Shown: positions 1 through 64,000 of the stretch, in pieces
Position numbering within the stretch: the stretch's first letter is position 1
Layout of the letters: each line of letters opens with the position of its first letter
Assembly (NCBI GenBank): GCA_944388965.1
Contig: CALXKL010000001.1
Span: 124,001 to 188,000 of the forward strand
Direction: 5' to 3'
Length of the DNA stretch: 64,000 nucleotides
Origin: an uncultured Spirochaetales bacterium
GTDB taxonomy: Bacteria > Spirochaetota > Spirochaetia > Sphaerochaetales > Sphaerochaetaceae
Made by a program: the position numbers and the translations under genes
Notes under the pieces: generated by a model
Told to the model about the DNA's origin: nothing
Database searches by the model: none
What the model saw: only the letters and a program-made list of their open reading frames with translations

Positions 1-1
1 G

Positions 2-433
2 ACGATGGTGGTGGTCGGGTCCGTCCTGTCGGCGATTCGCTGGCTCGTTCTTGGAAACGTTTACATAGGGTTCGCAGGGCTTCTTTTCACACAGTTCCTG
101 CACGGAGTGATGATCTGCACGATAAACATCGCGTTCATCGACTATTTCCGCGCCCTGACCAGAGATGAGGGATTCGGTACCGCGATAGGTCTGGCCGGAG
201 CGCTGAGCAGTCTGTGCACAATGGCCGGTTCCTGGCTGTTCGGCCTTGTCGGGGACGGATTCGGGTTGTCCAGCGCGTACAGGTGGCTTGGCCTGCTCGG
301 TCTGCTCTCTGTCGCCGCATTCCTCGTCGTGGACGTCATCGTCCGCCCGGCACCATCCCGATGCCGCATGACTCATGCATTTGCTTTTGAAAGTGCAAAT
401 ACAAGGAAATTCGAAAAGGAGGATTCGAAATGA
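2..433 (+). CDS. MFS transporter, C-terminal part (cut by window edge)
   Basis: The reading frame is open to the left edge, so only the last 143 or so residues are present. They contain three to four hydrophobic segments separated by short charged loops and end in a hydrophilic tail, which fits the C-terminal helices of a 12-helix major facilitator protein. The segment around HGVMICTINIAFIDYF resembles the LacY/nucleoside-proton symporter branch, but the substrate cannot be read from this part. Its stop codon overlaps the ATG of the next gene (ATGA), so it is probably co-transcribed with the sugar ABC importer that follows. The ribosome binding site of that gene lies inside this coding region. 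Confidence 0.75.
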   Translation, partial: TMVVVGSVLSAIRWLVLGNVYIGFAGLLFTQFLHGVMICTINIAFIDYFRALTRDEGFGTAIGLAGALSSLCTMAGSWLFGLVGDGFGLSSAYRWLGLLGLLSVAAFLVVDVIVRPAPSRCRMTHAFAFESANTRKFEKEDSK

Positions 434-1731
434 AGAAAGTTCTTCTCACTTCTCTCGTGATGCTTCTCTCGCTGTGCCTGTTCGCCGGCGGCAGTGGAGA
501 GAGCACGTCTTCCGGCGGATCTGCCGAGAATCCCGTCACGATCACGTTCATGCACGACTGGCCTGAATACCAGCAGCAGTTCGAGCAGATCGTAGCCGAC
601 TTCGAGGCGGCCAACCCGGATATCAAGGTCGAGACCACCGTCATCACATGGGACATCCTCACCAGGACGCTCCAGACATCCTTCGCCTCCGGCGATGCAT
701 ACGATGTCGCGGCATGCTGGCTCGACAGGGTGGGTGGATTCAACGCCCTCGGCGCCTGCTACGACCTCACGGATGCGATGATGGAGAACGATGGCGAATG
801 GGCAGACGAGTTCGTCGGTCCTTCGCTTGAGCTGGGAACCGTCAACGGCCATATCTATGGCGTACCGTTCCGCTCGACCTGTACGATCCTCGTCTACAAC
901 AAGACGATGATGGACGAGCACGGCTGGCAGGTTCCGACCACGCTCGAGGAGTTCGAGGCCCTCATGGAAGAGATCGTCAGCACGACCGACGGAATCACGC
1001 CGCTGATCACACCGGGCAATCCCCAGGCCTTCCAGATCGCATCCCTGACGAAGACGCTTGCGGAGCATGAGCTGTACAAGTCCGGCAAGCTTCTCGACGA
1101 GGAGTACCTCAGCGGAAGGATGAGCGATGTCGGCGACGAGTACGCGAAGGCCGCTGCAAAGCTCAGACAGTGGGCTCAGAAGGGCTACATCGGTGCCGAT
1201 TCCATGGCTCTTACCGGAACCGAGGCCACTGCCCAGTTCTTCACAGGCAAGGGCGTGTTCTTCTTCGCAAACAACAATGAGCTGTCCGCACTCCAGACGA
1301 ACGCTGCGGATGCAGGCATCGAGATCGCCTTCATGCCGTTCCCCGCACCGGAAGGAGTCCCCACACTGCTGTACAACTACGGTGTAGACGGATGGATGGT
1401 GTACTCCGGAACGAAGCATCCCGAAGAGGCGATCAGATTCCTGAAGTATCTCTCCAGCTACGATGTCCAGCAGAAGTTCGGAAACGAGACGCTGTCGGTC
1501 ATGGGCAACAGGAACTGCACATACGACAACGAGTATCTCAACCAGTTCGTCGAGATCTTCACATCCGGTGAATCGCACAGAATCAAGTTCGACTACAACC
1601 AGGGCAACCTCATCACCGACGAGGCCCTTGCGATCGGAGACTTCTTCGTCAATCCTGCAGCGACCCCGGAGGATCTTGGTCAGGCGATCGTGACACTCAA
1701 GGAGAACTGCATCAACGAGAATGCGGTCTGA
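430..1731 (+). CDS. Sugar ABC transporter substrate-binding protein (family 1)
   Basis: 433 residues. The first 19 or so form a signal peptide ending in LCLFA, followed by GGSGES, a start seen in many spirochaete binding proteins. The mature part has the usual extracellular solute-binding family 1 layout: an early beta strand (TITFMHDWPEY), AANPDIKVE, the VPFRSTCTILVYNK hinge strand and a C-terminal HPEEAIRFLKYL helix. It should capture an oligosaccharide or other sugar outside the membrane and deliver it to the two permeases downstream. No ATPase gene for this importer lies in the window, so a shared MsmK/UgpC-type ATPase elsewhere is likely. The start is supported by an AAAAGGAGG site 7 bases upstream. 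Confidence 0.92.
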   Translation: MKKVLLTSLVMLLSLCLFAGGSGESTSSGGSAENPVTITFMHDWPEYQQQFEQIVADFEAANPDIKVETTVITWDILTRTLQTSFASGDAYDVAACWLDRVGGFNALGACYDLTDAMMENDGEWADEFVGPSLELGTVNGHIYGVPFRSTCTILVYNKTMMDEHGWQVPTTLEEFEALMEEIVSTTDGITPLITPGNPQAFQIASLTKTLAEHELYKSGKLLDEEYLSGRMSDVGDEYAKAAAKLRQWAQKGYIGADSMALTGTEATAQFFTGKGVFFFANNNELSALQTNAADAGIEIAFMPFPAPEGVPTLLYNYGVDGWMVYSGTKHPEEAIRFLKYLSSYDVQQKFGNETLSVMGNRNCTYDNEYLNQFVEIFTSGESHRIKFDYNQGNLITDEALAIGDFFVNPAATPEDLGQAIVTLKENCINENAV

Positions 1732-1740
1732 TTCCACTTG

Positions 1741-1770
1741 CGTCCGGCTGCCGGAGGCGGCGGCCGGACG
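1741..1770 (+). other. Intergenic hairpin after the binding-protein gene
   Basis: An 8-bp GC-rich inverted repeat (CGTCCGGC / GCCGGACG) lies in the 59-base gap between the binding protein and the first permease. It has no T-run after it, so it is more likely an mRNA processing or stability hairpin than a full terminator. This is the usual way a binding protein is made in excess over its membrane partners. Confidence 0.55.
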
Positions 1771-1790
1771 ATCTTGAAAGGAGGTACATC

Positions 1791-2702
1791 ATGGCAGGTA
1801 GCATAACCAAGGTGGAACGCAACAGAAAGCTGTGGGGATACGTGTTTCTGATACCATCCCTGTTCTTTCTTGTCATGTTCATCCTGTATCCGCTGGTGAA
1901 CAGCATATTCATGAGCTTCACCAACTGGACAGGCTTCAACAACGATTCCTATTCATTCGTCGGCGCGAAGAACTATGTGGATCTGTTCACGAAGAACCCG
2001 GGCTTCTGGAACGCCATGGTGATAAACCTCGTCTTCGCCTTCGTCTCCACCGCGATCCAGACGGTTCTGGGATTCCTCCTGGCATTCTGCGTGTACTACA
2101 TGACAAGCGGATGGCAGAGGTTCTACAAGGTGGCGCTCTACATCCCGGTCATCCTGCCGGCGTCGGTCATAGCCGTCATGTGGCGCTTCATGCTCTCCCC
2201 GGATACAGGACTGGTGAACGTGATCCTCAGGACGATGGGTCTCGACAATCTGTGCAGAGCCTGGGTCGGTGACCCTTCTACTGCACTTGGGACCGTGATC
2301 GCCGTCAACACCTGGCAGTATGTCGGCTTCACCATGATCCTCTTCCTGATCGCGATGCTGAACATACCGACCGAGGTCATAGAGTCCGCACAGATGGACG
2401 GAGCCGGGAAGTTCAGACAGCTTCTCAGCTTCTTCATACCCCTGACGGCGAGTACGACGGAGACCAACATAATCCTGTCGATAACGGGCGGCATGAAGTC
2501 GTTCGCCCTATTCTATATGCTCACAGGCGGCGGCCCCGGCACTGCGACCACGGTCGTGTCCATGGTCATCTACAACACCGCCTTCGTCGACTTCAAGTTC
2601 TACAGGGCCCTTGCCATGGCGACCGTCCTGTTCGTGATAATCCTCGTCCTCGTCCTGATCTCGAGAAGGATCGGGCATGAAGCGGAGACGAACATCGAGT
2701 AG
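1791..2702 (+). CDS. Sugar ABC transporter permease (MalF/UgpA type)
   Basis: 303 residues with six predicted membrane helices, the first at about residues 17-40 (YVFLIPSLFFLVMFILYPLV). The cytoplasmic coupling loop EVIESAQMDGAGKFRQLLSFFIPL matches the EAA motif of binding-protein-dependent permeases. It pairs with the next gene to form the channel of a family-1 (CUT1) sugar importer. An AAAGGAGG site sits 8 bases before the ATG. The gap to the next permease is 11 bases, so the two are translated from one message. Confidence 0.92.
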   Translation: MAGSITKVERNRKLWGYVFLIPSLFFLVMFILYPLVNSIFMSFTNWTGFNNDSYSFVGAKNYVDLFTKNPGFWNAMVINLVFAFVSTAIQTVLGFLLAFCVYYMTSGWQRFYKVALYIPVILPASVIAVMWRFMLSPDTGLVNVILRTMGLDNLCRAWVGDPSTALGTVIAVNTWQYVGFTMILFLIAMLNIPTEVIESAQMDGAGKFRQLLSFFIPLTASTTETNIILSITGGMKSFALFYMLTGGGPGTATTVVSMVIYNTAFVDFKFYRALAMATVLFVIILVLVLISRRIGHEAETNIE

Positions 2703-2713
2703 GGGGCAATGCA

Positions 2714-3541
2714 ATGAAGAAAAGGCTTTCGATACAGAACATCCTGTCGCAGATACTGCTCGTATTCCTTGCAGTGATCGTCATCTATCCACTTCTTTTC
2801 GTGTTCATGACATCATTCAAGTCCAACTTTGATGTCATAACCCATCCATTCACGATAAACACCTTCGAACCCGACAACTACGTCCAGGCATGGGAGATAG
2901 GAAGAATCGGCAAGTATTTCGTGAACAGCGTGCTCATCACGTTCGTCACGCTTGCGATCCAGCTCGTCATCATAGTCCTGGCATCATATTCACTTGGAAA
3001 GCTGAAGCCCTGGGGTACGGGATTCCTGACGATCCTCTACCTGTCCGGCCTGTTCGTCACGAGCGAGATGATCACCGTGCCCAACTTCACCACGATGAGG
3101 AACTGGGGGATATCCGGGACGCGGCTCGCCCTCGTGCTTCCATATGTCGCCAACGGAATCGCAATGGCGACGTTCATCATGACAAACTACGTCAGACAGA
3201 TGCCGAAGGAGCTGGATGAAGCGGCGCTGATGGACGGCTGCGGCCTGTTCCAGAATCTGACACGCATCACCGTGCCTCTGATGACTCCTGTGCTCGCCAC
3301 CTGTCTCATCTTCAATTTCCAGGGCGTATGGAGCGAGTTCTACTGGGCTCTGATCCAGATAAGGGACGAGAACCTGAAGACTCTGCCGCTGGGTCTGATG
3401 AACTTCCAGTCGCAGTTCAACACCGATTATGGAATCCTGTGCGCAGGTCTAGCGATCTCCATAATCCCGGTGCTGCTGGTCTATCTGAAATGTTCGTCCC
3501 AGTTCATAGGTGGAATGACCGCAGGTGCGGTGAAGGGGTGA
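2714..3541 (+). CDS. Sugar ABC transporter permease (MalG/UgpE type)
   Basis: 275 residues, six predicted membrane helices, with the EAA loop at about residues 160-185 (ELDEAALMDGCGLFQNLTRI). Length and C-terminal features are typical of the MalG-side permease of CUT1 importers. It completes the membrane pore with the preceding permease. The following glycoside hydrolase gene starts only 3 bases downstream, which ties transport to intracellular cleavage of the imported glycan. Confidence 0.92.
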   Translation: MKKRLSIQNILSQILLVFLAVIVIYPLLFVFMTSFKSNFDVITHPFTINTFEPDNYVQAWEIGRIGKYFVNSVLITFVTLAIQLVIIVLASYSLGKLKPWGTGFLTILYLSGLFVTSEMITVPNFTTMRNWGISGTRLALVLPYVANGIAMATFIMTNYVRQMPKELDEAALMDGCGLFQNLTRITVPLMTPVLATCLIFNFQGVWSEFYWALIQIRDENLKTLPLGLMNFQSQFNTDYGILCAGLAISIIPVLLVYLKCSSQFIGGMTAGAVKG

Positions 3542-3544
3542 TCC

Positions 3545-5653
3545 ATGAGGAGAATCGAGAACGGCCGGCTGGCAATCGCATTCGACGAGGACGGTCGGGT
3601 ATGTGCAATATATGTGGAAGGTCGCAACTGCCTTGCCAGGCCGTGTCGCGGGTTCGCGCTGTCGATCGATGATGCGCTCGTCGATGGTGCAGATTTCACG
3701 TTCGACGGATTCTCGCAATCCGATGGCCTTCTGAGTCTGGGCTATACGTCACCTTCCTGCCATGTGGAGATGTCGTATCGCAAGGTCGGCCTGTCAATCG
3801 CTGCGAGTGCGCATGTCACGTTCCCCTCCCACTCGCAGGGCATGCTGAGATGGTTCGAGTTCATCTGGCCATCACTGTGCTTCGACTCGCCGGAGATGGA
3901 CGTGTTCCATGCTCCGGGTCAGGGTGCCTGCCATGAGCTGACATCTTTGAACATCAACTTCACACCGGGTTGCAGAGTCTCGGCCCTCGGCGCCTTCGAG
4001 ACTAGGGAGGACATGTTCAGCACCACGCCGGACAAGGGTGCCGGACTGCTGTGCATCGAGGCACAGGACGGTGCGTGCGTCGGGCTTGCTCCGTATGGTG
4101 AAGAGGAGAACTTCTTCCCGATGATCCACCTGGAGCATGATGGTCTGACGGTCATCCATCGCAATATGATAGTGGCGGACTCGTCCAGATTCCAGGAGAT
4201 CGGCACAGGGGAGCTGTTCATCCTGGGCTCCCGGTACCGCGCCGTCCTTTCGGCCTACCAGGACTTGATCTCGAACCACCTCTGCCTGGCTGCTCCAGGC
4301 TGCCCGCAGTGGTTTCGCCAGACCTCGCTTGTCGAAGTGCATTCCTCACACCTGGGCGGCTTCAGGGCCGGAATCGGAAAGCTGGGGTATTTGAAGAGCA
4401 TCGGAATCGATGTCGTCTATCTCATGCCCTGCTACAGCTATCGGAACAACATGAAGGACCACCGCTATGTCCATGGCTTCAGGGAGACCGGGTACATATA
4501 CAGCGTCCTGGACAACTACGAGGTCGATTCCATAGCAGGTGGAGAAGAGGGCCTCAGGGAGTTCATCGAAGCGGCCCACTCGGAAGGCATGCACGTGCTT
4601 TTGGACTTCATTCCGCAGGGCTCCCATCCGGAAGGAGTCCTCTTCAGGGAGCATCCAGAGTGGTTCTGCCGGGATGAGAATGGGGATTTCTTCCCATCCC
4701 ACGGCTGGAGGGCCACGTTGTCCCTAGACTGGGCGAATCCCGAAGTCGCACGGTATTTCATCGACATGGGGTTGCATTATGTGAAGAACTTCGACATAGA
4801 CGGCTTCAGAATCGATGCCCCGCACTGGAAGGAGCCCAACTTCGCAAAGGATCTTCCCTACAGGGCCAGCCATACCTGCTTCGGATCCATCAGGATGCTG
4901 AGGCGTCTTTTCGACGAGGCCCGTGCCATAAGGCCCGACATCGTCTTCATGGGCGAGGTGTGGGGTGTCGCATATGAGAGCTTCACCACATGTCAATGCG
5001 AATACAACATCCACTGGGCGCTGTGGAACACCGCGACCGGAGTCTTCTGCGGCAGGGACCTGCAGAAATGGCTGGACGAGTACCGCTACACGCAGCTTCC
5101 CGGATCGGAGAAGGTCGTGTTCCTCGAGACGCATGACACTCAGCTGCTGACTCCTGTGGCACAGCGCTACAGAGGGTCTCTGGTGAGCGACATGATTGCA
5201 TATGTGTATGCGTTCTGCGGGTTCATACCGATGGTCTGGTATGAGGAGATCGAACGGAATGCAGGGCTGGTGAAGCGCATATCGGAGCTCAGAGGACGTC
5301 TGGGGTATCCGTATTGGATGGATGTCGACTACGAGAACATCTCGAGCGGAAGCGACGATGTCTTCGTCGCGAGCCAGTGCGACGGAAGACGGATCGTCCT
5401 GGCGGATTTCGCCAGGAATATGGTGCATGCCGCACTATCGTTCGCACAGCTTCCCTCCTGGGTTGAACCCGACGGCCGCTATAGGCTGGTCGGCATCATG
5501 GATGGCAAGGTCTTCCAGCTTCACCGCAGAGTGGATGATGGAATCGAGACATACGAGGAGTTCAAGGGTTCGCAGCTTGATGGACTGGTTCTGGATATCT
5601 TCCCGTTCCAGCCGTATCTGCTCGAGATAGAACGGATAGGAGAGGACAAGTAG
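3545..5653 (+). CDS. GH13-like (alpha-amylase family) glycoside hydrolase
   Basis: 702 residues without a signal peptide, so it probably acts in the cytoplasm on sugars brought in by the importer just upstream. About 240 N-terminal residues look like a beta-rich domain. The catalytic barrel follows, with GH13 conserved regions in order: region I DFIPQGSH (from residue 354), region II GFRIDAPH with the nucleophile Asp424, region III FMGEVWG with the acid/base Glu471, and region IV ETHDTQ with His530-Asp531. Region I is unusual: the common Asn-His pair is replaced by Gln-Gly-Ser-His, and HPEWF follows, which recalls GlgE-type GH13 enzymes. The bond cleaved is not predictable. It could be a hydrolase, a phosphorylase or a transglycosylase. 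Confidence 0.87.
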   Translation: MRRIENGRLAIAFDEDGRVCAIYVEGRNCLARPCRGFALSIDDALVDGADFTFDGFSQSDGLLSLGYTSPSCHVEMSYRKVGLSIAASAHVTFPSHSQGMLRWFEFIWPSLCFDSPEMDVFHAPGQGACHELTSLNINFTPGCRVSALGAFETREDMFSTTPDKGAGLLCIEAQDGACVGLAPYGEEENFFPMIHLEHDGLTVIHRNMIVADSSRFQEIGTGELFILGSRYRAVLSAYQDLISNHLCLAAPGCPQWFRQTSLVEVHSSHLGGFRAGIGKLGYLKSIGIDVVYLMPCYSYRNNMKDHRYVHGFRETGYIYSVLDNYEVDSIAGGEEGLREFIEAAHSEGMHVLLDFIPQGSHPEGVLFREHPEWFCRDENGDFFPSHGWRATLSLDWANPEVARYFIDMGLHYVKNFDIDGFRIDAPHWKEPNFAKDLPYRASHTCFGSIRMLRRLFDEARAIRPDIVFMGEVWGVAYESFTTCQCEYNIHWALWNTATGVFCGRDLQKWLDEYRYTQLPGSEKVVFLETHDTQLLTPVAQRYRGSLVSDMIAYVYAFCGFIPMVWYEEIERNAGLVKRISELRGRLGYPYWMDVDYENISSGSDDVFVASQCDGRRIVLADFARNMVHAALSFAQLPSWVEPDGRYRLVGIMDGKVFQLHRRVDDGIETYEEFKGSQLDGLVLDIFPFQPYLLEIERIGEDK

Positions 5654-6085
5654 ATGGATTGTTTTGTTTCACAGGCGAATGTGAACAGGCGTTATGTCAT
5701 ACGCCTGGACAAGGATGACATGCTTCTGGAATCGATAGAGAAGGTCATCGAGGAGAAGGGGATCCGCAATGCGGTGGTCGTGTCCGGAATCGGGACTCTG
5801 AGCGATGCGAGGATCCATATGGTCACCACCACCGGCTATCCTGCGGTGGAGACGTATCCCGAGTGGAAGGACGACCCGATCGAGCTGTGTTCGATCGCCG
5901 GAATCATCGCAGACGGGAAGCCCCATCTCCATATGGTGTTCTCCGATTCGAAAGGCACATACAGCGGCCATGTCGAGCATGGCTGCAGGACGCTGTACCT
6001 TTGTGAAATCGTCATAGAGGACCTGGGGATCGATCTGGTCCGCAGAATCGACGAGAAGAACATTTCGGTTCTTCAGGAAAAGTGA
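5654..6085 (+). CDS. PPC/DUF296-domain protein
   Basis: 143 residues forming a single plant-and-prokaryote-conserved (PPC, DUF296) domain. The conserved parts are VVSGIGTLSDARI, the His-x-His of PHLHMVFSD (His91, His93) and SGHVEHGC (His106, His109), which in prokaryotic members sit in a trimer and may bind metal. There is no AT-hook, so DNA binding is not implied. The ATG follows the stop of the GH13 gene directly, with GAGAGGACAAG as a weak binding site. Its role in the sugar locus is unknown. Confidence 0.82.
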   Translation: MDCFVSQANVNRRYVIRLDKDDMLLESIEKVIEEKGIRNAVVVSGIGTLSDARIHMVTTTGYPAVETYPEWKDDPIELCSIAGIIADGKPHLHMVFSDSKGTYSGHVEHGCRTLYLCEIVIEDLGIDLVRRIDEKNISVLQEK

Positions 6086-6094
6086 GGTGATTTG

Positions 6095-7150
6095 ATGGTC
6101 TCTTTGAAAGACAAGTTCTTCGGATGTATCGCGGGGTGCCATATAGCATCCTCCATGGGTGCCGTGGTCGAGGGCATGAAGTGGCAGGACATAGAGGCCA
6201 GATACGGCTTCGTCGACGACCTTCTGCCATACGAGCACTACTGGAACGGGTGGAAGCGTGAAGCCGGCACCACGGAGGATGGCGTCGAGAGACAGAAGCT
6301 GATGATCACGGCCATCGCGCGAAAAGGCGACAGGGTCAATGCCGAGGACATCAGGGCCGTCTGGCTCACGGATATCCGGCACAAGGTCGGCGGACTCATA
6401 TCCGAGCCCTTCGAGGATACTCTTCTGGCGATTGCCAAGACGGGCATTCCCGCAACCGACCTCGGCCGATACTGCGACTATGCCGGACTCAACAGCTTCG
6501 CAAGGGCATGCCATCCGATCGGCCTGATCAACGCAGGAGATGTCAAGGGTGCGATCGAGGACGTCCTGCAGTGCGGCCAGCTGTATCAGACGCCCAACAG
6601 CAGAGGGCTGAAATGGGCCTGTGTCACAGGTGTGGCGATAGCCGAGGCGACGAAGAGGGATGCCACGGTCGACAGCGTCATCGGGGCCATATTCGACAAC
6701 TGCGACAAGGACCTGGTCGTCAGCGAGATCGACAGGATGCTCAAGTACACCAGCGACTGCTCCACGATCCAGGAGATGCGTTCAAAACTGGATGGAATAT
6801 ACTGCGGCGAAGGCATGCCGTATCCGTTCAGCTATGCGAACGAGGTCGTCACGAAGGGCGTGTGCATCTTCTCGATGGTCAAGGGCGACACGAAGGATGC
6901 GATTCTTGCAGGTGTCAATATGGGCAGGGACACCGACTGTGTCGCGGCGGTGGCCGCTGGAATATCCGGTGCACTCACCGGAGGCTCCTCGATACCGGCT
7001 TCCTGGATCGAGAAGGTCGACCATGCGACATCCGTCAATCCCTACACCAATTCCAAACGGACGCTGCAGGAGAGCGCGGATGTATTGTATGACGCATACG
7101 TCAGACGACTTGACAGGCTCGAGTCGTATGCAGGTGCGATGAGGTACTGA
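6095..7150 (+). CDS. ADP-ribosylglycohydrolase-family protein
   Basis: 351 residues. The fold is indicated by the N-terminal FFGCIAGCHIASSMGAVVEG, by TTEDG (Glu61, Asp62) in place of the usual TDDT, and by GRDTDCVAAVAAGISGALTG (Asp279, Asp281) matching the GGDTDT metal-binding motif near the C-terminus. Canonical members cleave ADP-ribose from proteins or nucleic acids using two Mg ions. Versions within sugar operons may act on other N- or O-glycosidic substrates. The ATG at 6095 is chosen over an adjacent TTG because GAGGTGA lies 4 bases upstream. It is co-transcribed with the GH13 and PPC genes. Confidence 0.8.
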   Translation: MVSLKDKFFGCIAGCHIASSMGAVVEGMKWQDIEARYGFVDDLLPYEHYWNGWKREAGTTEDGVERQKLMITAIARKGDRVNAEDIRAVWLTDIRHKVGGLISEPFEDTLLAIAKTGIPATDLGRYCDYAGLNSFARACHPIGLINAGDVKGAIEDVLQCGQLYQTPNSRGLKWACVTGVAIAEATKRDATVDSVIGAIFDNCDKDLVVSEIDRMLKYTSDCSTIQEMRSKLDGIYCGEGMPYPFSYANEVVTKGVCIFSMVKGDTKDAILAGVNMGRDTDCVAAVAAGISGALTGGSSIPASWIEKVDHATSVNPYTNSKRTLQESADVLYDAYVRRLDRLESYAGAMRY

Positions 7151-7194
7151 GCCATGACGATGTGTCCAATGCGACATCGAAGGGAGGCCTCGGA

Positions 7195-8991
7195 ATGAAC
7201 TATGATACGGTCCTGTGCGTGGATCTGCGCAGTTTCGACAACACCATCGACGACTATGGTGTGGATGCATATTTCTCCCATGTAGGGTTCGTCCCTACCG
7301 AGATATGCTTCCTCAATTTCCAGGTGATGTTCCTGTTCGGCTTCGATGGTGTGGACGACACCGTCCTGGATCCGATATGCACCGGGCAGAACGGAACCCC
7401 GTGCACCCGGCAGTGGACCGTCCGACAGCTTGCCGGACTCGTCTCCTGTCTGCATGGACACGGCGTCAGGTGCTATCTGGGGATCCTGGCGAACACGACA
7501 AGCCCCGTATGGAGGAACACCCGCACCTCATGGGAACATGAGGAGGTGCTCCAGAGGACACGTGGAGACAGGCTTCTGTGGGGCAGCTCGATAAACGTCC
7601 TGAAGCATATGGCTGACGGGACGCTCTTCGAGGATGTGTTCATCGACAGGCTTGTGACGGCGATTCTGGCCCTGGGGATGGACGGCTATGTCGCCGGTGA
7701 TGGAATGCTCGGCCTGCGCGGACCCAGGGAGACGCTGGCCGACACCGATTATTCTTCCGACATGGTCGACCAGTTCCGCTGCTGGTCGGCGCTGAACGTT
7801 CCGGACCTGCCGACCTATGATGAAAGGGCCGACTATATCCAGAAGTACATGAAGGACGAATGGGTCGGGTTCTGGGTCTGGAGATGGACGGTCCATGCAA
7901 GGAAGCTTTCATCCGCTCTCAGGTCGCATGGGCTGGGATTCCAGGCGATCGATGCATGGAGCCGCAATCCGATAGAGGCGCGTTCATCCTTCGGCATAGA
8001 CTACAGGGCCCTGTACGAAGCCGGGCTCGAGGGGCTTTTCGTGCAGGCCCGCGAGACCAACAAGTGGCGCAAGCACAGGGAAGGCGAGTACGTCCGGGAG
8101 GAGAACAGCGTCTTCACATTCCTTTCGCACAAGGCTTACGAGCCGAGACTCAGGTACTATTGGGCCCAGGCGACCGTGAACATCCCGGAGTTCTGGAATT
8201 CCATGCTGGATCTTCCGAATGTCATACAGCGGGAGAGCCACGCATATCTGTGGAGCCATTGTCTTCGGGATGGGGCCTGGAACCGCTGTATCGACGGCAT
8301 CTGCGTCATCTGGGCGAACGACCTGGGACGGGATGACTGGAAGCGGATCCGGGACAACTGGGATGCGGCCTGCTCGATGAGCGACCGGTTCTCAAGGCCT
8401 CTCGGACTCACTCTGCTTTTCGATGATGTTGAGGTCTCCGGAGGCGATGTCATGGAGGCCTCACGTTTCGCCGCTCTGCTGGACAACGGCGTGCTGGTCC
8501 ATTCCGCCGTGCCCGCACGTGAGGGCCTGTCACGTGACGATGTGCGCGCCTATGTCACGTTCTCGCGCCAGACCTATGGTTCATGCACACCGAAGGTCAG
8601 GGACGTCACGTTTCTGGTGGAAGACGGGTGTATCGAATACAGGGGCGTCAGGTATTCCTTCCATGAGGGTGTAGAGCTCATGAAGAGGACAGGCGGAATC
8701 AGGTCCACCAGCGGACGCGTATTCGGATTCTCATGCGCCAGGGACGAGATCGTCCTGAGCCTGGAGAACCCCGGCAATCTCTTCTATGAGAAGGTGTACT
8801 TCGCAATCGACCGGAGAATCGGCTCCGTCAGGGCCCTTCCTCCGAGACAGTGGTATTCGATGCCACATTCCATCATGGATGGAAGCGCAGCCGTCTCTCT
8901 TCCTCCTGATGCCGCATTGCAGCTTGAAGTGCAGCTGGAAGGGACGGACAGCGTCCCCCTGGCTTTCAATATCCTCGAACTGGGAGTGTGA
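7195..8991 (+). CDS. Unrecognised large protein, paralogue A (possible glycosidase-like)
   Basis: 598 residues, no signal peptide, family not recognised. It is clearly homologous along its length to the protein at 10987-12636. Shared blocks include GQNGTPC, LANTTSPVW, YVAGDGM.GLRGPR (Asp169), DAWSR.P (Asp253), KWRKHREGEY, PEFWN and DG.C.IW.NDL. An N-terminal alternating strand/helix region rich in conserved Asp, Glu, Trp and Tyr, followed by a segment like LLFDDVEVSGGDVMEASRF, resembles the barrel plus glutaminase-like domains of GH42-type galactosidases. That is an inference from pattern only. ATG 7195 is preceded by GGGAGG with 7 bases spacing; an upstream in-frame GTG at 7162 lacks such a site. 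Confidence 0.8.
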   Translation: MNYDTVLCVDLRSFDNTIDDYGVDAYFSHVGFVPTEICFLNFQVMFLFGFDGVDDTVLDPICTGQNGTPCTRQWTVRQLAGLVSCLHGHGVRCYLGILANTTSPVWRNTRTSWEHEEVLQRTRGDRLLWGSSINVLKHMADGTLFEDVFIDRLVTAILALGMDGYVAGDGMLGLRGPRETLADTDYSSDMVDQFRCWSALNVPDLPTYDERADYIQKYMKDEWVGFWVWRWTVHARKLSSALRSHGLGFQAIDAWSRNPIEARSSFGIDYRALYEAGLEGLFVQARETNKWRKHREGEYVREENSVFTFLSHKAYEPRLRYYWAQATVNIPEFWNSMLDLPNVIQRESHAYLWSHCLRDGAWNRCIDGICVIWANDLGRDDWKRIRDNWDAACSMSDRFSRPLGLTLLFDDVEVSGGDVMEASRFAALLDNGVLVHSAVPAREGLSRDDVRAYVTFSRQTYGSCTPKVRDVTFLVEDGCIEYRGVRYSFHEGVELMKRTGGIRSTSGRVFGFSCARDEIVLSLENPGNLFYEKVYFAIDRRIGSVRALPPRQWYSMPHSIMDGSAAVSLPPDAALQLEVQLEGTDSVPLAFNILELGV

Positions 8992-8994
8992 GAG

Positions 8995-9789
8995 ATGAGT
9001 GCATATGAATTCATGGAGGTGGCTCCAGGCATATTCCAGATCTCCGAGTCCGGACTTGCCATGCAGTATCTGGTGACTGGCCGTGACAGGGCACTTCTCG
9101 TCGATACGGGAACCGGCATAGGCGATCTCAGAGGCGAGGTGGAGAGGAGGATATCCGTCCCATATGATGTCGTCATCACGCATGTCCATCGCGACCATTT
9201 CGGTGGCGCCGGTGCCTTCGATCGCGTGCATGTGCCCAAAGGCGATCTCGATGCAATCTCCGGCATAGATGCCGAAGGACGGCGCGGCTATGTCGTCAGC
9301 ATGGTATCGAGCGGCAGCGTTTCTCCAGATGTGCTTGAGAAGGCGGTGATCAGGCAGTGGAATGACGATCCGCAACGATTCATCCCGGTCGATGCCGGTC
9401 ATGTCTTCGACCTTGGTGACAGACGCTTCGAGGTCATTCCCATGCCTGGCCATACCGCAGGCGAAATCTGCCTGCTGGACAGGGCTGGAGATGTGCTTAT
9501 CAGCGGGGATTCGGCCAATCCGATCATGCTGCTGAAGATGAAGGGGGATGACCGCATTGAGGTGTGCAGACGGTGGCACGATGCCCTGGGTGGCCTGCTG
9601 CGGCTGCTGGACGACGATACTGTCATATGCGGCGGTCATGGACTTCTCGACATCGATGTGTTCGAAAGGCTGTATGCCATTGCAGGAGAATATCTTGAAG
9701 GAAGGAGGAATGCGGTGGTGAAGAAGGTCCACCTTTATACCGGCCGCTTCCTGGATGATGGAGATATCGTCATAGGCCTTGATGCCTAG
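8995..9789 (+). CDS. Metallo-beta-lactamase-fold hydrolase
   Basis: 264 residues with all the metal ligands of the MBL superfamily: HVHRDH (His63, His65, Asp67, His68), PGHTAGE (His153), GDSA (Asp172) and CGGHG (His215). It is cytoplasmic, with no signal peptide. Glyoxalase-II-like or lactonase-like hydrolysis would fit a sugar-breakdown locus, but the family is too broad to name the substrate. It starts 3 bases after the preceding gene, so translation is coupled, and is followed 18 bases later by the alcohol dehydrogenase. Confidence 0.88.
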   Translation: MSAYEFMEVAPGIFQISESGLAMQYLVTGRDRALLVDTGTGIGDLRGEVERRISVPYDVVITHVHRDHFGGAGAFDRVHVPKGDLDAISGIDAEGRRGYVVSMVSSGSVSPDVLEKAVIRQWNDDPQRFIPVDAGHVFDLGDRRFEVIPMPGHTAGEICLLDRAGDVLISGDSANPIMLLKMKGDDRIEVCRRWHDALGGLLRLLDDDTVICGGHGLLDIDVFERLYAIAGEYLEGRRNAVVKKVHLYTGRFLDDGDIVIGLDA

Positions 9790-9807
9790 ACAAGGAGGTT
9801 TGATGTC

Positions 9808-10983
9808 ATGTTGAGTCAGTATTATGCCCCTACGAAGGTGGTGTTCGGAAGGGGAGCGGAGGACGAGGTCTCGAATCAGCTGCGCCAGTTCGGCGCCGAC
9901 AGCGTCCTGTTGGTATATGGCGGGCATTCTGCGCTAAAGTCCGGTCTTCTGGCGAAGGTGAGGGACAATCTCTCGGCTGCCGGGATAAGGTTCATGGAGC
10001 TGGGTGGTGTACAGCCCAATCCCCGCATCAGCCTTGCGAGAAAGGGCATCGAGATATGTCGGGAGAACGGAATCGGCTTCATCCTCGCAGTCGGAGGGGG
10101 GTCCGTGATCGATACCGCAAAGGCCATCGGCTACGGCCTGTTCAACGGCGGCGACCCCTGGGACTTCTACTGTGGCAGGCGCACTCCTGAAGGATCGGCC
10201 CCTGTCGGCGTCATACTAACGATGGCTGCCGCAGGAAGCGAGATGAGCGACAGCTCCGTCCTGACGAACGAGGAGGGCGGGCTGAAGAGGGGATGCAACA
10301 GCGACCACTGCAGGGTGAAGTTCGCCCTGCTGGATCCGGAGCTGACGATCTCCGTGCCCGACTACCAGACTTCGTGCGCCACCGTCGACATCATGATGCA
10401 TACCCTTGAGAGATACTTCCATGCAGGAAAGGGCCTCTCGTTCACCGACAGTCTCTCCTTCACACTTGTCAGACAGGCGATCGAGAACGGCAGGATACTG
10501 CATGCCGATCCGACGGACTATGATGCCAGGGCGAACATGATGTGGGCCTCAAGCCTTTCCCATAACGGTCTCATGGCCCTTGGAAACCCCAGCAAGGGCG
10601 ACTGGGCTTGTCATCAGCTCGAGCATGAGCTGTCCGGCATGTTCGACATCGCACACGGTGCAGGACTCGCCATCGTATTCCCGGCGTGGGCGGATTACGT
10701 ATGCGACACGGATCCTTCCAGATTCGCACAGCTTGGAAAAGCCGTGTTCGACCTGGAATGCGACGATGTGGAGAAGGCCGCCCGCATGACGATCGATGCG
10801 CTTCGCAGCTTCTTCGAGGAGCTCGGCATGCCAACCACTCTCCGCCAGGCAGGCATAGAGCTTGACGAGGCCCATCTGAGCGAGCTTCTGGACAAGGCCA
10901 CGTTCAATGGCAGGAGGACGCTTGGCAACTTCCGTGTGCTCGAGAGAGCGGACATGGAAGCGATCTACAGGCGGTGCATGTAG
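9808..10983 (+). CDS. Iron-containing alcohol dehydrogenase (butanol dehydrogenase type)
   Basis: 391 residues of the group III, Fe-dependent alcohol dehydrogenase family, YqhD/BDH branch. The nucleotide-binding loop GGGSVIDTAKAI is at about residues 96-107. The metal ligands Asp194, His198, His269 and His283 show the same spacing as in that branch. It should reduce an aldehyde with NAD(P)H, or oxidise a secondary alcohol. In this locus it could act on an aldehyde released from the imported sugar or serve as an electron sink. The ATG at 9808 has AGGAGG 9 bases upstream. Confidence 0.92.
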   Translation: MLSQYYAPTKVVFGRGAEDEVSNQLRQFGADSVLLVYGGHSALKSGLLAKVRDNLSAAGIRFMELGGVQPNPRISLARKGIEICRENGIGFILAVGGGSVIDTAKAIGYGLFNGGDPWDFYCGRRTPEGSAPVGVILTMAAAGSEMSDSSVLTNEEGGLKRGCNSDHCRVKFALLDPELTISVPDYQTSCATVDIMMHTLERYFHAGKGLSFTDSLSFTLVRQAIENGRILHADPTDYDARANMMWASSLSHNGLMALGNPSKGDWACHQLEHELSGMFDIAHGAGLAIVFPAWADYVCDTDPSRFAQLGKAVFDLECDDVEKAARMTIDALRSFFEELGMPTTLRQAGIELDEAHLSELLDKATFNGRRTLGNFRVLERADMEAIYRRCM

Positions 10984-10986
10984 GTG

Positions 10987-12636
10987 ATGGAGAAGGTTGT
11001 CTGCGTCGATCTGCGCCGTTTCGATCCGGAAAGCCGCGACCATGGAGTGGGAGCCTATCTCGAAAGGCTCTCCTTCATGCCGTCGGCACTGTGCTTTCTG
11101 AACTTCCATGTCATGTTCGTGCTCGAGTACGAAGGCATCTGCGACAAGGAGCTCGACCCGATTTCGGTCGGGCAGAACGGTACGCCATGTCCTGACCGCT
11201 GGACAGTCAGGGCCTTCCATTCACTCGTCCAGACGATCAGGGGCATGGGGATCGACGTGTATTTCGGCCTGCTTGCCAACACGACCAGCCCCGTATGGCA
11301 CAACACGGCATATGAATGGACTCATCCCGAGCTGCTGCAGACATCGGTCGGCGGCGAGAGGGTGTGGGGGAATGCGGTGAACGTCCTCAAGCGCTTCGAC
11401 GACGGCCGATATCTGGACGAGGTGATTGCACGGAATCTGGGACACATCTTCCGGGATTTCGGCTTCGACGCCTATGTGGCGGGAGACGGTATGTTCGGTC
11501 TGCGTGGTCCGCGAGATACGCTCCGTGAAACCGACTTCTCACGCGACATGGTCGAGCAGTTCTCGCAGCATTCCTCGATCGAAGTTGACGGCAGGCTGGA
11601 CTACGAGGGAAGACGACGGTTCATATCGGAAGGATTCTACGACGAGTGGGTCGATTTCTGGTGCTGGCGCTGGGCCTGTCATGTAGGCAGGATCCATGAC
11701 GCCATCGCCGTGTACGGAGCTTCGTTCATGGCCCTTGATGCCTGGTCCCGCTCTCCGGAGGAATGTCGTCGGCTGTTCGGCATCGATTACAGGATGCTAT
11801 GCGACAAAGGGCTCGAGAAGGTCTTCGTCCGCTGTGGCGAATCGAGCAAGTGGAGAAAGCACAGGGAAGGGGAATATGCCAGGCAGGACTGCTCCATGTA
11901 CACCATCATGGCCCATGCGTTGTATGAGCCCCGCCTGTCATATCTGTGGGTGCAGCCGACTGCGAACGTGCCCGAATTCTGGAATACCGTCCAGGACCTG
12001 CCGCAGGTCTCCAGGCGCGAGCTGTCGGCCTATTTCGCCCTCCACGTCATGTCGGACGAGGACGGATGCTGGAAGCAGGCGCTGGATGGCGTATGCATCA
12101 TCTGGGGCAATGACCTGTCGCATGAGGACTGGACCTGGCTGGCCTCCGGATGGGAGAACGTCATGGAATGGAACGCCTCTTTCCTTAAGCCGTTCGGTCC
12201 TGTACTGCTGGTTCCTGATTCCACGTCTTCGAAGCCTGGCTCCCATATGCTCTTCGCCAGGCTGTACGATGCAGGTCTGCCGATATCCTGTGCCATGCAC
12301 ATGGATCAGGCAAAGGCCGGACATGTCTTCATCACGTTCGATGAAGATGTGGCAACCCAGATGCCCGGCGTGTTCCATTTCGATGGAGAGCGCTTCCATC
12401 TGGACGGCTGTCATATGTCGTTCCTGCAGGGCGTCGAGAAGATCCTGCAGCGGTGCGGCATATCGCATGCGGCATGCAGATGGCATGCCTTCATGGCATC
12501 GCAATCGCTCCTATGCATGTGCATAGAGAACGCCGAAAGCCTCGAGCCGGTCCGCCAGAGCCTGACCATCCAAGGAAAGAGCACCTGTGTACCTGTTCCT
12601 CCCGATGGCGTCGCCTGTGCACAGATGGCGATCTGA
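10987..12636 (+). CDS. Unrecognised large protein, paralogue B (possible glycosidase-like)
   Basis: 549 residues, paralogue of the protein at 7195-8991 and separated from it by the MBL and alcohol dehydrogenase genes. The conserved acidic positions are kept (Asp167 in GDGMFGLRGPR, Asp251 in ALDAWSR, PEFWN), so both copies may be active on related substrates. It is shorter at the C-terminus, lacking about 50 residues of the last beta-rich part. The ATG at 10987 lies 3 bases after the stop of the dehydrogenase; a GTG at 10984 is the alternative start. No signal peptide. This is the last gene of the locus, and a strong hairpin follows it. Confidence 0.78.
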   Translation: MEKVVCVDLRRFDPESRDHGVGAYLERLSFMPSALCFLNFHVMFVLEYEGICDKELDPISVGQNGTPCPDRWTVRAFHSLVQTIRGMGIDVYFGLLANTTSPVWHNTAYEWTHPELLQTSVGGERVWGNAVNVLKRFDDGRYLDEVIARNLGHIFRDFGFDAYVAGDGMFGLRGPRDTLRETDFSRDMVEQFSQHSSIEVDGRLDYEGRRRFISEGFYDEWVDFWCWRWACHVGRIHDAIAVYGASFMALDAWSRSPEECRRLFGIDYRMLCDKGLEKVFVRCGESSKWRKHREGEYARQDCSMYTIMAHALYEPRLSYLWVQPTANVPEFWNTVQDLPQVSRRELSAYFALHVMSDEDGCWKQALDGVCIIWGNDLSHEDWTWLASGWENVMEWNASFLKPFGPVLLVPDSTSSKPGSHMLFARLYDAGLPISCAMHMDQAKAGHVFITFDEDVATQMPGVFHFDGERFHLDGCHMSFLQGVEKILQRCGISHAACRWHAFMASQSLLCMCIENAESLEPVRQSLTIQGKSTCVPVPPDGVACAQMAI

Positions 12637-12681
12637 CATGGTTTCATTATCTGGTTTCCTCCAGATTCTGTTTTCTCTTTT

Positions 12682-12715
12682 GCACCAGGGAGGTTGCTGC
12701 TTGCCTCCCTGGTGC
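12682..12715 (+). terminator. Terminator-like hairpin ending the carbohydrate locus
   Basis: A perfect 12-bp inverted repeat (GCACCAGGGAGG / CCTCCCTGGTGC) with a 10-base loop lies 45 bases after the last gene. The T-run after it is weak (CTTGTTG). It separates the carbohydrate locus from the ABC exporter. Confidence 0.7.
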
Positions 12716-12813
12716 CTTGTTGCAACGCAGGCTTTTGACATTCTAGAATCGGATATGTCGTCCGTATTCAACGCGGACATGAGCGATTCTCTTTCAATGG
12801 AAACCGAGGTGCT

Positions 12814-14529
12814 ATGATTCTGCTTGGCCATCTGAAGAAGTATGTGAAGGAGTGCATCCTCGCGCCTCTGTTCAAACTGCTGGAGGCTGTGCTGGAGCTG
12901 TTCGTCCCGCTTGTGGTGGCTTCACTGATAGATGTGGGAATAGCGAATGGGGACAAGGGATACATCCTGCGCATGATACTTGTCCTGTTCGTCCTCGCCT
13001 TGGTCGGCCTTGCCGTCTCGATAACCGCGCAGTATTTCTCGGCCAAGGCGGCGGCATTGTTCGCAAGGGACACGAAGAGGGCCCTGTTCCGCCACATCCA
13101 GACGTTCTCTCTGGCCGACTGCGACAGGATAGGCCTGCCGACGCTGATAAACAGGATGACTGGCGACATGAACCAGGTGCAGTCCGGTGTCAACATGACG
13201 CTGCGCCTGCTTCTGAGGTCCCCGTTCGTCGTCTTCGGTGCCGCCATCATGGCATTCACCGTGGATGTGAAGGCCGCCATCATATTCGTCATCGTGATTC
13301 CGCTCATGTCGCTGGTGGTATATGTGCTCCTTAGCATGAGCGTGCCCCGGTTCCGGAAGGTCCAGGGGCAGGTGGACCAGCTGCTTGCCCAGACCCGCGA
13401 GAACTACAAGGGAGCCCGCGTGCTGAGGGCCTTCAACCTGCAGGACGAGCAGATGAAGAGCTTCCACGAGCGCAATGACGCGCTGGTCAGGAACCAGCTG
13501 AAGGCGGGCGGGATTTCGATCCTCACGAATCCTCTCACCAGCTTCATCATCAACATGGGCATAATCGCGGTGATCTGGTACGGAGGAATCCGCGTAGACT
13601 TCGGCTCTCTGAGCCAGGGCAGCGTCGTCGCCCTGTTCAACTACATGAACCAGATCCTCGTCGAGCTGATAAAGCTGGCGTCCCTGATCCAGACCATGAC
13701 CCGCGCTCTTGCAAGCGCACGCCGTGTGGAGACCGTGTTCCGCACCGGCTCGTCGATGGCCGACGGCGAACTCGAGGGCTGCGACGAGGAGTGCGAGGAT
13801 GCGATCGTCTTCGACCATGTGACGTTCAGATACAACGAAGGCGGAGCCCCCGTGCTCGACGACATTTCGTTCACGCTCAAGCGAGGGCAGACGCTCGGGA
13901 TCATCGGCGCCACGGGTAGCGGAAAGTCCACGCTCGGTGCCCTGATCGGTCGTCTGTATGACGCTGATGAGGGGAATATAGAGATTCTGGGCCATCCGAT
14001 AAGGTCCTACAGGCTCTCGTTCCTGCATGACAGGGTCTCCATCGTGCTGCAGAAGGCCAGACTGCTTCGCGGTACCATCGAAGGCAACATGAAGCTTGCC
14101 CGGCCCGATGCCACCACAGGGCAGATCGAGCAGGCGCTTCGGGATGCGCAGGCCTGGGATTTCGTCTCCGACAAGGGGCTGGATGCTCCGGTCGAGGCCG
14201 GCGGACGCAACTTCTCCGGCGGCCAGAGGCAGAGGCTTTCGATAGCACGCGGCCTCGTGCACGGCGGTGACATCCTGATACTGGACGACAGCTTCTCGGC
14301 TCTGGACTACGTCACCGATTCCAGGGTGCGCAAGGCGCTCTCCGAGCGCTCGATGACCAAGGTCATCATCTCGCAGCGCACCTCCTCGATACTTGATGCC
14401 GACCTCATACTCCTTCTGGACAACGGACGCATCATCGCCAGCGGACGCCATGAGGAGCTGATGGCCTCCAGCGAGGTGTACAGACAGATCTACTACACGC
14501 AGTTCGAGAAGGAGGTGGAGAATGCATAA
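12814..14529 (+). CDS. ABC exporter half-transporter, degenerate-site subunit
   Basis: 571 residues: a six-helix transmembrane domain (about 1-310) and an ATPase domain with Walker A GATGSGKST, signature FSGGQRQRL and Walker B ILILDDSFSALD. The catalytic Glu after Walker B is Asp and the switch His is Gln (IISQRTSSI). These changes mark the degenerate-site half of heterodimeric exporters such as TM287/288 and BmrCD. The stop overlaps the start of the partner gene by 8 bases, so the two make one complex. The substrate is unknown and is probably a drug, lipid or peptide. The start rests on GAGGTG very close to the ATG and could move slightly. Confidence 0.9.
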   Translation: MILLGHLKKYVKECILAPLFKLLEAVLELFVPLVVASLIDVGIANGDKGYILRMILVLFVLALVGLAVSITAQYFSAKAAALFARDTKRALFRHIQTFSLADCDRIGLPTLINRMTGDMNQVQSGVNMTLRLLLRSPFVVFGAAIMAFTVDVKAAIIFVIVIPLMSLVVYVLLSMSVPRFRKVQGQVDQLLAQTRENYKGARVLRAFNLQDEQMKSFHERNDALVRNQLKAGGISILTNPLTSFIINMGIIAVIWYGGIRVDFGSLSQGSVVALFNYMNQILVELIKLASLIQTMTRALASARRVETVFRTGSSMADGELEGCDEECEDAIVFDHVTFRYNEGGAPVLDDISFTLKRGQTLGIIGATGSGKSTLGALIGRLYDADEGNIEILGHPIRSYRLSFLHDRVSIVLQKARLLRGTIEGNMKLARPDATTGQIEQALRDAQAWDFVSDKGLDAPVEAGGRNFSGGQRQRLSIARGLVHGGDILILDDSFSALDYVTDSRVRKALSERSMTKVIISQRTSSILDADLILLLDNGRIIASGRHEELMASSEVYRQIYYTQFEKEVENA

Positions 14530-16249
14530 GACCACCATCGCACGCGCCCTGGGCTATCTTGCACGCTACAAGGTCGAGTTCGTCCTCTCGCTGGCCATGG
14601 CCCTGGCCTATGTCGTCGCATCCCTCTACATACCGCTTGTGGCCGGAGAGGCGATAGACAGTCTGGTGACAGGCGGTGTCGACTTCGACATGCTCCTGTC
14701 CTGCCTGATGAGGATATTCGTCACCGCACTGGTCTGCTTCATTTCGCAGTACGCCCTTTCCAGACTAAACAACCGCATGGCCTACCGGATCTCGCATGAC
14801 ATGCGCAACGATGCCTTCGACAAGATCTCACGCCTGCCGTTCAGCTATCTGGACAGCCACAGACAGGGCGATGTCGTGGCCCGTGTCATCTCGGATGTGG
14901 ACCAGGTGTCGGATGGCCTGCTGCTGGGCTTCAGCCAGTTCTTCAGCGCCGTCCTGACAATACTCATGACGCTCTACTACCTCTTCTCGCTCGACTACCT
15001 GATAGCACTTGTCGTCATCCTCGTCAGTCCGCTCTCCCTGGTGGTTGCGACCTTCATCGCGAAGAAGACCCACAGGTATTTCAGGCAGACGGCCGAGAAG
15101 CGCTCCCTTCAGACCGATATCACGGACGAGTTCATAACCGACACCGCCGAGGTGCTGTGCTACAACCTGCAGGCCTCCTGTCAGAAGACCTTCGATGAGG
15201 TCAACGAGCAGTGGGCCGCAAGCTCGCTCAAGGGCACCTTCTATTCGTCGCTGGTCAATCCCGCCACCCGCGCCGTGAACAGCATCGTGTACGCCGCAGC
15301 AGCGCTGTGCGGCGGCCTTCTCGCCGTGGCGGGGAGACTGAGCGTCGGCGGTCTGGTCAGCGCACTGAGCTATGCGAACCAGTACACCAAGCCCTTCAAC
15401 GAGATCACGGGAGTGGTCACCGAGCTGCAGAACGCGCTGGTGTGCGCCTCCCGCATCTTCAGCCTCCTGGACGAGAAGGAGGTCGTGGATGATGGCGACA
15501 AGACGCTTGCAGACGATGCCCTGTCCGTGAGTTTTAGTGACGTATGCTTCTCATATGTGAAGGGACAGGACCTCATCAAGGGCTTCTCGCTTGACATAGA
15601 CAAGGGACGTCACGTGGCCATCGTGGGTCCCACCGGAGCCGGCAAGAGCACGATAATAAACCTTCTGATGCGCTACTACGAGACCGATTCGGGACGGATA
15701 CTCATCGACGGCACCGACATACGCGACATAAGCCTTGCCAGCCTCCGCCTCTCGTTCGGCAGCGTCCTGCAGGACTCATTCATCCTCTCTGCAAGCGTCA
15801 GGGACAACATAACCATGGGGCGTGACTTCTCCGACGAGCAGGTAATGGCCGCCTGCAGGAGGGCGCATGTGCACGACATCATCATGCGTCTGGAGAAAGG
15901 CTACGACACTATGCTGGACGATGACGAGGGACTGCTGTCGGCCGGTGAACGTCAGCTCATCTCCATCGCCAGATGCATGCTTGACCTGCCGAATCTTCTG
16001 ATTCTCGATGAGGCGACCAGCAACATCGACACCAGGACGGAGGGGCTCATACAGGCGGCGTTCAACGAGATGACCGCCGGTCGCACGAGCTTCGTCGTAG
16101 CCCATAGACTGTCCACGATCCGCAACGCCGACATCATCCTGGTGATGAGGGACGGTGATATCGTCGAGGCCGGCAGCCATGACGAGCTGATCGCCAGAGG
16201 CGGCTTCTACAGCGAGCTCTATTCAAGCCAGTTCGCAAGCGTCTCCTGA
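14522..16249 (+). CDS. ABC exporter half-transporter, consensus-site subunit
   Basis: 575 residues with the same layout as its partner. The ATPase domain has Walker A GPTGAGKST, Walker B LLILDEATSNID with the catalytic Glu, and the switch His in VVAHRLSTI. Its signature motif is altered to LSAGERQ. Together the two halves therefore form one catalytic and one non-catalytic ATP site, as in TM287/288-type exporters. GAGAAGGAGGTGG inside the end of the first gene provides the binding site. A hairpin follows 28 bases after the stop. Confidence 0.9.
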   Translation: MHKTTIARALGYLARYKVEFVLSLAMALAYVVASLYIPLVAGEAIDSLVTGGVDFDMLLSCLMRIFVTALVCFISQYALSRLNNRMAYRISHDMRNDAFDKISRLPFSYLDSHRQGDVVARVISDVDQVSDGLLLGFSQFFSAVLTILMTLYYLFSLDYLIALVVILVSPLSLVVATFIAKKTHRYFRQTAEKRSLQTDITDEFITDTAEVLCYNLQASCQKTFDEVNEQWAASSLKGTFYSSLVNPATRAVNSIVYAAAALCGGLLAVAGRLSVGGLVSALSYANQYTKPFNEITGVVTELQNALVCASRIFSLLDEKEVVDDGDKTLADDALSVSFSDVCFSYVKGQDLIKGFSLDIDKGRHVAIVGPTGAGKSTIINLLMRYYETDSGRILIDGTDIRDISLASLRLSFGSVLQDSFILSASVRDNITMGRDFSDEQVMAACRRAHVHDIIMRLEKGYDTMLDDDEGLLSAGERQLISIARCMLDLPNLLILDEATSNIDTRTEGLIQAAFNEMTAGRTSFVVAHRLSTIRNADIILVMRDGDIVEAGSHDELIARGGFYSELYSSQFASVS

Positions 16250-16277
16250 TTCGTCAGCACCGCTTGCAAATGGATTG

Positions 16278-16307
16278 GGACATGCCTCTTGGAAAAGGAA
16301 CATGTCC
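16278..16307. terminator. Hairpin between convergent genes
   Basis: GGACATG and CATGTCC form a 7-bp stem, extended inside by CCT/AGG with a small bulge, in the 87-base gap between the exporter and era, which converge here. It probably ends transcription from both sides. T-runs are short, so efficiency is uncertain. Confidence 0.45.
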
Positions 16308-16336
16308 TTGTAACATCGAATAGTAAGTATGGCTTA

Positions 16337-17251
16337 TTAGGTGTTCTGACGGAAGAGACGGTCCAGTGTGGCCTGGTTGTTCCTCCACTTGTTCTGCGCC
16401 TTGACCCGCAGGTCGAGAGTGAGCTTCATGCCGGGGAAGATCCGTTTGATCTCGCCAAAGCTCTGCTTGCGGATGGTCCTGATGTTCTCTCCTCCCTTGC
16501 CGACTATTATCCCCTTCTGGCCTTCGCGCTCGGTGACTATGAACGCCCTGATCCACACCGAAGACGAGTCCTGGTCGTATTCGATGTCGGAGACCTCGAC
16601 ATACACGACATGCGGAAGTTCGTCGCTGAGCAGGTTGATCGTCTTCTCGCGTATGATCTCGCTGATGCGGAACTCGAGGTTCTGGTCGGTATAGCTGTCG
16701 CTCGGGTACAGCATCTGCCCATACGGGGCGACCTTGAACAGCTCTATCAGTATCTCGTCGACCCCGTCGTCCTTGAGACCGCTGGCTGTGAGTATGACGG
16801 CCTTTGGAAGCCTTTCTTCCACGTATCGCCGTGCAGTCTCGACCTCCTCCTGAGTGAGGATGTCGGACTTGTTGATCACTGCGATGACCGGCACCCTGAC
16901 CTTCGTCAGTATCTCCACTATTGCGTCCTCTTCGCTTCTGGCCTCGCGCTTTGCGTCTATCAGGTAGAGGACCGCGTCGCTGTCGTCAAGGCTCGAGACC
17001 GTTATCTCCTGCATCCTGCGGTTGATCTCGCGGCCCCCGAGATGGTAGCCGGGGGTGTCGGTGAAGATGAGCTGGCCACGCTGGTCCGTGTATATTCCGC
17101 GTATTGCGTTGCGGGTTGTCTGTGGGGTGGATGCGGTGATGCTGACCTTCATCTCGCAGATCGTGTTCACCAGGGTCGATTTGCCTACGCTGGGCCTTCC
17201 GATGAGCGATACGGTCGCGCATCTGACAAGTCTGTCGTCTTCTCTTTCCAT
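16337..17251 (-). CDS. era: GTPase Era (ribosome assembly)
   Basis: 304 residues. GTPase motifs are in order: G1 GRPSVGKST, switch region TPQTTRNAI, G3 DTPGYH and G4 NKSD. A C-terminal KH domain carries GQKGIIVGKGGENIRTIRK. Era binds the 3' end of 16S rRNA and helps mature the 30S subunit. The start is the ATG giving MEREDDRLVR. Longer in-frame extensions run into clpP on the other strand and are rejected. No Shine-Dalgarno site precedes the ATG. Instead a perfect TATAAT lies 9 bases upstream, suggesting a nearly leaderless message. Divergent from clpP with only 24 bases between. Confidence 0.95.
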   Translation of the reverse strand: MEREDDRLVRCATVSLIGRPSVGKSTLVNTICEMKVSITASTPQTTRNAIRGIYTDQRGQLIFTDTPGYHLGGREINRRMQEITVSSLDDSDAVLYLIDAKREARSEEDAIVEILTKVRVPVIAVINKSDILTQEEVETARRYVEERLPKAVILTASGLKDDGVDEILIELFKVAPYGQMLYPSDSYTDQNLEFRISEIIREKTINLLSDELPHVVYVEVSDIEYDQDSSSVWIRAFIVTEREGQKGIIVGKGGENIRTIRKQSFGEIKRIFPGMKLTLDLRVKAQNKWRNNQATLDRLFRQNT

Positions 17252-17275
17252 GGGTTTCCAATTATACTCGCTTAC
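17252..17275. promoter_or_regulatory. Bidirectional era/clpP promoter core
   Basis: The 24 bases between the two divergent start codons contain AATTATACTC. Read on the minus strand it gives TATAAT 9 bases before the era ATG. Read on the plus strand it gives TATACT 7 bases before the clpP ATG. The two -10 boxes overlap. Recognisable -35 boxes are weak on both sides, and neither gene has a Shine-Dalgarno site. Confidence 0.6.
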
Positions 17276-17851
17276 ATGAGTGAAGAAAAGAAGAACGCAG
17301 AGCAGCCGAGCCCTGCTCTTGGCGAGAAGCTGATGAAGACGCGATCCATCATGCTCACCGGAGAGATCACGAAGGAGAGCGCCGACCAGGTGATCAGGAA
17401 TCTCCTGGTGATGGATAGCGAAGGAAACGACCCGATCACCATCTACATCAACAGCCCTGGAGGCGATGTGGATGGAGGATTCGCGATATACGACATGATC
17501 CGGTTCATCTCGTCTCCCGTCAGGACGGTTGGAATCGGTCTGGTTGCGTCGGCTGCCGTGATCGTGCTGCTTGCAGCCGAGAAGGAGCATCGCTACGGCT
17601 TTGCCAACTCCACATATCTCATCCACCAGCCCATGACGGAGATGCGTGGCGTGGCTGCAGACATCGAGATCCATGCACAGAACATGGAGCATTGCCGCCA
17701 GATGACGGACAGCATCATAGCCCAGGCATGTGGAAGGAGCATCGAGGAGGTCCACCGTGATACGGAGAGGGACCACTGGATATACAGCCAGGGAGCCGTC
17801 GAATACGGCCTGATAAGCCGGGTGATAACCACCAAGGACGAGCTCAAGTAG
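17276..17851 (+). CDS. clpP: ClpP-family serine protease subunit
   Basis: 191 residues. The triad is Ser92 (LVASAAV), His117 (LIHQPM) and Asp166 (DTERDHW), with the same spacing (25 and 49) as in E. coli ClpP. The surrounding sequence differs from the core ClpP consensus (ASM and MIHQP regions), so this may be a second, divergent ClpP rather than the main one. It should assemble into a barrel and degrade proteins fed by a Clp ATPase, for which there is no gene nearby. ATG 17276 is chosen because the fold begins just after it (SIMLTGEI) and a TATACT box sits 7 bases upstream. Confidence 0.9.
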   Translation: MSEEKKNAEQPSPALGEKLMKTRSIMLTGEITKESADQVIRNLLVMDSEGNDPITIYINSPGGDVDGGFAIYDMIRFISSPVRTVGIGLVASAAVIVLLAAEKEHRYGFANSTYLIHQPMTEMRGVAADIEIHAQNMEHCRQMTDSIIAQACGRSIEEVHRDTERDHWIYSQGAVEYGLISRVITTKDELK

Positions 17852-17909
17852 TCCGGCTTTTGTCCATAATCATACGTTTTCAGGTATATGGAGATGAGGA
17901 GGCACATGA

Positions 17910-18884
17910 GTGAAGCCCATCTCCATTTCCATTATCCTTCTGCTTGCCATGATTCTCTGCTCATGCAGGAGTGACCTTCCGCAATCGGGAGAAGGATTCT
18001 CCATAGCCACGTTCAACGCCCAGACGTTCTTCGATGACATCGAGGACGGCGACGAGTTCGACCCCTTTCATCGCCACGACGGCTGGAGCTCGGTGAAATA
18101 CCAGGCCAGATTGGAACGCTTGCGCGATGTCGTCAAGACAAGCCTGGATGTGGACATGCTCTTTCTGCAGGAGATCGAAAGCGCCAAGGTCCTGGAAGAC
18201 CTTCTTGATGATTCCCTACGTCGACGTGGCTATGTATATTATGCAATAGCAGATGTAGACAATCCGATTTCGGTAGGATTCATCAGTAAGTACAATCCCA
18301 TCTCGGTTACATTGCATCAGGTCGGAGACCAGAGAATCGTCATGAGGGCGGAATTCATGGTCCATGGAAGGCAGCTGGTCGTATATGTCCTCCATGCCAA
18401 GAGCAATCTGGGTGACATGGACGAGAACAGGAGGTTGAGGAAGGACTATGCCGCCTTGGTCAACAGTCTTGCCAGACAGGACGAAGGCTCGCCCCTGGTG
18501 GTGCTGGGCGACTTCAACAGCGAACCGGACGCTGAGGGCACCGACATGCTTGCGCTTGTCGGAAAGCACTCTTCGGATCTGCTGGTCGACATGTACTGCA
18601 TCCCGGTCTCGTCTTCGAGGACCGGTATGGACGGCAGGACGTTCTATGACGCGATGATGGACAGAAACTGTGCAGTAGGAGGGTACGGGACGTATTTCTA
18701 CAACGGGGTCTTCCATGATTACGACAGGATCCTTCAAAACAGGGCGTTCATCGAATCCTTTCCGGATGCACGCTTGACGGTCGTCACGGGTGTCAGCGCG
18801 GACGGCATGCACCCGGATTCATATGAGATGGAGGAGGGAGAGGGGCTGTCGGACCATTTCCCGGTGAAGTTGACTCTTCTTTGA
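17910..18884 (+). CDS. Endonuclease/exonuclease/phosphatase-family lipoprotein
   Basis: 324 residues. The N-terminus is a lipoprotein signal with Cys at about residues 17 and 19 (LLAMILCSCRS), so it is exported and probably membrane-anchored. The EEP fold is shown by ATFNAQTF, LQEIES (catalytic Glu), VLGDFNSEPD and LSDHFPVKL. Family members cut DNA, sugar phosphates or sphingomyelin, and an extracellular nuclease or phosphodiesterase is likely here. The GTG start at 17910 follows GAGGAGG with 7 bases spacing; the nearby ATG at 17906 is out of frame. Confidence 0.88.
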   Translation: MKPISISIILLLAMILCSCRSDLPQSGEGFSIATFNAQTFFDDIEDGDEFDPFHRHDGWSSVKYQARLERLRDVVKTSLDVDMLFLQEIESAKVLEDLLDDSLRRRGYVYYAIADVDNPISVGFISKYNPISVTLHQVGDQRIVMRAEFMVHGRQLVVYVLHAKSNLGDMDENRRLRKDYAALVNSLARQDEGSPLVVLGDFNSEPDAEGTDMLALVGKHSSDLLVDMYCIPVSSSRTGMDGRTFYDAMMDRNCAVGGYGTYFYNGVFHDYDRILQNRAFIESFPDARLTVVTGVSADGMHPDSYEMEEGEGLSDHFPVKLTLL

Positions 18885-18906
18885 GAATGCGTGGAATATA
18901 TCGGGC

Positions 18907-19647
18907 ATGGAAGAACTCAGGGAGATACTCACAGGTGGACAGAGCTTCAGCTGGATCGATGAAGGAGACTGCTTCTCGGCGACGCTGAACGAGAAGGTGT
19001 ACAGGGTACGCAGCATTGACGACTTCAGGGCCGATGCGTTCCTGTACGGCTACTTCGATCTCGACTTCGACTACGACGGCGCCAGGGCAGCAATCGCCGC
19101 CAAGGACGACGTGCTCAGGAGGGCGGTGGATGCATTCCCGACGCTTCGCATCCTGCGACAGGATCCGTGGATAGCCCTGATCAGCTTCATCCTCAGCCAG
19201 AACAACAATATAAAGAGGATAACGGGACTGTATCACGCCCTCTCGAAGGCCTATGGACATGAGGTGGAGAAGGGATACTGGTCGTTTCCGACTCCACGGG
19301 AACTCTCCCGGACCAGCATTGCAGAACTCAGGGAGCTGAGGGTGGGCTTCCGGGACAGCTACATAATGGATGCGATCGACAAGGCGGATATCCTGGCTGA
19401 GATCCCGGCTCTCGACTACCATGATGCCGAGGCGAGGCTGATGGGCATAAGGGGCATCGGGAAGAAGGTCGCCAACTGCGTCCTGCTGTTCGGCTTCCAC
19501 CGCATGGACGCCTTCCCGATAGACGTATGGATACGCAAGATACTGGACAGGTACTACCCGGGAGTCGGCCTGGAGCACTTCGACCCGTACAGGGCGCTGT
19601 GCCAGCAGTACCTGTTCAGCTATGCGAGGTATCTGGACCTGGACTGA
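18907..19647 (+). CDS. OGG1-type 8-oxoguanine DNA glycosylase/lyase
   Basis: 246 residues. TGGQSFSW at the N-terminus, the ISFILSQNNNIKRI helix and the helix-hairpin-helix GIRGIGKKVANC with Lys187, followed 19 residues later by Asp206 in FPIDVW, reproduce the catalytic Lys/Asp pair and spacing of OGG1. It should excise 8-oxoguanine from DNA and nick the strand. It is shorter than human OGG1 because the N-terminal domain is reduced. There is no clear Shine-Dalgarno site; an AATATAT stretch lies just before the ATG. The stop abuts the stop of rex on the opposite strand with no bases between. Confidence 0.88.
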   Translation: MEELREILTGGQSFSWIDEGDCFSATLNEKVYRVRSIDDFRADAFLYGYFDLDFDYDGARAAIAAKDDVLRRAVDAFPTLRILRQDPWIALISFILSQNNNIKRITGLYHALSKAYGHEVEKGYWSFPTPRELSRTSIAELRELRVGFRDSYIMDAIDKADILAEIPALDYHDAEARLMGIRGIGKKVANCVLLFGFHRMDAFPIDVWIRKILDRYYPGVGLEHFDPYRALCQQYLFSYARYLDLD

Positions 19648-20280
19648 TCAGGACCTGGGGAACTTGAGCTCGTAGAATATCTGCTCGAGCTCGAGTCCGA
19701 TGTTGATGTTGTGCACGACGGGCATGATCCCGTCGGCCGTCCTGACCGGCTTGAGCGTCACGGGGGAGAAGTTCATGATCCCCGTGACCCCCGCCTCGAG
19801 AAGCTGGGCGTACGTGTCCGTCGCCGCAGATTCGGGGACGGTGATTATCGCGACATCGACCTTGAGTGCGCCTACGACCTCCTCGAGCCTGGACATGGGA
19901 TATACCGGTATCGGCTGCGATGGGTCTGAGTACACCAGGGGGTCGTTATCGAAGCCTGCGACTATCCTTATCCCGTCGCTCTCGAAGCCGGAGTAGTGCA
20001 TCAGGGCCTTGCCGATTCTTCCGCAGCCAACGACTATCACATGCTGCTCGTCACCCTTGCCGAGGATCGTGCCGATTCTGGAGATCAGGTCGGTTATCTC
20101 GTAGCCGCCCCGCTTCTGTCCGTGTATCTCCAGCTGGGAGAAGTCCTTTCTCACGACGGCGGCGCTCACGCCCGCCGCGTCGGCCAGGTTATGTGCGAAG
20201 ACCTTCTCAAGACCTATGGTGCGCAGACGGTTGAGCGCCCTGTAGTAGCGTGTAACCCTGATCAGCATGTCGTTGTTCAT
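19648..20280 (-). CDS. rex: Redox-sensing transcriptional repressor Rex
   Basis: 210 residues. An N-terminal winged helix (LADAAGVSAAVVRKDFSQLE) is followed by a Rossmann domain with GCGRIGKALMHY and the FSPVTL...NINIGLELEQIFYEL end typical of Rex. Rex binds DNA when NADH is low and releases it when NADH rises, so it controls fermentation and hydrogen genes. It is divergent from the NADH-dependent hydrogenase operon and has a Rex-like operator over its own promoter. GGAG lies 9 bases before the ATG. Confidence 0.96.
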   Translation of the reverse strand: MNNDMLIRVTRYYRALNRLRTIGLEKVFAHNLADAAGVSAAVVRKDFSQLEIHGQKRGGYEITDLISRIGTILGKGDEQHVIVVGCGRIGKALMHYSGFESDGIRIVAGFDNDPLVYSDPSQPIPVYPMSRLEEVVGALKVDVAIITVPESAATDTYAQLLEAGVTGIMNFSPVTLKPVRTADGIMPVVHNINIGLELEQIFYELKFPRS

Positions 20281-20297
20281 GTCGTATCTCCATCTTT

Positions 20298-20335
20298 ATG
20301 TGAATCGTGTAACATTTTCAAAAGGAATATGTCAA
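20298..20335 (-). promoter_or_regulatory. rex promoter with overlapping Rex-like operator
   Basis: On the minus strand TTGACA (20330-20335) is followed after 17 bases by a weak -10. An 18-base imperfect palindrome at 20298-20315, ATGTGAATCGTGTAACAT on the plus strand, covers that -10. Its half-sites resemble the Rex operator TTGTGAA-N4-TTCACAA, with six of nine pairs matched. This suggests autorepression and possibly control of the divergent hydrogenase operon. Confidence 0.55.
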
Positions 20336-20369
20336 TAAACACCTGTCAAATCCAGTGAAATGTGTATCA

Positions 20370-20422
20370 GATAATATTATCTTCGCACCCGATTTACATG
20401 GTACGGGGAAATTACGTACTAT
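20370..20422 (+). promoter_or_regulatory. Probable hydrogenase operon promoter region
   Basis: TTTACA (20393-20398) and TACTAT (20417-20422) are 18 bases apart and lie 34 bases before the first gene. The segment also holds the perfect palindrome GATAATATTATC (20370-20381) and an inverted repeat GTACG/CGTAC (20401-20419) around the -10, either of which could be a regulator site. The boxes are moderate matches only. Confidence 0.4.
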
Positions 20423-20455
20423 TGAACCTATCTGAAAAACAAGTAGGAGGAGTCA

Positions 20456-20920
20456 ATGTCTCAGAATCTTTTCTCTGACGAACTGCTCAGCTTCATCGAC
20501 GAGTGGAAGGACAGGCCGGGCAACCTGATCATGGTCCTTCACCGCGTGCAGTCGGAGGTCGGATACATCTCCCGCGAGGCCGCAGACGAGGTGTCCCGTC
20601 TTCTGGACGTTCCGCTGTCGACGATCTGGGGAGTCGTCACGTTCTACCATTTCTTCAAACTGACCAAACCAGGCAAATACAATATCCAGGTATGTCTCGG
20701 CACCGCCTGCTATCTGAAGGGAGGCGACATCATCGTCGAGGAGCTGGAGAAGCTCAAGGGGCTCAAGGTCGACGGACTGACCGACGACGGTCTCTTCTCG
20801 CTGCAGGCCGTACGCTGCGTCGGCTGCTGCGGACTGGCTCCGGTCATGACAATCGGCGGCGAGGTCTTCGGCAAGGTCTCAAAGGACCAGATCCCGGGCA
20901 TCCTGGACAAATTCAGCTGA
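20456..20920 (+). CDS. hydC: NADH-linked [FeFe] hydrogenase, NuoE-like subunit
   Basis: 154 residues of the thioredoxin-like [2Fe-2S] NuoE/HydC family. Cluster ligands are in CLGTACYLKGG and VRCVGCCGLAPV. The N-terminal helices (LIMVLHRVQSEVGYIS, STIWGVVTFYHFF) are typical. In the trimeric bifurcating hydrogenase it carries electrons near the NADH site. AGGAGGAG lies 5 bases before the ATG. It is the first gene of the operon, which faces away from rex. Confidence 0.92.
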   Translation: MSQNLFSDELLSFIDEWKDRPGNLIMVLHRVQSEVGYISREAADEVSRLLDVPLSTIWGVVTFYHFFKLTKPGKYNIQVCLGTACYLKGGDIIVEELEKLKGLKVDGLTDDGLFSLQAVRCVGCCGLAPVMTIGGEVFGKVSKDQIPGILDKFS

Positions 20921-21396
20921 TGGATGCGCTGGACTTCCTCTTCGAGGCGGTCAAGAACAGCCTCGAGGCCGGCGCCGGGACGGTGTCGGTGAGAGTGGAG
21001 ATGGACGATGGCCAGGTGCATGTCACCTGTACGGATGACGGTGCATGGGAGCCGGATGTGGACCATTTCGCCAGAGGAGGTTCGAGCAAGGGGGACGGCA
21101 GAGGGCAGGGTCTGTATCTGCTCGCCCGGCTGGATAGGGATGCGGCTCTTGTAAGGGCCGGGGACCGCACGGTCCTCACATACAGCTTCCCGCGTCGGCT
21201 GATGGGTGATGGATCCCAGGTCTATCCCTTCCTGTTCTCCATGTGCAGGAGCCGGGGGGTACACCTCGTGCTCGATGCCGGAGGAAGGGTGCTCACCGAT
21301 GATGACATGGTCTCCATGTTCGGGGACCTGGAAACGGCCGGTGGCATCTCGGGCATGAAGAGGTTCATCGCCTCTTCGATAGATAGTGAACAATAG
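20920..21396 (+). CDS. Small HATPase-domain protein in the hydrogenase operon
   Basis: 158 residues resembling a stand-alone GHKL/HATPase domain: FLFEAVKNSLEAGA (N-box-like), TCTDDGAW (G1-like Asp) and GGSSKGDGRGQGLYLLARL (G2-like). There is no phosphorylation or sensor domain, so it is not a complete histidine kinase. Similar small ATPase genes occur at this position in hydrogenase operons of clostridia and thermophiles; the role is unknown, perhaps regulatory. The ATG overlaps the preceding stop (TGATG), so translation is coupled. Confidence 0.82.
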   Translation: MDALDFLFEAVKNSLEAGAGTVSVRVEMDDGQVHVTCTDDGAWEPDVDHFARGGSSKGDGRGQGLYLLARLDRDAALVRAGDRTVLTYSFPRRLMGDGSQVYPFLFSMCRSRGVHLVLDAGGRVLTDDDMVSMFGDLETAGGISGMKRFIASSIDSEQ

Positions 21397-21405
21397 GAGT
21401 AGCAT

Positions 21406-21780
21406 ATGGCAAAACTGTCATTGGAGGAACTCAGGGCCCTTCGCGCGAAGGAGAGTGCCAGACTCGAGAAGCGCGATATCCATGGCAAGCGGGTCCATGT
21501 CGTGGTCGGCATGGGCACCTGCGGCATCCAGGCTGGAGCGAAGGTCACTCTGAACAGCATCGTGGACGAAATCGAGGCCAAGGGCCTCAAGGACGTCATC
21601 GTCACCCAGGCCGGCTGCCAGGGCAGATGCGACATGGAGCCGGTCGTCGAGGTCTATACCCCGTCGCTGGGCGCCGTGGCGTATGGCAAGGTGGATGCCA
21701 AGCTGGCCAGACGCATAGTCGATGAGCACATCGTCGGCGGCAAGGTCATCGATGACCATCGCATTGACTTGGAGGGTTGA
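21406..21780 (+). CDS. [2Fe-2S] ferredoxin-like subunit of the hydrogenase operon
   Basis: 124 residues with a thioredoxin-like [2Fe-2S] fold: VVGMGTCGIQAG and TQAGCQGRCDMEPVVEV hold the four Cys. It resembles the N-terminal domain of the next gene product and probably relays electrons between subunits or to an outside ferredoxin. TAGGAGT precedes the ATG. The gap to the next gene is a single base. Confidence 0.88.
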   Translation: MAKLSLEELRALRAKESARLEKRDIHGKRVHVVVGMGTCGIQAGAKVTLNSIVDEIEAKGLKDVIVTQAGCQGRCDMEPVVEVYTPSLGAVAYGKVDAKLARRIVDEHIVGGKVIDDHRIDLEG

Positions 21781-21781
21781 G

Positions 21782-23569
21782 ATGGGTTTCAAGAACTATA
21801 TTCTGGTCTGTGGCGGAACCGGCTGCGAGTCTTCGAAGTCGGACCTGATCTACAAGACGCTTATCGAGGAGGCCAAGGCCCAGGGAGTCGCCGACCAGGT
21901 CCAGGTCATCAAGACGGGATGCTTCGGCTTCTGCGAGCAGGGACCGATCGTCAAGATCCTTCCCGAGGACTCCTTCTACGTGAAGGTCAAGCCCGAGGAT
22001 GCAAAGGAGCTGATCAGCGAGCACGTCATCAAGGGCCGCGAGGTCACCAGACTGCTGTACAACAAGACTCCCAAGAAGCCTCTTGAGCAGGTGGAGGACA
22101 TCCAGTTCTACCAGAAGCAGCTTCGTGTCGTGCTGCGCAACTGCGGCGTGATCGACCCCGAGGACATCGACGACTACATCGCCAACGACGGCTATGTGGC
22201 CCTCGAGAAGGCCCTCTTCGAGATGAGCGGGGATGACATAATCGAGCAGGTCAAGATCTCTGGACTGAGGGGCCGCGGTGGTGCAGGCTTCCCGACCTGG
22301 ATGAAGTGGAACTTCACCAAGCAGGCCGAAGGCGATGTCAAGTACGTCGTGTGTAACGCGGACGAAGGCGACCCGGGAGCCTACATGGACCGCTCCACGC
22401 TCGAAGGCGACCCGCATTCGGTCCTGGAGGCCATGACGATCTGCGGCAAGGCGATCGGCGCCCACCAGGGATACATCTACATCCGTGCCGAGTATCCTCT
22501 GGCGATCCATAGGCTCGAGGTCGCGATGAAGCAGGCCAGGGAGTATGGACTTCTCGGAAAGGACATCCTGGGATCCGGCTTCGACTACGACATCGAGATC
22601 CGTCTCGGCGCAGGTGCGTTCGTCTGCGGCGAGGAGACCGCTCTCCTGCAGTCCATCGAGGGCCACAGGGGCATGCCTCAGCCCCGTCCGCCGTTCCCTG
22701 CGGTCAAGGGCCTTTGGGGAAAGCCGACGGTCATCAACAACGTCGAGACCTGGGCGAACATCCCCGTCATCATCGCCAAGGGCGGTGCGGAGTTCGCGAA
22801 GATCGGAACGCAGGACAGCCATGGAACCAAGGTCTTCGCCCTGACCGGCAAGGTGTGCAACTCCGGACTCGTCGAGGTCCCGATGGGCACCACGCTGCGT
22901 GAGATCGTCTTCGACATCGGAGGCGGCATCGCGGGCGGACGCAAGTTCAAGGCGGTCCAGACCGGCGGCCCCTCGGGCGGTGTCATCACGGAGGAGAACC
23001 TCGACACACCGATCGACTTCGGCGGTCTGCAGCGCATCGGCTCCATGATGGGCTCGGGCGGAATGATCGTCATGGACGACAGCGACTGCATCGTCGACGT
23101 GGCCAAGTTCTATCTCGAGTTCACCCGTGACGAATCCTGCGGAAAGTGCTTCCCCTGCCGCATCGGCGGAAAGAGCCTGTACAACCTGCTGGACAAGATC
23201 ACCATCGGAAACGGTACGGAGGAGGACCTGGAGGAGCTCAAGACCATCGCGCATGCGATGCAGAAGGGTTCGCTGTGTGCTCTCGGCCAGACGGCTCCCA
23301 ACCCCGTCCTGTCGACGCTGCGCTACTTCCCCGAGGAGTACGAGGCCCACATCAGGGACAAGAAGTGCCCTGCCGGAAAGTGCAAGAAGCTGATCAGGTA
23401 TGCGATCGACCCGAACAAGTGCATCGGCTGTACGGCATGTTCCAGGAAGTGTCCTGTCGGTGCCATCTCGGGTGAGCTGAAGAAGCCTCATTCCATCAAC
23501 CAGGCCGCATGTATCAAGTGCGGAGTGTGCCGCCAGACGTGCAAGTTCTCGGCGATCACAGTCGAGTAG
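21782..23569 (+). CDS. hydB: NADH-linked [FeFe] hydrogenase, NuoF-like flavoprotein subunit
   Basis: 595 residues. Domains in order: a thioredoxin-like [2Fe-2S] domain (CGGTGCESS, GCFGFCEQGP), the NADH/FMN domain (GRGGAGFPTWMKW, NADEGDPGAYMDR), the [4Fe-4S] site ESCGKCFPCRIGG, and a C-terminal two-cluster ferredoxin domain (CIGCTACSRKCP, CIKCGVCRQTC). It oxidises or reduces NADH with FMN and, in HydABC enzymes, couples this to ferredoxin. The start at 21782 gives MGFKNYILVCGG and follows GGAGGGTTG. The length fits HydB. Confidence 0.94.
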   Translation: MGFKNYILVCGGTGCESSKSDLIYKTLIEEAKAQGVADQVQVIKTGCFGFCEQGPIVKILPEDSFYVKVKPEDAKELISEHVIKGREVTRLLYNKTPKKPLEQVEDIQFYQKQLRVVLRNCGVIDPEDIDDYIANDGYVALEKALFEMSGDDIIEQVKISGLRGRGGAGFPTWMKWNFTKQAEGDVKYVVCNADEGDPGAYMDRSTLEGDPHSVLEAMTICGKAIGAHQGYIYIRAEYPLAIHRLEVAMKQAREYGLLGKDILGSGFDYDIEIRLGAGAFVCGEETALLQSIEGHRGMPQPRPPFPAVKGLWGKPTVINNVETWANIPVIIAKGGAEFAKIGTQDSHGTKVFALTGKVCNSGLVEVPMGTTLREIVFDIGGGIAGGRKFKAVQTGGPSGGVITEENLDTPIDFGGLQRIGSMMGSGGMIVMDDSDCIVDVAKFYLEFTRDESCGKCFPCRIGGKSLYNLLDKITIGNGTEEDLEELKTIAHAMQKGSLCALGQTAPNPVLSTLRYFPEEYEAHIRDKKCPAGKCKKLIRYAIDPNKCIGCTACSRKCPVGAISGELKKPHSINQAACIKCGVCRQTCKFSAITVE

Positions 23570-23583
23570 GAGGTCGTGAAGTT

Positions 23584-25332
23584 ATGCTAGTACATTTGAC
23601 AATACAGGGAATAGAAGTGGCAGTGGAGCAGGGTTCCACGGTCCTCGAGGCGGCTCTCAAGGCCGGCATCAGGATTCCGACCCTCTGCTACCACCCCGAT
23701 CTCAGGCCCTTCGGATCCTGCGGACTGTGCATCTGCAAGCAGGAGGGCTCGGCCAAGATCATCAGGGCCTGCGCCACGCCTGTGGCCGAGGGCATGAGGA
23801 TCATCACACATGACAACGAGCTGTACGAGGTCAGGAAGACCATCCTCGAGCTGATCATGAGCACGCACCCGGCAAGCTGCCTGACCTGCGTCAGAAACAA
23901 CAAGTGCGAGCTGCAGAAGCTGTGCATCGAGTACGGTATCCGCGAGCAGCCGTTCGAGACGAGGATCAAGGATCTTCCGAAGGACACCTCGACGAAGGCC
24001 ATCATTCTCGACCCGTCCAAGTGCATCAAGTGCGGCCGCTGTGTCCAGGTCTGCCAGAGTCTCCAGGGTGTCTACGCCCTCGAGTTCATCGGTCGTGGAG
24101 ACGCCACGCAGATGTGTCCTGCGGCCTCTCTGCCTCTCAACGACAGCCCGTGCATCAAGTGCGGCCAGTGTGCGACGCACTGTCCTGTCGGTGCCATCTA
24201 CGAGGTCGACGAGGGTGGCAGGTTCCTCCGCGAGGCGTCCGCCAGCGAGAAGGTCGTGGCGGTGCAGATCGCACCTGCCGTGCGTGTCGCCCTGGGCGAG
24301 GAGTTCGGCTTCAAGCCCGGCGAGCTGACCACGGGCAAGATCTACACGGCGCTGCGCCGTCTCGGTGCGGACTACGTCTTCGACACCAACTTCGGCGCCG
24401 ACATGACGATCATGGAGGAGGGAACGGAGCTTGTGAAGCGCGTAAGCGAGGGCGGTGTCCTGCCTCAGATCACCTCCTGCTGCCCCGGCTGGATCGAATA
24501 CGTGACCAAGTACTACCCCGACCTGATCGAGAACCTCTCGTCGGCCAAGAGTCCGATGATGATGCAGGGTGCCATCACGAAGACCTACTGGGCAGAGAAG
24601 ATGGGAATCGATCCGGCCACCGTCTACTCCGTTGCCATCATGCCCTGCACGGCGAAGAAGGCCGAGATCCATCGCGACGAGCACATGAAGAGCAGCGGCT
24701 ACGATGATGTCGATCTGGTGCTCACCACACGTGAGCTGGCAAGGATCATCCGCCAGCGCGGCATCGACTTCGCCGCTCTTCCCGAGAGCGAGGCGGACAG
24801 CCCGATCGGCGAGTACTCCGGCGCCGCCACCATCTTCGGCGTCACGGGAGGCGTCATGGAGGCTGCCGTCAGGACGGCCTACCATGCCATCTCCGGCAAG
24901 GAGCTGTATGATCCCGACATCATGACCGTGCGTGGAAACGGCGAGTTCCGCCATGGCGCGATCGATGTGGATGGAAAGACGACTCTGCGCTTCGGCGTCG
25001 TGCATGGCATGGGCAATGCCAAGGCGATCCTGGACGAGATCCGTGCCGCCAAGCAGCGTGGCGAGAGGGCTCCTTACGAGTTCATAGAGGTCATGGCATG
25101 CCGCGGCGGATGCATCGCAGGCGGCGGCCAGCCGCTCGGCACCGATGACGAGGTCCGCTCCAAGAGGACCAGCGGCTCGTACACCGACGACAAGAAGTCG
25201 AAGGTGCGCTGCAGCCATCAGAACCCGTCCGTCATCAAGTGCTACGAGGAGTTCTTCGGCGAGCCTCTGAGCGAGAAGGCCCATCATCTGCTGCACACCG
25301 AATACACTCCGGTTCCCGTATACAAGAACTGA
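23584..25332 (+). CDS. hydA: [FeFe] hydrogenase catalytic subunit HydA
   Basis: 582 residues. Cluster domains in order: an N-terminal plant-type [2Fe-2S] domain (GSCGLCICKQ), a His/Cys-ligated [4Fe-4S] site (HPASCLTCVRNNKCELQKLC), two [4Fe-4S] sites (CIKCGRCVQVC, CIKCGQCATHC) and the H-cluster domain. The three H-cluster motifs are intact: TSCCPGW, MPCTAKKAE and EVMACRGGCIAGGGQP. It therefore should make H2 from protons with electrons from the NuoF-like subunit. The maturases HydE, HydF and HydG are not in the window. GGAGGT lies about 10 bases before the ATG. Confidence 0.96.
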   Translation: MLVHLTIQGIEVAVEQGSTVLEAALKAGIRIPTLCYHPDLRPFGSCGLCICKQEGSAKIIRACATPVAEGMRIITHDNELYEVRKTILELIMSTHPASCLTCVRNNKCELQKLCIEYGIREQPFETRIKDLPKDTSTKAIILDPSKCIKCGRCVQVCQSLQGVYALEFIGRGDATQMCPAASLPLNDSPCIKCGQCATHCPVGAIYEVDEGGRFLREASASEKVVAVQIAPAVRVALGEEFGFKPGELTTGKIYTALRRLGADYVFDTNFGADMTIMEEGTELVKRVSEGGVLPQITSCCPGWIEYVTKYYPDLIENLSSAKSPMMMQGAITKTYWAEKMGIDPATVYSVAIMPCTAKKAEIHRDEHMKSSGYDDVDLVLTTRELARIIRQRGIDFAALPESEADSPIGEYSGAATIFGVTGGVMEAAVRTAYHAISGKELYDPDIMTVRGNGEFRHGAIDVDGKTTLRFGVVHGMGNAKAILDEIRAAKQRGERAPYEFIEVMACRGGCIAGGGQPLGTDDEVRSKRTSGSYTDDKKSKVRCSHQNPSVIKCYEEFFGEPLSEKAHHLLHTEYTPVPVYKN

Positions 25333-25355
25333 GTGCATCCAGAACGTACGATTCT

Positions 25356-25386
25356 CCAGAAGCCGGGTGTCCTGCCCGGCTTCTGG
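25356..25386 (+). terminator. Terminator-like hairpin after hydA
   Basis: A perfect 12-bp inverted repeat (CCAGAAGCCGGG / CCCGGCTTCTGG) with a 7-base loop starts 23 bases after the hydA stop. There is no T-run, so it may be an intrinsic terminator of low efficiency or a 3' stabiliser. Confidence 0.65.
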
Positions 25387-25399
25387 CATATGTATGGCG
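25383..25399 (+). promoter_or_regulatory. Possible sigma-54 promoter upstream of the efflux operon
   Basis: CTGGCATATGTATGGCG has GG and GC separated by 10 bases and TGGCA at the -24 position, matching the sigma-54 consensus (TGGCAC-N5-TTGC) except for a few bases. The operon downstream ends with a sigma-54 activator gene, which makes the site plausible. It overlaps the end of the hydA hairpin and would give a leader of about 195 bases. The rest of the 273-base gap holds a 7-bp hairpin (25456-25480) and the GGAG site of the next gene. Confidence 0.35.
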
Positions 25400-25605
25400 A
25401 TGGCATTTCGCCGCTCCCCGATTCCGCTTTGTGCGCGATGCAGGACGAATTTGTATTTTCCATGGATTAATCTTGGAAAACGGCTCTCTTCATCTTGCCC
25501 ATTTGAAGTTCGAAATAGTACTTTTGGTGAGGACTTGAAGAATATGCGTCATGCGGGTGCCCCGTCCGGGGACGGAAGGTCATTTCATCTTGTCCAGGAG
25601 ATATT

Positions 25606-27030
25606 ATGAGACGATCCATATCAGCAGTGGCTGTCGTGCTCCTGTGTGCAGGGATGCTCTTCGCCACACCATATGAGGAGATCCTGAACCGGGCGATGGA
25701 GAACAGCCCGCAGATGAAGAACGTGGAGCTGACCTATCTCAACAGCCTCCTGACCCAGCAGCAGAACGACTTGGACGATGAAGTCAAGGTGACGGTGAGT
25801 ACGGGTACGATTTCCGTGTTGCCGAACGAGAATGCCGTGAACAGACTCACTGGCAGAGAGGAGATCTCAAGCGATTTCTCGATGGAGCCTTCGGTCGAGG
25901 TCGTTCTTCCCAATGATGGCCAGACGACGATCAAGGCCAGCACCGGACTCGCTTTCGAATATGGCGACAAGGACTATTACGCCGTCTCTCCGAGCCTGAG
26001 TGCTTCACATACGTTCGATCTGACAGGCTACGACTCGGAGCTTGCCGTGAACCTGTCCAATGCGAGATCCTCGATCCAGAGCGAATACACGTACAGGAAT
26101 GCGCTGCTGTCCTTCGAGAACCAGGTGCTCACCAGCATCAGGACGATCCTCCAGGCGGAGCAGTCTCTCGACGAGACGAAGTACAACCTTGCAAAGGCCG
26201 AGCAGACGCTTTCGGATGCTCTTGAGCTTGGAAACATGAGCGAGGGAAGCGTCTCCTATCTCCAGTCGATGAATTCGATCAATCTGCAGAAGCGCACGAT
26301 CGATGCGACAGAGAAGCAGATTGAGACGGCAAAGCAGCAGTACACCACGCTCACAGGACTCGTATGGGATGGTGTCGAGGATCTTCCTTCTCCGGATCTG
26401 ACCGTCAATGTCCTGTCCACGGGAAACACGGCGGTCATACTCGCAGGGATCGACGTGGAGATCGCTCAGCAGGCGATAGAGACCAAGAACCATACGACCA
26501 GTCCATCCGCCATCACTGTCAATGGCGGTGTGAGCGGCACATCGATTGCGAAGGACAACTCCATCTCCGGCAATGTCGGTCTTGCATACAGCGCAGGCAA
26601 CTGGTCGGTCGGTACCGGATTCTCAGGCACATACGACAACGAGAAGTTCACCCCTTCGCTGACGTTCACCGGGACCTGGACGAACAAGACCACCAAGAAG
26701 AGCGACGAGATCGAGCTGCAGATGCTGAACAACGACCTGGTGAGCGCGCAGAACGAGCTTGCAGATGCCAGGACATCATACATCCAGGACATGCAGAACC
26801 TGCAGATCGAGATACTGAATCATGAGTATACTCTGCAGAACAATGCGGCGCAGAAGGAGTACTACGAGTCGAATCTCGAATACCTGCAGACGCTGTTCGA
26901 CTCCGGCCTGTGCACGCAGCAGGACGTCGATGATGCACGCAAGCAGGTCGAGTGGGCCTCCGTGCAGGACATGATAGACACCATCGAGGGGCTGCTTCTC
27001 CAGAACGGGATAGCACAGCTCAACCTCTAG
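25606..27030 (+). CDS. TolC-like outer membrane efflux protein
   Basis: 474 residues with a signal peptide (about 1-21, ending MLFA). The rest alternates long helices (AMENSPQMKNVELTYLNSLL; SLDETKYNLAKAEQTLSDAL; YESNLEYLQTLFDSGLCTQQ) with beta-rich segments, the layout of outer membrane efflux proteins of the TolC family. It should form the outer membrane duct for the MacA/MacB pair encoded next. AGGAG lies 6 bases before the ATG. Confidence 0.82.
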   Translation: MRRSISAVAVVLLCAGMLFATPYEEILNRAMENSPQMKNVELTYLNSLLTQQQNDLDDEVKVTVSTGTISVLPNENAVNRLTGREEISSDFSMEPSVEVVLPNDGQTTIKASTGLAFEYGDKDYYAVSPSLSASHTFDLTGYDSELAVNLSNARSSIQSEYTYRNALLSFENQVLTSIRTILQAEQSLDETKYNLAKAEQTLSDALELGNMSEGSVSYLQSMNSINLQKRTIDATEKQIETAKQQYTTLTGLVWDGVEDLPSPDLTVNVLSTGNTAVILAGIDVEIAQQAIETKNHTTSPSAITVNGGVSGTSIAKDNSISGNVGLAYSAGNWSVGTGFSGTYDNEKFTPSLTFTGTWTNKTTKKSDEIELQMLNNDLVSAQNELADARTSYIQDMQNLQIEILNHEYTLQNNAAQKEYYESNLEYLQTLFDSGLCTQQDVDDARKQVEWASVQDMIDTIEGLLLQNGIAQLNL

Positions 27031-27054
27031 GAATGACGATACGAAGGAATGACC

Positions 27055-28170
27055 ATGAGCGAAGACAAGAATACTAAGATCAATGATGAAGTGGTTCTCA
27101 GCGAAAGCGAGAAGCAGGAGAGGATCCTGCGCGAGCAGTTCAAGATCAAGAAGAGGAACAGGCGGATAAGGAAGCTCGTCATCTGGGCCGTCGTCATACT
27201 CGTCCTGGTGCTCGGCCTGAGCTGGTACATGCAGCTGAGGGAGAACATGAGGGCGGAGCAGGAGGCCATGATGGCCCGCTCCAGCCAGGTGCAGGCCAAG
27301 GTCACCCGCAACGTGTACACGGCCACCATCGACCTGTCTGGCTACGTCGAGGCATACGACATCCAGAACGCACGCTTCCGTGCAACAGGGCCCATCACCG
27401 CGGTCAACGTGGAGGAGGGCGACGTTGTCCATGAAGGAGACGTCCTGGCCACCATCGACAGTACCAGTCAGACATACAACGTGGAGAGCATCAGGCGTAG
27501 TATCCGCGAGGCGGAGCTCAGCGGCACGCAGTCGCAGCTCGAGCTGCTGAATCTGCAGCTGACCACGGCACTCAACAATCTGGAGTACACGAATCTCGTG
27601 GCCAACTTCGACGGTACCGTTGCCGATGTGAACATCACGGAGGGAGACTACTTCGAAGCCGGAAGCACCGATGCCGCGGTCACCATCGCGGACCTCTCCC
27701 GTCTGAAGGCCACGGTGGAGATAGACGAGATCGACATGCAGTATGTCTACCTTGGTCAGACGGCATACCTCACCTTCGACTCCATTCCAGGGCAGGTCGT
27801 CGAGGCGTACGTCTCCTACATCCCGACGCTCGGCACCTATTCCAGCCAGGGCATCGGAGTGGTGGAGGTGGAGCTGACAATCGACAATCCTCCCGCATCC
27901 CTGAAGCCCGGTTACAGCTTCGAGGGCACCATAGCAAGCGAAGGCGACGTGGAGATGCTCCTGATTCCGCAGGCGGCGGTCACGACAGGCCGTGGTGGTG
28001 CCACCACCGTCCAGAAGCTTCTGGAGGACGGCACCACGGAGACGGTCAGCGTCAGCGTGAAGTACCTGGGAGAGGGCACCTGCCAGCTCGTGGCCGGCAA
28101 CCTCTCTGAAGGCGATACTCTGGTCTACACGAGAGAGACCGGCGGCTTCATGGGCATGATGAGGTTCTAG
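27055..28170 (+). CDS. macA: Periplasmic adaptor protein (MacA/HlyD type)
   Basis: 371 residues. A cytoplasmic N-terminus of about 40 residues is followed by one membrane anchor (LVIWAVVILVLVLGLSWYM), then lipoyl half-motifs (ITAVNVEEGDVVHEGDVLATI and NFDGTVADVNITEGDYF) around a short helical hairpin and the beta-barrel domain (IPQAAVTTGRGG). It bridges MacB and the TolC-like protein. ATG 27055 is preferred over ATG 27049 because AAGGA lies 6 bases before it and directly against the other. Confidence 0.88.
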   Translation: MSEDKNTKINDEVVLSESEKQERILREQFKIKKRNRRIRKLVIWAVVILVLVLGLSWYMQLRENMRAEQEAMMARSSQVQAKVTRNVYTATIDLSGYVEAYDIQNARFRATGPITAVNVEEGDVVHEGDVLATIDSTSQTYNVESIRRSIREAELSGTQSQLELLNLQLTTALNNLEYTNLVANFDGTVADVNITEGDYFEAGSTDAAVTIADLSRLKATVEIDEIDMQYVYLGQTAYLTFDSIPGQVVEAYVSYIPTLGTYSSQGIGVVEVELTIDNPPASLKPGYSFEGTIASEGDVEMLLIPQAAVTTGRGGATTVQKLLEDGTTETVSVSVKYLGEGTCQLVAGNLSEGDTLVYTRETGGFMGMMRF

Positions 28171-28173
28171 CCT

Positions 28174-28854
28174 ATGTCCGAAAACGTCATAGAACTGGTG
28201 AACGTACGCCGCTACTATATCGTGGGCGACTTCTGCGTCAAGGCGCTTGACGGAGTCTCCGCACAGATACGCAAGGGCTCGTTCACCGCGATCATGGGAC
28301 CCTCCGGTTCGGGCAAGAGCACGATGATGAACCTCATCGGATGTCTCGACACCCCGACCAGCGGGTACATAAAGATCGACGGGGAATACACCAACAACCT
28401 CACGGAGAAGGAGCTTGCCGACATCCGCAACCGCAAGGTCGGCTTCGTCTTCCAGCAGTTCAACCTGCTTGGCAAGCAGACCGCCCTGGACAACGTCATG
28501 ACGCCGCTCCTTTATGCCGGCGTAAGAGGACGCGAGAGGAAGGAGAGGGCCGAGGCCCTGCTGGAGCGTGTCGGTCTGAAGGACAGGATGAAGCATCTGC
28601 CAAGTGAGCTGTCCGGAGGTCAGAAGCAGCGCGTCGCCATTGCAAGGGCACTGGTGAACAACCCCTCGATCCTGCTTGCCGACGAGCCTACCGGCGCGCT
28701 GGACAGCCGTACCGGCGACCAGATCATGGAACTGTTCCAGGACCTCAACGACGAAGGGCGCACCGTCGTCTTCGTCACGCACGACAGAGGTCTGGGCATG
28801 AGATGCCGAGAGCAGATCTTCATCCATGACGGAAAGATTGTGGAGGCGCTGTGA
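28174..28854 (+). CDS. ABC transporter ATP-binding protein (MacB/LolD type)
   Basis: 226 residues with Walker [11 protein letters not shown]-loop FVFQQFNLL, signature [15 protein letters not shown], Walker [13 protein letters not shown] and switch VTHD. This is the MacB/LolD/FtsE subgroup. It powers the permease encoded next. In E. coli MacB the ATPase and permease are fused; here they are separate genes overlapping by one base. It starts 3 bases after macA. Confidence 0.93.
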
Positions 28855-30035
28855 TGGTCTGGGAGAACATAAAGATCGCACTTACTTCGATGGTCCACAA
28901 CAAGATGAGGACTCTGCTGTCCCTGCTTGGAATCATCATCGGCGTCGCAGCCGTCGTGGCCATCCTGAATCTCGGCCAGTCCGTCAGCGAGTCCATCACC
29001 GAGAGCATGAACGTCGGCGGAATAGACATGGTCAACATCTTCCCCTCAGGCTCGTCCCGTGAGCTCAACGTCTTCGACGAGGCCTTCGGCGGGACGCTGA
29101 TGAACAACGTCGACGGAATCGAGGCCGTGCTTCCCGTCGCATCTTCGACCACAAGGGTCAGAAGCGGACAGGACATACTGTCCGTGTCGATCTCCGGCGT
29201 CACGTCGAACTTCTTCGAGGTGAACAACGCCGAGCTGCTGTACGGAGAGTATTTCACCGCACTGGACAACATAAACCGCCGTCAGGTCGTCGTCCTGGGA
29301 AAGGACGTCGCGGACGAGCTCTTCCCGGTCGGCAACGCGGTCGGCTCATACGTGTCCATCTTCCGCCAGTCCTCCAAGCGCTACCTGGTCGTCGGTGTCC
29401 TTGACGAGAAGGATTCCACTCTCGGCAACAGCTTCGACAACACGATCTTCATACCGCTGAACACCTATGGCCAGCGGTTCAGGAGGATCTCGACCATGTC
29501 CAGCTACACCTGCAAGGTGTATGACGGCGTGGATGCCACGGTGGTCTCGGACAACATCGAGAACTACCTCAACGACCTGGTCGGATCGGACTACTTCATG
29601 GTCATGAGCGCGGCCTCCCTCGTGGAGATGTCGCAGGAGGTCATGAACACCCTCTCGACGTTCCTCGCCGCCATAGCCGCCATCTCGCTGCTGGTCGGTG
29701 GAATAGGGATCATGAACATCATGCTCGTGTCGGTTGCCGAGAGGACGAGGGAGATAGGCATCCGCAAGGCGCTCGGGGCGAGTCCCGGCGTCATAATGGG
29801 GCAGTTCCTGGTGGAGGCGCTCACGCTCACGATAATCGGAGGCCTCATAGGACTGCTGATCGGAAGCCTGATCAGCTATGCCATTGTCAACCTGGCTGGC
29901 TGGAGCCTATACTTCAGCTATTCGGCGGTCGTCCTGTCGATCGGCTTCAGCATGTTCGTCGGCGTGTTCTTCGGATGGTATCCGGCGGCGAAGGCCTCGA
30001 AGCTCGATCCGATCGAATCGCTTAGCTACGAGTGA
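28854..30035 (+). CDS. MacB-type ABC permease (FtsX fold)
   Basis: 393 residues. One N-terminal helix (LLSLLGIIIGVAAVVAILNL) is followed by a large periplasmic domain (about 50-260) and three C-terminal helices including ISLLVGGIGIMNIMLVSVAERTREIG in shorter parts, the MacB/FtsX arrangement. With the ATPase and MacA it forms a mechanotransmission-type efflux pump for peptides, toxins or lipids. ATG 28854 overlaps the previous stop (TGATG) and has GGAGG 7 bases upstream; a GTG at 28851 is less likely. Confidence 0.91.
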   Translation: MVWENIKIALTSMVHNKMRTLLSLLGIIIGVAAVVAILNLGQSVSESITESMNVGGIDMVNIFPSGSSRELNVFDEAFGGTLMNNVDGIEAVLPVASSTTRVRSGQDILSVSISGVTSNFFEVNNAELLYGEYFTALDNINRRQVVVLGKDVADELFPVGNAVGSYVSIFRQSSKRYLVVGVLDEKDSTLGNSFDNTIFIPLNTYGQRFRRISTMSSYTCKVYDGVDATVVSDNIENYLNDLVGSDYFMVMSAASLVEMSQEVMNTLSTFLAAIAAISLLVGGIGIMNIMLVSVAERTREIGIRKALGASPGVIMGQFLVEALTLTIIGGLIGLLIGSLISYAIVNLAGWSLYFSYSAVVLSIGFSMFVGVFFGWYPAAKASKLDPIESLSYE

Positions 30036-31435
30036 TGAAGAAAGGGAAGAAGGAAGGAAGAAGCACAGTAGGACGTCTGTTCGCGAACTGGCTGCCTCAG
30101 GAGAAGAGGGAGATGGTTCTCGTCGAGATGACGCTGACTATCGCCTTCCTCGCCCTGATGGTGCTCATCCTCGTACTGTCATCGGTCATATCGACATCCA
30201 ACAGGCTCCAGCTGGAGAACGCCGTCGAGAGGCAGTTCAACGACGTGGCCCTGGCGCTCCAGCAGAACAAGACCAGCGACCTCGACATCCTGTCGAACGA
30301 GAAGGTGAAGGGCGTAGGGGTGTACAACTCCTCCGGCGCCCTTGTCATGGGCTGGGGGAACGTCTACAACATGCTTCCCGTCGCCTCCATAGCTCAGGAG
30401 GCCGCACAGAACGAAGGCGCCACGATAATGAACTTCGACAGCGGCACCGACACCATGGAGTACATACGCTTCCTCCGTGTGCCTCTGCCCGTCACGTCCA
30501 TCGAGCTCATGTCCGCCGGACTGTGGGGTGCGACCTCGATGGTCGACACCTCGACGATAATGTTCATCTCCTTCGACGGAGCCGACTTCATCCACCAGCA
30601 GAGACTGGTGGTCTTCGTATCCTTCATCGGCTTCATATGCGTCATCGTCCTGTACCTTTTCGTCATGAAGATCAACAGGCAGAACAGACAGTACAAGGAG
30701 CAGATGGCGAAGCAGAACAGTCTGGTCAGTCTCGGACAGGCCGCCAGGACGCTCACCCATGAGATAAAGAATCCGCTGAGCGCGATCACGATCCAGCTGG
30801 CTCTGCTGAAGAGGCAGGTCAAGGACGAGGAGCTGCAGGATGAGCTCAAGCTGATGGAGAGCGAGACCCAGCGCCTTATATCTCTGACCAACAGGGTCTC
30901 CGACTTCCTCCGCAATCCCGAGGGTCAGCCCGAGCAGATAGACCTCATGGAGCTGATACGACAGCTCGTGCCCCTGTTCGCGTATCCGATCACCATCGTG
31001 CCCTCCAGCGTGAGCCAGGCATATATCCTCTTCGATCCCGACCGCCTGCGTTCAGTCATAGAGAACATACTCAAGAACGGCGTCGAGAGCTGCGAAGGCC
31101 GCGACCCCCAGGTCGAGGTCGAGGTGGTGCTTGGAAGGAAGGGCATGTACCATGTGTATGTCCGCGACCGTGGAGATGGAATCCAGGGCGATGTGGAAAA
31201 GCTGTTCGATCCCTTCTATACTACCAAGATACATGGCTCCGGAATCGGACTGGCCATATCGCGCCAGTTCCTGAGGGCCAGAGGCGGCGACATACGAATA
31301 GGGCCGCGGCCTGGTGGCGGGACCGTGGTCGAGCTGACCATGGCCAAGTATTCCTTCGTACAGGAGCTCGTGGTCGCCGGATCCGCCGGAGGCAGGCGGC
31401 GACGCAGGAGGAGAGGTGAGAGTACTCATAGTTGA
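30035..31435 (+). CDS. Sensor histidine kinase (NtrB-like)
   Basis: 466 residues. Helix at about 33-53, a periplasmic sensor of about 150 residues, helix at about 193-213, then the dimerisation helix with LTHEIKNPLSAI (His242), and an ATPase domain with N-box ENILKNGVES, RDRGDGI and GSGIGLAIS. The kinase domain is of the group that pairs with NtrC-type regulators. It ends in an Arg-rich tail of seven arginines that overlaps the regulator gene by 20 bases. Placed after the efflux genes, it probably senses an envelope stress or the pump substrate. Confidence 0.92.
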   Translation: MKKGKKEGRSTVGRLFANWLPQEKREMVLVEMTLTIAFLALMVLILVLSSVISTSNRLQLENAVERQFNDVALALQQNKTSDLDILSNEKVKGVGVYNSSGALVMGWGNVYNMLPVASIAQEAAQNEGATIMNFDSGTDTMEYIRFLRVPLPVTSIELMSAGLWGATSMVDTSTIMFISFDGADFIHQQRLVVFVSFIGFICVIVLYLFVMKINRQNRQYKEQMAKQNSLVSLGQAARTLTHEIKNPLSAITIQLALLKRQVKDEELQDELKLMESETQRLISLTNRVSDFLRNPEGQPEQIDLMELIRQLVPLFAYPITIVPSSVSQAYILFDPDRLRSVIENILKNGVESCEGRDPQVEVEVVLGRKGMYHVYVRDRGDGIQGDVEKLFDPFYTTKIHGSGIGLAISRQFLRARGGDIRIGPRPGGGTVVELTMAKYSFVQELVVAGSAGGRRRRRRRGESTHS

Positions 31436-32768
31436 CGACGAGGTTAACATAAGGTCCACGATGAGCCGGTTCTTCGCCATCGAGGACATAGATTCCGACG
31501 GTGCTGAGAACGGCTTCTCCGCCCAGCGCATGCTCGGCGAGAACCCGTACGACGCAGTTCTGGTGGACCTGAAGATGCCAGGCATGGACGGCCTCGAACT
31601 GATACGCTGGATCCGCAGCGAGGGCTTCCGCATGCCCGTGATCATGATCAGTGCGCATGGCGACATATCGGATGCGGTGTGCGCCCTGAAGGAAGGTGCC
31701 CAGGACTATATCGTCAAGCCGTTCGATCCCGAGGAGCTGTGCATCAAGATCAAGAGCCTGGTCGAGTCGTCCAACCTGCGCAGCATCGTGGAGAACGCCA
31801 AGGCCAGCGAGGAGGAGCAGGGTTCGTTCGTCGGCGAGAGCGCCCCGATGATGCACATCAAGGAAATCGTCAGGAAGATCGCCCCTTCCAATGCCACCGT
31901 CCTCATAACGGGGGAGAGCGGCACCGGCAAGGAGGTGGTCGCACGCGAGATCCATGCCTGGTCCGCAGTCAAGGACGGTCCGTTCGTCGCGATAAACATC
32001 GGCGGCGTCCCCGAGAACCTGCTCGAAAGCGAGCTGTTCGGATACGAGAAGGGGGCCTTCACCGGCGCCGTCAGCCGGAAGAACGGCATGTTCGAGCTTG
32101 CCAGCGGCGGAACATTGTTCCTAGACGAGATCGGCGACATGCCGCTTTCGTTGCAGGTCAAGATACTCCGCGTCCTCCAGGACAGGAGGATCACGCGCCT
32201 TGGCGGCACCACGCCGATGCCGATAAACGCCAGGATAATAGCGGCCACCAACAAGGACCTGGAGTCGATGGTCCAGGAGGGGACGTTCCGCGAGGACCTG
32301 TTCTACAGACTCAACGTCGTGCGCATCGAGATCCCGCCGCTTCGCGAGAGGGCGGACGACATCCCCCTGCTCGCCGCCAGCATAATCTCGCGCTACAACC
32401 GCACGATGGGCACGAAGATAACGGGATTCACACCGGAGGCGCTGGAGATGCTCAAGAGGCACGAATTCTACGGCAACGTACGCGAACTCGAGAACATCCT
32501 GGAGCGCACCATGATCTTCGCCGACAGCGACATAATCCGTGTGGAGGACCTGGACCTGCGCGGTTCTGTGTCGCGCCCATCCGGCAGCCATCGTCATGCA
32601 GACGGTGGTGATGACACGGGAGCCGTGACGCTCAAGGACATCGAGAAGAGCGCCATCATACGCGCCCTGCAGCGCTGGGAGGGCAACCGAACCCATGCCG
32701 CCCAGGAGCTGGGCATCAGCAGACGAACCCTCATCAGCAAGATCGCCGAGTACGGAATCCAGCTATAA
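31416..32768 (+). CDS. NtrC-family sigma-54-dependent response regulator
   Basis: 450 residues. Receiver domain with phospho-acceptor Asp51 (VLVDLKMPG), AAA+ domain with Walker A GESGTGKE, the sigma-54 contact loop GAFTGA at 213-218 and Walker B GGTLFLDEIGD, and a C-terminal Fis-type helix-turn-helix (THAAQELGISRRTLISK). It should be phosphorylated by the kinase encoded just upstream and activate sigma-54 promoters, perhaps that of its own operon. It starts with GTG after AGGAGGAG. Confidence 0.95.
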   Translation: MRVLIVDDEVNIRSTMSRFFAIEDIDSDGAENGFSAQRMLGENPYDAVLVDLKMPGMDGLELIRWIRSEGFRMPVIMISAHGDISDAVCALKEGAQDYIVKPFDPEELCIKIKSLVESSNLRSIVENAKASEEEQGSFVGESAPMMHIKEIVRKIAPSNATVLITGESGTGKEVVAREIHAWSAVKDGPFVAINIGGVPENLLESELFGYEKGAFTGAVSRKNGMFELASGGTLFLDEIGDMPLSLQVKILRVLQDRRITRLGGTTPMPINARIIAATNKDLESMVQEGTFREDLFYRLNVVRIEIPPLRERADDIPLLAASIISRYNRTMGTKITGFTPEALEMLKRHEFYGNVRELENILERTMIFADSDIIRVEDLDLRGSVSRPSGSHRHADGGDDTGAVTLKDIEKSAIIRALQRWEGNRTHAAQELGISRRTLISKIAEYGIQL

Positions 32769-32834
32769 ATCCCATCTGGGACTGTAATGACTGCTTGAAA
32801 CGCGTTTTTCATCTATGCTAAGCTCTGCCTTGAC

Positions 32835-33434
32835 ATGCAGGGCTTTCTTTCGTTGATTCTCGACAGGACAATCGAAGGCAGAAGGAGCGTCCATCTCAGG
32901 AAGGGCCTTCTGCTGGATGACGTGTTCCCCACCGGCAGGATGGTCGTGGTCATAGATTCCGGCGAGCTGGAGGTCCGCTGCCGCTACGGCGGACTTGCCA
33001 ACATACTGACTGCCGGAGAGGCGTACGGAATCGCCAACCTTTTCTGCGACGAGCCTCTGCCGGGACGGCTGAGGACCCGTAGCGATGTGGAGCTGACGCT
33101 TCTGCCGAAGGCCGCGGTGAGACAGCTTATGGACCGGGATACCGGCCTGTACCATGCGTACTGCCGGCTTGTGAACCGCAAGCTGGACTTCCTGTTCTCC
33201 CGCGTGGAGCTGCTGAGCATCAAGAGCAACAGGAGGCGCGTCGCATGCTATCTGCTGTCGGAGGATGAAGGACCGCTGCCATCGCGCGATGCGCTTGCGG
33301 ACTATCTGGCGATGGGAAGGTCTGCGCTCTTCAGGGAGCTCGGCTATCTGGAGAGCGTCGGTGCAATAAGTTATTCCGCCCAGGACATCGTCGTCCTGGA
33401 CAGGGAAAGGCTCAAGGAGGTTGCAGATGCCTAG
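32835..33434 (+). CDS. Crp/Fnr-family transcriptional regulator
   Basis: 199 residues: an N-terminal cyclic-nucleotide-binding-like beta roll (about 1-115) and a C-terminal winged helix (SRDALADYLAMGRSALFRELGYLESV). The nucleotide-binding cassette of Crp is not conserved and there are no Cys ligands of Fnr type, so the signal is unknown. Its 3' end overlaps the next gene by 8 bases and carries that gene's AGGAGG, so it is in one operon with the ABC importer and may sense its substrate. Confidence 0.86.
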   Translation: MQGFLSLILDRTIEGRRSVHLRKGLLLDDVFPTGRMVVVIDSGELEVRCRYGGLANILTAGEAYGIANLFCDEPLPGRLRTRSDVELTLLPKAAVRQLMDRDTGLYHAYCRLVNRKLDFLFSRVELLSIKSNRRRVACYLLSEDEGPLPSRDALADYLAMGRSALFRELGYLESVGAISYSAQDIVVLDRERLKEVADA

Positions 33435-34404
33435 GAGATTGATTTCCACGATACTTGTCGCGATTGTCGCGGCTTGTCTTTTCGCACAGCCCGCCGCCGA
33501 GGCCACCGGTGGCGACGATGCGGTGACACAGGTGCGGGTGGCGGCCCTCAAGGGCCCCACGGCGATGGGACTCGTCCAGCTCATGGACAGGAGCGAGGAC
33601 GGTGCGGTGAACGCAAACGCGTACACCTTCTCGCTGGTCGCCAGCCCGAGCGAGATGACTCCGCGCATAGTGCGTGGGGAGGTCGACATCGCGGCGCTTC
33701 CGGCGAACCTTGCCGGCGTCATCTACAACAACACGGACGGAGCCATACAGGTGCTTGCAGTCAATACGCTCGGTGTCCTGTACATCGTCGAGCATGGTGA
33801 TGACGTCCACTCGCTTGCCGATCTTGCAGGAAAGACGATCTATGCAAGCGGAAAGGGCTCCACGCCGGAGTATTTGCTGGACTATATCCTCGACGAGGCG
33901 GGGCTTTCCGACTCGGTGAAGGTCGAGTGGAAGAGCGAGCATGCGGAGTGCGTCGCGGCGCTGGTCAACGACGGCGACGGCGTGGCGCTTCTTCCCCAGC
34001 CGTTCGTCACGACCGCCATGATGCAGGACGATTCCATCCGCGTGGCGATCGACCTGAACGACGCCTGGGACGAGGTCAGTCCCGACTCCTCTCTGATCAC
34101 CGGCGTCATCGTGGCCCGCAGGGAATTCGTCGAGGACAATCGTGATGCAGTCGATGCCTTCCTTGCCGACTATGCACTCTCGACGGCATTCGCCAACGAG
34201 GACACGAAGGCGGCGGCCGCTCTCGTGGGCAAGTACGGCATCGTGCCGGAGGCCGTGGCGCTCAAGGCGCTTCCCGAGTGCAACATCGTATGTATCACCG
34301 GTGATGAGATGGAGAGCGATCTGAGCGCCTATCTGGAGGTGCTGTACAATGCAAATCCGGCATCCGTCGGCGGCTCGTTGCCAGGTGAGGACTTCTACTA
34401 TTAA
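33427..34404 (+). CDS. NMT1/SsuA-type ABC substrate-binding protein
   Basis: 325 residues with a signal peptide (about 1-20, ending CLFA). The mature part follows the NMT1/THI5/SsuA layout: VRVAALKGPTAMGLVQLMD, EMTPRIVRGEVDIAALPANLA, LADLAGKTIYASGKGSTPEYLL and an ALLPQPFVTTAM segment. Relatives bind thiamine precursors, sulfonates, nitrate or taurine; the ligand is open here. ATG 33427 is used because AAGGAGG lies 6 bases upstream; a TTG at 33421 is the alternative. Confidence 0.88.
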   Translation: MPRRLISTILVAIVAACLFAQPAAEATGGDDAVTQVRVAALKGPTAMGLVQLMDRSEDGAVNANAYTFSLVASPSEMTPRIVRGEVDIAALPANLAGVIYNNTDGAIQVLAVNTLGVLYIVEHGDDVHSLADLAGKTIYASGKGSTPEYLLDYILDEAGLSDSVKVEWKSEHAECVAALVNDGDGVALLPQPFVTTAMMQDDSIRVAIDLNDAWDEVSPDSSLITGVIVARREFVEDNRDAVDAFLADYALSTAFANEDTKAAAALVGKYGIVPEAVALKALPECNIVCITGDEMESDLSAYLEVLYNANPASVGGSLPGEDFYY

Positions 34405-35146
34405 GACCAGACTGACGAAGACCCTGTGCGTATTCTTCTGGCTGGCGGTGTGGCAGACGGCTGCCGTCGTCGTCGGCCAGAGAATACTCATCGTCGGACC
34501 GGTGGAGGTCGTGATTCGGCTGTTCGAGCTTCTCGAAGAGCCGGAACTATGGTCCTCCAGCGTGTTCTCCACCGTGCGCATAGCAGGAGGATTCCTCCTG
34601 GCCCTTGCCAGTGCCATCGTCTTGAGCATGCTTGCAAGCGTGCACAGGTGGGTCAGATCGCTCGTGGAGCCGGTGGTGCAGGCCTTCAAGGCCATCCCGG
34701 TCGCGTCCATTATCATAGTCGTGCTGATCTGGGTGGATTCGAGAAACCTGTCTGTCATCATATCCTTCATGATGGTCTTCCCCGTGCTGTACACGAATCT
34801 GCTGAGCGCCATCGAGTCCACCGACAGCCGGATGGTGGAGATGGGCGTGTCCTATCGGCTGGGCGCCTACGAGAAGCTTCGACTGATCTATCTTCCACAG
34901 GTGTATCCGTATTTCCTCTCGTCCTCATCGCTGGCTCTCGGCCTGGCCTGGAAGAGCGGGGTGGCCGCCGAGGTCATCGGCATACCCGATGGAAGTCTCG
35001 GCGAGAGGCTGTATGACGCCAAGGTGTTCTTCGCCACCGCCGACGTATTCGCATATACTCTGCTGATCGTGATCCTCTCGGTCGGCTTCGAAGTGCTGAT
35101 GAAGGCCCTGATCAGGTATCTGGGGCGTAGGCTGGAGGCCGTATGA
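34400..35146 (+). CDS. ABC importer permease (SsuC/TauC type)
   Basis: About 248 residues, six predicted helices, with EAA-like loop VEMGVSYRLGAYEKLRLIYLP. It is the membrane partner of the NMT1-type binding protein. The start is unusual: AGGTGAGG (34383-34390) is well placed for an ATT codon at 34400 that overlaps the stop of the binding-protein gene. In-frame alternatives are GTG 34385 and ATG 34349, but neither has a binding site, and both add residues that do not look like a permease N-terminus. Confidence 0.82.
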   Translation: MKTRLTKTLCVFFWLAVWQTAAVVVGQRILIVGPVEVVIRLFELLEEPELWSSSVFSTVRIAGGFLLALASAIVLSMLASVHRWVRSLVEPVVQAFKAIPVASIIIVVLIWVDSRNLSVIISFMMVFPVLYTNLLSAIESTDSRMVEMGVSYRLGAYEKLRLIYLPQVYPYFLSSSSLALGLAWKSGVAAEVIGIPDGSLGERLYDAKVFFATADVFAYTLLIVILSVGFEVLMKALIRYLGRRLEAV

Positions 35147-35709
35147 AGGGGACGTTCACGAAACACTACGACGGCAGGGCGGTGCTCGACGGCTTCACGC
35201 TCGACATACATGAGGGGGACATCGTGCGCATCATGGCCCCATCGGGAGGAGGGAAGACGACGCTGCTGCGTCTCGTGTCCGGACTCGAGGAGAACGAATG
35301 CGGCCTTGGAAACGACTTTGCGAGGCACACGTTCTCCTGGGTGTTCCAGGAGGACCGGCTCACAGACAGCATGAGCGGCCTGTCCAATATACGTCTTGCC
35401 ACCCGTGGCAAGGTCGACCGGGCGACCATACTCTGTGCATTCGAGGAGCTGGGACTCGACGATCCTTCAAAGCGGGTCGACGAGTGCTCCGGCGGAATGA
35501 AGAGACGTATGGCACTGATCCGCGCGATGCTGGACGATGGTGATGTCATCATCCTGGACGAGCCGTTCACCGGCCTTGACAGCGATGCCCGCGCCCTTGC
35601 CTGCCGATTCATAGAGCATCACCGTCATGGCAGGACACTTCTGCTTGTCAGCCATGAGGAGGATGTGCTACCCATTCATGTCGACAGGACCGTGAGCCTT
35701 CTTCCGTGA
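35143..35709 (+). CDS. ABC importer ATP-binding protein, short form
   Basis: 188 residues, shorter than the usual 240-260 of SsuB/TauB proteins. It has Walker A APSGGGKTT, Q-loop FQEDRLTDSM, signature ECSGGMKRRMALIRAM, Walker B VIILDEPFTGLD and switch VSHEED. The length is saved by loss of the C-terminal helices and shortening between the Walker A and Q-loop. The ATG overlaps the permease stop (ATGA). It completes the importer begun at 33427. Confidence 0.9.
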   Translation: MKGTFTKHYDGRAVLDGFTLDIHEGDIVRIMAPSGGGKTTLLRLVSGLEENECGLGNDFARHTFSWVFQEDRLTDSMSGLSNIRLATRGKVDRATILCAFEELGLDDPSKRVDECSGGMKRRMALIRAMLDDGDVIILDEPFTGLDSDARALACRFIEHHRHGRTLLLVSHEEDVLPIHVDRTVSLLP

Positions 35710-35719
35710 AGGCGAATCG

Positions 35720-35734
35720 TGCTATGATTCCGGC
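35720..35734 (+). promoter_or_regulatory. Extended -10 promoter of pepF, leaderless type
   Basis: TGCTATGAT (extended -10, 35720-35728) ends 6 bases before the pepF ATG, so transcription should start at or next to the start codon. There is no Shine-Dalgarno site. Confidence 0.5.
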
Positions 35735-37462
35735 ATGATCGACAAGACACTTCCCTGCTGGGATCTCTCACCCGTATTCAGCTCTCCGGATGGAGATGAC
35801 TTCAGACAGGCTCTCTCATCCGTCAGCGACCTGTGTTCATCTCTCTCATCCCGTCTCTCGAAGGGCTGTTCCATCGCTTCAGTCCTTGACGACTACAACA
35901 GGCTGCTTGCGACATACGAGACGCTAGGCGCCTATTCCAGCTGTCTGCTGACGACGGACACGACCTGCGAGGCCTATGTGAAGGCGGTGACCGACGTCGA
36001 GTCGCACAGCGTCGCCATGGCGCAGGTCGAGAACCTCTTCCTCCAGAACCTCGTTGCACATGGGGACGAGATACACGGCGAAGGGCTCAGAGCGTACTCC
36101 TATGTCCTGGGCCACATGCTGGAGGACGCAAGACATCGCATGAGCCTTGCAGAGGAGACGCTTGCCGCCGATCTTGCCAGAAGCGGGTCGTCCGCCTTCG
36201 AGCGGTTGTTCGACACCATGACCAGCTCCATCGCCGACGAAGGCCGCACGCTCACCCAGCTGAGAGGCGATGCCACATCGCCTGACAGGGAGGTCAGGAG
36301 GTCGTCATATGAGCGGGAGAAACGCATCCTGGCACAGAACAGGGAGCCGATCGCCGCATGCCTTAATGCGATAAAGGGGACATGCCTGACGCTGGAAGGC
36401 CGCCAGGGCTGGACAGGTCCTCTGGAACACAGCATCTTCACCTCCCGCATTTCGATGGAGAGCCTCGAGGCCCTGATCGTCACGCTGGAGAACAACCTGG
36501 GCATGTTCAGAAGGTATTTCCGCACCAAGGCCAGGCTGCTGGGTATGGACGAGCTCGCCTGGTACGACATCAGCGCGCCGGTGAATGTGCCCGGCGTCCA
36601 GCCCAGGCAGTATTCCTTTGCCGATGCCAGGGACCTTGTCGTCAGGAGCTTCTCGTCCTTCAGCCCGCAGATGGGCGCTTTCGCAGACAGGGCCTTCGCG
36701 GACCACTGGATAGATGCACAGCCTCACAGCGGCAAGGTCGGAGGCGCCTACGATGTCGCATTCCCGCTTGTCGGACAGAGCCGGGTGCTGACCAACTTCA
36801 CCTTCGACTACTCGTCGGTATCGACGCTTGCCCATGAGCTCGGGCATGCCTACCATGACTCACAGGTCATGGCTCTTCCCTCCCTGTTGTATTCGTATCC
36901 GATGACGCTTGCCGAGACGGCCAGCATCTTCAGCGAGCAGATACTCTTCCAGGAGGTGCTGAAGACCTGCAGCGAGGCGGAGTCGATCCCCATCATCGAA
37001 AGCTTCGTCGCCGACGCCGCACAGGTATGTGTAGACATCCTCTCGCGCTATTACTTCGAGACCTCCCTGTTCGAGAGACGGAAGGAGGGGGAGGTCGGTG
37101 CAGAGGGCATGTGCGCACTGATGGCGGATGCACAGAATCGCAGCTATGGTGATGCGGTCGTCGACAAGCACGAGTACATGTGGGCGGTCAAGGGACACTA
37201 TTATTCCGTCGATTTCAGCTTCTACAACTACCCGTATGCATTCGGCCAGCTGTTCGCCCTAGGGCTGTTCGCCAGATCCTCCGGCGATGCCGGATTCGCG
37301 GACAGCTACAGGAAGCTGCTCTCGCTGACCGGAAGCATGAGCGCCGAGGAAGTGGCCTCAAGCGCCGGGATCGATATAAAAAAGACATCCTTCTGGCAGG
37401 AGGGCATGGACGTGATCGGTGGATACATAGAGAGGCTTGCAGACTTTGCAGACAAGATGTGA
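35735..37462 (+). CDS. pepF: M3-family oligoendopeptidase (PepF)
   Basis: 575 residues. The zinc motif HELGH is at 367-371 (TLAHELGHAYHD), followed by SIFSEQILFQ with a third-ligand Glu, as in family M3B. It lacks a signal peptide and should degrade short peptides in the cytoplasm. No ribosome binding site precedes the ATG; an extended -10 lies 6 bases upstream. Its 3' end overlaps the next gene. Confidence 0.93.
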   Translation: MIDKTLPCWDLSPVFSSPDGDDFRQALSSVSDLCSSLSSRLSKGCSIASVLDDYNRLLATYETLGAYSSCLLTTDTTCEAYVKAVTDVESHSVAMAQVENLFLQNLVAHGDEIHGEGLRAYSYVLGHMLEDARHRMSLAEETLAADLARSGSSAFERLFDTMTSSIADEGRTLTQLRGDATSPDREVRRSSYEREKRILAQNREPIAACLNAIKGTCLTLEGRQGWTGPLEHSIFTSRISMESLEALIVTLENNLGMFRRYFRTKARLLGMDELAWYDISAPVNVPGVQPRQYSFADARDLVVRSFSSFSPQMGAFADRAFADHWIDAQPHSGKVGGAYDVAFPLVGQSRVLTNFTFDYSSVSTLAHELGHAYHDSQVMALPSLLYSYPMTLAETASIFSEQILFQEVLKTCSEAESIPIIESFVADAAQVCVDILSRYYFETSLFERRKEGEVGAEGMCALMADAQNRSYGDAVVDKHEYMWAVKGHYYSVDFSFYNYPYAFGQLFALGLFARSSGDAGFADSYRKLLSLTGSMSAEEVASSAGIDIKKTSFWQEGMDVIGGYIERLADFADKM

Positions 37463-38579
37463 ACACCTCATCACAGGTGCCGTAGGCTGTGCCACGGTCA
37501 ATGGAAGATCGCTGCATCTTCCCGGACTCCTTCCAGGGGAGATGGGTGAATACCAGGCCCTATACGAGAGGCGCGGGCATCTCGAGGCGACGGATCTCCA
37601 CCGGATCGATTCGGCGCCGGAGCGCATCGTTTCGGACTGTCCGTATTCCGGCATCTGCGGAGGCTGCGACTTCGACTACGTGGATGAGGAGCACAGCGCG
37701 CTGTTCAAGAACGCAATCGTGAAGGCCAACATCGAGAAGTCCACGGGACGTGACATCTCGGATGTGATGATGGCGCCTCTATACGCATCGTCCTCCGGCT
37801 ACCGCTCGCGCTGCCGCATACATGTCAGCATGAAGGACAGGCGCATAGGCTTTCTTGCAAAGCGCAGCAACGAGCTTGTGGAGGTGGGCCGGTGCCCGAT
37901 GCTGACGCAGAGGCTGAACGACATCCTCGCAGATCCTAGAGGTCTGTTCACCAGGGCCCAGAGCCATCTGTTCTCAAGCGGGGTGAACCGCAAAACCGGC
38001 TTCGTGGAGCTTTCGCTCTTCGATGCGGATGACAAGGTGCTCATCGCAGGCGAGGAGGGGGTGAAGACAGTCGGACCATACCGCTTCCATCTGGGCGCCG
38101 GCGTGTTCTTCCAGTCCAATGCCGTGCTGCTTCCACGGCTCTTCGAGACCGTGAAGCGCAACGTCATGGGAAGCCGTGTCATGGACCTGTACAGCGGGGT
38201 GGGAACGTTCTCCACCATACTGGAAGGCGAAGGCCTTGAGGTCGTGGCCGTCGAACGGGACCGCCAGTGCCTCTCATTCGCCAGACGGAACGCCCCTTCG
38301 GCCAGGTTCTTCACCGATGATGTCGCACTGTGGTCGAAGAAGGCCAGGGGAGGAGTGGATACGGTCATCGTCGATCCTCCACGTACCGGACTGGGCCAGG
38401 CTGCCCATACGATCGCTTCCTGGTCGGCCGGCAGGGTGATATATGTATCGTGCAACAGCGCGACTCTCGCGAACGATCTGAGGGCTTTCGACGGTTACGA
38501 CATCAGGTTGGTACAGGTGATCGACTTCTACCCGGGAACCGGCCATGAGGAGAGTGTGGTCGTCATGGACAGGAGGTGA
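37437..38579 (+). CDS. SAM-dependent RNA uracil-5-methyltransferase (TrmA/RlmC/RlmD type)
   Basis: About 380 residues. The iron-sulfur cluster motif is CPYSGICGGCDF, the SAM site VMDLYSGVGTFSTI, the catalytic region IVDPPRTGLG and VIYVSCNSATLANDL with the nucleophile Cys, and the C-terminus IDFYPGTGHEESVVVM. It methylates C5 of a uracil in rRNA or tRNA; which one cannot be told. There is no TRAM domain at the N-terminus. The start is uncertain: TTG 37437 or 37446, both inside the end of pepF. Confidence 0.88.
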   Translation: MQTLQTRCEHLITGAVGCATVNGRSLHLPGLLPGEMGEYQALYERRGHLEATDLHRIDSAPERIVSDCPYSGICGGCDFDYVDEEHSALFKNAIVKANIEKSTGRDISDVMMAPLYASSSGYRSRCRIHVSMKDRRIGFLAKRSNELVEVGRCPMLTQRLNDILADPRGLFTRAQSHLFSSGVNRKTGFVELSLFDADDKVLIAGEEGVKTVGPYRFHLGAGVFFQSNAVLLPRLFETVKRNVMGSRVMDLYSGVGTFSTILEGEGLEVVAVERDRQCLSFARRNAPSARFFTDDVALWSKKARGGVDTVIVDPPRTGLGQAAHTIASWSAGRVIYVSCNSATLANDLRAFDGYDIRLVQVIDFYPGTGHEESVVVMDRR

Positions 38580-38582
38580 TTG

Positions 38583-39320
38583 ATGAAAAAGGTCATAGAG
38601 GTATGTCTGGACTCGGTGGAGTCCATCATGGCCGCCGAGAAGGGCGGAGCGGACAGGGTGGAGCTGTGCAGCGACCTGTTCGAAGGAGGCCTGTCGCCAT
38701 CGATAGGCATGGTGCGTGTCGCGAAGAGAATGACACATATACCGATCAACGCCATGGTCCGTCCCCGTGGCGGCGACTTCTGCTACAGCGATGTGGAGTT
38801 CGAGGTGATGTGTGCAGAGGTCGAGGCGTTCAAGGCCGAAGGTGTCAACGCCATAGTCTTCGGAATCCTCACTCCGGAGGGAGATGTCGACATGGAGCGC
38901 AGCCAGAGGATCGTGGAGCTTGCCAGGCCGCTTGCGGTGACATTCCATAGGGCATTCGACATGACGCGTGACCTCTCGAAGTCCCTCGAGGACCTCGTAT
39001 CGCTTGGGATAGAGCGCGTGCTGACCAGTGGTGGAGAGGCCTCTGTCGCCGAAGGTGCGGATACCCTCAAGGCCCTGGTGGAGCAGGCCGGAGACAGGAT
39101 AGTGGTAATGCCTGGCTGCGGTATCAAGGAACGCAACTTCAGAAAGCTCGATTCCATCATAGGAGCAAAGGAGTACCACATGTCGCTCAACGGGACATGC
39201 GAAAGCCGCATGCGCTTCCATCCCGGGCACATCTACATGGGCGGGATGCTGCGCCAGAGCGAGTTCACGCTTTCATGTACGGATGAAGAGAGGGTCAGGG
39301 CCGTCGTCTCGATGAGCTGA
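38583..39320 (+). CDS. cutC: CutC-family protein
   Basis: 245 residues of the CutC TIM-barrel family: VCLDSVESIMAAEKGGADRVELC, VRPRGGDFCYS, FHRAFDM and LTSGGEASVAEG are all conserved. It was first linked to copper homeostasis, but that role is doubtful and the reaction is unknown. ATG 38583 follows AGGAGGTGAT. Its last 26 bases overlap the end of rlmN on the opposite strand. Confidence 0.93.
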   Translation: MKKVIEVCLDSVESIMAAEKGGADRVELCSDLFEGGLSPSIGMVRVAKRMTHIPINAMVRPRGGDFCYSDVEFEVMCAEVEAFKAEGVNAIVFGILTPEGDVDMERSQRIVELARPLAVTFHRAFDMTRDLSKSLEDLVSLGIERVLTSGGEASVAEGADTLKALVEQAGDRIVVMPGCGIKERNFRKLDSIIGAKEYHMSLNGTCESRMRFHPGHIYMGGMLRQSEFTLSCTDEERVRAVVSMS

Positions 39321-40341
39321 CGGACGGCTCCCTCCTGCTGGATGTGGCAAGCTGGCCGCATGCACCGGAGATGCCTCTTCCCTTCGGCATCCTCAGCGTG
39401 TAGTTCACTCTCAGTCTGTCCAGCTGGGATGTGAAGGCGCGGATCTCCTGTGCATCAGGTGTCCTCCATTCCATGCCCTCGATGGGGTTCCATGGAATCA
39501 GGTTCACCACGGAAAACAGTCCCGCCGTGAAGGATGCCAGGTCCTTTGCGGCCTCGGGTGTGGTGTTTACTCCGCCCAGCATGCAGTATTCGAGCGTGAT
39601 TCTCTTGTCGCAGGTGTGCTGGAAGGCGATTAGCGCCTTCTTCAGCTCCGAGAGCGGGTAGGTCCTGTTGACGCGCATGATGCGGCTTCTGGTCTCGTCG
39701 TCCGCGCTGACGAGCGAGACGGCTAGCCTTATGCCGAGATCCAGCTCGCCAAGGCTTCTGATGCCCGGCACGAGACCGCATGTCGAGACCGTCATCTTCC
39801 TGTATGAGATGTTGAACAGCTTCGGGTTGTGGAAGTACGTGATGGCGCTCATAAGTGCACCCAGGTTGTGCAGCGGCTCGCCCATGCCCATGAAGACGAT
39901 GTGTCCGATTGTCGGATCGAGGGTGCGCAGATGCACCATCTGCTCCACGATCTCATAGTCCTTCAGGTTGCGCACAAGCCCCATGGTGCCTGTCTTGCAG
40001 AACGCACAGCCCATCGCACAGCCGACCTGGCTCGAGATGCAGGCCGTCTTGCGTCCTGTTCCATCAGACAGCATCACGCATTCTATCAGGGCCTTGTCCT
40101 CGAGCTGCACGAGGAGCTTGACGGCGCTCCTGTCGTCCTGTCTGTCGACGATATGGGAGGAGATGGTGCATATGTGCTCCTCCTTGAACCTGGTGCGGTC
40201 CTTGAGCGGAAGGTCGCTCATCCTGTCCCAGTCGGTGACGCCCTTGACCAGCCAGGCCATGACCTGGCGTGCCTGATAGGGCTTGTGGAGAGAGAGGAGG
40301 TCCATGATCTCCTCTTCGCTTCTTGCATACAGACTTGCCAT
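39295..40341 (-). CDS. rlmN: 23S rRNA (adenine-2503-C2)-methyltransferase RlmN
   Basis: 348 residues. A radical-SAM cluster motif CAMGCAFC follows SSQVGCAMGC. GMGEPLHN, STCGLVPGI, LAVSLVSADDETR, LEYCMLGGVN and RGISGACGQL, which holds the second catalytic Cys, complete the RlmN/Cfr pattern. It methylates A2503 of 23S rRNA and some tRNAs. The C-terminus has a short Ser/Arg-rich tail. There is no Shine-Dalgarno site; TGATATAAT lies 9 bases before the ATG. Confidence 0.95.
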   Translation of the reverse strand: MASLYARSEEEIMDLLSLHKPYQARQVMAWLVKGVTDWDRMSDLPLKDRTRFKEEHICTISSHIVDRQDDRSAVKLLVQLEDKALIECVMLSDGTGRKTACISSQVGCAMGCAFCKTGTMGLVRNLKDYEIVEQMVHLRTLDPTIGHIVFMGMGEPLHNLGALMSAITYFHNPKLFNISYRKMTVSTCGLVPGIRSLGELDLGIRLAVSLVSADDETRSRIMRVNRTYPLSELKKALIAFQHTCDKRITLEYCMLGGVNTTPEAAKDLASFTAGLFSVVNLIPWNPIEGMEWRTPDAQEIRAFTSQLDRLRVNYTLRMPKGRGISGACGQLATSSRREPSVSSSRRRP

Positions 40342-40359
40342 ACGTGCTGGATTATATCA
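40342..40359 (-). promoter_or_regulatory. Extended -10 promoter of rlmN, near-leaderless type
   Basis: On the minus strand TGATATAAT (perfect TATAAT at 40351-40356 with an upstream TG) ends 9 bases before the rlmN ATG. The predicted leader is only about 2 bases, and no ribosome binding site is present. Confidence 0.55.
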
Positions 40360-40484
40360 GAAGGGCGTGGCAGGGCAAAGAAGGGAGGACACTGGACCGT
40401 TCTTCACTCAAACTACACATCATCCGCCGATTTTTTCCTTTTCCAGGTGTAACTTCAGCGATCAGGTATTACATTATTGGTATG

Positions 40485-40509
40485 GACCGTTCTCCTGTGG
40501 AGTACGGTC
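40485..40509 (+). other. 5' leader hairpin next to the ribosome binding site
   Basis: GACCGT/ACGGTC and CTCC/GGAG form a near-perfect stem with a 3-base loop, ending directly before the GAGGAG ribosome binding site (40510-40515) of the barrel protein gene. It may protect the mRNA or tune translation. The rest of the 180-base gap after rlmN holds no other feature I can support. Confidence 0.5.
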
Positions 40510-40522
40510 GAGGAGTAATCAA

Positions 40523-41035
40523 ATGAAGAAGAGACTTGTCATTCTTGCACTTGCACTTGTGATGATCGTCACTCCGGTATTCGCAATCGGAGGAGTCGCT
40601 GAAGACGATACGGTCGGCGTCGGCCTCAACCTCGGAACCAACACAGGCGTCGCCCTGCGTTTCGGACTGGGCGACTTCGACATCCTGTCCAACCTGGGCT
40701 TCAGCATGCTCAGGGCATTCGAAGGCGACTTCGGCATGTCCGGCGACGTGGCCTTCAGCTGGAACTACTACACGATCGACGGCGGTCGTGGTCTGGAGTT
40801 CCCGCTCACGCTCGGTGTCGGAGCCAATGTCGACATCGACTTCTCGAACGACTTCAACACCGACTTCGCGATTCTCTTCCCGATCGGAATCGAGTACAAC
40901 TTCGCGCAGCTGAACAGCGATGTGCCCATAACGGTGTACTTCCGCTTCGCGCCCGGCTTCTCGATTATCCAGAACAGCAAGGCGGACGTCGGCTTCGCCT
41001 ACGGAGTCTATCTTGGAGCCATGTGGAACTTCTGA
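40523..41035 (+). CDS. Small exported beta-barrel-type protein
   Basis: 170 residues with a signal peptide (about 1-20, ending PVFA). The mature part is a run of amphipathic beta strands rich in Gly, Phe and Asp (VGVGLNLGTNTGVALRFG; FPLTLGVGANVDIDFSN), ending in an aromatic residue (MWNF), as in outer membrane barrels of 8-10 strands. Function is unknown. GAGGAG lies 7 bases upstream. A longer frame starting at 40283 is rejected because it has no signal peptide or binding site. Confidence 0.8.
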   Translation: MKKRLVILALALVMIVTPVFAIGGVAEDDTVGVGLNLGTNTGVALRFGLGDFDILSNLGFSMLRAFEGDFGMSGDVAFSWNYYTIDGGRGLEFPLTLGVGANVDIDFSNDFNTDFAILFPIGIEYNFAQLNSDVPITVYFRFAPGFSIIQNSKADVGFAYGVYLGAMWNF

Positions 41036-41061
41036 GACCGGATGACATGCGCAATGAGTGG

Positions 41062-41085
41062 AAAGACAGCCTTCGTGCTGTCTTT
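41062..41085 (+). terminator. Intrinsic terminator after the barrel protein gene
   Basis: AAAGACAGC/GCTGTCTTT is a perfect 9-bp stem with a CTTCGT loop, followed by a T-rich CTCTTTGT. It lies 26 bases after the stop. Confidence 0.7.
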
Positions 41086-41118
41086 CTCTTTGTCGGCCGT
41101 TGATGTAGTCTTTCTGGC

Positions 41119-41898
41119 ATGGACAGTACGATCAAGGCCATATTCTTCGACATCGACCATACTCTGTATTCCCATAGTGCCAAGAGGATTCCCGCTTCCA
41201 CATGGGATGCCCTGAAGGCTCTGAGAGAGAAGGGCATCATGCTCTTCATCGCAAGCGGCAGACAGTACAAGGAGATGTTCATCCTCGACGAGGACTGGGA
41301 CTTCTTCGACGGCTATGTGACGCTCAACGGAACCGTGGTCCTGGACGCCGAGGGACGGATGCTGGCATCGTTCCCTCTCGACGAGGCGGCGAGGGCAAGT
41401 GCCGTGAGGCTGTTCGAGAGCCGGACGGTTCCTCTGATCGTGGTCGAGAAGGACAGGCTGTATGCGAACATGTACGACGAGAACGTGTATCTTGCCCAGA
41501 AGAGGATAAGCACACCGCTGCCCGAGATACAGGACCTGGGCGACGAGCCGATATACCAGCTGATCTTCTACGCCACGAGAGAGCATGAGGCCGACATAAT
41601 GGACCTGCTCGACGGATGCGTCGCCAACAGATGGAACGAATACGCCTTCGACGTGATCCGAAGCGATGCAGGCAAGGACAAGGGCATACTCGCGGCTCTG
41701 GAGCATTACGGCCTGAAGAAGGACGAGTGCATGGTCTTCGGCGACGGCGACAACGACATATCGATGCTGTCCGCATTCCGCAATTCCGTCGCGATGGGCA
41801 ATGGAACCGAAGGAGCAAGGGCCGCCGCATCCTTCGTCACGAAGGATATCGACGAAGGCGGTGTGCCATACGCTCTGGAGCATTTCGGACTGCTGTGA
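41119..41898 (+). CDS. HAD-superfamily Cof-type phosphatase
   Basis: 259 residues. FFDIDHTLY holds the nucleophile Asp11 and Asp13. ASGRQ is motif II and GDGDNDISML motif IV. The large cap domain between them (about 85-185) marks the Cof/IIB group, which removes phosphate from small sugar or cofactor phosphates. There is no Shine-Dalgarno site; TAGTCT ends 7 bases before the ATG. Confidence 0.9.
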   Translation: MDSTIKAIFFDIDHTLYSHSAKRIPASTWDALKALREKGIMLFIASGRQYKEMFILDEDWDFFDGYVTLNGTVVLDAEGRMLASFPLDEAARASAVRLFESRTVPLIVVEKDRLYANMYDENVYLAQKRISTPLPEIQDLGDEPIYQLIFYATREHEADIMDLLDGCVANRWNEYAFDVIRSDAGKDKGILAALEHYGLKKDECMVFGDGDNDISMLSAFRNSVAMGNGTEGARAAASFVTKDIDEGGVPYALEHFGLL

Positions 41899-41909
41899 GG
41901 ACAATCGGA

Positions 41910-42422
41910 TCATTTGCGTTTTCGGCTGCTCTTGATTTCTCCTTGACGCAGAATCTCCCATTCCATGTCAGCCTTTCGGCTCCATAACCTGGCGAAGTTG
42001 AATCCACAGCTTTTCAGGAGACTGTGGACATTGCTGGCATGGATGAGATCGTGCTTGAAGTTCTTGTTGCTCCTGCTTCCTGTAATCTGTCGTATCTCCT
42101 TGAGCGAGCATGAATATATGAGCTCGTCTTCAAGATTCCTGCACTGGGGAATCACAATCACCTCGACATCTGTAGTCATTCTTTCGATTGCCACGATGTT
42201 CTCTCTTACAGTATGAGGCGTACCGGTATCGGTGTCGAAGATGAATACGACGCAGGTACCAGGTATCAGTGAGAACAGGAGGGACTGGGGAAAGCGCCTC
42301 TGGGATATGTTCAGGACCTTGATCCTTCCCGGTGGAAGAAGATGAAAATCCTGAATCAATGAACGTACAATGACTTCTTCGCATTGCCCCTCGACGAAGT
42401 ATATTGTCTTTCTGTCCTTCAT
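41910..42422 (-). CDS. TOPRIM-like protein, partner of the adjacent ATPase
   Basis: 170 residues, not a family I can name. The N-terminal IYFVEGQCEE (Glu11) and VVFIFDTDTGT (Asp63, Asp65) fit the Glu and Asp-x-Asp of a TOPRIM nuclease/primase fold. The C-terminal half (ELIYSCSLKEIRQITG...NFKHDLIHASNVHSLL) is helical and basic. The ATG overlaps the stop of the ATPase (TGATG), so the two proteins are made together. The arrangement matches ATPase-TOPRIM defence pairs such as AbiL/RloAB and PARIS, although this protein is shorter than those partners. A nuclease or tRNA/DNA-targeting effector is inferred. Confidence 0.72.
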   Translation of the reverse strand: MKDRKTIYFVEGQCEEVIVRSLIQDFHLLPPGRIKVLNISQRRFPQSLLFSLIPGTCVVFIFDTDTGTPHTVRENIVAIERMTTDVEVIVIPQCRNLEDELIYSCSLKEIRQITGSRSNKNFKHDLIHASNVHSLLKSCGFNFARLWSRKADMEWEILRQGEIKSSRKRK

Positions 42423-43507
42423 CAGTCCTCCAGATCGTCGAGATGGCAGTCATCTGGAATCACTCTGATGATATCGTTCTCAACTGCACGTCGCAGATTG
42501 GCTGAAGGCTTCTGGACATAGTCGTTGGCGTATAGCGCCTTTATTATTCCATTCTCTCTGACAAGAAACGTGTAGGCATGCTTTGGAAGATTCTCCTCCA
42601 GAACGGTTTCATTGTGAGTCGTGAAGAACAGCTGGTCATCCATTCCCAGCTTGGAGATCATGATGCCGAGAATCCGCTTCTCGATATATGAGTGGATGTA
42701 TGAGAAATGTTCATCGCAGTAGTAGAAGCCATACAGGCCATCGATGATTCCGGCAAGAAATCCTGCAATTGTGATGCCTTCCAACGTTCCGCTGGAGAAA
42801 CGTTCTGGTGCAGTGAGCTTTCCGTTCTGGAGAAGCACTTCTCTGCCATCCTTCTCGATGATGAAACTGGTGTCCTTCACTCCTTCCAGCAGACGTACAT
42901 CTGTAATGGATGGATCGAGTGTCATGAGTATTGCTCTTAGTGTTTTCAGCTGTGTCTCTTGACTACCTGATTGACCAATTCCCATTCGCTCATCCGGATA
43001 GGAGAATACCCATCCGGAGCTGTCAATTGCATTCAGTGTGTTGGAGAGATCGCAGTATGTTCTTCCTCTTGATTCAAGTCTTGTAACACAGGTCTGGTAG
43101 GAGTCACGGATTCTTATGACTTCGCTATCATATGAGAAGACATAACGGTTTCTTGCATTTGTGCTAGGCATGATGTCTAGAACCATTCTGTTGAGCTTGT
43201 ATTCACGATCCACGAAATCGAAAGTGAATGATGCCGGTCTGGTATTATCCCGGATGGATGCTTCAAGCTCGCCTGTACGCTTCGTCGTTATGAAGTTCAG
43301 GATGTTCATCATCGCCTTCCCAAGAGTCGTTTTTCCTGAAGCGTTCGAGCCGATGATGATGTTCACCTTTTTGTACCGGAAGTTCGGATACCTATGGAGA
43401 TGTTCACTCTCTATGGATGACTTGACTGTCTTCTTCGGATAGCTCATGTCGATTTCGAAGTCTTTGAAGGCATAGAGATTATCCAGTTTGACTTTCATTA
43501 CAATCAT
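42422..43507 (-). CDS. ABC-type AAA ATPase (OLD/RloA/AriA-like)
   Basis: 361 residues. Walker A GSNASGKTT (53-61), an ABC-like signature RFSSGTLEGI, Walker B FYYCDEHF and a switch His in FFTTHNE place it with AAA_15/AAA_21 ATPases of OLD, AbiL/RloA and PARIS type, not with transporters. The short insert between Walker A and the signature has no coiled coil. The gene is AT-richer than its neighbours. AGGAGG lies 9 bases before the ATG. It probably binds nucleic acid or a phage protein and controls the TOPRIM partner. Confidence 0.85.
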   Translation of the reverse strand: MIVMKVKLDNLYAFKDFEIDMSYPKKTVKSSIESEHLHRYPNFRYKKVNIIIGSNASGKTTLGKAMMNILNFITTKRTGELEASIRDNTRPASFTFDFVDREYKLNRMVLDIMPSTNARNRYVFSYDSEVIRIRDSYQTCVTRLESRGRTYCDLSNTLNAIDSSGWVFSYPDERMGIGQSGSQETQLKTLRAILMTLDPSITDVRLLEGVKDTSFIIEKDGREVLLQNGKLTAPERFSSGTLEGITIAGFLAGIIDGLYGFYYCDEHFSYIHSYIEKRILGIMISKLGMDDQLFFTTHNETVLEENLPKHAYTFLVRENGIIKALYANDYVQKPSANLRRAVENDIIRVIPDDCHLDDLED

Positions 43508-43526
43508 GATTTAAATCCTCCTTTAC

Positions 43527-43823
43527 ATGTATATTACTTCTATTTTTGGAAGTAATCAACACAAATCTGCAAATCCCAAACATGTCATGGATGCGTATAA
43601 TTCCTTGATTTACAAGAAGATATCAGCCATACACTTTAAAATGGGGGATGTTGAAAAATCAGAATCCAGGCTTTTGGAGCACTTCGGAATCATCGTGAAT
43701 CCAAGCAGGATGGATGTGAATTCCGCATTCAGCCAGAACCTGGACATAAGCGATGGACTGTTCCAGATTGCAAATGGAGAGGGAGGAAACGTGTTGCGGA
43801 ACCGGTTCGTATGCAGTGGATAG
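43527..43823 (+). CDS. Small hypothetical ORF in the AT-richer island
   Basis: 98 residues, no recognised domain, no signal peptide, no membrane helix, and no ribosome binding site (the bases before it are the complement of the ATPase site). It may be the remnant of a longer gene disrupted when the island formed, or not a gene at all. The only support is an open frame in a region of lower GC. Confidence 0.3.
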   Translation: MYITSIFGSNQHKSANPKHVMDAYNSLIYKKISAIHFKMGDVEKSESRLLEHFGIIVNPSRMDVNSAFSQNLDISDGLFQIANGEGGNVLRNRFVCSG

Positions 43824-43826
43824 CAA

Positions 43827-43858
43827 AAGACCTCATCCCATCTGCGGAATGAGGTCTT
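43827..43858 (-). terminator. Terminator of tRNA-Pro
   Basis: On the minus strand, just past the tRNA 3' end, AAGACCTCAT/ATGAGGTCTT forms a perfect 10-bp stem with a 12-base loop, ending in CTTTTGC. Confidence 0.75.
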
Positions 43859-43862
43859 GAAG

Positions 43863-43935
43863 TCGGGTAGAGAGGATTTGAACCTCCGACCCCTTGGTCC
43901 CGAACCAAGTGCGCTAGCCCCTGCGCTACTACCCG
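43863..43935 (-). tRNA. tRNA-Pro (anticodon CGG)
   Basis: 73 bases on the minus strand fold into a full cloverleaf. The acceptor stem CGGGTAG/CTACCCG and anticodon stem CTTGG/CCAAG are perfect. The anticodon loop TTCGGGA has anticodon CGG, and the T-arm is GGAGG-TTCAAAT-CCTCT with one wobble pair. The 3' CCA is not encoded. It reads the Pro codon CCG. It flanks the AT-richer ATPase-TOPRIM island, a common integration setting. Confidence 0.96.
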
Positions 43936-43946
43936 AAACATGTGCT

Positions 43947-43975
43947 ATTTTCCTCAAACGCCCCCTGTCTGTCAA
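43947..43975 (-). promoter_or_regulatory. Promoter of tRNA-Pro
   Basis: On the minus strand a perfect TTGACA (43970-43975) is followed after 17 bases by GAAAAT (43947-43952), placing the start about 5 bases before the mature tRNA 5' end. Confidence 0.5.
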
Positions 43976-44018
43976 CCACTATCGGCATGCCGTGAGGACA
44001 GGCCGATGAAGTGTCTTG

Positions 44019-45209
44019 TCACAGCGAGAAATACGCCCCCACGTTCCAGTCGAAGAAGCTGCCGTATGTGTCCATGTTGCTGAACACGTAGCTGACCTGG
44101 GCGCTCAGATGCAGAGCTCCGAGGACCTCCAGATGGACGTTCAGGCCGATCTCCAGGTAGGCAAGGTTCTCCCAGGATGCGCCGCTGCTGTTGTTGGGCC
44201 TGCCGGTTGCGAGTCCCGTGTTGAGAAAGACGTAGCCGTAGGGGATCGTGTTGTCCGAAAGGAAGTTCGGTCCGTAGACGTACAGCTTAAGCTGGTCCTG
44301 GATTATCAGCGGCAGACTGGTGTTGCCGATGCCAGGGTACGAGATCGTGTCGGCGAACTTGGGCACGTCGGCTCCGAAGAGCACCTGGACGAACGCCCTG
44401 TTCTCCAGTACCACCGAGACTATGTTCCAGCGCTTCCAGTCCTCCTTGTTGTACAGGACCTTCGCCCAGGTGACATCCGCGTTGAGCGAGTAGTAGTCGA
44501 CACTGGTGTCGAAGAGCTTTGGAAGCCTGTTTGCAAGGAACCATGGCGCGAGCGTGAGCGTGCCTGTCGCGCTCAGGCCCTCCCTGTAGTACGTCTTCGA
44601 CTCCTGGTACATGTCGTTCCAGGTGGCGGAGAAGGATAGGGAGGTGGCAAGCATGTAGGCCTGGCCGGCAATGTCTGGTGCGGCTATGAAGCTCTCCTTT
44701 GCGTTCCAGTAGGTGGTGCTGCTGTCCTCCAGGTAGTCCTGCAGGAAGCCCCGGCCGCTTCTTATATTGCCGAACGAGTCGAAGGCCTGTTCGAAGCGCA
44801 CGTTCAGCGCCGCATCGAGAGTCAGGTACTTCGACTCCGTCTTCCGGTTGTCGTACATGGCGTTGCGGAACACGTAGCTGGTCTGCGAATAGAACGTGGA
44901 GTAGTCGTACTGCCAGGACCCGATCTCGCTGGAGGGCAGGTAGGCTCCCGTGGCGGGGTCCTGGATCAACCTGCGCTGTGCCAGGCCGAAGCTGATGTCC
45001 ATCAGCAGCGTCGTGTCCACATCGTCGAACCAGCCCATGTCGCTCGCTCCCTGCTGGATATGTGCGGATGCAGGGAAGTTGGTGATGTTGCCGAAAGCGA
45101 AGTTCGACATGTAGCCCATGCCCGCCAGCACCGAGAACGATGTCGCGGCGCATAGCGGGGTGGAGATCGTCAGGAAGAGGAGCAGAAGCTCAGCGATCTT
45201 CCTTTTCAT
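44019..45209 (-). CDS. Exported beta-barrel-type protein
   Basis: 396 residues with a signal peptide (about 1-21, ending PLCAA). The rest is strand-rich, with many aromatic residues at regular spacing and a C-terminus NVGAYFSL ending in alternating hydrophobics, which suggests an outer membrane protein. No family recognised. The first 20 bases lie inside the 3' end of rlmKL on the same strand, so it is probably translated from the same message; AAGAGGA lies about 12 bases before the ATG. Confidence 0.75.
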   Translation of the reverse strand: MKRKIAELLLLFLTISTPLCAATSFSVLAGMGYMSNFAFGNITNFPASAHIQQGASDMGWFDDVDTTLLMDISFGLAQRRLIQDPATGAYLPSSEIGSWQYDYSTFYSQTSYVFRNAMYDNRKTESKYLTLDAALNVRFEQAFDSFGNIRSGRGFLQDYLEDSSTTYWNAKESFIAAPDIAGQAYMLATSLSFSATWNDMYQESKTYYREGLSATGTLTLAPWFLANRLPKLFDTSVDYYSLNADVTWAKVLYNKEDWKRWNIVSVVLENRAFVQVLFGADVPKFADTISYPGIGNTSLPLIIQDQLKLYVYGPNFLSDNTIPYGYVFLNTGLATGRPNNSSGASWENLAYLEIGLNVHLEVLGALHLSAQVSYVFSNMDTYGSFFDWNVGAYFSL

Positions 45210-47430
45210 CCGTGCTCCTGAGCTTCACGACGCGCTTCTTCTCGCTGCTGATCCTGTACTTGTGTCTGATGATGTAGCACTTGTGGATCTTCGCATCACG
45301 TTCGAAGTCGCGTCCGATCGTCTTCTCGCTGATATCCTGCACCGAGTACTTGTCGCTGATGTAGTCGTCAAGCCTGAAGCGCCGGAAGTTGCAGCTGAAG
45401 ATCATCATGCCGTCCTTCTCCAGGTGCATCATCGCTGCATCGATCAGGCGGCTGTGGTCCCTCTGCACGTCGAAGTTGTCGCGTCCCTTGCTGTTCGAGA
45501 ACGTGGGGGGATCGCAGAAGATCAGGTCGTAGCGGTCGAACGTGTCCCACAGAAACTGGATCGCATCGCTGCGGTAGAAGAAGTTGCCGATGTCCGTCGA
45601 CCATCCGTTGAGGCGGAAGTTCTGCATGGCCCAGTCCAGATATGTGGCGGAGGCATCGACGCTGGTCGTGCTGACGGCACCGCCCTTTACGGCGTTCAGC
45701 GACGCGGTGGCGGTGTAGCAGAACAGATTGAGGAACCTCTTGCCCTCGGCGTTCTCCTGTATGAACTTCCTGATCGGCCTGTGGTCCAGGAATATGCCCG
45801 TGTCCAGGTAGTCCGCAAAATTCACCAGGAAGGCCACTCCGTTCTCATGCGCGACATAGAACCTGTCCGTGCCGGCGAGCTTCCTGTACTGTTCGTTGCC
45901 CTTCTGCTGGCTGCGACGCTTGACGTATATGTCGTCATAGTCGATGCCCGTGGCCCTCTCGGTGGCAAGAACCAGCTCCTCCAGACGTCTTCTGGCGTCC
46001 TCCGGGTCGATGGTCGCAGGAGGTGCGTATTCGGCAAGGTTTATGAACCTGCCTTCATACATGTCGATCGCGGCGCTGTATTCGGGCATGTCCGCATCGT
46101 ATATGCGGTAGCAGGTGACGCCCTCGGCCTCCATCTCCTTCTTCAGCTCGCCCAGGTTCTTCACGAGCCTGTTGTATGCCATCTGGGCGCCTTCGGACAG
46201 GGGTGTGGCCATACGCTCCTCGCGTCTTGCCCTGGCACGGTCGGCCATGGCCTGCTTCTCCTCGTCCGTGTATACGCGGTAGTGGGCGAGCTGGCAGGTG
46301 AGGGCTCCGTTGTAGAGCGTGTTGGTCCGCTGGGGCTTCATCGGGATGTTGGAAAGCAGTCTGCTGTCCGCACACAGGATGGAGACATGCCAGCCCTTGA
46401 AGAGTTCCTGGAGCCTTTCGCCGATCGCACCGTACAGCTTCTGGCAGTCGACGTCGTTCATCCTCACGCCGTATGGCGGATCCGTGACGATGCAGCCTTC
46501 GCCTGAAGGTACGTCGTCCTGAGTGTATTTCGTGAAGTCCTTCGTCTGGAACGTGATGTAGTCGTATACGCCGGCCTTGAGAGCCGCAGCCTTGCTCCGC
46601 TCGACGTTCATCGGCCTCACATCGCCGGCATAGATGCGTATCGTTCTGCCTCTGGCGGCCTCGGCCCTGTCGGAAAGCTCGTCGAGCACTCTGTTGTAGG
46701 CCTCGCCGTCGAAGTTCCTGAGCTTCTCGAAGGCGTATGGAGTCTTCCTGGCAAGACCGGGGGCTATGTCCGCGGCGATCAGCGCCGCCTCTATGGGGAT
46801 CGTGCCCAGGCCGCAGAAGGGATCCATCAGCACGGCGGGGCTGCCGTCGAGCACGCTTTTGTACCATTCGCTTCTCATGAGCACGGCGGATGCGAGGTGC
46901 TCTTTAAGCACCGCATCCACTTCACCGCTCCTGTAACCACGTCGGTACAGCCCCTCGCCGGAGAAGTCCTGGTAGACTATGACGCGGTTGCCCCTGATGT
47001 GAAGATGGAACGTCATATCCGGAGCCTCGACGTCGACGTCGGGACGCTGTCCGTCGTTCACGCTCTTGAGCCTGTCGACTATGGCATCCTTGAGCCTGAG
47101 GGCTGCGAAGTGGCTGTTCTTGAGCCAGTTGCAGGCCTGGACCGTCTGCGTTACCTGGAACGTATCGCCGACACCGATGTACTCCTCCCATGGAATTCCC
47201 AGGCATGATTCGTACAGCCTGTCGGCATCGTCTATGTCGTCATCATAGCAGATCGCCAGCAGGACCCTGCTCGCGATCCTCGTCGTCATCGTGAAGCGGT
47301 AGCCGACCTCGAGGGACCCGCTGAACTGTACGCCGGCCGCCGTCGCCTTGATCTGCAGGGCTCCCGCCTTTTCGGCCTCCTTGACCACCAGGTCGTTCTG
47401 GTTGGCGGCGACCTGTGCGAAATAGATCAT
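45190..47430 (-). CDS. rlmKL: Bifunctional 23S rRNA methyltransferase RlmKL
   Basis: 746 residues. The N-terminal half has a THUMP domain and the RlmL m2G methyltransferase (MDPFCGLGTIPIEAAL, IVTDPPYGVRM). The C-terminal half is the RlmK m7G methyltransferase (FLNLFCYTATASLNAVKGGA, DLIFCDPPTFSNSKG). The two halves are fused, as in E. coli. It modifies G2445 and G2069 of 23S rRNA in that numbering. The start at 47430 gives MIYFAQVAANQ and is preceded by AAAGGAGA. A longer open frame runs into hslO and is rejected. Confidence 0.93.
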   Translation of the reverse strand: MIYFAQVAANQNDLVVKEAEKAGALQIKATAAGVQFSGSLEVGYRFTMTTRIASRVLLAICYDDDIDDADRLYESCLGIPWEEYIGVGDTFQVTQTVQACNWLKNSHFAALRLKDAIVDRLKSVNDGQRPDVDVEAPDMTFHLHIRGNRVIVYQDFSGEGLYRRGYRSGEVDAVLKEHLASAVLMRSEWYKSVLDGSPAVLMDPFCGLGTIPIEAALIAADIAPGLARKTPYAFEKLRNFDGEAYNRVLDELSDRAEAARGRTIRIYAGDVRPMNVERSKAAALKAGVYDYITFQTKDFTKYTQDDVPSGEGCIVTDPPYGVRMNDVDCQKLYGAIGERLQELFKGWHVSILCADSRLLSNIPMKPQRTNTLYNGALTCQLAHYRVYTDEEKQAMADRARARREERMATPLSEGAQMAYNRLVKNLGELKKEMEAEGVTCYRIYDADMPEYSAAIDMYEGRFINLAEYAPPATIDPEDARRRLEELVLATERATGIDYDDIYVKRRSQQKGNEQYRKLAGTDRFYVAHENGVAFLVNFADYLDTGIFLDHRPIRKFIQENAEGKRFLNLFCYTATASLNAVKGGAVSTTSVDASATYLDWAMQNFRLNGWSTDIGNFFYRSDAIQFLWDTFDRYDLIFCDPPTFSNSKGRDNFDVQRDHSRLIDAAMMHLEKDGMMIFSCNFRRFRLDDYISDKYSVQDISEKTIGRDFERDAKIHKCYIIRHKYRISSEKKRVVKLRSTDEKEDR

Positions 47431-47431
47431 C

Positions 47432-48361
47432 TCAACTCTCCTTTCCGAAGAGCGTTTCCACGTTGCTCTTCTCGAATCTGTATGTCGTACCGCAGTTAAA
47501 GCATTCGAGATCCAGAGGGAAGGGACCTGACAGGATCTCATCTTTTTCCTTCTGCGGCAGTCCTGCAAGATACTGCTGGAAGTGCTCTCTCGTACATGGA
47601 CACGAGAAGGCCACGAACGAGCTTGCAAGCTCCTGGGGTGCGAAGTCGGAGAACTGGGACAGGACATACTCCTTTCCGCCTGCCCCGCCTGCGATATGAC
47701 CGCCCAGGTCCGCCAGAGCCTCCGTCCTCTTTGCAAGGGCCTCCAGCACATCCTGACTGCAGCCGGGCATGGCCTGGAGGAACAGTCCTCCCGCCCCCAT
47801 CACGTTTCCGCTCCTGTCGAAGTGGAGGGACAGGTAGAACAGGGTAGGGGTCTGTTCGCTTTCGTCGAAGTACACCGCGAGGTCCTTCGCGATGTTTCCG
47901 TACTGCAGCATCACTGTGCCGCTCACAGGCTCCCTGCTTCCTTCCAGCACCTTCGAGATGGTGATGAAGCCCGGGCCGAAGAGCATGGAGGTGTCCAGAC
48001 TCGTCAGCGGGGAATCGAGATGTATCGGGTTCTCGAGCAGATAGCCTCTGACCGCTCCGCATGCCCATGCCTCGACGCTTATGCCCTTGATCGGGCCGCC
48101 GCATTCAATCGACATCTGTATTCTGTCATCGCCTTTGATGGTCGATGTGAGCAGGAGTCCTGCGATATATGCCTGTCCGAGCACGTATGTCTCCAGCAGG
48201 CCGAGCCTGTGGTTCGCCTTCATCTGGTTGACCACGTGCGTCGCGCTTACGAGCGTCAGCCTGACCTGTCCCTGCGACAGCAGGAAGACATCCTTGCTGT
48301 CATCGGCAAGGCCGGCAAGATGCGCCCTGAGCTCTTCTCCTTCTATGGGGGTCTTGATCAT
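47432..48361 (-). CDS. hslO: Redox-regulated chaperone Hsp33
   Basis: 309 residues. The C-terminal zinc/redox switch has CPC (Cys254, Cys256) and CFNC (Cys287, Cys290). Under oxidative stress these form disulfides and the chaperone becomes active. The N-terminal fold is typical (LLLTSTIKGDDRIQMSIECG). It lies 1 base upstream of rlmKL on the same strand, so the two form an operon. No Shine-Dalgarno site; TATATT ends 7 bases before the ATG. Confidence 0.94.
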   Translation of the reverse strand: MIKTPIEGEELRAHLAGLADDSKDVFLLSQGQVRLTLVSATHVVNQMKANHRLGLLETYVLGQAYIAGLLLTSTIKGDDRIQMSIECGGPIKGISVEAWACGAVRGYLLENPIHLDSPLTSLDTSMLFGPGFITISKVLEGSREPVSGTVMLQYGNIAKDLAVYFDESEQTPTLFYLSLHFDRSGNVMGAGGLFLQAMPGCSQDVLEALAKRTEALADLGGHIAGGAGGKEYVLSQFSDFAPQELASSFVAFSCPCTREHFQQYLAGLPQKEKDEILSGPFPLDLECFNCGTTYRFEKSNVETLFGKES

Positions 48362-48382
48362 GGTGCCAAATATATATTAACG
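48362..48382 (-). promoter_or_regulatory. hslO promoter core, leaderless type
   Basis: On the minus strand TAATATATATT is followed by TGGCACC and then the ATG. If TATATT is the -10, transcription starts at the start codon. No -35 match is obvious. Confidence 0.4.
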
Positions 48383-48400
48383 CGCGAGATTAAGAAAGAG

Positions 48401-48425
48401 GCCACCGGAGGTGTGCTCCGGCGGC
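48401..48425 (-). terminator. Terminator of the mglBAC operon
   Basis: GCCGCCGGAG/CTCCGGTGGC (one mismatch in a 10-bp stem, 5-base loop) lies 31 bases after the mglC stop on the minus strand and is followed by CTCTTTCTTAATC, a T-rich tail. Confidence 0.7.
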
Positions 48426-48455
48426 CGGCAACCGTTAGAAGATCCTCTTGTGGAA

Positions 48456-50129
48456 TCACTTCTTCTTGAGATACTTCACGCTGTCCAGCGCGACAGCCGC
48501 GATGATGATGGCGCCCTTGAAGACGAACTGGAGGTTCGTGTCGATTCCAAGGAACGTCAGGCAGTAGGTGAGGCCGGTGAAGATGATGACGCCGAACATG
48601 GCTCCCGTGATCTTTCCGATACCGCCGTTGAACGAGATTCCACCGACGACGCAGGCGGCGATGGCATCCGTCTCATAGCCCTGTCCCGTACCGGCCGAGG
48701 CGTTGGCGCGGAAGGCCTCCAGGAACGATCCGCAGCCGTAGAAGATTCCGGCCATGATGAAGACGCCCATGGTGACCTTGAACACGGAGATTCCAGACAC
48801 TGCAGCCGCTTCGCTGTTGCCGCCCACGGCGTACATGTTCTTGCCGAACGTGGTCTTGTTCCAGATGAACCAGGCGACCAGACAGGCCAGGATCGCCGGG
48901 ATGATCAGCTTGGGGAAGGTGATCAGCTGTCCGTTGACGATTCCCAGCTCCCAGCGGCCTCCGATCAGGTCCTTGATGCCGGAGTCGATCGAGCCTGTGG
49001 GCGTTCCTGAGGTTCCGAAGAACAGCAGACCGTAGATGATCAGCTGCGTGGACATCGTCGAGATGAACGGGTGTATCTTCAGCTTGGCGGTGAACACGCC
49101 GGCGAAGCTGGAGAAGGCGACGCAGAAGATGATCGACAGGCACAGGGCGATGACGACCCTGGCACCCATCGGGATGGAGTCGAAGTTCCAGGGCTCCGCA
49201 CCGAAGACGCGCACGATGTTCACGCCCCTGTGCAGCAGCAGTCCTGTCGTGACCGAACCCAGGGCGACCATTCTTCCGACCGAGAGGTCGGTTCCGGCAA
49301 GGAGGATCAGACCTGCGACGCCCAGTGCGTAGAACATCCTGGTCGAGCTCTGCTCCAGGATCGTCAGGATGTTCGGAAGGCTGAGCAGCTGTCCTCTTCC
49401 CTGCATCGGGGCGATGATGACGCACACTATGAAGAAGATGAGGACGGCGATGTACAGGCCGTTGTTGAGGAAGAACGTCGAGGCCTTGAAGCGGTTGACG
49501 TAGTCCTTCCACTTGAGAGTCATGTCCTCCTTGAAGTTCGTCTTGCCGTTGCGCAGCGTGCGGTTGGTCTGCACATGGTCGACGTAGGCCTGGTTCTTCG
49601 TCGCCTTGGCCCTGTCGACCTGGCCTGTGAAGTGGCTCTTTGCATCGAAGAGCGCGGACTTCTCCTCATAGCGGATCTGCTGGACCTCGTCCCTCTTCTC
49701 CTTGCTGTCGCTGATCGATATGCCGGCGATTCTCCTTGCGGACTCGGCCTTGATCGATTCGACCTTCGCCTTGTACTCCTCCTTGAGGCGGGCGATGATC
49801 GCATCCTGCTCTGCATAGACGTTCTTCTCGATCCGGGCGCTGAGTTCGTTGACGTAGCCCACGGCCTCCTTGGTGAGAGCGTCGATCTTCGCCTTGTTGC
49901 GGGCGGCATCGGCCTGGGCCACGGCGACCTGCTTCCTGCAGTCGTCTATCATCTTGGCCTTGGCCTCGTCGCTGAGCATCCTGCTCTTCTTCGTGGCGAT
50001 GATCTGCTGTTTGAGGTCGCTGACGCGCGTGACCCCCGTGCTTCTCAGATCGGCAAGCTTCGAGATGTATTCCCTTACTTTGAGGTCCTCATCCAGAGCT
50101 GCCGGTACGTTCCTGATATCAGTTGCCAT
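48456..50129 (-). CDS. mglC: Galactose/glucose ABC permease MglC with long N-terminal extension
   Basis: 557 residues, against about 336 for E. coli MglC. Residues from about 217 match the permease: SSTRMFYALGVAGLILLAGTDLSVGR in parts, MYAVGGNSEAAAVSGI and GGISFNGGIGKI. Residues 1-215 are highly charged (Lys, Arg, Glu, Gln, Ala) and should form a long cytoplasmic coiled coil (KAKIDALTKEAVGY; RLKEEYKAKVESIKAES). The extension is in frame, has the same base composition as the rest, and follows a clear AGGAGGAGA site, so it is real. Its function is unknown; contact with MglA or another protein is possible. Confidence 0.92.
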   Translation of the reverse strand: MATDIRNVPAALDEDLKVREYISKLADLRSTGVTRVSDLKQQIIATKKSRMLSDEAKAKMIDDCRKQVAVAQADAARNKAKIDALTKEAVGYVNELSARIEKNVYAEQDAIIARLKEEYKAKVESIKAESARRIAGISISDSKEKRDEVQQIRYEEKSALFDAKSHFTGQVDRAKATKNQAYVDHVQTNRTLRNGKTNFKEDMTLKWKDYVNRFKASTFFLNNGLYIAVLIFFIVCVIIAPMQGRGQLLSLPNILTILEQSSTRMFYALGVAGLILLAGTDLSVGRMVALGSVTTGLLLHRGVNIVRVFGAEPWNFDSIPMGARVVIALCLSIIFCVAFSSFAGVFTAKLKIHPFISTMSTQLIIYGLLFFGTSGTPTGSIDSGIKDLIGGRWELGIVNGQLITFPKLIIPAILACLVAWFIWNKTTFGKNMYAVGGNSEAAAVSGISVFKVTMGVFIMAGIFYGCGSFLEAFRANASAGTGQGYETDAIAACVVGGISFNGGIGKITGAMFGVIIFTGLTYCLTFLGIDTNLQFVFKGAIIIAAVALDSVKYLKKK

Positions 50130-50141
50130 TTTCTCCTCCTC

Positions 50142-51635
50142 TCATAGATACATTGCAGAAAGACGCAGCAGCTCTTCCTGGTCGGTCTTCTTCGTCTCGA
50201 CGATGCCTGCAAGCCTGTGGTTCGACATCACGGCGATGCGGTTGGTGATGCCGAGTATCTCGGGCATCTCCGAACTGACCACGATTATGGTCTTGCCGTT
50301 CTTGGCCATCTCGATGATCAGCTGGTAGATCTCGTATTTCGCACCCACGTCGATACCTCTGGTGGGCTCGTCCATCAGGAACACGTTGGGCTCCCTCTCC
50401 ATCCACTTGCCGATGATGACCTTCTGCTGGTTTCCTCCGGACAGGGCGGTGATCAGCTCGTCGCAGGAGACGCACTTGGTGTTCATCAGCCTGATCTGCC
50501 TGTTGGCCGCATCCGTCATGAGACGGTTGTTTAGAACGCCATGCGACTTGTAGCTGTTCAGGTTCGTGATGACCGTGTTGAAACGGATCGTGTCCTTGCC
50601 GAACATGCCGTTGAGCTTGCGTTCCTCCGTCACGAGGGCGAAGTCGTAGTCCATCGCGTCCTTGGAGGAGCGGAATCTGAGCGGCTTGCCGTCCAGTATG
50701 ATGCGACCCGATGCAATCGTCCGGATGCCAAACATCGACTCCAGCAGCTCGCTGCGTCCGGCACCGACCAGACCGTACAGACCGAAGATCTCGCCCTTGC
50801 GCACCGTGAAGGAGATGTCCTCCAGCTTGGGATCGAACTTCGTCGTCAGATGGCTGACCTCCAGATAGTCCCTTCCGGGGACGTTGTCCACATCCGGGAA
50901 CCTCTTGTCCAGAGATCGTCCGACCATGGCGGCGATCAGCTCGTTCATGTCGGTCTCGCTGGTCTTCTTGGTCATGATGAGCTTTCCGTCGCGCAGGACG
51001 GACACGTGGTCGCAGATCTCGAACACCTCGTCCATCTTGTGGGAGATGTAGATGAACGACACCCCCTTCGCCTTCAGCTCGTTGACGATGGAGAACAGCT
51101 TCCTGACCTCGCGCTCCGTCAGGGATGAGGTCGGCTCGTCCAGCACTATGATCTTGGCGTTGTAGCTCACCGCCTTTGCGATCTCGACCATCTGGCGCTG
51201 GGAGACCGACATCGTCCTCATGACAGTCGTCGGGTTGACGTTCATGTTGAGGGAGGCGAAGAGCTTGTTCGCCTCCGTCAGCATCTTGTTCTCGTCGATT
51301 ATTCCGCCCCTGGTGGGGTAGCGTCCGAGAAAGAGGTTGTCGGTGACCGTGCGGTCCAGACACTGGTTCAGCTCCTGGTGGACCATGGCCACTCCGTTCT
51401 CGAGAGCCTCCTTGGGACTGTTGAAGTTTATCTGCCTGCCGTCGAAGATGAACTGCCCCTCGTCCTTGGCGTAGATGCCGAACAGGCATTTCATCATCGT
51501 GGACTTGCCAGCTCCGTTCTCTCCCATGAGCCCAAGCACGGAGCCCTTGTCCAGCGTCAGGTTGATGCCGTCAAGGACCTTGTTCTTCGCGAAGGACTTG
51601 GAGAGGTTCCTGATTTCTAGAATTGTGTTGTCCAT
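50142..51635 (-). CDS. mglA: Galactose/glucose ABC ATP-binding protein MglA
   Basis: 497 residues with two ABC ATPase domains in tandem, as in sugar CUT2 importers. The first has GENGAGKST and Walker B IIVLDEPTSSL. The second has a degenerate Walker A (YGLVGAGRSELLE), signature ALSGGNQQKV and Walker B VFLMDEPTRGID. It powers uptake with MglB and MglC and lies 12 bases upstream of mglC. Confidence 0.94.
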   Translation of the reverse strand: MDNTILEIRNLSKSFAKNKVLDGINLTLDKGSVLGLMGENGAGKSTMMKCLFGIYAKDEGQFIFDGRQINFNSPKEALENGVAMVHQELNQCLDRTVTDNLFLGRYPTRGGIIDENKMLTEANKLFASLNMNVNPTTVMRTMSVSQRQMVEIAKAVSYNAKIIVLDEPTSSLTEREVRKLFSIVNELKAKGVSFIYISHKMDEVFEICDHVSVLRDGKLIMTKKTSETDMNELIAAMVGRSLDKRFPDVDNVPGRDYLEVSHLTTKFDPKLEDISFTVRKGEIFGLYGLVGAGRSELLESMFGIRTIASGRIILDGKPLRFRSSKDAMDYDFALVTEERKLNGMFGKDTIRFNTVITNLNSYKSHGVLNNRLMTDAANRQIRLMNTKCVSCDELITALSGGNQQKVIIGKWMEREPNVFLMDEPTRGIDVGAKYEIYQLIIEMAKNGKTIIVVSSEMPEILGITNRIAVMSNHRLAGIVETKKTDQEELLRLSAMYL

Positions 51636-51670
51636 TGATATCTTCTATGGTTGCCTCGTCTCAATTGAGA

Positions 51671-51738
51671 ACAAGCATGCGGGAAGCCTCCCTCCCACAT
51701 GCTTGTCCACTGTCATGCGGCTTCGTCGGATGAAGCCG
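51671..51738 (-). other. Two hairpins between mglB and mglA
   Basis: ACAAGCATG/CATGCTTGT (51671-51706) and CGGCTTC/GAAGCCG (51718-51738) form two stable stems in the 111-base gap. They probably cut back transcription or protect the mglB mRNA so that the binding protein is made in excess. Confidence 0.6.
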
Positions 51739-51746
51739 TCAGGCGA

Positions 51747-54606
<2,860 letters not shown>

Positions 54607-54621
54607 GCGGGCATGGTAGCA
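54607..54621 (-). promoter_or_regulatory. Extended -10 promoter of the LOG gene, leaderless type
   Basis: On the minus strand TGCTACCAT ends 6 bases before the ATG, with the same spacing and TG extension as the pepF promoter. There is no ribosome binding site between. Confidence 0.45.
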
Positions 54622-54668
54622 TCGCCGGAGAATTCATGACAACAGGCCCCTTCCACTGTGGTTCCGGC

Positions 54669-54697
54669 TTGTTCGATGGGCGTTTGTTCCTTATAAT
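54669..54697 (+). promoter_or_regulatory. Promoter of the PEV-linker barrel protein
   Basis: TTGTTC (54669-54674) and a perfect TATAAT (54692-54697) are 17 bases apart. The message would have a leader of about 50 bases with AAAGGAG before the start. Confidence 0.6.
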
Positions 54698-54755
54698 CTT
54701 CATTACAGGTGGTTGCCGGAACGGCAGCGATCCGACTCTTGAGAAAGGAGATGCC

Positions 54756-55790
54756 GTGTGGAAACACGCGGTGGTGATATTTATGAGAAACAAGAGAATC
54801 CTCATCGTGCTTTCACTTCTCGTGATGACCCTGCTCCCTCTTGCGGCCGCACAGGTCACCGTGGACTGGAACTGGGTCGTGAACGATCCGGGAGTGCAGT
54901 ATTTCCGCTATCAGATGGATGGCCAGAGCGAAGACGGATGGACGGTCGTCGACTCGTCCGTGACCAGCTATTCCGCATCCGGACTCGACGGAAGCAAGGC
55001 GTACACGCTGTATCTGCAGCAGTCCTATGACGGCGTCTACTGGTCTCAGAGTGCGTCCTCCACATCGCAGCCCGTGGTTCCGCAGGAGGCCGAAATCTCC
55101 CAGCCCGTCGTGACCGAGGAGGTCGTCGAGCCCGTCGTGGAGGATGTCGTCGTCGAAGAACCCGTGGCCGAGGAGCCCGCAGCCATCGAGGAGACCGTAA
55201 TCGAAGAGCCCGTGGCCGAGGAGCCGGTCGTGGAGAGCGTCCCCGTCGCCGTCCCCGCACCGTCCACCGCATCCTCCAACCCGTTCAGGTTCACCCTCTC
55301 GTTCGCAGGCGGTGTCGGCCTGAACGGCATCGGCGACAAGCTGGACTACGACTACCAGGTGCTCATGCAGCTCGGCTTCGAGGACATCCTCGCCAATTCC
55401 GTCGCCGGGTGGGACATCAGGATGAACCTGGGCCTCATGGCCAATTCCACCTATGACATCGAGGACACCACGGCCGACAACTTCTTCGATCTCGACCAGT
55501 ATGCCAAGTCCATGTACTTCGACCTGCTGACAGGAGTCAACTTCAAGGCCGGCGACACGATCTTCTATCTCGACGGCGGTGCAAGGCTGTTGATGAACCA
55601 CGATTTTGGAAAGGATGGAGAGCTGTTCGCGCTCGGCAACTTCCACAGCAGGGTCCAGATCACCGGACTTCTCGGTTTCCGCTGGAACATCGGATGGTTC
55701 CATCTCGGACTCGAGGGACAGTACGTCTACGACTTCGAGGCGGACACGCATGCAGTCACGCCGAGACTGCTGATGGGCTTCTCGTTCTGA
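54756..55790 (+). CDS. Exported barrel protein with Fn3-like head and Pro-Glu-Val linker
   Basis: About 344 residues. A signal peptide (LIVLSLLVMTLLPLAAA) is followed by a beta-rich domain of about 75 residues (VDWNWVVNDPGVQYFRYQMD; AYTLYLQQSYDG), which looks like a fibronectin-III/carbohydrate-type module. Then comes a linker of about 55 residues with repeats of VEEPVAEEP, then about 180 residues of amphipathic strands ending in Phe (LLMGFSF), as in an outer membrane barrel. GTG 54756 is chosen because AAAGGAG lies 5 bases upstream; ATG 54783 is the alternative and gives a more normal signal peptide. Function unknown. Confidence 0.8.
   Translation: MWKHAVVIFMRNKRILIVLSLLVMTLLPLAAAQVTVDWNWVVNDPGVQYFRYQMDGQSEDGWTVVDSSVTSYSASGLDGSKAYTLYLQQSYDGVYWSQSASSTSQPVVPQEAEISQPVVTEEVVEPVVEDVVVEEPVAEEPAAIEETVIEEPVAEEPVVESVPVAVPAPSTASSNPFRFTLSFAGGVGLNGIGDKLDYDYQVLMQLGFEDILANSVAGWDIRMNLGLMANSTYDIEDTTADNFFDLDQYAKSMYFDLLTGVNFKAGDTIFYLDGGARLLMNHDFGKDGELFALGNFHSRVQITGLLGFRWNIGWFHLGLEGQYVYDFEADTHAVTPRLLMGFSF
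55153..55225 (+). repeat. 48-base in-frame repeat coding the Pro-Glu-Val linker
   Basis: A 25-base unit starting TCGAAGA and coding EEPVAEEP occurs at 55153-55177 and again at 55201-55225 with one base change, with similar but more diverged units on each side. It points to growth of the linker by local duplication. Confidence 0.6.
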
Positions 55791-55852
55791 GGTCCGTCAT
55801 CATGACGATGGGAGAGGGAGGATGCGTCCTCCCTTTCCTTTTTTCATTGAAA

Positions 55853-55873
55853 AACCCCGAAGGAGAATATAAT
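55853..55873 (+). promoter_or_regulatory. Probable promoter of the fic gene
   Basis: A perfect TATAAT (55868-55873) is preceded by a TTGAAA-like box about 15-16 bases upstream. The predicted leader is about 32 bases and contains the AGGAGG site of fic. Confidence 0.45.
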
Positions 55874-55911
55874 ATCAGACAGCATAGCGTACAGGAGGAC
55901 GTCGACGCCTT

Positions 55912-56676
55912 ATGGTTGATGACATGGTGCAGGAATGCATCGACTACATCGGATTCACAATGGACATGGAGGGCAGCCGTCTGTCCGGGGATGTCGAGTC
56001 CGTCGTGCGCGACGTGCTATGCGGCAGGCTCGCCGCACAGGACGCCATAGCCTCGTTCATCATCAAAGAGGGGCTGGACACGTCTTATGAGACGGGCTTC
56101 GACGAGATGTCGAACTACCCTGATACCAGATGCCTCGTCAACTATTTCAACATAAGGGATCGCTCGCGGCTCAGGCATGTGGAGCATTTCATGGTCAACG
56201 TACGCACCGCACAGCTGTTCCTGCATCCTCTCTCCGGTCCGCTGAACTTCCAGTATCTGAGGGATGTGCATTCCCATCTTTTCGCAGACATCTTCCCCTC
56301 GGCGGGCATGATCCGCACCGCGGAGGCGAGCAAGCGCAAGGACTTCTGCCGTCCGCAGTTCATCGAGCGCTGCAGCCGGGAGATATTCACCAGGCTCGCA
56401 GACGAGGACTATCTGAGGAACGTCGGGGATGTCGATGACTTCGTCAACGACCTGGCGTTCTACATGGGGGAGGCCGAGGCCCTTCATCCGTTCAGGGACG
56501 GCAACGGGCGGGCGATACGCTTCTTCTTCAGCCGCCTGGTATACGAGGCCGGCTACAAGCTGCGCTGGGCCGACGCCGATGCGGACAGGATGCTTGAGGC
56601 ATCCATCGCCGCGATTGACGGCGACTACCAGGCGCTGGTCGCGGAGCTTGGGGAGATGATCGAGGTCAGAGCATAG
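55912..56676 (+). CDS. Fic-domain protein with N-terminal inhibitory motif
   Basis: 254 residues. The catalytic loop HPFRDGNGR starts at His192. The flap and helix region (FADIFPSAGMIRTAEASKRKDF) is also conserved. Near the N-terminus TMDMEG (Thr16-Gly21) matches the inhibitory helix motif Ser/Thr-x3-Glu-Gly/Asn, so AMPylation is probably self-inhibited (class II). Fic enzymes transfer AMP or another nucleotide to Ser, Thr or Tyr of target proteins. AGGAGG lies about 12 bases before the ATG. The end overlaps the convergent coiled-coil gene by 11 bases. Confidence 0.9.
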   Translation: MVDDMVQECIDYIGFTMDMEGSRLSGDVESVVRDVLCGRLAAQDAIASFIIKEGLDTSYETGFDEMSNYPDTRCLVNYFNIRDRSRLRHVEHFMVNVRTAQLFLHPLSGPLNFQYLRDVHSHLFADIFPSAGMIRTAEASKRKDFCRPQFIERCSREIFTRLADEDYLRNVGDVDDFVNDLAFYMGEAEALHPFRDGNGRAIRFFFSRLVYEAGYKLRWADADADRMLEASIAAIDGDYQALVAELGEMIEVRA

Positions 56677-57250
56677 CCTCCAGGCGGGCCTTCGCCTCGC
56701 CCAGCATCTGCTCGTACTGGCCTCTCATGGCATCAAGCTGCTGCTGTGCAAGCTTCAGGAATTCAGGATCCCTCTCGATCGATACGGGCACGTCCTGTCC
56801 GTATTGCTGTCTCAGCTTCTCCGCCTTGTCCTGCATCATGGGCTGAAAGCGCTCCTTGAGCTGGTCCACCAGCTGCTTCTGGTGTTCCGGATACTGCTTG
56901 AGGAATCCGACTATCTGCGTCATGAGCTGGTCCGCCATGGGGTTGTCGCTTATGAGCGAGCAGAGGGTGCGGATCCTCTCGTACCTGTCCGCCAAGACCT
57001 CCTGCGAGGGAAGGGTGAGGTTCTGGAGTATGGTCGCCCTGATCCCTTCGCGGGCTCCGTCCAGCGATGCGATCTTCGAATACTCCTCGGACAGCCTCGT
57101 CTCGTCCATGTCTTCGTCGTAGTTGAGGTAGCTTCCTGCGAGCCGACGGGCCCTGTTGATGTTCTCCTCTCTCTGCAGTCTGTCCTTGTCTATCTGGATG
57201 TCCTGGGTCTTCTCGAGGGCTATCTCCCAGGCCGATCTTATCTTCGCCAT
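56666..57250 (-). CDS. Conserved-looking coiled-coil protein of unknown function
   Basis: 194 residues, soluble, almost all helix and rich in Gln, Glu, Lys and Arg (LQREENINRARRLAGSYLNY; QKQLVDQLKERFQPMMQDKA). No domain recognised. The start gives MAKIRSAWEIALEKTQDIQ, with TGGAGGA 9 bases upstream. Similar short proteins starting this way seem common in spirochaetes, but I cannot verify this. Divergent from the TRIC channel gene. A longer open frame into that gene is rejected. Confidence 0.75.
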   Translation of the reverse strand: MAKIRSAWEIALEKTQDIQIDKDRLQREENINRARRLAGSYLNYDEDMDETRLSEEYSKIASLDGAREGIRATILQNLTLPSQEVLADRYERIRTLCSLISDNPMADQLMTQIVGFLKQYPEHQKQLVDQLKERFQPMMQDKAEKLRQQYGQDVPVSIERDPEFLKLAQQQLDAMRGQYEQMLGEAKARLEAML

Positions 57251-57275
57251 ATGCTTTTTCCTCCAGAAAGCAAAA

Positions 57276-57323
57276 TAATGCTTTTTCGACGTATTAACAA
57301 CAGCATGCCTTTTTAAGTACACT
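57276..57323. promoter_or_regulatory. Divergent promoters with overlapping -35 boxes
   Basis: Plus strand: TTAACA (57294-57299), 18 bases, TACACT (57318-57323), ending 8 bases before the TRIC ATG. Minus strand: TTGTTA (57295-57300), 17 bases, TATTTT, for the coiled-coil gene. The two -35 boxes share five base pairs, so the polymerases would compete. Confidence 0.5.
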
Positions 57324-57331
57324 AGGCAGGC

Positions 57332-57958
57332 ATGCAGGACGAGATAATATACGCACTTGACATTTTCGGAACCATGATATTCGCCATCACCGGTGCGGTG
57401 AAGGGCGTCAGGCTCCGTCTGGACATGCTCGGCGTGATGGTCTTCGCCATCACGGTCGGCTGTGCCGGCGGCATGGTGCGTGACTGTCTTCTCGGCCTGG
57501 CTCCCGTTGCGGCGTTCACCGACAGCGCCTATGTCGCAGTATCGGCCTTGACCGGGCTCGTGGTGTTCTTCTGCGCCCCCATGTTCGTCGGCAGATGGCG
57601 TGTGGTAATCCACTGCGATGCGATAGGACTCGGGGTCTTCACCGCGATCGGCGTCGAGAAGGCCGCGCTTCTGGGCCTCGGGGTCGTGGGCCAGGTGCTC
57701 TCCGGTGTCATAGGTGCGGTAGGCGGAGGTGTGCTGAGGGACGTGTTCTCCAAGGAGATCCCCGCGGTGCTGACATCCGACTTCTATGCCACGGCATCTA
57801 TCATAGGCGCCCTGCTGTACATTCTGCTGGAGAATGTGCCATCGCTGGACAACACGCTGTGCTTCGCTCTGTCGGCCGTCTGCGTGATAATCATCCGCTT
57901 CTATGCGATCAGGAAGCATCTCAAGCTCCCTGTGGCCAGGATGGCAGGGGAGAAATAG
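57332..57958 (+). CDS. TRIC-family cation channel (UPF0126)
   Basis: 208 residues, seven predicted helices in two repeats of three, each with a Gly-rich bend: VGCAGGMVRDCLLG and GAVGGGVLRDVFSKEIPAVL. These are the hallmarks of bacterial trimeric intracellular cation channels (YicG/YadS), which pass K and Na. There is no Shine-Dalgarno site; the promoter -10 ends 8 bases before the ATG. Confidence 0.93.
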   Translation: MQDEIIYALDIFGTMIFAITGAVKGVRLRLDMLGVMVFAITVGCAGGMVRDCLLGLAPVAAFTDSAYVAVSALTGLVVFFCAPMFVGRWRVVIHCDAIGLGVFTAIGVEKAALLGLGVVGQVLSGVIGAVGGGVLRDVFSKEIPAVLTSDFYATASIIGALLYILLENVPSLDNTLCFALSAVCVIIIRFYAIRKHLKLPVARMAGEK

Positions 57959-58011
57959 ACGGACTCTTCACCGCTTGCCGGTGATGATATGGCGTTGTTA
58001 ACTTGGACGTG

Positions 58012-59142
58012 ATGATGGAAGGACGAACTGCAAGAGTCTATTACGATGAACCCGATCTGAGGAGCCTGGATGCCCACGTGGTCGGCATCACCCCCGATGG
58101 CGTCGTCCTCGACAGGACGATATTCTATCCCGAAGGAGGCGGCCAGCGGGGCGACAGCGGCATGATGGACGACCAGAAGGTGCTGTCCACCCGCAAGGAG
58201 GACGGTGACATCGTCCACATCGTCGGCGATCCCGGGCGGTTCCAGCCGGGCCAGGGCGTCCATCTCGAGCTGGACTGGGAGCCCCGGTGGCGCATCATGC
58301 AGGCCCATACCGCACAGCACATGATAGCGGGAACCCTGTACAACGCCTTTTCGATCGGAACCGTCGCGATACATCTGGGAGATGAAGAGCTGACCGTCGA
58401 GACAGACCGCTCCGACATCCCGGTCGCGACGCTGTATGAAGTCGAACGCATCGTCAACGAGGCAATCCTCGCCGACAGGAAGGTGTCGTATCTGGAGATG
58501 GAGCATGACGAGGCCGCGGGACTTGCACTGCGCCGTCCGATCAAGGTGTCCGGACAGGTCAGACTTGTCAGGATAGAGGATGTGGACCTCATCGCCTGCG
58601 GCGGCATCCATGTCCCATCCACCGCCCGGATAGGACTCGTCACATACGCTTCGAGCGAGACCATAAGGGGGCATGTGCGCACCTTCTGGCGCTACGGACG
58701 CTCGGCATGGGAGCACATCCACATGCAGCGCGAGGTGCTCTCGCGCCTGTCCTCCATGCTTTCGGCACCGGTGCCGGATACGCCTGAAGCGCTTTCCCGC
58801 CTTCTCGACGAGACGCGCGCTCTCAAGGCGGAGGTCAGACAGCGTGATGCACTGGTCGCATCGATGATGCTTGAAAGGGGGGAGAAGGTGTTCGTCTCGC
58901 CTGTGGAGCTGAGCGCCTACCAGAGACTCTCGTCGCCCGACAGGAGGTTCTTCACCGTATACGACCGGGGAGGGCGGCTGGACTGGCTGCTGTGTGCCAA
59001 CGACGGCGTCTTCTCCAGGCTGAAGGAGCGCTTTGCCGCCTTCTCGATGAAGGGCGGTGGACGCAGTCCCCTGTACCAGGGAAGCGCAGAGTGCGGCGTC
59101 GACGAGCTCGTCTGCTTCATGGAGGGGCTTCTGGATGGCTAG
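58012..59142 (+). CDS. AlaX-type alanyl-tRNA editing protein
   Basis: About 376 residues. FYPEGGGQRGD is the AlaX/AlaRS entry motif. The zinc ligands are His99 and His103 (HTAQHM) and Cys196 and His200 (CGGIHV). A C-terminal part of about 130 residues resembles the DHHA1 domain. It should hydrolyse mischarged Ser- or Gly-tRNA(Ala) in trans. The start is uncertain (ATG 58012, ATG 58015 or TTG 58003), as no binding site is clear. The end overlaps the next gene by 8 bases. Confidence 0.85.
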   Translation: MMEGRTARVYYDEPDLRSLDAHVVGITPDGVVLDRTIFYPEGGGQRGDSGMMDDQKVLSTRKEDGDIVHIVGDPGRFQPGQGVHLELDWEPRWRIMQAHTAQHMIAGTLYNAFSIGTVAIHLGDEELTVETDRSDIPVATLYEVERIVNEAILADRKVSYLEMEHDEAAGLALRRPIKVSGQVRLVRIEDVDLIACGGIHVPSTARIGLVTYASSETIRGHVRTFWRYGRSAWEHIHMQREVLSRLSSMLSAPVPDTPEALSRLLDETRALKAEVRQRDALVASMMLERGEKVFVSPVELSAYQRLSSPDRRFFTVYDRGGRLDWLLCANDGVFSRLKERFAAFSMKGGGRSPLYQGSAECGVDELVCFMEGLLDG

Positions 59143-59722
59143 CCTCATGCGAGACGAGAAGGATGCACACATCAACTGGGCGAAGGTCCTGACCATAGGA
59201 CTGATTCCCATAATACTGATCTTCGTCGGCTTCTTCCTTGTCGTGAAGAACATCGGAACGGACAGCTACAACGACATAGTCGGCTTCATCGACGACAGGT
59301 TCGGCATGCTCGGCATCTTCCTGTACATATTCATAGTCGACACGCTGATCCTGCCGCTGTCGCCGGACTTCGTGTTTCCAATCGTCGCGGGCATGCCGTG
59401 GTACGAGGTCATCCCCGTCATAGGGATCGCCTCGGCGATGGGCGGATGGGCCAGCTACCTCATCGGCCGCGTCCTGATAAGGGTCCCCCTTATAGACAGA
59501 TGGGTGGAGAAGGCGAAGGACAAGTGGGGCCGCTACATAGACCGCTACGGCATCGTCTTCGTCATACTCTCGACGCTGACGCCCATCCCGTTCTCCACGG
59601 TCTGCATGGCGGCCGGTGCCGTGAAGCTGCCGGCACGCAAGGTGTTTCCATGCTGTCTGTTCCGCATCCTCAGGATGGGACTGTACTACTTCCTCTTCAG
59701 GGCCGGTCTAGTGTTCGTCTGA
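59135..59722 (+). CDS. DedA/VTT-domain membrane protein
   Basis: 195 residues with four or five helices. The conserved segment FPIVAGMPWYEVIPVIGIAS, the Gly-rich MGGWASYLIGR and the FVILSTLTPIPFSTVCMAAG motif with its Pro/Arg pattern fit the VTT (SNARE-associated, DedA) family. These proteins act as lipid flippases/scramblases in membrane homeostasis. GGAGGGG lies about 8 bases before ATG 59135. The last 26 bases overlap the end of purB on the other strand. Confidence 0.85.
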   Translation: MASLMRDEKDAHINWAKVLTIGLIPIILIFVGFFLVVKNIGTDSYNDIVGFIDDRFGMLGIFLYIFIVDTLILPLSPDFVFPIVAGMPWYEVIPVIGIASAMGGWASYLIGRVLIRVPLIDRWVEKAKDKWGRYIDRYGIVFVILSTLTPIPFSTVCMAAGAVKLPARKVFPCCLFRILRMGLYYFLFRAGLVFV

Positions 59723-61103
59723 TCCTCTCGGCCACGATTCTGGTGCGCCTGGGGGCATCTCCCACGTAAGAGTCCGCATCCAGCAGCGATGCGATCTCGT
59801 CCGGCGTGATGTATTCGAGAATCCTCTTATCCGCCATCAGTGTCCTGCCAAGGTCGTTCTCTCCGCCTTCCTGCACCTGTGCCCAGGCCTTGAGGCTTGC
59901 CTGCCTTATGACCTCGTGCATCTCCTGGCGGTCCGCACCCCTGCGTCCCAGCTCCATCAGCAGCCGCTCCGTCGCGCTGAACATGCCGTATGACGACATC
60001 ATGCGTCCAACGGCCCCTTCATGGATCGTCATGCCCTTCACGACCTTCGTGAGCGTCACGAGTGCCTCCTCGGTGGCGAGGAAGGCCTGCGGAAGCATGA
60101 GACGGCGGTTTGCGCTGTCGTCCAGCGTGCGCTCCAGGAACGTGGTCGCGCCGTTCTGCCATGCGGTCATGTAGAGCGAGGACACGTAGCGGGTCAGGGA
60201 GTCGACCTTCTCGCAGTTTATCGGGTTGCGCTTGAAAGGCATGGCGGAGGAGCCCACCTGTCTGCTGCCGAAGGGCTCCGACCACTCGCCGATCGGCGGC
60301 GACATCAGGATCCTGAAGTCGGCGGCGAACCTGTACATCGTGCAGCAGAGGCCCGAGAGGGCCTGGACGACCCTGAGGTCCTGCTTGCGCGTGTAGATCT
60401 GCGTGGCGGCATCGAAGCATTCGAGTCCGAGTTCGTCCATGACCTCCTTCTCGAGGTCCATCGCGCTCATGCCGCGGCCGCGCACCAGTTCGGCATAGCT
60501 GGCGCCGGTTCCGACCGCGCCCTTCATGCCCTTGCCCCTGATCGACGAGAGCGTGCGCTCCAGCTCCTCCATGTCTTCCAGCAGGTCCTGGGCGCTCTGG
60601 CTGAAGCGGTAGCCCACGGTCGTGATCTCGGCCGGCTGGAGATGGGTGAAGGCCATGCATGGCACATCGGCGTACGCCTCCATCTTCTCCAGGAACGCCG
60701 ACAGCAGGTCCCTGGTCCTGTCGATTATGATCCCCAGCGCCTCCTTGAGCCTGATGGCGTCCATGTTGTCCAGTATGTCCATGCTGGTGGCCCCCAGATG
60801 GATTATGGAACCGGCTTTCGGACACTGTTCGGCGTAGGTGCGTATCTCGGCCATGAGGTCATGGTGTATCTCGGCCTCGATCAAGCTGGCACGCTCTATG
60901 TCGATGTCCTTGCCGTGCGCCTCCAGCTCGGCGACCTGTTCGTCGCTCACGAGGCCGGCCTTCGCCTCGGCCTTTGCCAGGGCTATCCATATCCTTCTCA
61001 GCAGCAGTCTCTTGTGCTCTTCGCTGAATACGCTCCTCATCTCCCTGGAGCCGTAGCGCCAGGTGAAGGGACTGATGAAAGTGGAGTGGTCGAACTGGGT
61101 CAT
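59697..61103 (-). CDS. purB: Adenylosuccinate lyase
   Basis: 468 residues. The superfamily signature SSAMPFKRNP is intact, and HLGATSMD and THLQPAEI carry the catalytic His. It releases fumarate from adenylosuccinate to give AMP, and from SAICAR in de novo synthesis. The start at 61103 gives MTQFDHSTFISP with AGGAG 9 bases upstream. It is the last gene of the operon hpt, second phosphoribosyltransferase, purA, purB. Confidence 0.95.
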   Translation of the reverse strand: MTQFDHSTFISPFTWRYGSREMRSVFSEEHKRLLLRRIWIALAKAEAKAGLVSDEQVAELEAHGKDIDIERASLIEAEIHHDLMAEIRTYAEQCPKAGSIIHLGATSMDILDNMDAIRLKEALGIIIDRTRDLLSAFLEKMEAYADVPCMAFTHLQPAEITTVGYRFSQSAQDLLEDMEELERTLSSIRGKGMKGAVGTGASYAELVRGRGMSAMDLEKEVMDELGLECFDAATQIYTRKQDLRVVQALSGLCCTMYRFAADFRILMSPPIGEWSEPFGSRQVGSSAMPFKRNPINCEKVDSLTRYVSSLYMTAWQNGATTFLERTLDDSANRRLMLPQAFLATEEALVTLTKVVKGMTIHEGAVGRMMSSYGMFSATERLLMELGRRGADRQEMHEVIRQASLKAWAQVQEGGENDLGRTLMADKRILEYITPDEIASLLDADSYVGDAPRRTRIVAERIRRTLDRP

Positions 61104-61175
61104 CGTGAATGCGTCTCCTGTGGACGAAGGATGCCGGGCGGCCGCCCGGCATCGCATGGTTCCGATAGGCAGGTC

Positions 61176-62447
61176 CTATCTGATGATTATCTGGTCGCGC
61201 TCGGGTCCTACGGAGATGTAGGTGATGTGGACTGCGAGCCTCTTCTCTATCTCCAGGACGTAATCCTTCGCCTTCTGGGGAAGCTCGTCCCAGGTGCGGC
61301 ACTTCGTCGTGTCGCACATCCAGCCGGGGAAGTCCTCGTAGATGGGCTTCGCCCTCTCCTGGTAGAGCGTGTCGGGAAGATGGTTGTAGTACTCGCCGTC
61401 GATCATGTAGCCGGTGCAGACCCTGATGGTCTCGAAGCTGTCCAGGACGTCGAGCTTGGTGAGGGCCAGATCGGTCACGCCGTTCATGTAGCAGGCGTAG
61501 TCCGCGGCGACCAGGTCGAGCCACCCGCAGCGTCTGGGACGTCCCGTGGTGGCGCCGAACTCGCCTCCGATCGAGCGAAGCTTCTCGCCGTCCGCATCGA
61601 AAAGCTCGGTCATGTACGGACCGCCTCCGACCGAGGTCGAGTAGGCCTTGACGACTCCGAACACCCTGTCGATGTGCCTCGGGGCTATGCCCGCGCCGTT
61701 GCAGGCTCCGGCCACGGTCGGGTTGGAGCTGGTGGTGTAGGGGTAGATGCCCCAGTCGTTGTCCCTCATGATGCCGAGCTGACCCTCCAGCAGGATGTTC
61801 CTGCCGGATTCGACGGCGTCCCTCACCACCGGCATGGAGTCGATGATGTACGATCCGAAACGCTCCTTCCAGGAGGCGCATTTCGCCATCAGCTCGTCGA
61901 CGGTGAACGTCTTGAGCCCGTAGTACTCGAGGTCCCTGTTCTTCTTGGGCAGCAGCAGCTCGATGCGCGTCCTGAGCCAGTCCTCGTCCAGGAGGTCTCC
62001 GGCCCTGAGGCCCATCCTTGCGGCCTTGTCGCTGTAGCATGGACCGATTCCGCGCTTCGTCGTGCCGATCTTCTGGCCTTCGGACCTCCTGCCTTCCTCC
62101 GCACCGTCCAGCAGACAGTGGTAAGGCATGATCAGATGCGCCCTGCGGTCGATGAAGACGTTGTCGACGCTGCGTCCGGCGGTCTTCTCTATGTTGTCGA
62201 TCTCCTCGGCCATGGTGTCGAAGTTGACGACCGTGCCTGCGCTGACGATGTTCATCGTCTCGGGGTTGAAGACACCCGAGGGTATGATGTGCAGCGCGAA
62301 CCTGCCCAGTTCGTTGATCACGGTATGCCCGGCGTTGTCGCCGCCCTGGAACCTGATGACCATCTGGGCATCACGTGCAAGATAGTCGACGATGCGGCCC
62401 TTGCCCTCGTCTCCCCACTGGACTCCTACGACTGCGTTGACGCTCAT
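61176..62447 (-). CDS. purA: Adenylosuccinate synthetase
   Basis: 423 residues. The P-loop VGVQWGDEGKGRIVD has Arg where Lys is usual near the end. QGGDNAGHTV, GTTKRGIGPCYSDKAAR and the C-terminal SVGPERDQIIIR complete the family pattern. It joins IMP and aspartate with GTP to give adenylosuccinate, the substrate of purB. Its ATG overlaps the upstream stop (ATGA). Confidence 0.96.
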   Translation of the reverse strand: MSVNAVVGVQWGDEGKGRIVDYLARDAQMVIRFQGGDNAGHTVINELGRFALHIIPSGVFNPETMNIVSAGTVVNFDTMAEEIDNIEKTAGRSVDNVFIDRRAHLIMPYHCLLDGAEEGRRSEGQKIGTTKRGIGPCYSDKAARMGLRAGDLLDEDWLRTRIELLLPKKNRDLEYYGLKTFTVDELMAKCASWKERFGSYIIDSMPVVRDAVESGRNILLEGQLGIMRDNDWGIYPYTTSSNPTVAGACNGAGIAPRHIDRVFGVVKAYSTSVGGGPYMTELFDADGEKLRSIGGEFGATTGRPRRCGWLDLVAADYACYMNGVTDLALTKLDVLDSFETIRVCTGYMIDGEYYNHLPDTLYQERAKPIYEDFPGWMCDTTKCRTWDELPQKAKDYVLEIEKRLAVHITYISVGPERDQIIIR

Positions 62448-62989
62448 GCCTTCTCCTTGTCCATCTCCTCGAGCATCCGCCTCTCGAGTTCAGTATGCTC
62501 GTCTATGTCCTCCGCATCCCATGGGTACTTGATCCACATGTCTCCGATCTCGAGCGCAGGGTAGTAGCGCCTGATCTCGGGCGGGAACTCGACATCCTTC
62601 TTCTTCTGCTTGTTGTGAAGCACCAGCACGGCGATCTCCTCCGGCTTGTAGCTCAGCAGTTCGCCGACGCAGTAGGCGAGGGTGGCCCTGGTGTCGTCGA
62701 CCTCGTCGATCAGGAGCACCTTCTTGCCCCTGAGCTGGTCCGCGACCTCGTCTATCCACTGGATCTTGGTGGGATGGTCCCTGTGCTTCTTGTCGACTCC
62801 GTAGTACGAGATGCCCACGGCGTAGATCGGCCTGTTGATGAAGGTCTTGATGATTCTGGCGGGGATGAAGCCGCCCGAACCGATCGCGACGATCACGTCC
62901 GGGTCGAATCCGCTTGCCAGAATCCTCTCCGCAAGGCCCTTGACGAGCTTGTGGACCGTGTTGTAGCTCACATAGAACTTGTCACTCAT
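62444..62989 (-). CDS. Purine phosphoribosyltransferase, second paralogue (yeast Hpt1-like)
   Basis: 181 residues. VLLIDEVDDTRATL is the PRPP-binding loop and VIVAIGSGGFIPARII the N-terminal diphosphate loop. It is closer in pattern to the Xpt/Gpt/yeast Hpt1 group than to the HPRT encoded next to it, so guanine or xanthine is the probable base. The stop is TGA in an ATGA overlap with purA. Start ATG 62989 with GGGAG upstream. Confidence 0.87.
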   Translation of the reverse strand: MSDKFYVSYNTVHKLVKGLAERILASGFDPDVIVAIGSGGFIPARIIKTFINRPIYAVGISYYGVDKKHRDHPTKIQWIDEVADQLRGKKVLLIDEVDDTRATLAYCVGELLSYKPEEIAVLVLHNKQKKKDVEFPPEIRRYYPALEIGDMWIKYPWDAEDIDEHTELERRMLEEMDKEKA

Positions 62990-63003
62990 CTATCTCTCCC
63001 TGA

Positions 63004-63567
63004 TTAGTGTACTGGATACATCTCTGCGATGTATGGAAGCGTGCGGTACTTCTCCTTGTAGTCCAGCCCGTACCCGACGACCCATACATCCGGAATGGTG
63101 AAGCCCATGTAGTCGAGCTTCAGGTCGACCTTGTGGCGTTCGGGCTTGTCCAGGAACGTTGCGATCCTCACGCTCTTGGCGCCCCTCGTCGCGAAGTTGC
63201 GCTGGAGATAGGCCAGCGTGTTCCCGCTGTCGAGTATGTCCTCGACGATCAGCACGTCGCGCCCGGACATGTTCTCCCTGATGTCCATCAGCATCCTGAC
63301 GTTGCCCTGCTGGTCCCCGTTGCTGCCGTAGGACGAGATCGCGATGAAGTCGACGACATGCGGGATGCGCAGTTTGCGGCACAGGTCCGCCAGAAATATG
63401 AAGGAACCTTTCAATACCCCTACGAGTATGAGAGGTTCCTCTATGTCCCTGTAGTCCCTGTTTATCTCGCCTGCGATCTCGTCCACACGCCTCTCTATGG
63501 TGGCGGCGTCGATCAGGACCTGTGCCAGGTCCTCCGTAAGTGGCGGTATGGTCAGTGTCTTCGTCAT
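63004..63567 (-). CDS. hpt: Hypoxanthine phosphoribosyltransferase
   Basis: 187 residues. LILVGVLKGSFIFLADLCRK, VDFIAISSYG (flexible loop), VLIVEDILDSGNTLAYL (PRPP loop) and PDVWVVGYGLDYKEKYR are all typical of bacterial HPRT. It turns hypoxanthine and PRPP into IMP. First gene of the purine operon. The start at 63567 gives MTKTLTIPPL, with GGAG 6 bases upstream. Confidence 0.95.
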   Translation of the reverse strand: MTKTLTIPPLTEDLAQVLIDAATIERRVDEIAGEINRDYRDIEEPLILVGVLKGSFIFLADLCRKLRIPHVVDFIAISSYGSNGDQQGNVRMLMDIRENMSGRDVLIVEDILDSGNTLAYLQRNFATRGAKSVRIATFLDKPERHKVDLKLDYMGFTIPDVWVVGYGLDYKEKYRTLPYIAEMYPVH

Positions 63568-63596
63568 GTTAGCTCCAGAATCGTGATGACTCGTCC

Positions 63597-63625
63597 ATTG
63601 TAAGGCAATGAGCGAGTTTGGTGAA
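63597..63625 (-). promoter_or_regulatory. Promoter of the purine salvage operon
   Basis: On the minus strand TTCACC (63620-63625), 17 bases, then TACAAT (63597-63602). The start would lie about 22 bases before the hpt ATG. Confidence 0.5.
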
Positions 63626-63919
63626 GACGTCCGATTCCGCCTGTCGGATGTGTGCATGCACCATGCTCGACCACTCCATTCCGTCTGATGCTTGAAGATT
63701 GGGCCTTCATGTCTCATGCGAAGCCGCGAAGTCTGAAACGGGCCTGGTCTGGAAGGCTCGCCGATACCGGCATCATCATGTGTTTTGAAAGGGAAGAGGC
63801 TCCATTGTCAGCCTTGCGGTGAAGCGGGGCATGGTGGGGACTGGATTGCAATCCAGGAGGGGCTCCGTCCGGCTTCCTTCCATGCCTGAGCCCTGATAGC
63901 CCGGCATGGCGGAAACCGA
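63626..63919. other. Non-coding stretch before the purine operon
   Basis: No convincing gene. It holds a perfect 16-base palindrome, CTGGATTGCAATCCAG (63841-63856), and a 7-bp hairpin CCATGCC/GGCATGG (63880-63909) that may end the gene at the right edge. A 69-codon open frame on the minus strand (63714-63923) has no binding site and odd composition. Confidence 0.4.
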
Positions 63920-64000
63920 TCATTTGTCCCCGTACTTCGCCGTGGCCTCGCCGACCTGCTCGGCACTCAGTCCGGTGATGTTCACTATCTCGTCAAGAGT
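63920..64000 (-). CDS. C-terminal tail of a gene cut by the window edge
   Basis: The last 26 residues before a TGA stop (LDEIVNITGLSAEQVGEAT in part). The helix-turn-helix-like phrase resembles tails of Rpn/PD-(D/E)XK nuclease-type proteins, which often end in a similar way, but this is too short to decide. Confidence 0.4.
   Translation of the reverse strand, partial: TLDEIVNITGLSAEQVGEATAKYGDK

Follow-up and report, generated by a model that had tools for sequence, protein, structure and literature searches.

Proteins A and B are two diverged paralogues placed in a sugar-import operon in the window (the whole stretch of 64,000 nucleotides that was analysed), and the first half of their predicted barrel is GH13-like in profile comparisons. 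As judged from their sequences, they are probably uncharacterised sugar-cutting enzymes whose active site has been rebuilt.

Paralogous proteins A and B and their operon

Both open reading frames are present as originally described and each has a plausible start: that of A is ATG 7195, preceded by gggagg, and that of B is either GTG 10984 or ATG 10987, directly after the stop of the alcohol dehydrogenase gene. The numbering of B in the original prediction ran from ATG 10987 (549 residues), while Asp168 and Asp252 of B are counted here from GTG 10984. By BLASTP the two proteins are identical at 222 of 530 positions (42%; 432 bits, E 5e-150), with an identity by region of A of 50% (residues 1-180), 47% (180-400), 31% (400-505), and 25% (505-598). 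All of the sequence blocks to which attention had been drawn (GQNGTPC, LANTTSPVW, AGDGM.GLRGPR, DAWSR, KWRKHREGEY, and PEFWN) are invariant between A and B in the alignment. The aligned codons differ at 242, 201, and 326 first, second, and third positions, respectively, and a different codon is used at 111 of the 234 residues identical between A and B. This excess at the third position and the 111 identical residues with a different codon indicate that A and B are real coding genes that have long been separated. On inspection the N-termini of A and B have no evident signal peptide, and the two proteins should therefore act on imported material.

The operon has 11 genes in the order MFS, solute-binding protein, two permeases, GH13, PCC, ADP-ribosylglycohydrolase-like, A, metallo-beta-lactamase-fold hydrolase (MBL), iron-containing alcohol dehydrogenase (ADH), and B (Table 1), and the gaps between genes from the solute-binding protein to B are 0 to about 60 bp. 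The MFS gene is upstream of the window edge, and its stop codon and the start codon of the solute-binding protein gene, at 430, overlap. We were able to confirm that an importer (430-3541) and a GH13 enzyme (3545-5653) are in the same locus as A and B, as had been noted previously; an ABC ATPase gene was not found within the operon.

Table 1. Coordinates of operon genes, signals and candidate residues of A and B, as positions in the window.
Feature	Position	Strand	Basis
LacI/GalR-type palindrome TGGAAACGTTTACA, second exact copy, inside MFS gene	52..65	+	pattern match
Extracellular solute-binding protein (ABC importer)	430..1731	+	PF01547 E 2e-35
Two ABC sugar permeases (1791-2702, 2714-3541)	1791..3541	+	PF00528
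GH13-type enzyme, 702 aa, canonical motifs GFRID, GEVW, THD	3545..5653	+	PF00128 E 2e-20
PCC-domain protein	5654..6085	+	PF03479 E 1e-23
ADP-ribosylglycohydrolase-like protein	6092..7150	+	PF03747 E 3e-25; PDB 1t5j, DraG
Protein A, 598 aa: predicted N-terminal barrel (about 1-400) and less conserved middle/C-terminal parts	7195..8991	+	ORF; 42% identity to B; GH13 profile alignment of barrel N-half
Asn100 of A (GILANTTSPVW), aligned with the Asn of CSR-I DxxxNH	7492..7494	+	profile alignments
Asp169 of A (GMDGYVAGDGM), proposed nucleophile, one residue off the GH13 beta4 nucleophile column	7699..7701	+	alignments
Asp253 of A (FQAIDAW), predicted beta5 end, acid/base candidate	7951..7953	+	forced alignment only
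Glu287 of A (FVQARE), predicted beta6 end, alternative acid/base candidate	8053..8055	+	conserved in B
Metallo-beta-lactamase-fold hydrolase	8995..9789	+	PF00753 E 1e-15
Iron-containing alcohol dehydrogenase	9808..10983	+	PF00465 E 4e-43
Protein B, 550 aa (549 if started at ATG 10987), paralogous to A, C-terminus shorter	10984..12636	+	ORF; alignment
Asp168 of B, equivalent to Asp169 of A	11485..11487	+	alignment
Asp252 of B, equivalent to Asp253 of A	11737..11739	+	alignment
Terminator-like hairpin, 12 bp past the B stop; operon end	12649..12666	+	consensus scan

The earlier statement that A and B match no known family held against Pfam, NCBIfam, PHROGs, and PDB sequences. Neither protein had a match in the first three up to E 1, nor in Pfam up to E 10 (including the GH13 family model, PF00128), and there was no convincing match to any solved chain in the PDB. 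Relatives of A and B other than each other were not found in their own genome, in 61 relatives, in 139 genomes of the order, in samples of 393 genomes of the phylum and 395 of the class, or among plasmids, phages, and viral contigs. The GTDB contigs also gave no relative when scanned with a few exact patterns of 7-8 residues, which excludes close relatives only, as such scans would miss distant ones, and the profile search stayed within the genomes of the phylum. One weak match (G459/L005, E 0.0022 over 52 positions) was discarded, as its frame reads radical-SAM-like and has 0 of the A/B blocks. Within the order of this bacterium the rarity of A and B is real; beyond the order it is unproven. 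A search of the literature gave nothing useful on an operon of this kind.

Profile comparisons with GH13 and other barrel families

Using hhalign, we compared a two-row A/B profile, which is weak as it holds two sequences only, with small alignments of barrel families built from fetched loci. Against a 7-sequence GH13 alignment the A/B profile reached a score of 44.2, with 100 columns aligned (E 9e-5 as a single comparison), or 42.3 when the operon's own GH13 was removed from the set. No score above 25.9 came from 100 column shuffles, and reversal of the profile gave 20.0. The N-terminal half of the barrel alone scored 40.7 against GH13 (200 shuffles, at most 21.9). With a 19-sequence GH13 set the scores were 37.6 for A/B, 36.2 for the N-terminal half (null at most 24.1), and 39.0 without the operon GH13. 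As a single sequence, the operon GH13 enzyme did not match A/B (score 17.2). A carbohydrate-active role, as originally proposed, is supported by this GH13-barrel score, which is above all controls, and by the operon context.

The part of A and B that aligns with GH13 comprises barrel residues ~26-165, and its register is typical of that family (clan GH-H): YFSHVGF falls on yLkxLGv, FDGVDDTVLDPI on YdvxDyyxIDp, and GMDGY on xIDGF. Within it are a GYxxxDYxxIDP-like element (FGFDGVDDTVLDPI, aligned with gYdvxDyyxIDp) and a LixxaHxxGikVilDxVxNHTS-like element (LVSCLHGHGVRCYLGILANTTSP, aligned with LixaaHxrGikVilDxVxNHTS). In contrast, the DxxxNH and GFRxD motifs are altered, the C-terminal parts differ from those of GH13, and strands 5-8 could not be aligned, the C-terminal half of the barrel giving no signal against GH13 (score 12.5, null up to 24). 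Because invariant residues of the catalytic region are not conserved and there is no signal in strands 5-8, A and B are not members of GH13 as it is defined. The GH13 enzyme of the operon, which shares that operon with A and B and was one of the aligned GH13 sequences, differs from them in having the full motif set and a PF00128 match.

The control families were GH66, GHL10, GH36, GH31, and GH2. GH31 scored 25.5 against A/B, with its own shuffles reaching 27.9; GH66, as an 8-sequence set, scored 17.9, with shuffles reaching 23.4; and GHL10 (22.6), GH36 (22.2), and GH2 (17.9) were at shuffle level. As a yardstick, the accepted barrel families GH31, GH36, GH66, and GHL10 reach 51-71 when compared with that 19-sequence GH13 set, and GH2, of another clan, reaches 21. 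To judge by these scores, A and B lie outside GH13, probably a little further from it than GH31, GH36, GH66, and GHL10 are.

Two AlphaFold2 models were produced from the two-sequence alignment, with pLDDT values of 34.9 and 35.2. At this low confidence (pLDDT ~35) the predicted secondary structure alternates strands and helices in an order that fits a barrel, with strands in A near residues 6-10, 36-42, 92-98, and 163-167. The full-length A model placed GH66 first (5axh by Foldseek, E 0.04; 3vmn by VIA-align, Z 6.0, rmsd 4.0, 135 aligned), with GH13 also high, and the second model did not clearly repeat this GH66/GH13 ranking. Z 6 is in the usual range for unrelated pairs, and at such pLDDT values we treat the matches of the models as leads only. 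The GH66 ranking bears on the idea that the two proteins belong to a different clan of barrel glycosidases, either as enzymes of the GH66 dextranase/CITase type or as GH42-like ones that combine a barrel with an alpha/beta domain and a beta-sandwich, in which case their score against GH13 would stem from a general likeness among barrels. In common with the GH66 dextranases and cycloisomaltooligosaccharide glucanotransferases A and B have an Asp at the end of predicted beta4, and a GH66 gene is also found in the Enterococcus operon described below. However, we consider this idea improbable, as the A model that favors it has a pLDDT of 35, its Z is within the range usual for unrelated pairs, and in the profile comparisons GH66, GHL10, GH36, GH31, and GH2 were all at chance whereas GH13 was above all shuffles. 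The GH42-like layout consists of a barrel, a glutaminase-like trimerisation domain, and a beta-sandwich, with a catalytic Glu pair. The suggestion of a "glutaminase-like" second domain in A and B is not supported, as there is no sequence match to one and that part of the models is unreliable.

Candidate catalytic residues and proposed role

The GH13 motifs are CSR-I DxxxNH on beta3, CSR-II GxRxD on beta4, CSR-III Glu on beta5, and CSR-IV HD on beta7. At the position of CSR-I, A reads GILANT and B reads GLLANT, so that the Asn is kept, the Asp is replaced by Gly, and the His by Thr. The CSR-II sequence GFRxD is also absent, the corresponding sequence being GYVAGD, with one residue extra before Asp169 and the Arg missing, and the local alignment with GH13 ends four residues ahead of Asp169. 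The catalytic triad of GH13 is an Asp on beta4, a Glu on beta5, and an Asp on beta7 (PMC11239784). Asp253 of A falls on the column of the acid/base Glu only in a forced alignment, which is suggestive at most; the C-terminal half by itself gives no significant alignment (score 12.5). Asp169 and Asp253, the conserved residues that had been singled out, each lie where a predicted strand ends (strand 4 and strand 5, respectively).

Our best explanation, which we regard as evenly poised between right and wrong, places A and B in an undescribed family nearest GH13, as cytoplasmic glycoside hydrolases or transglycosidases with a (beta/alpha)8 barrel that work with the operon GH13 on an imported oligosaccharide and carry out retaining alpha cleavage with Asp169 (A) or Asp168 (B) as nucleophile. 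We infer catalysis, the catalytic residues, the alpha linkage, and the substrate class. The oligosaccharide would be brought in by the ABC importer, and perhaps also by the MFS protein, and A, B, and the canonical GH13 of the operon would then act on it in the cytoplasm. The nucleophile, at the end of beta4, would be paired with an acid/base that may be Asp253/Asp252 on beta5 or Glu287/Glu286 on beta6. The ADH, MBL, PCC, and ADP-ribosylglycohydrolase-like genes point to additional steps that act on a product or an aglycone. As to why there are two paralogues, our guess is that they serve two linkages or two chain positions; the two-step or two-substrate role put forward originally is likewise a guess, to which the data are neutral.

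A parallel layout is found in an operon on an Enterococcus plasmid (NZ_CP023514.1, L051/L052), which has LacI, solute-binding protein, two permease, GH66, and alpha-glucosidase genes and is an importer operon of the GH66/GH13 kind. By analogy, this operon illustrates how such a system may be built, from an oligosaccharide importer and two complementary alpha-acting enzymes.

Alternatively, A and B could be derived from GH13 and be non-catalytic, as sugar sensors or scaffolds that bind substrate and assist the operon GH13. Non-catalytic GH13-like heavy chains such as rBAT exist, rBAT was itself one of the relatives obtained for the operon GH13 enzyme, and the changes at GH13-invariant residues of the catalytic region are found in both A and B. 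We find this alternative rather unlikely, however, as A and B, which are 42% identical, have strictly kept many of their acidic, Trp, and Arg residues, and catalytic-looking Asp and Glu residues are placed at the ends of predicted strands. Less probable still, the two proteins could be barrel enzymes with no action on glycosidic bonds, for instance isomerases, lyases, or aldolases that work on a product of the pathway. The redox and metallohydrolase genes among their neighbors (ADH, MBL, and also the PCC protein) imply a pathway that does more than hydrolysis, but the only sequence signal obtained for A and B is to GH13 glycoside hydrolases and the matched region has elements specific to GH13. 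For the lyase function raised in the original prediction, specifically, we found no evidence.

Returning to A and B as glycoside hydrolases, a bolder proposal, which we put forward tentatively and lean somewhat against, is that they found a new family within the barrel superfamily, on its GH13 side. Such a family would have a rebuilt site (an Asp169 nucleophile, a non-canonical acid/base, no Asp or His of CSR-I and no Arg of CSR-II), and would act intracellularly on an unusual imported oligosaccharide that also needs redox, MBL, and ADP-ribosylglycohydrolase-like partners. If active, A and B would represent a new enzyme family that is related to the best-studied starch enzymes and lacks residues thought essential in them, would test how far an alpha-retaining active site can change, and would point to the carbohydrate substrate of a rare, apparently accessory operon.

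Regulation and surroundings of the operon

A gene for a LacI-type regulator (L008:10029-11063) is located upstream of the window edge, beside the MFS gene. The first copy of the palindrome TGGAAACGTTTACA is at L008:11167-11180, at the promoter/start of the MFS gene. Two matches of this type in 20 kb were obtained in 0 of 200 shuffles, with the pattern itself having been derived from the first copy.

Among solved structures, the best relative of the operon GH13 enzyme, over 280-425, is AmyB of Thermotoga neapolitana (4gkl), and nothing in Pfam or the plasmids matched the first ~250 residues of the operon enzyme. A search at E 1e-25 gave no second genome of the order with this operon enzyme, which suggests that the operon genes are accessory and were possibly acquired. 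For most of them GC3 is somewhat lower (0.63-0.81) than for the flanking ABC exporter genes (0.80-0.81), which lends weak support to this.

Several other features of the region were observed. After the terminator-like hairpin behind B is a perfect 12-bp inverted repeat with a 10-nt loop (12682-12715). Upstream of the operon, at a distance of about 10 kb, is an aldehyde ferredoxin oxidoreductase-like gene (L008:31-1590); a class I lysyl-tRNA synthetase gene also lies upstream and, together with a gene for an outer-membrane efflux protein, suggests a spirochaete as host. Within the window, the 520-residue open reading frame at 16289-17848 has a ClpP domain only at residues 346-515, so that the frame either carries a long extension or has been given the wrong start.
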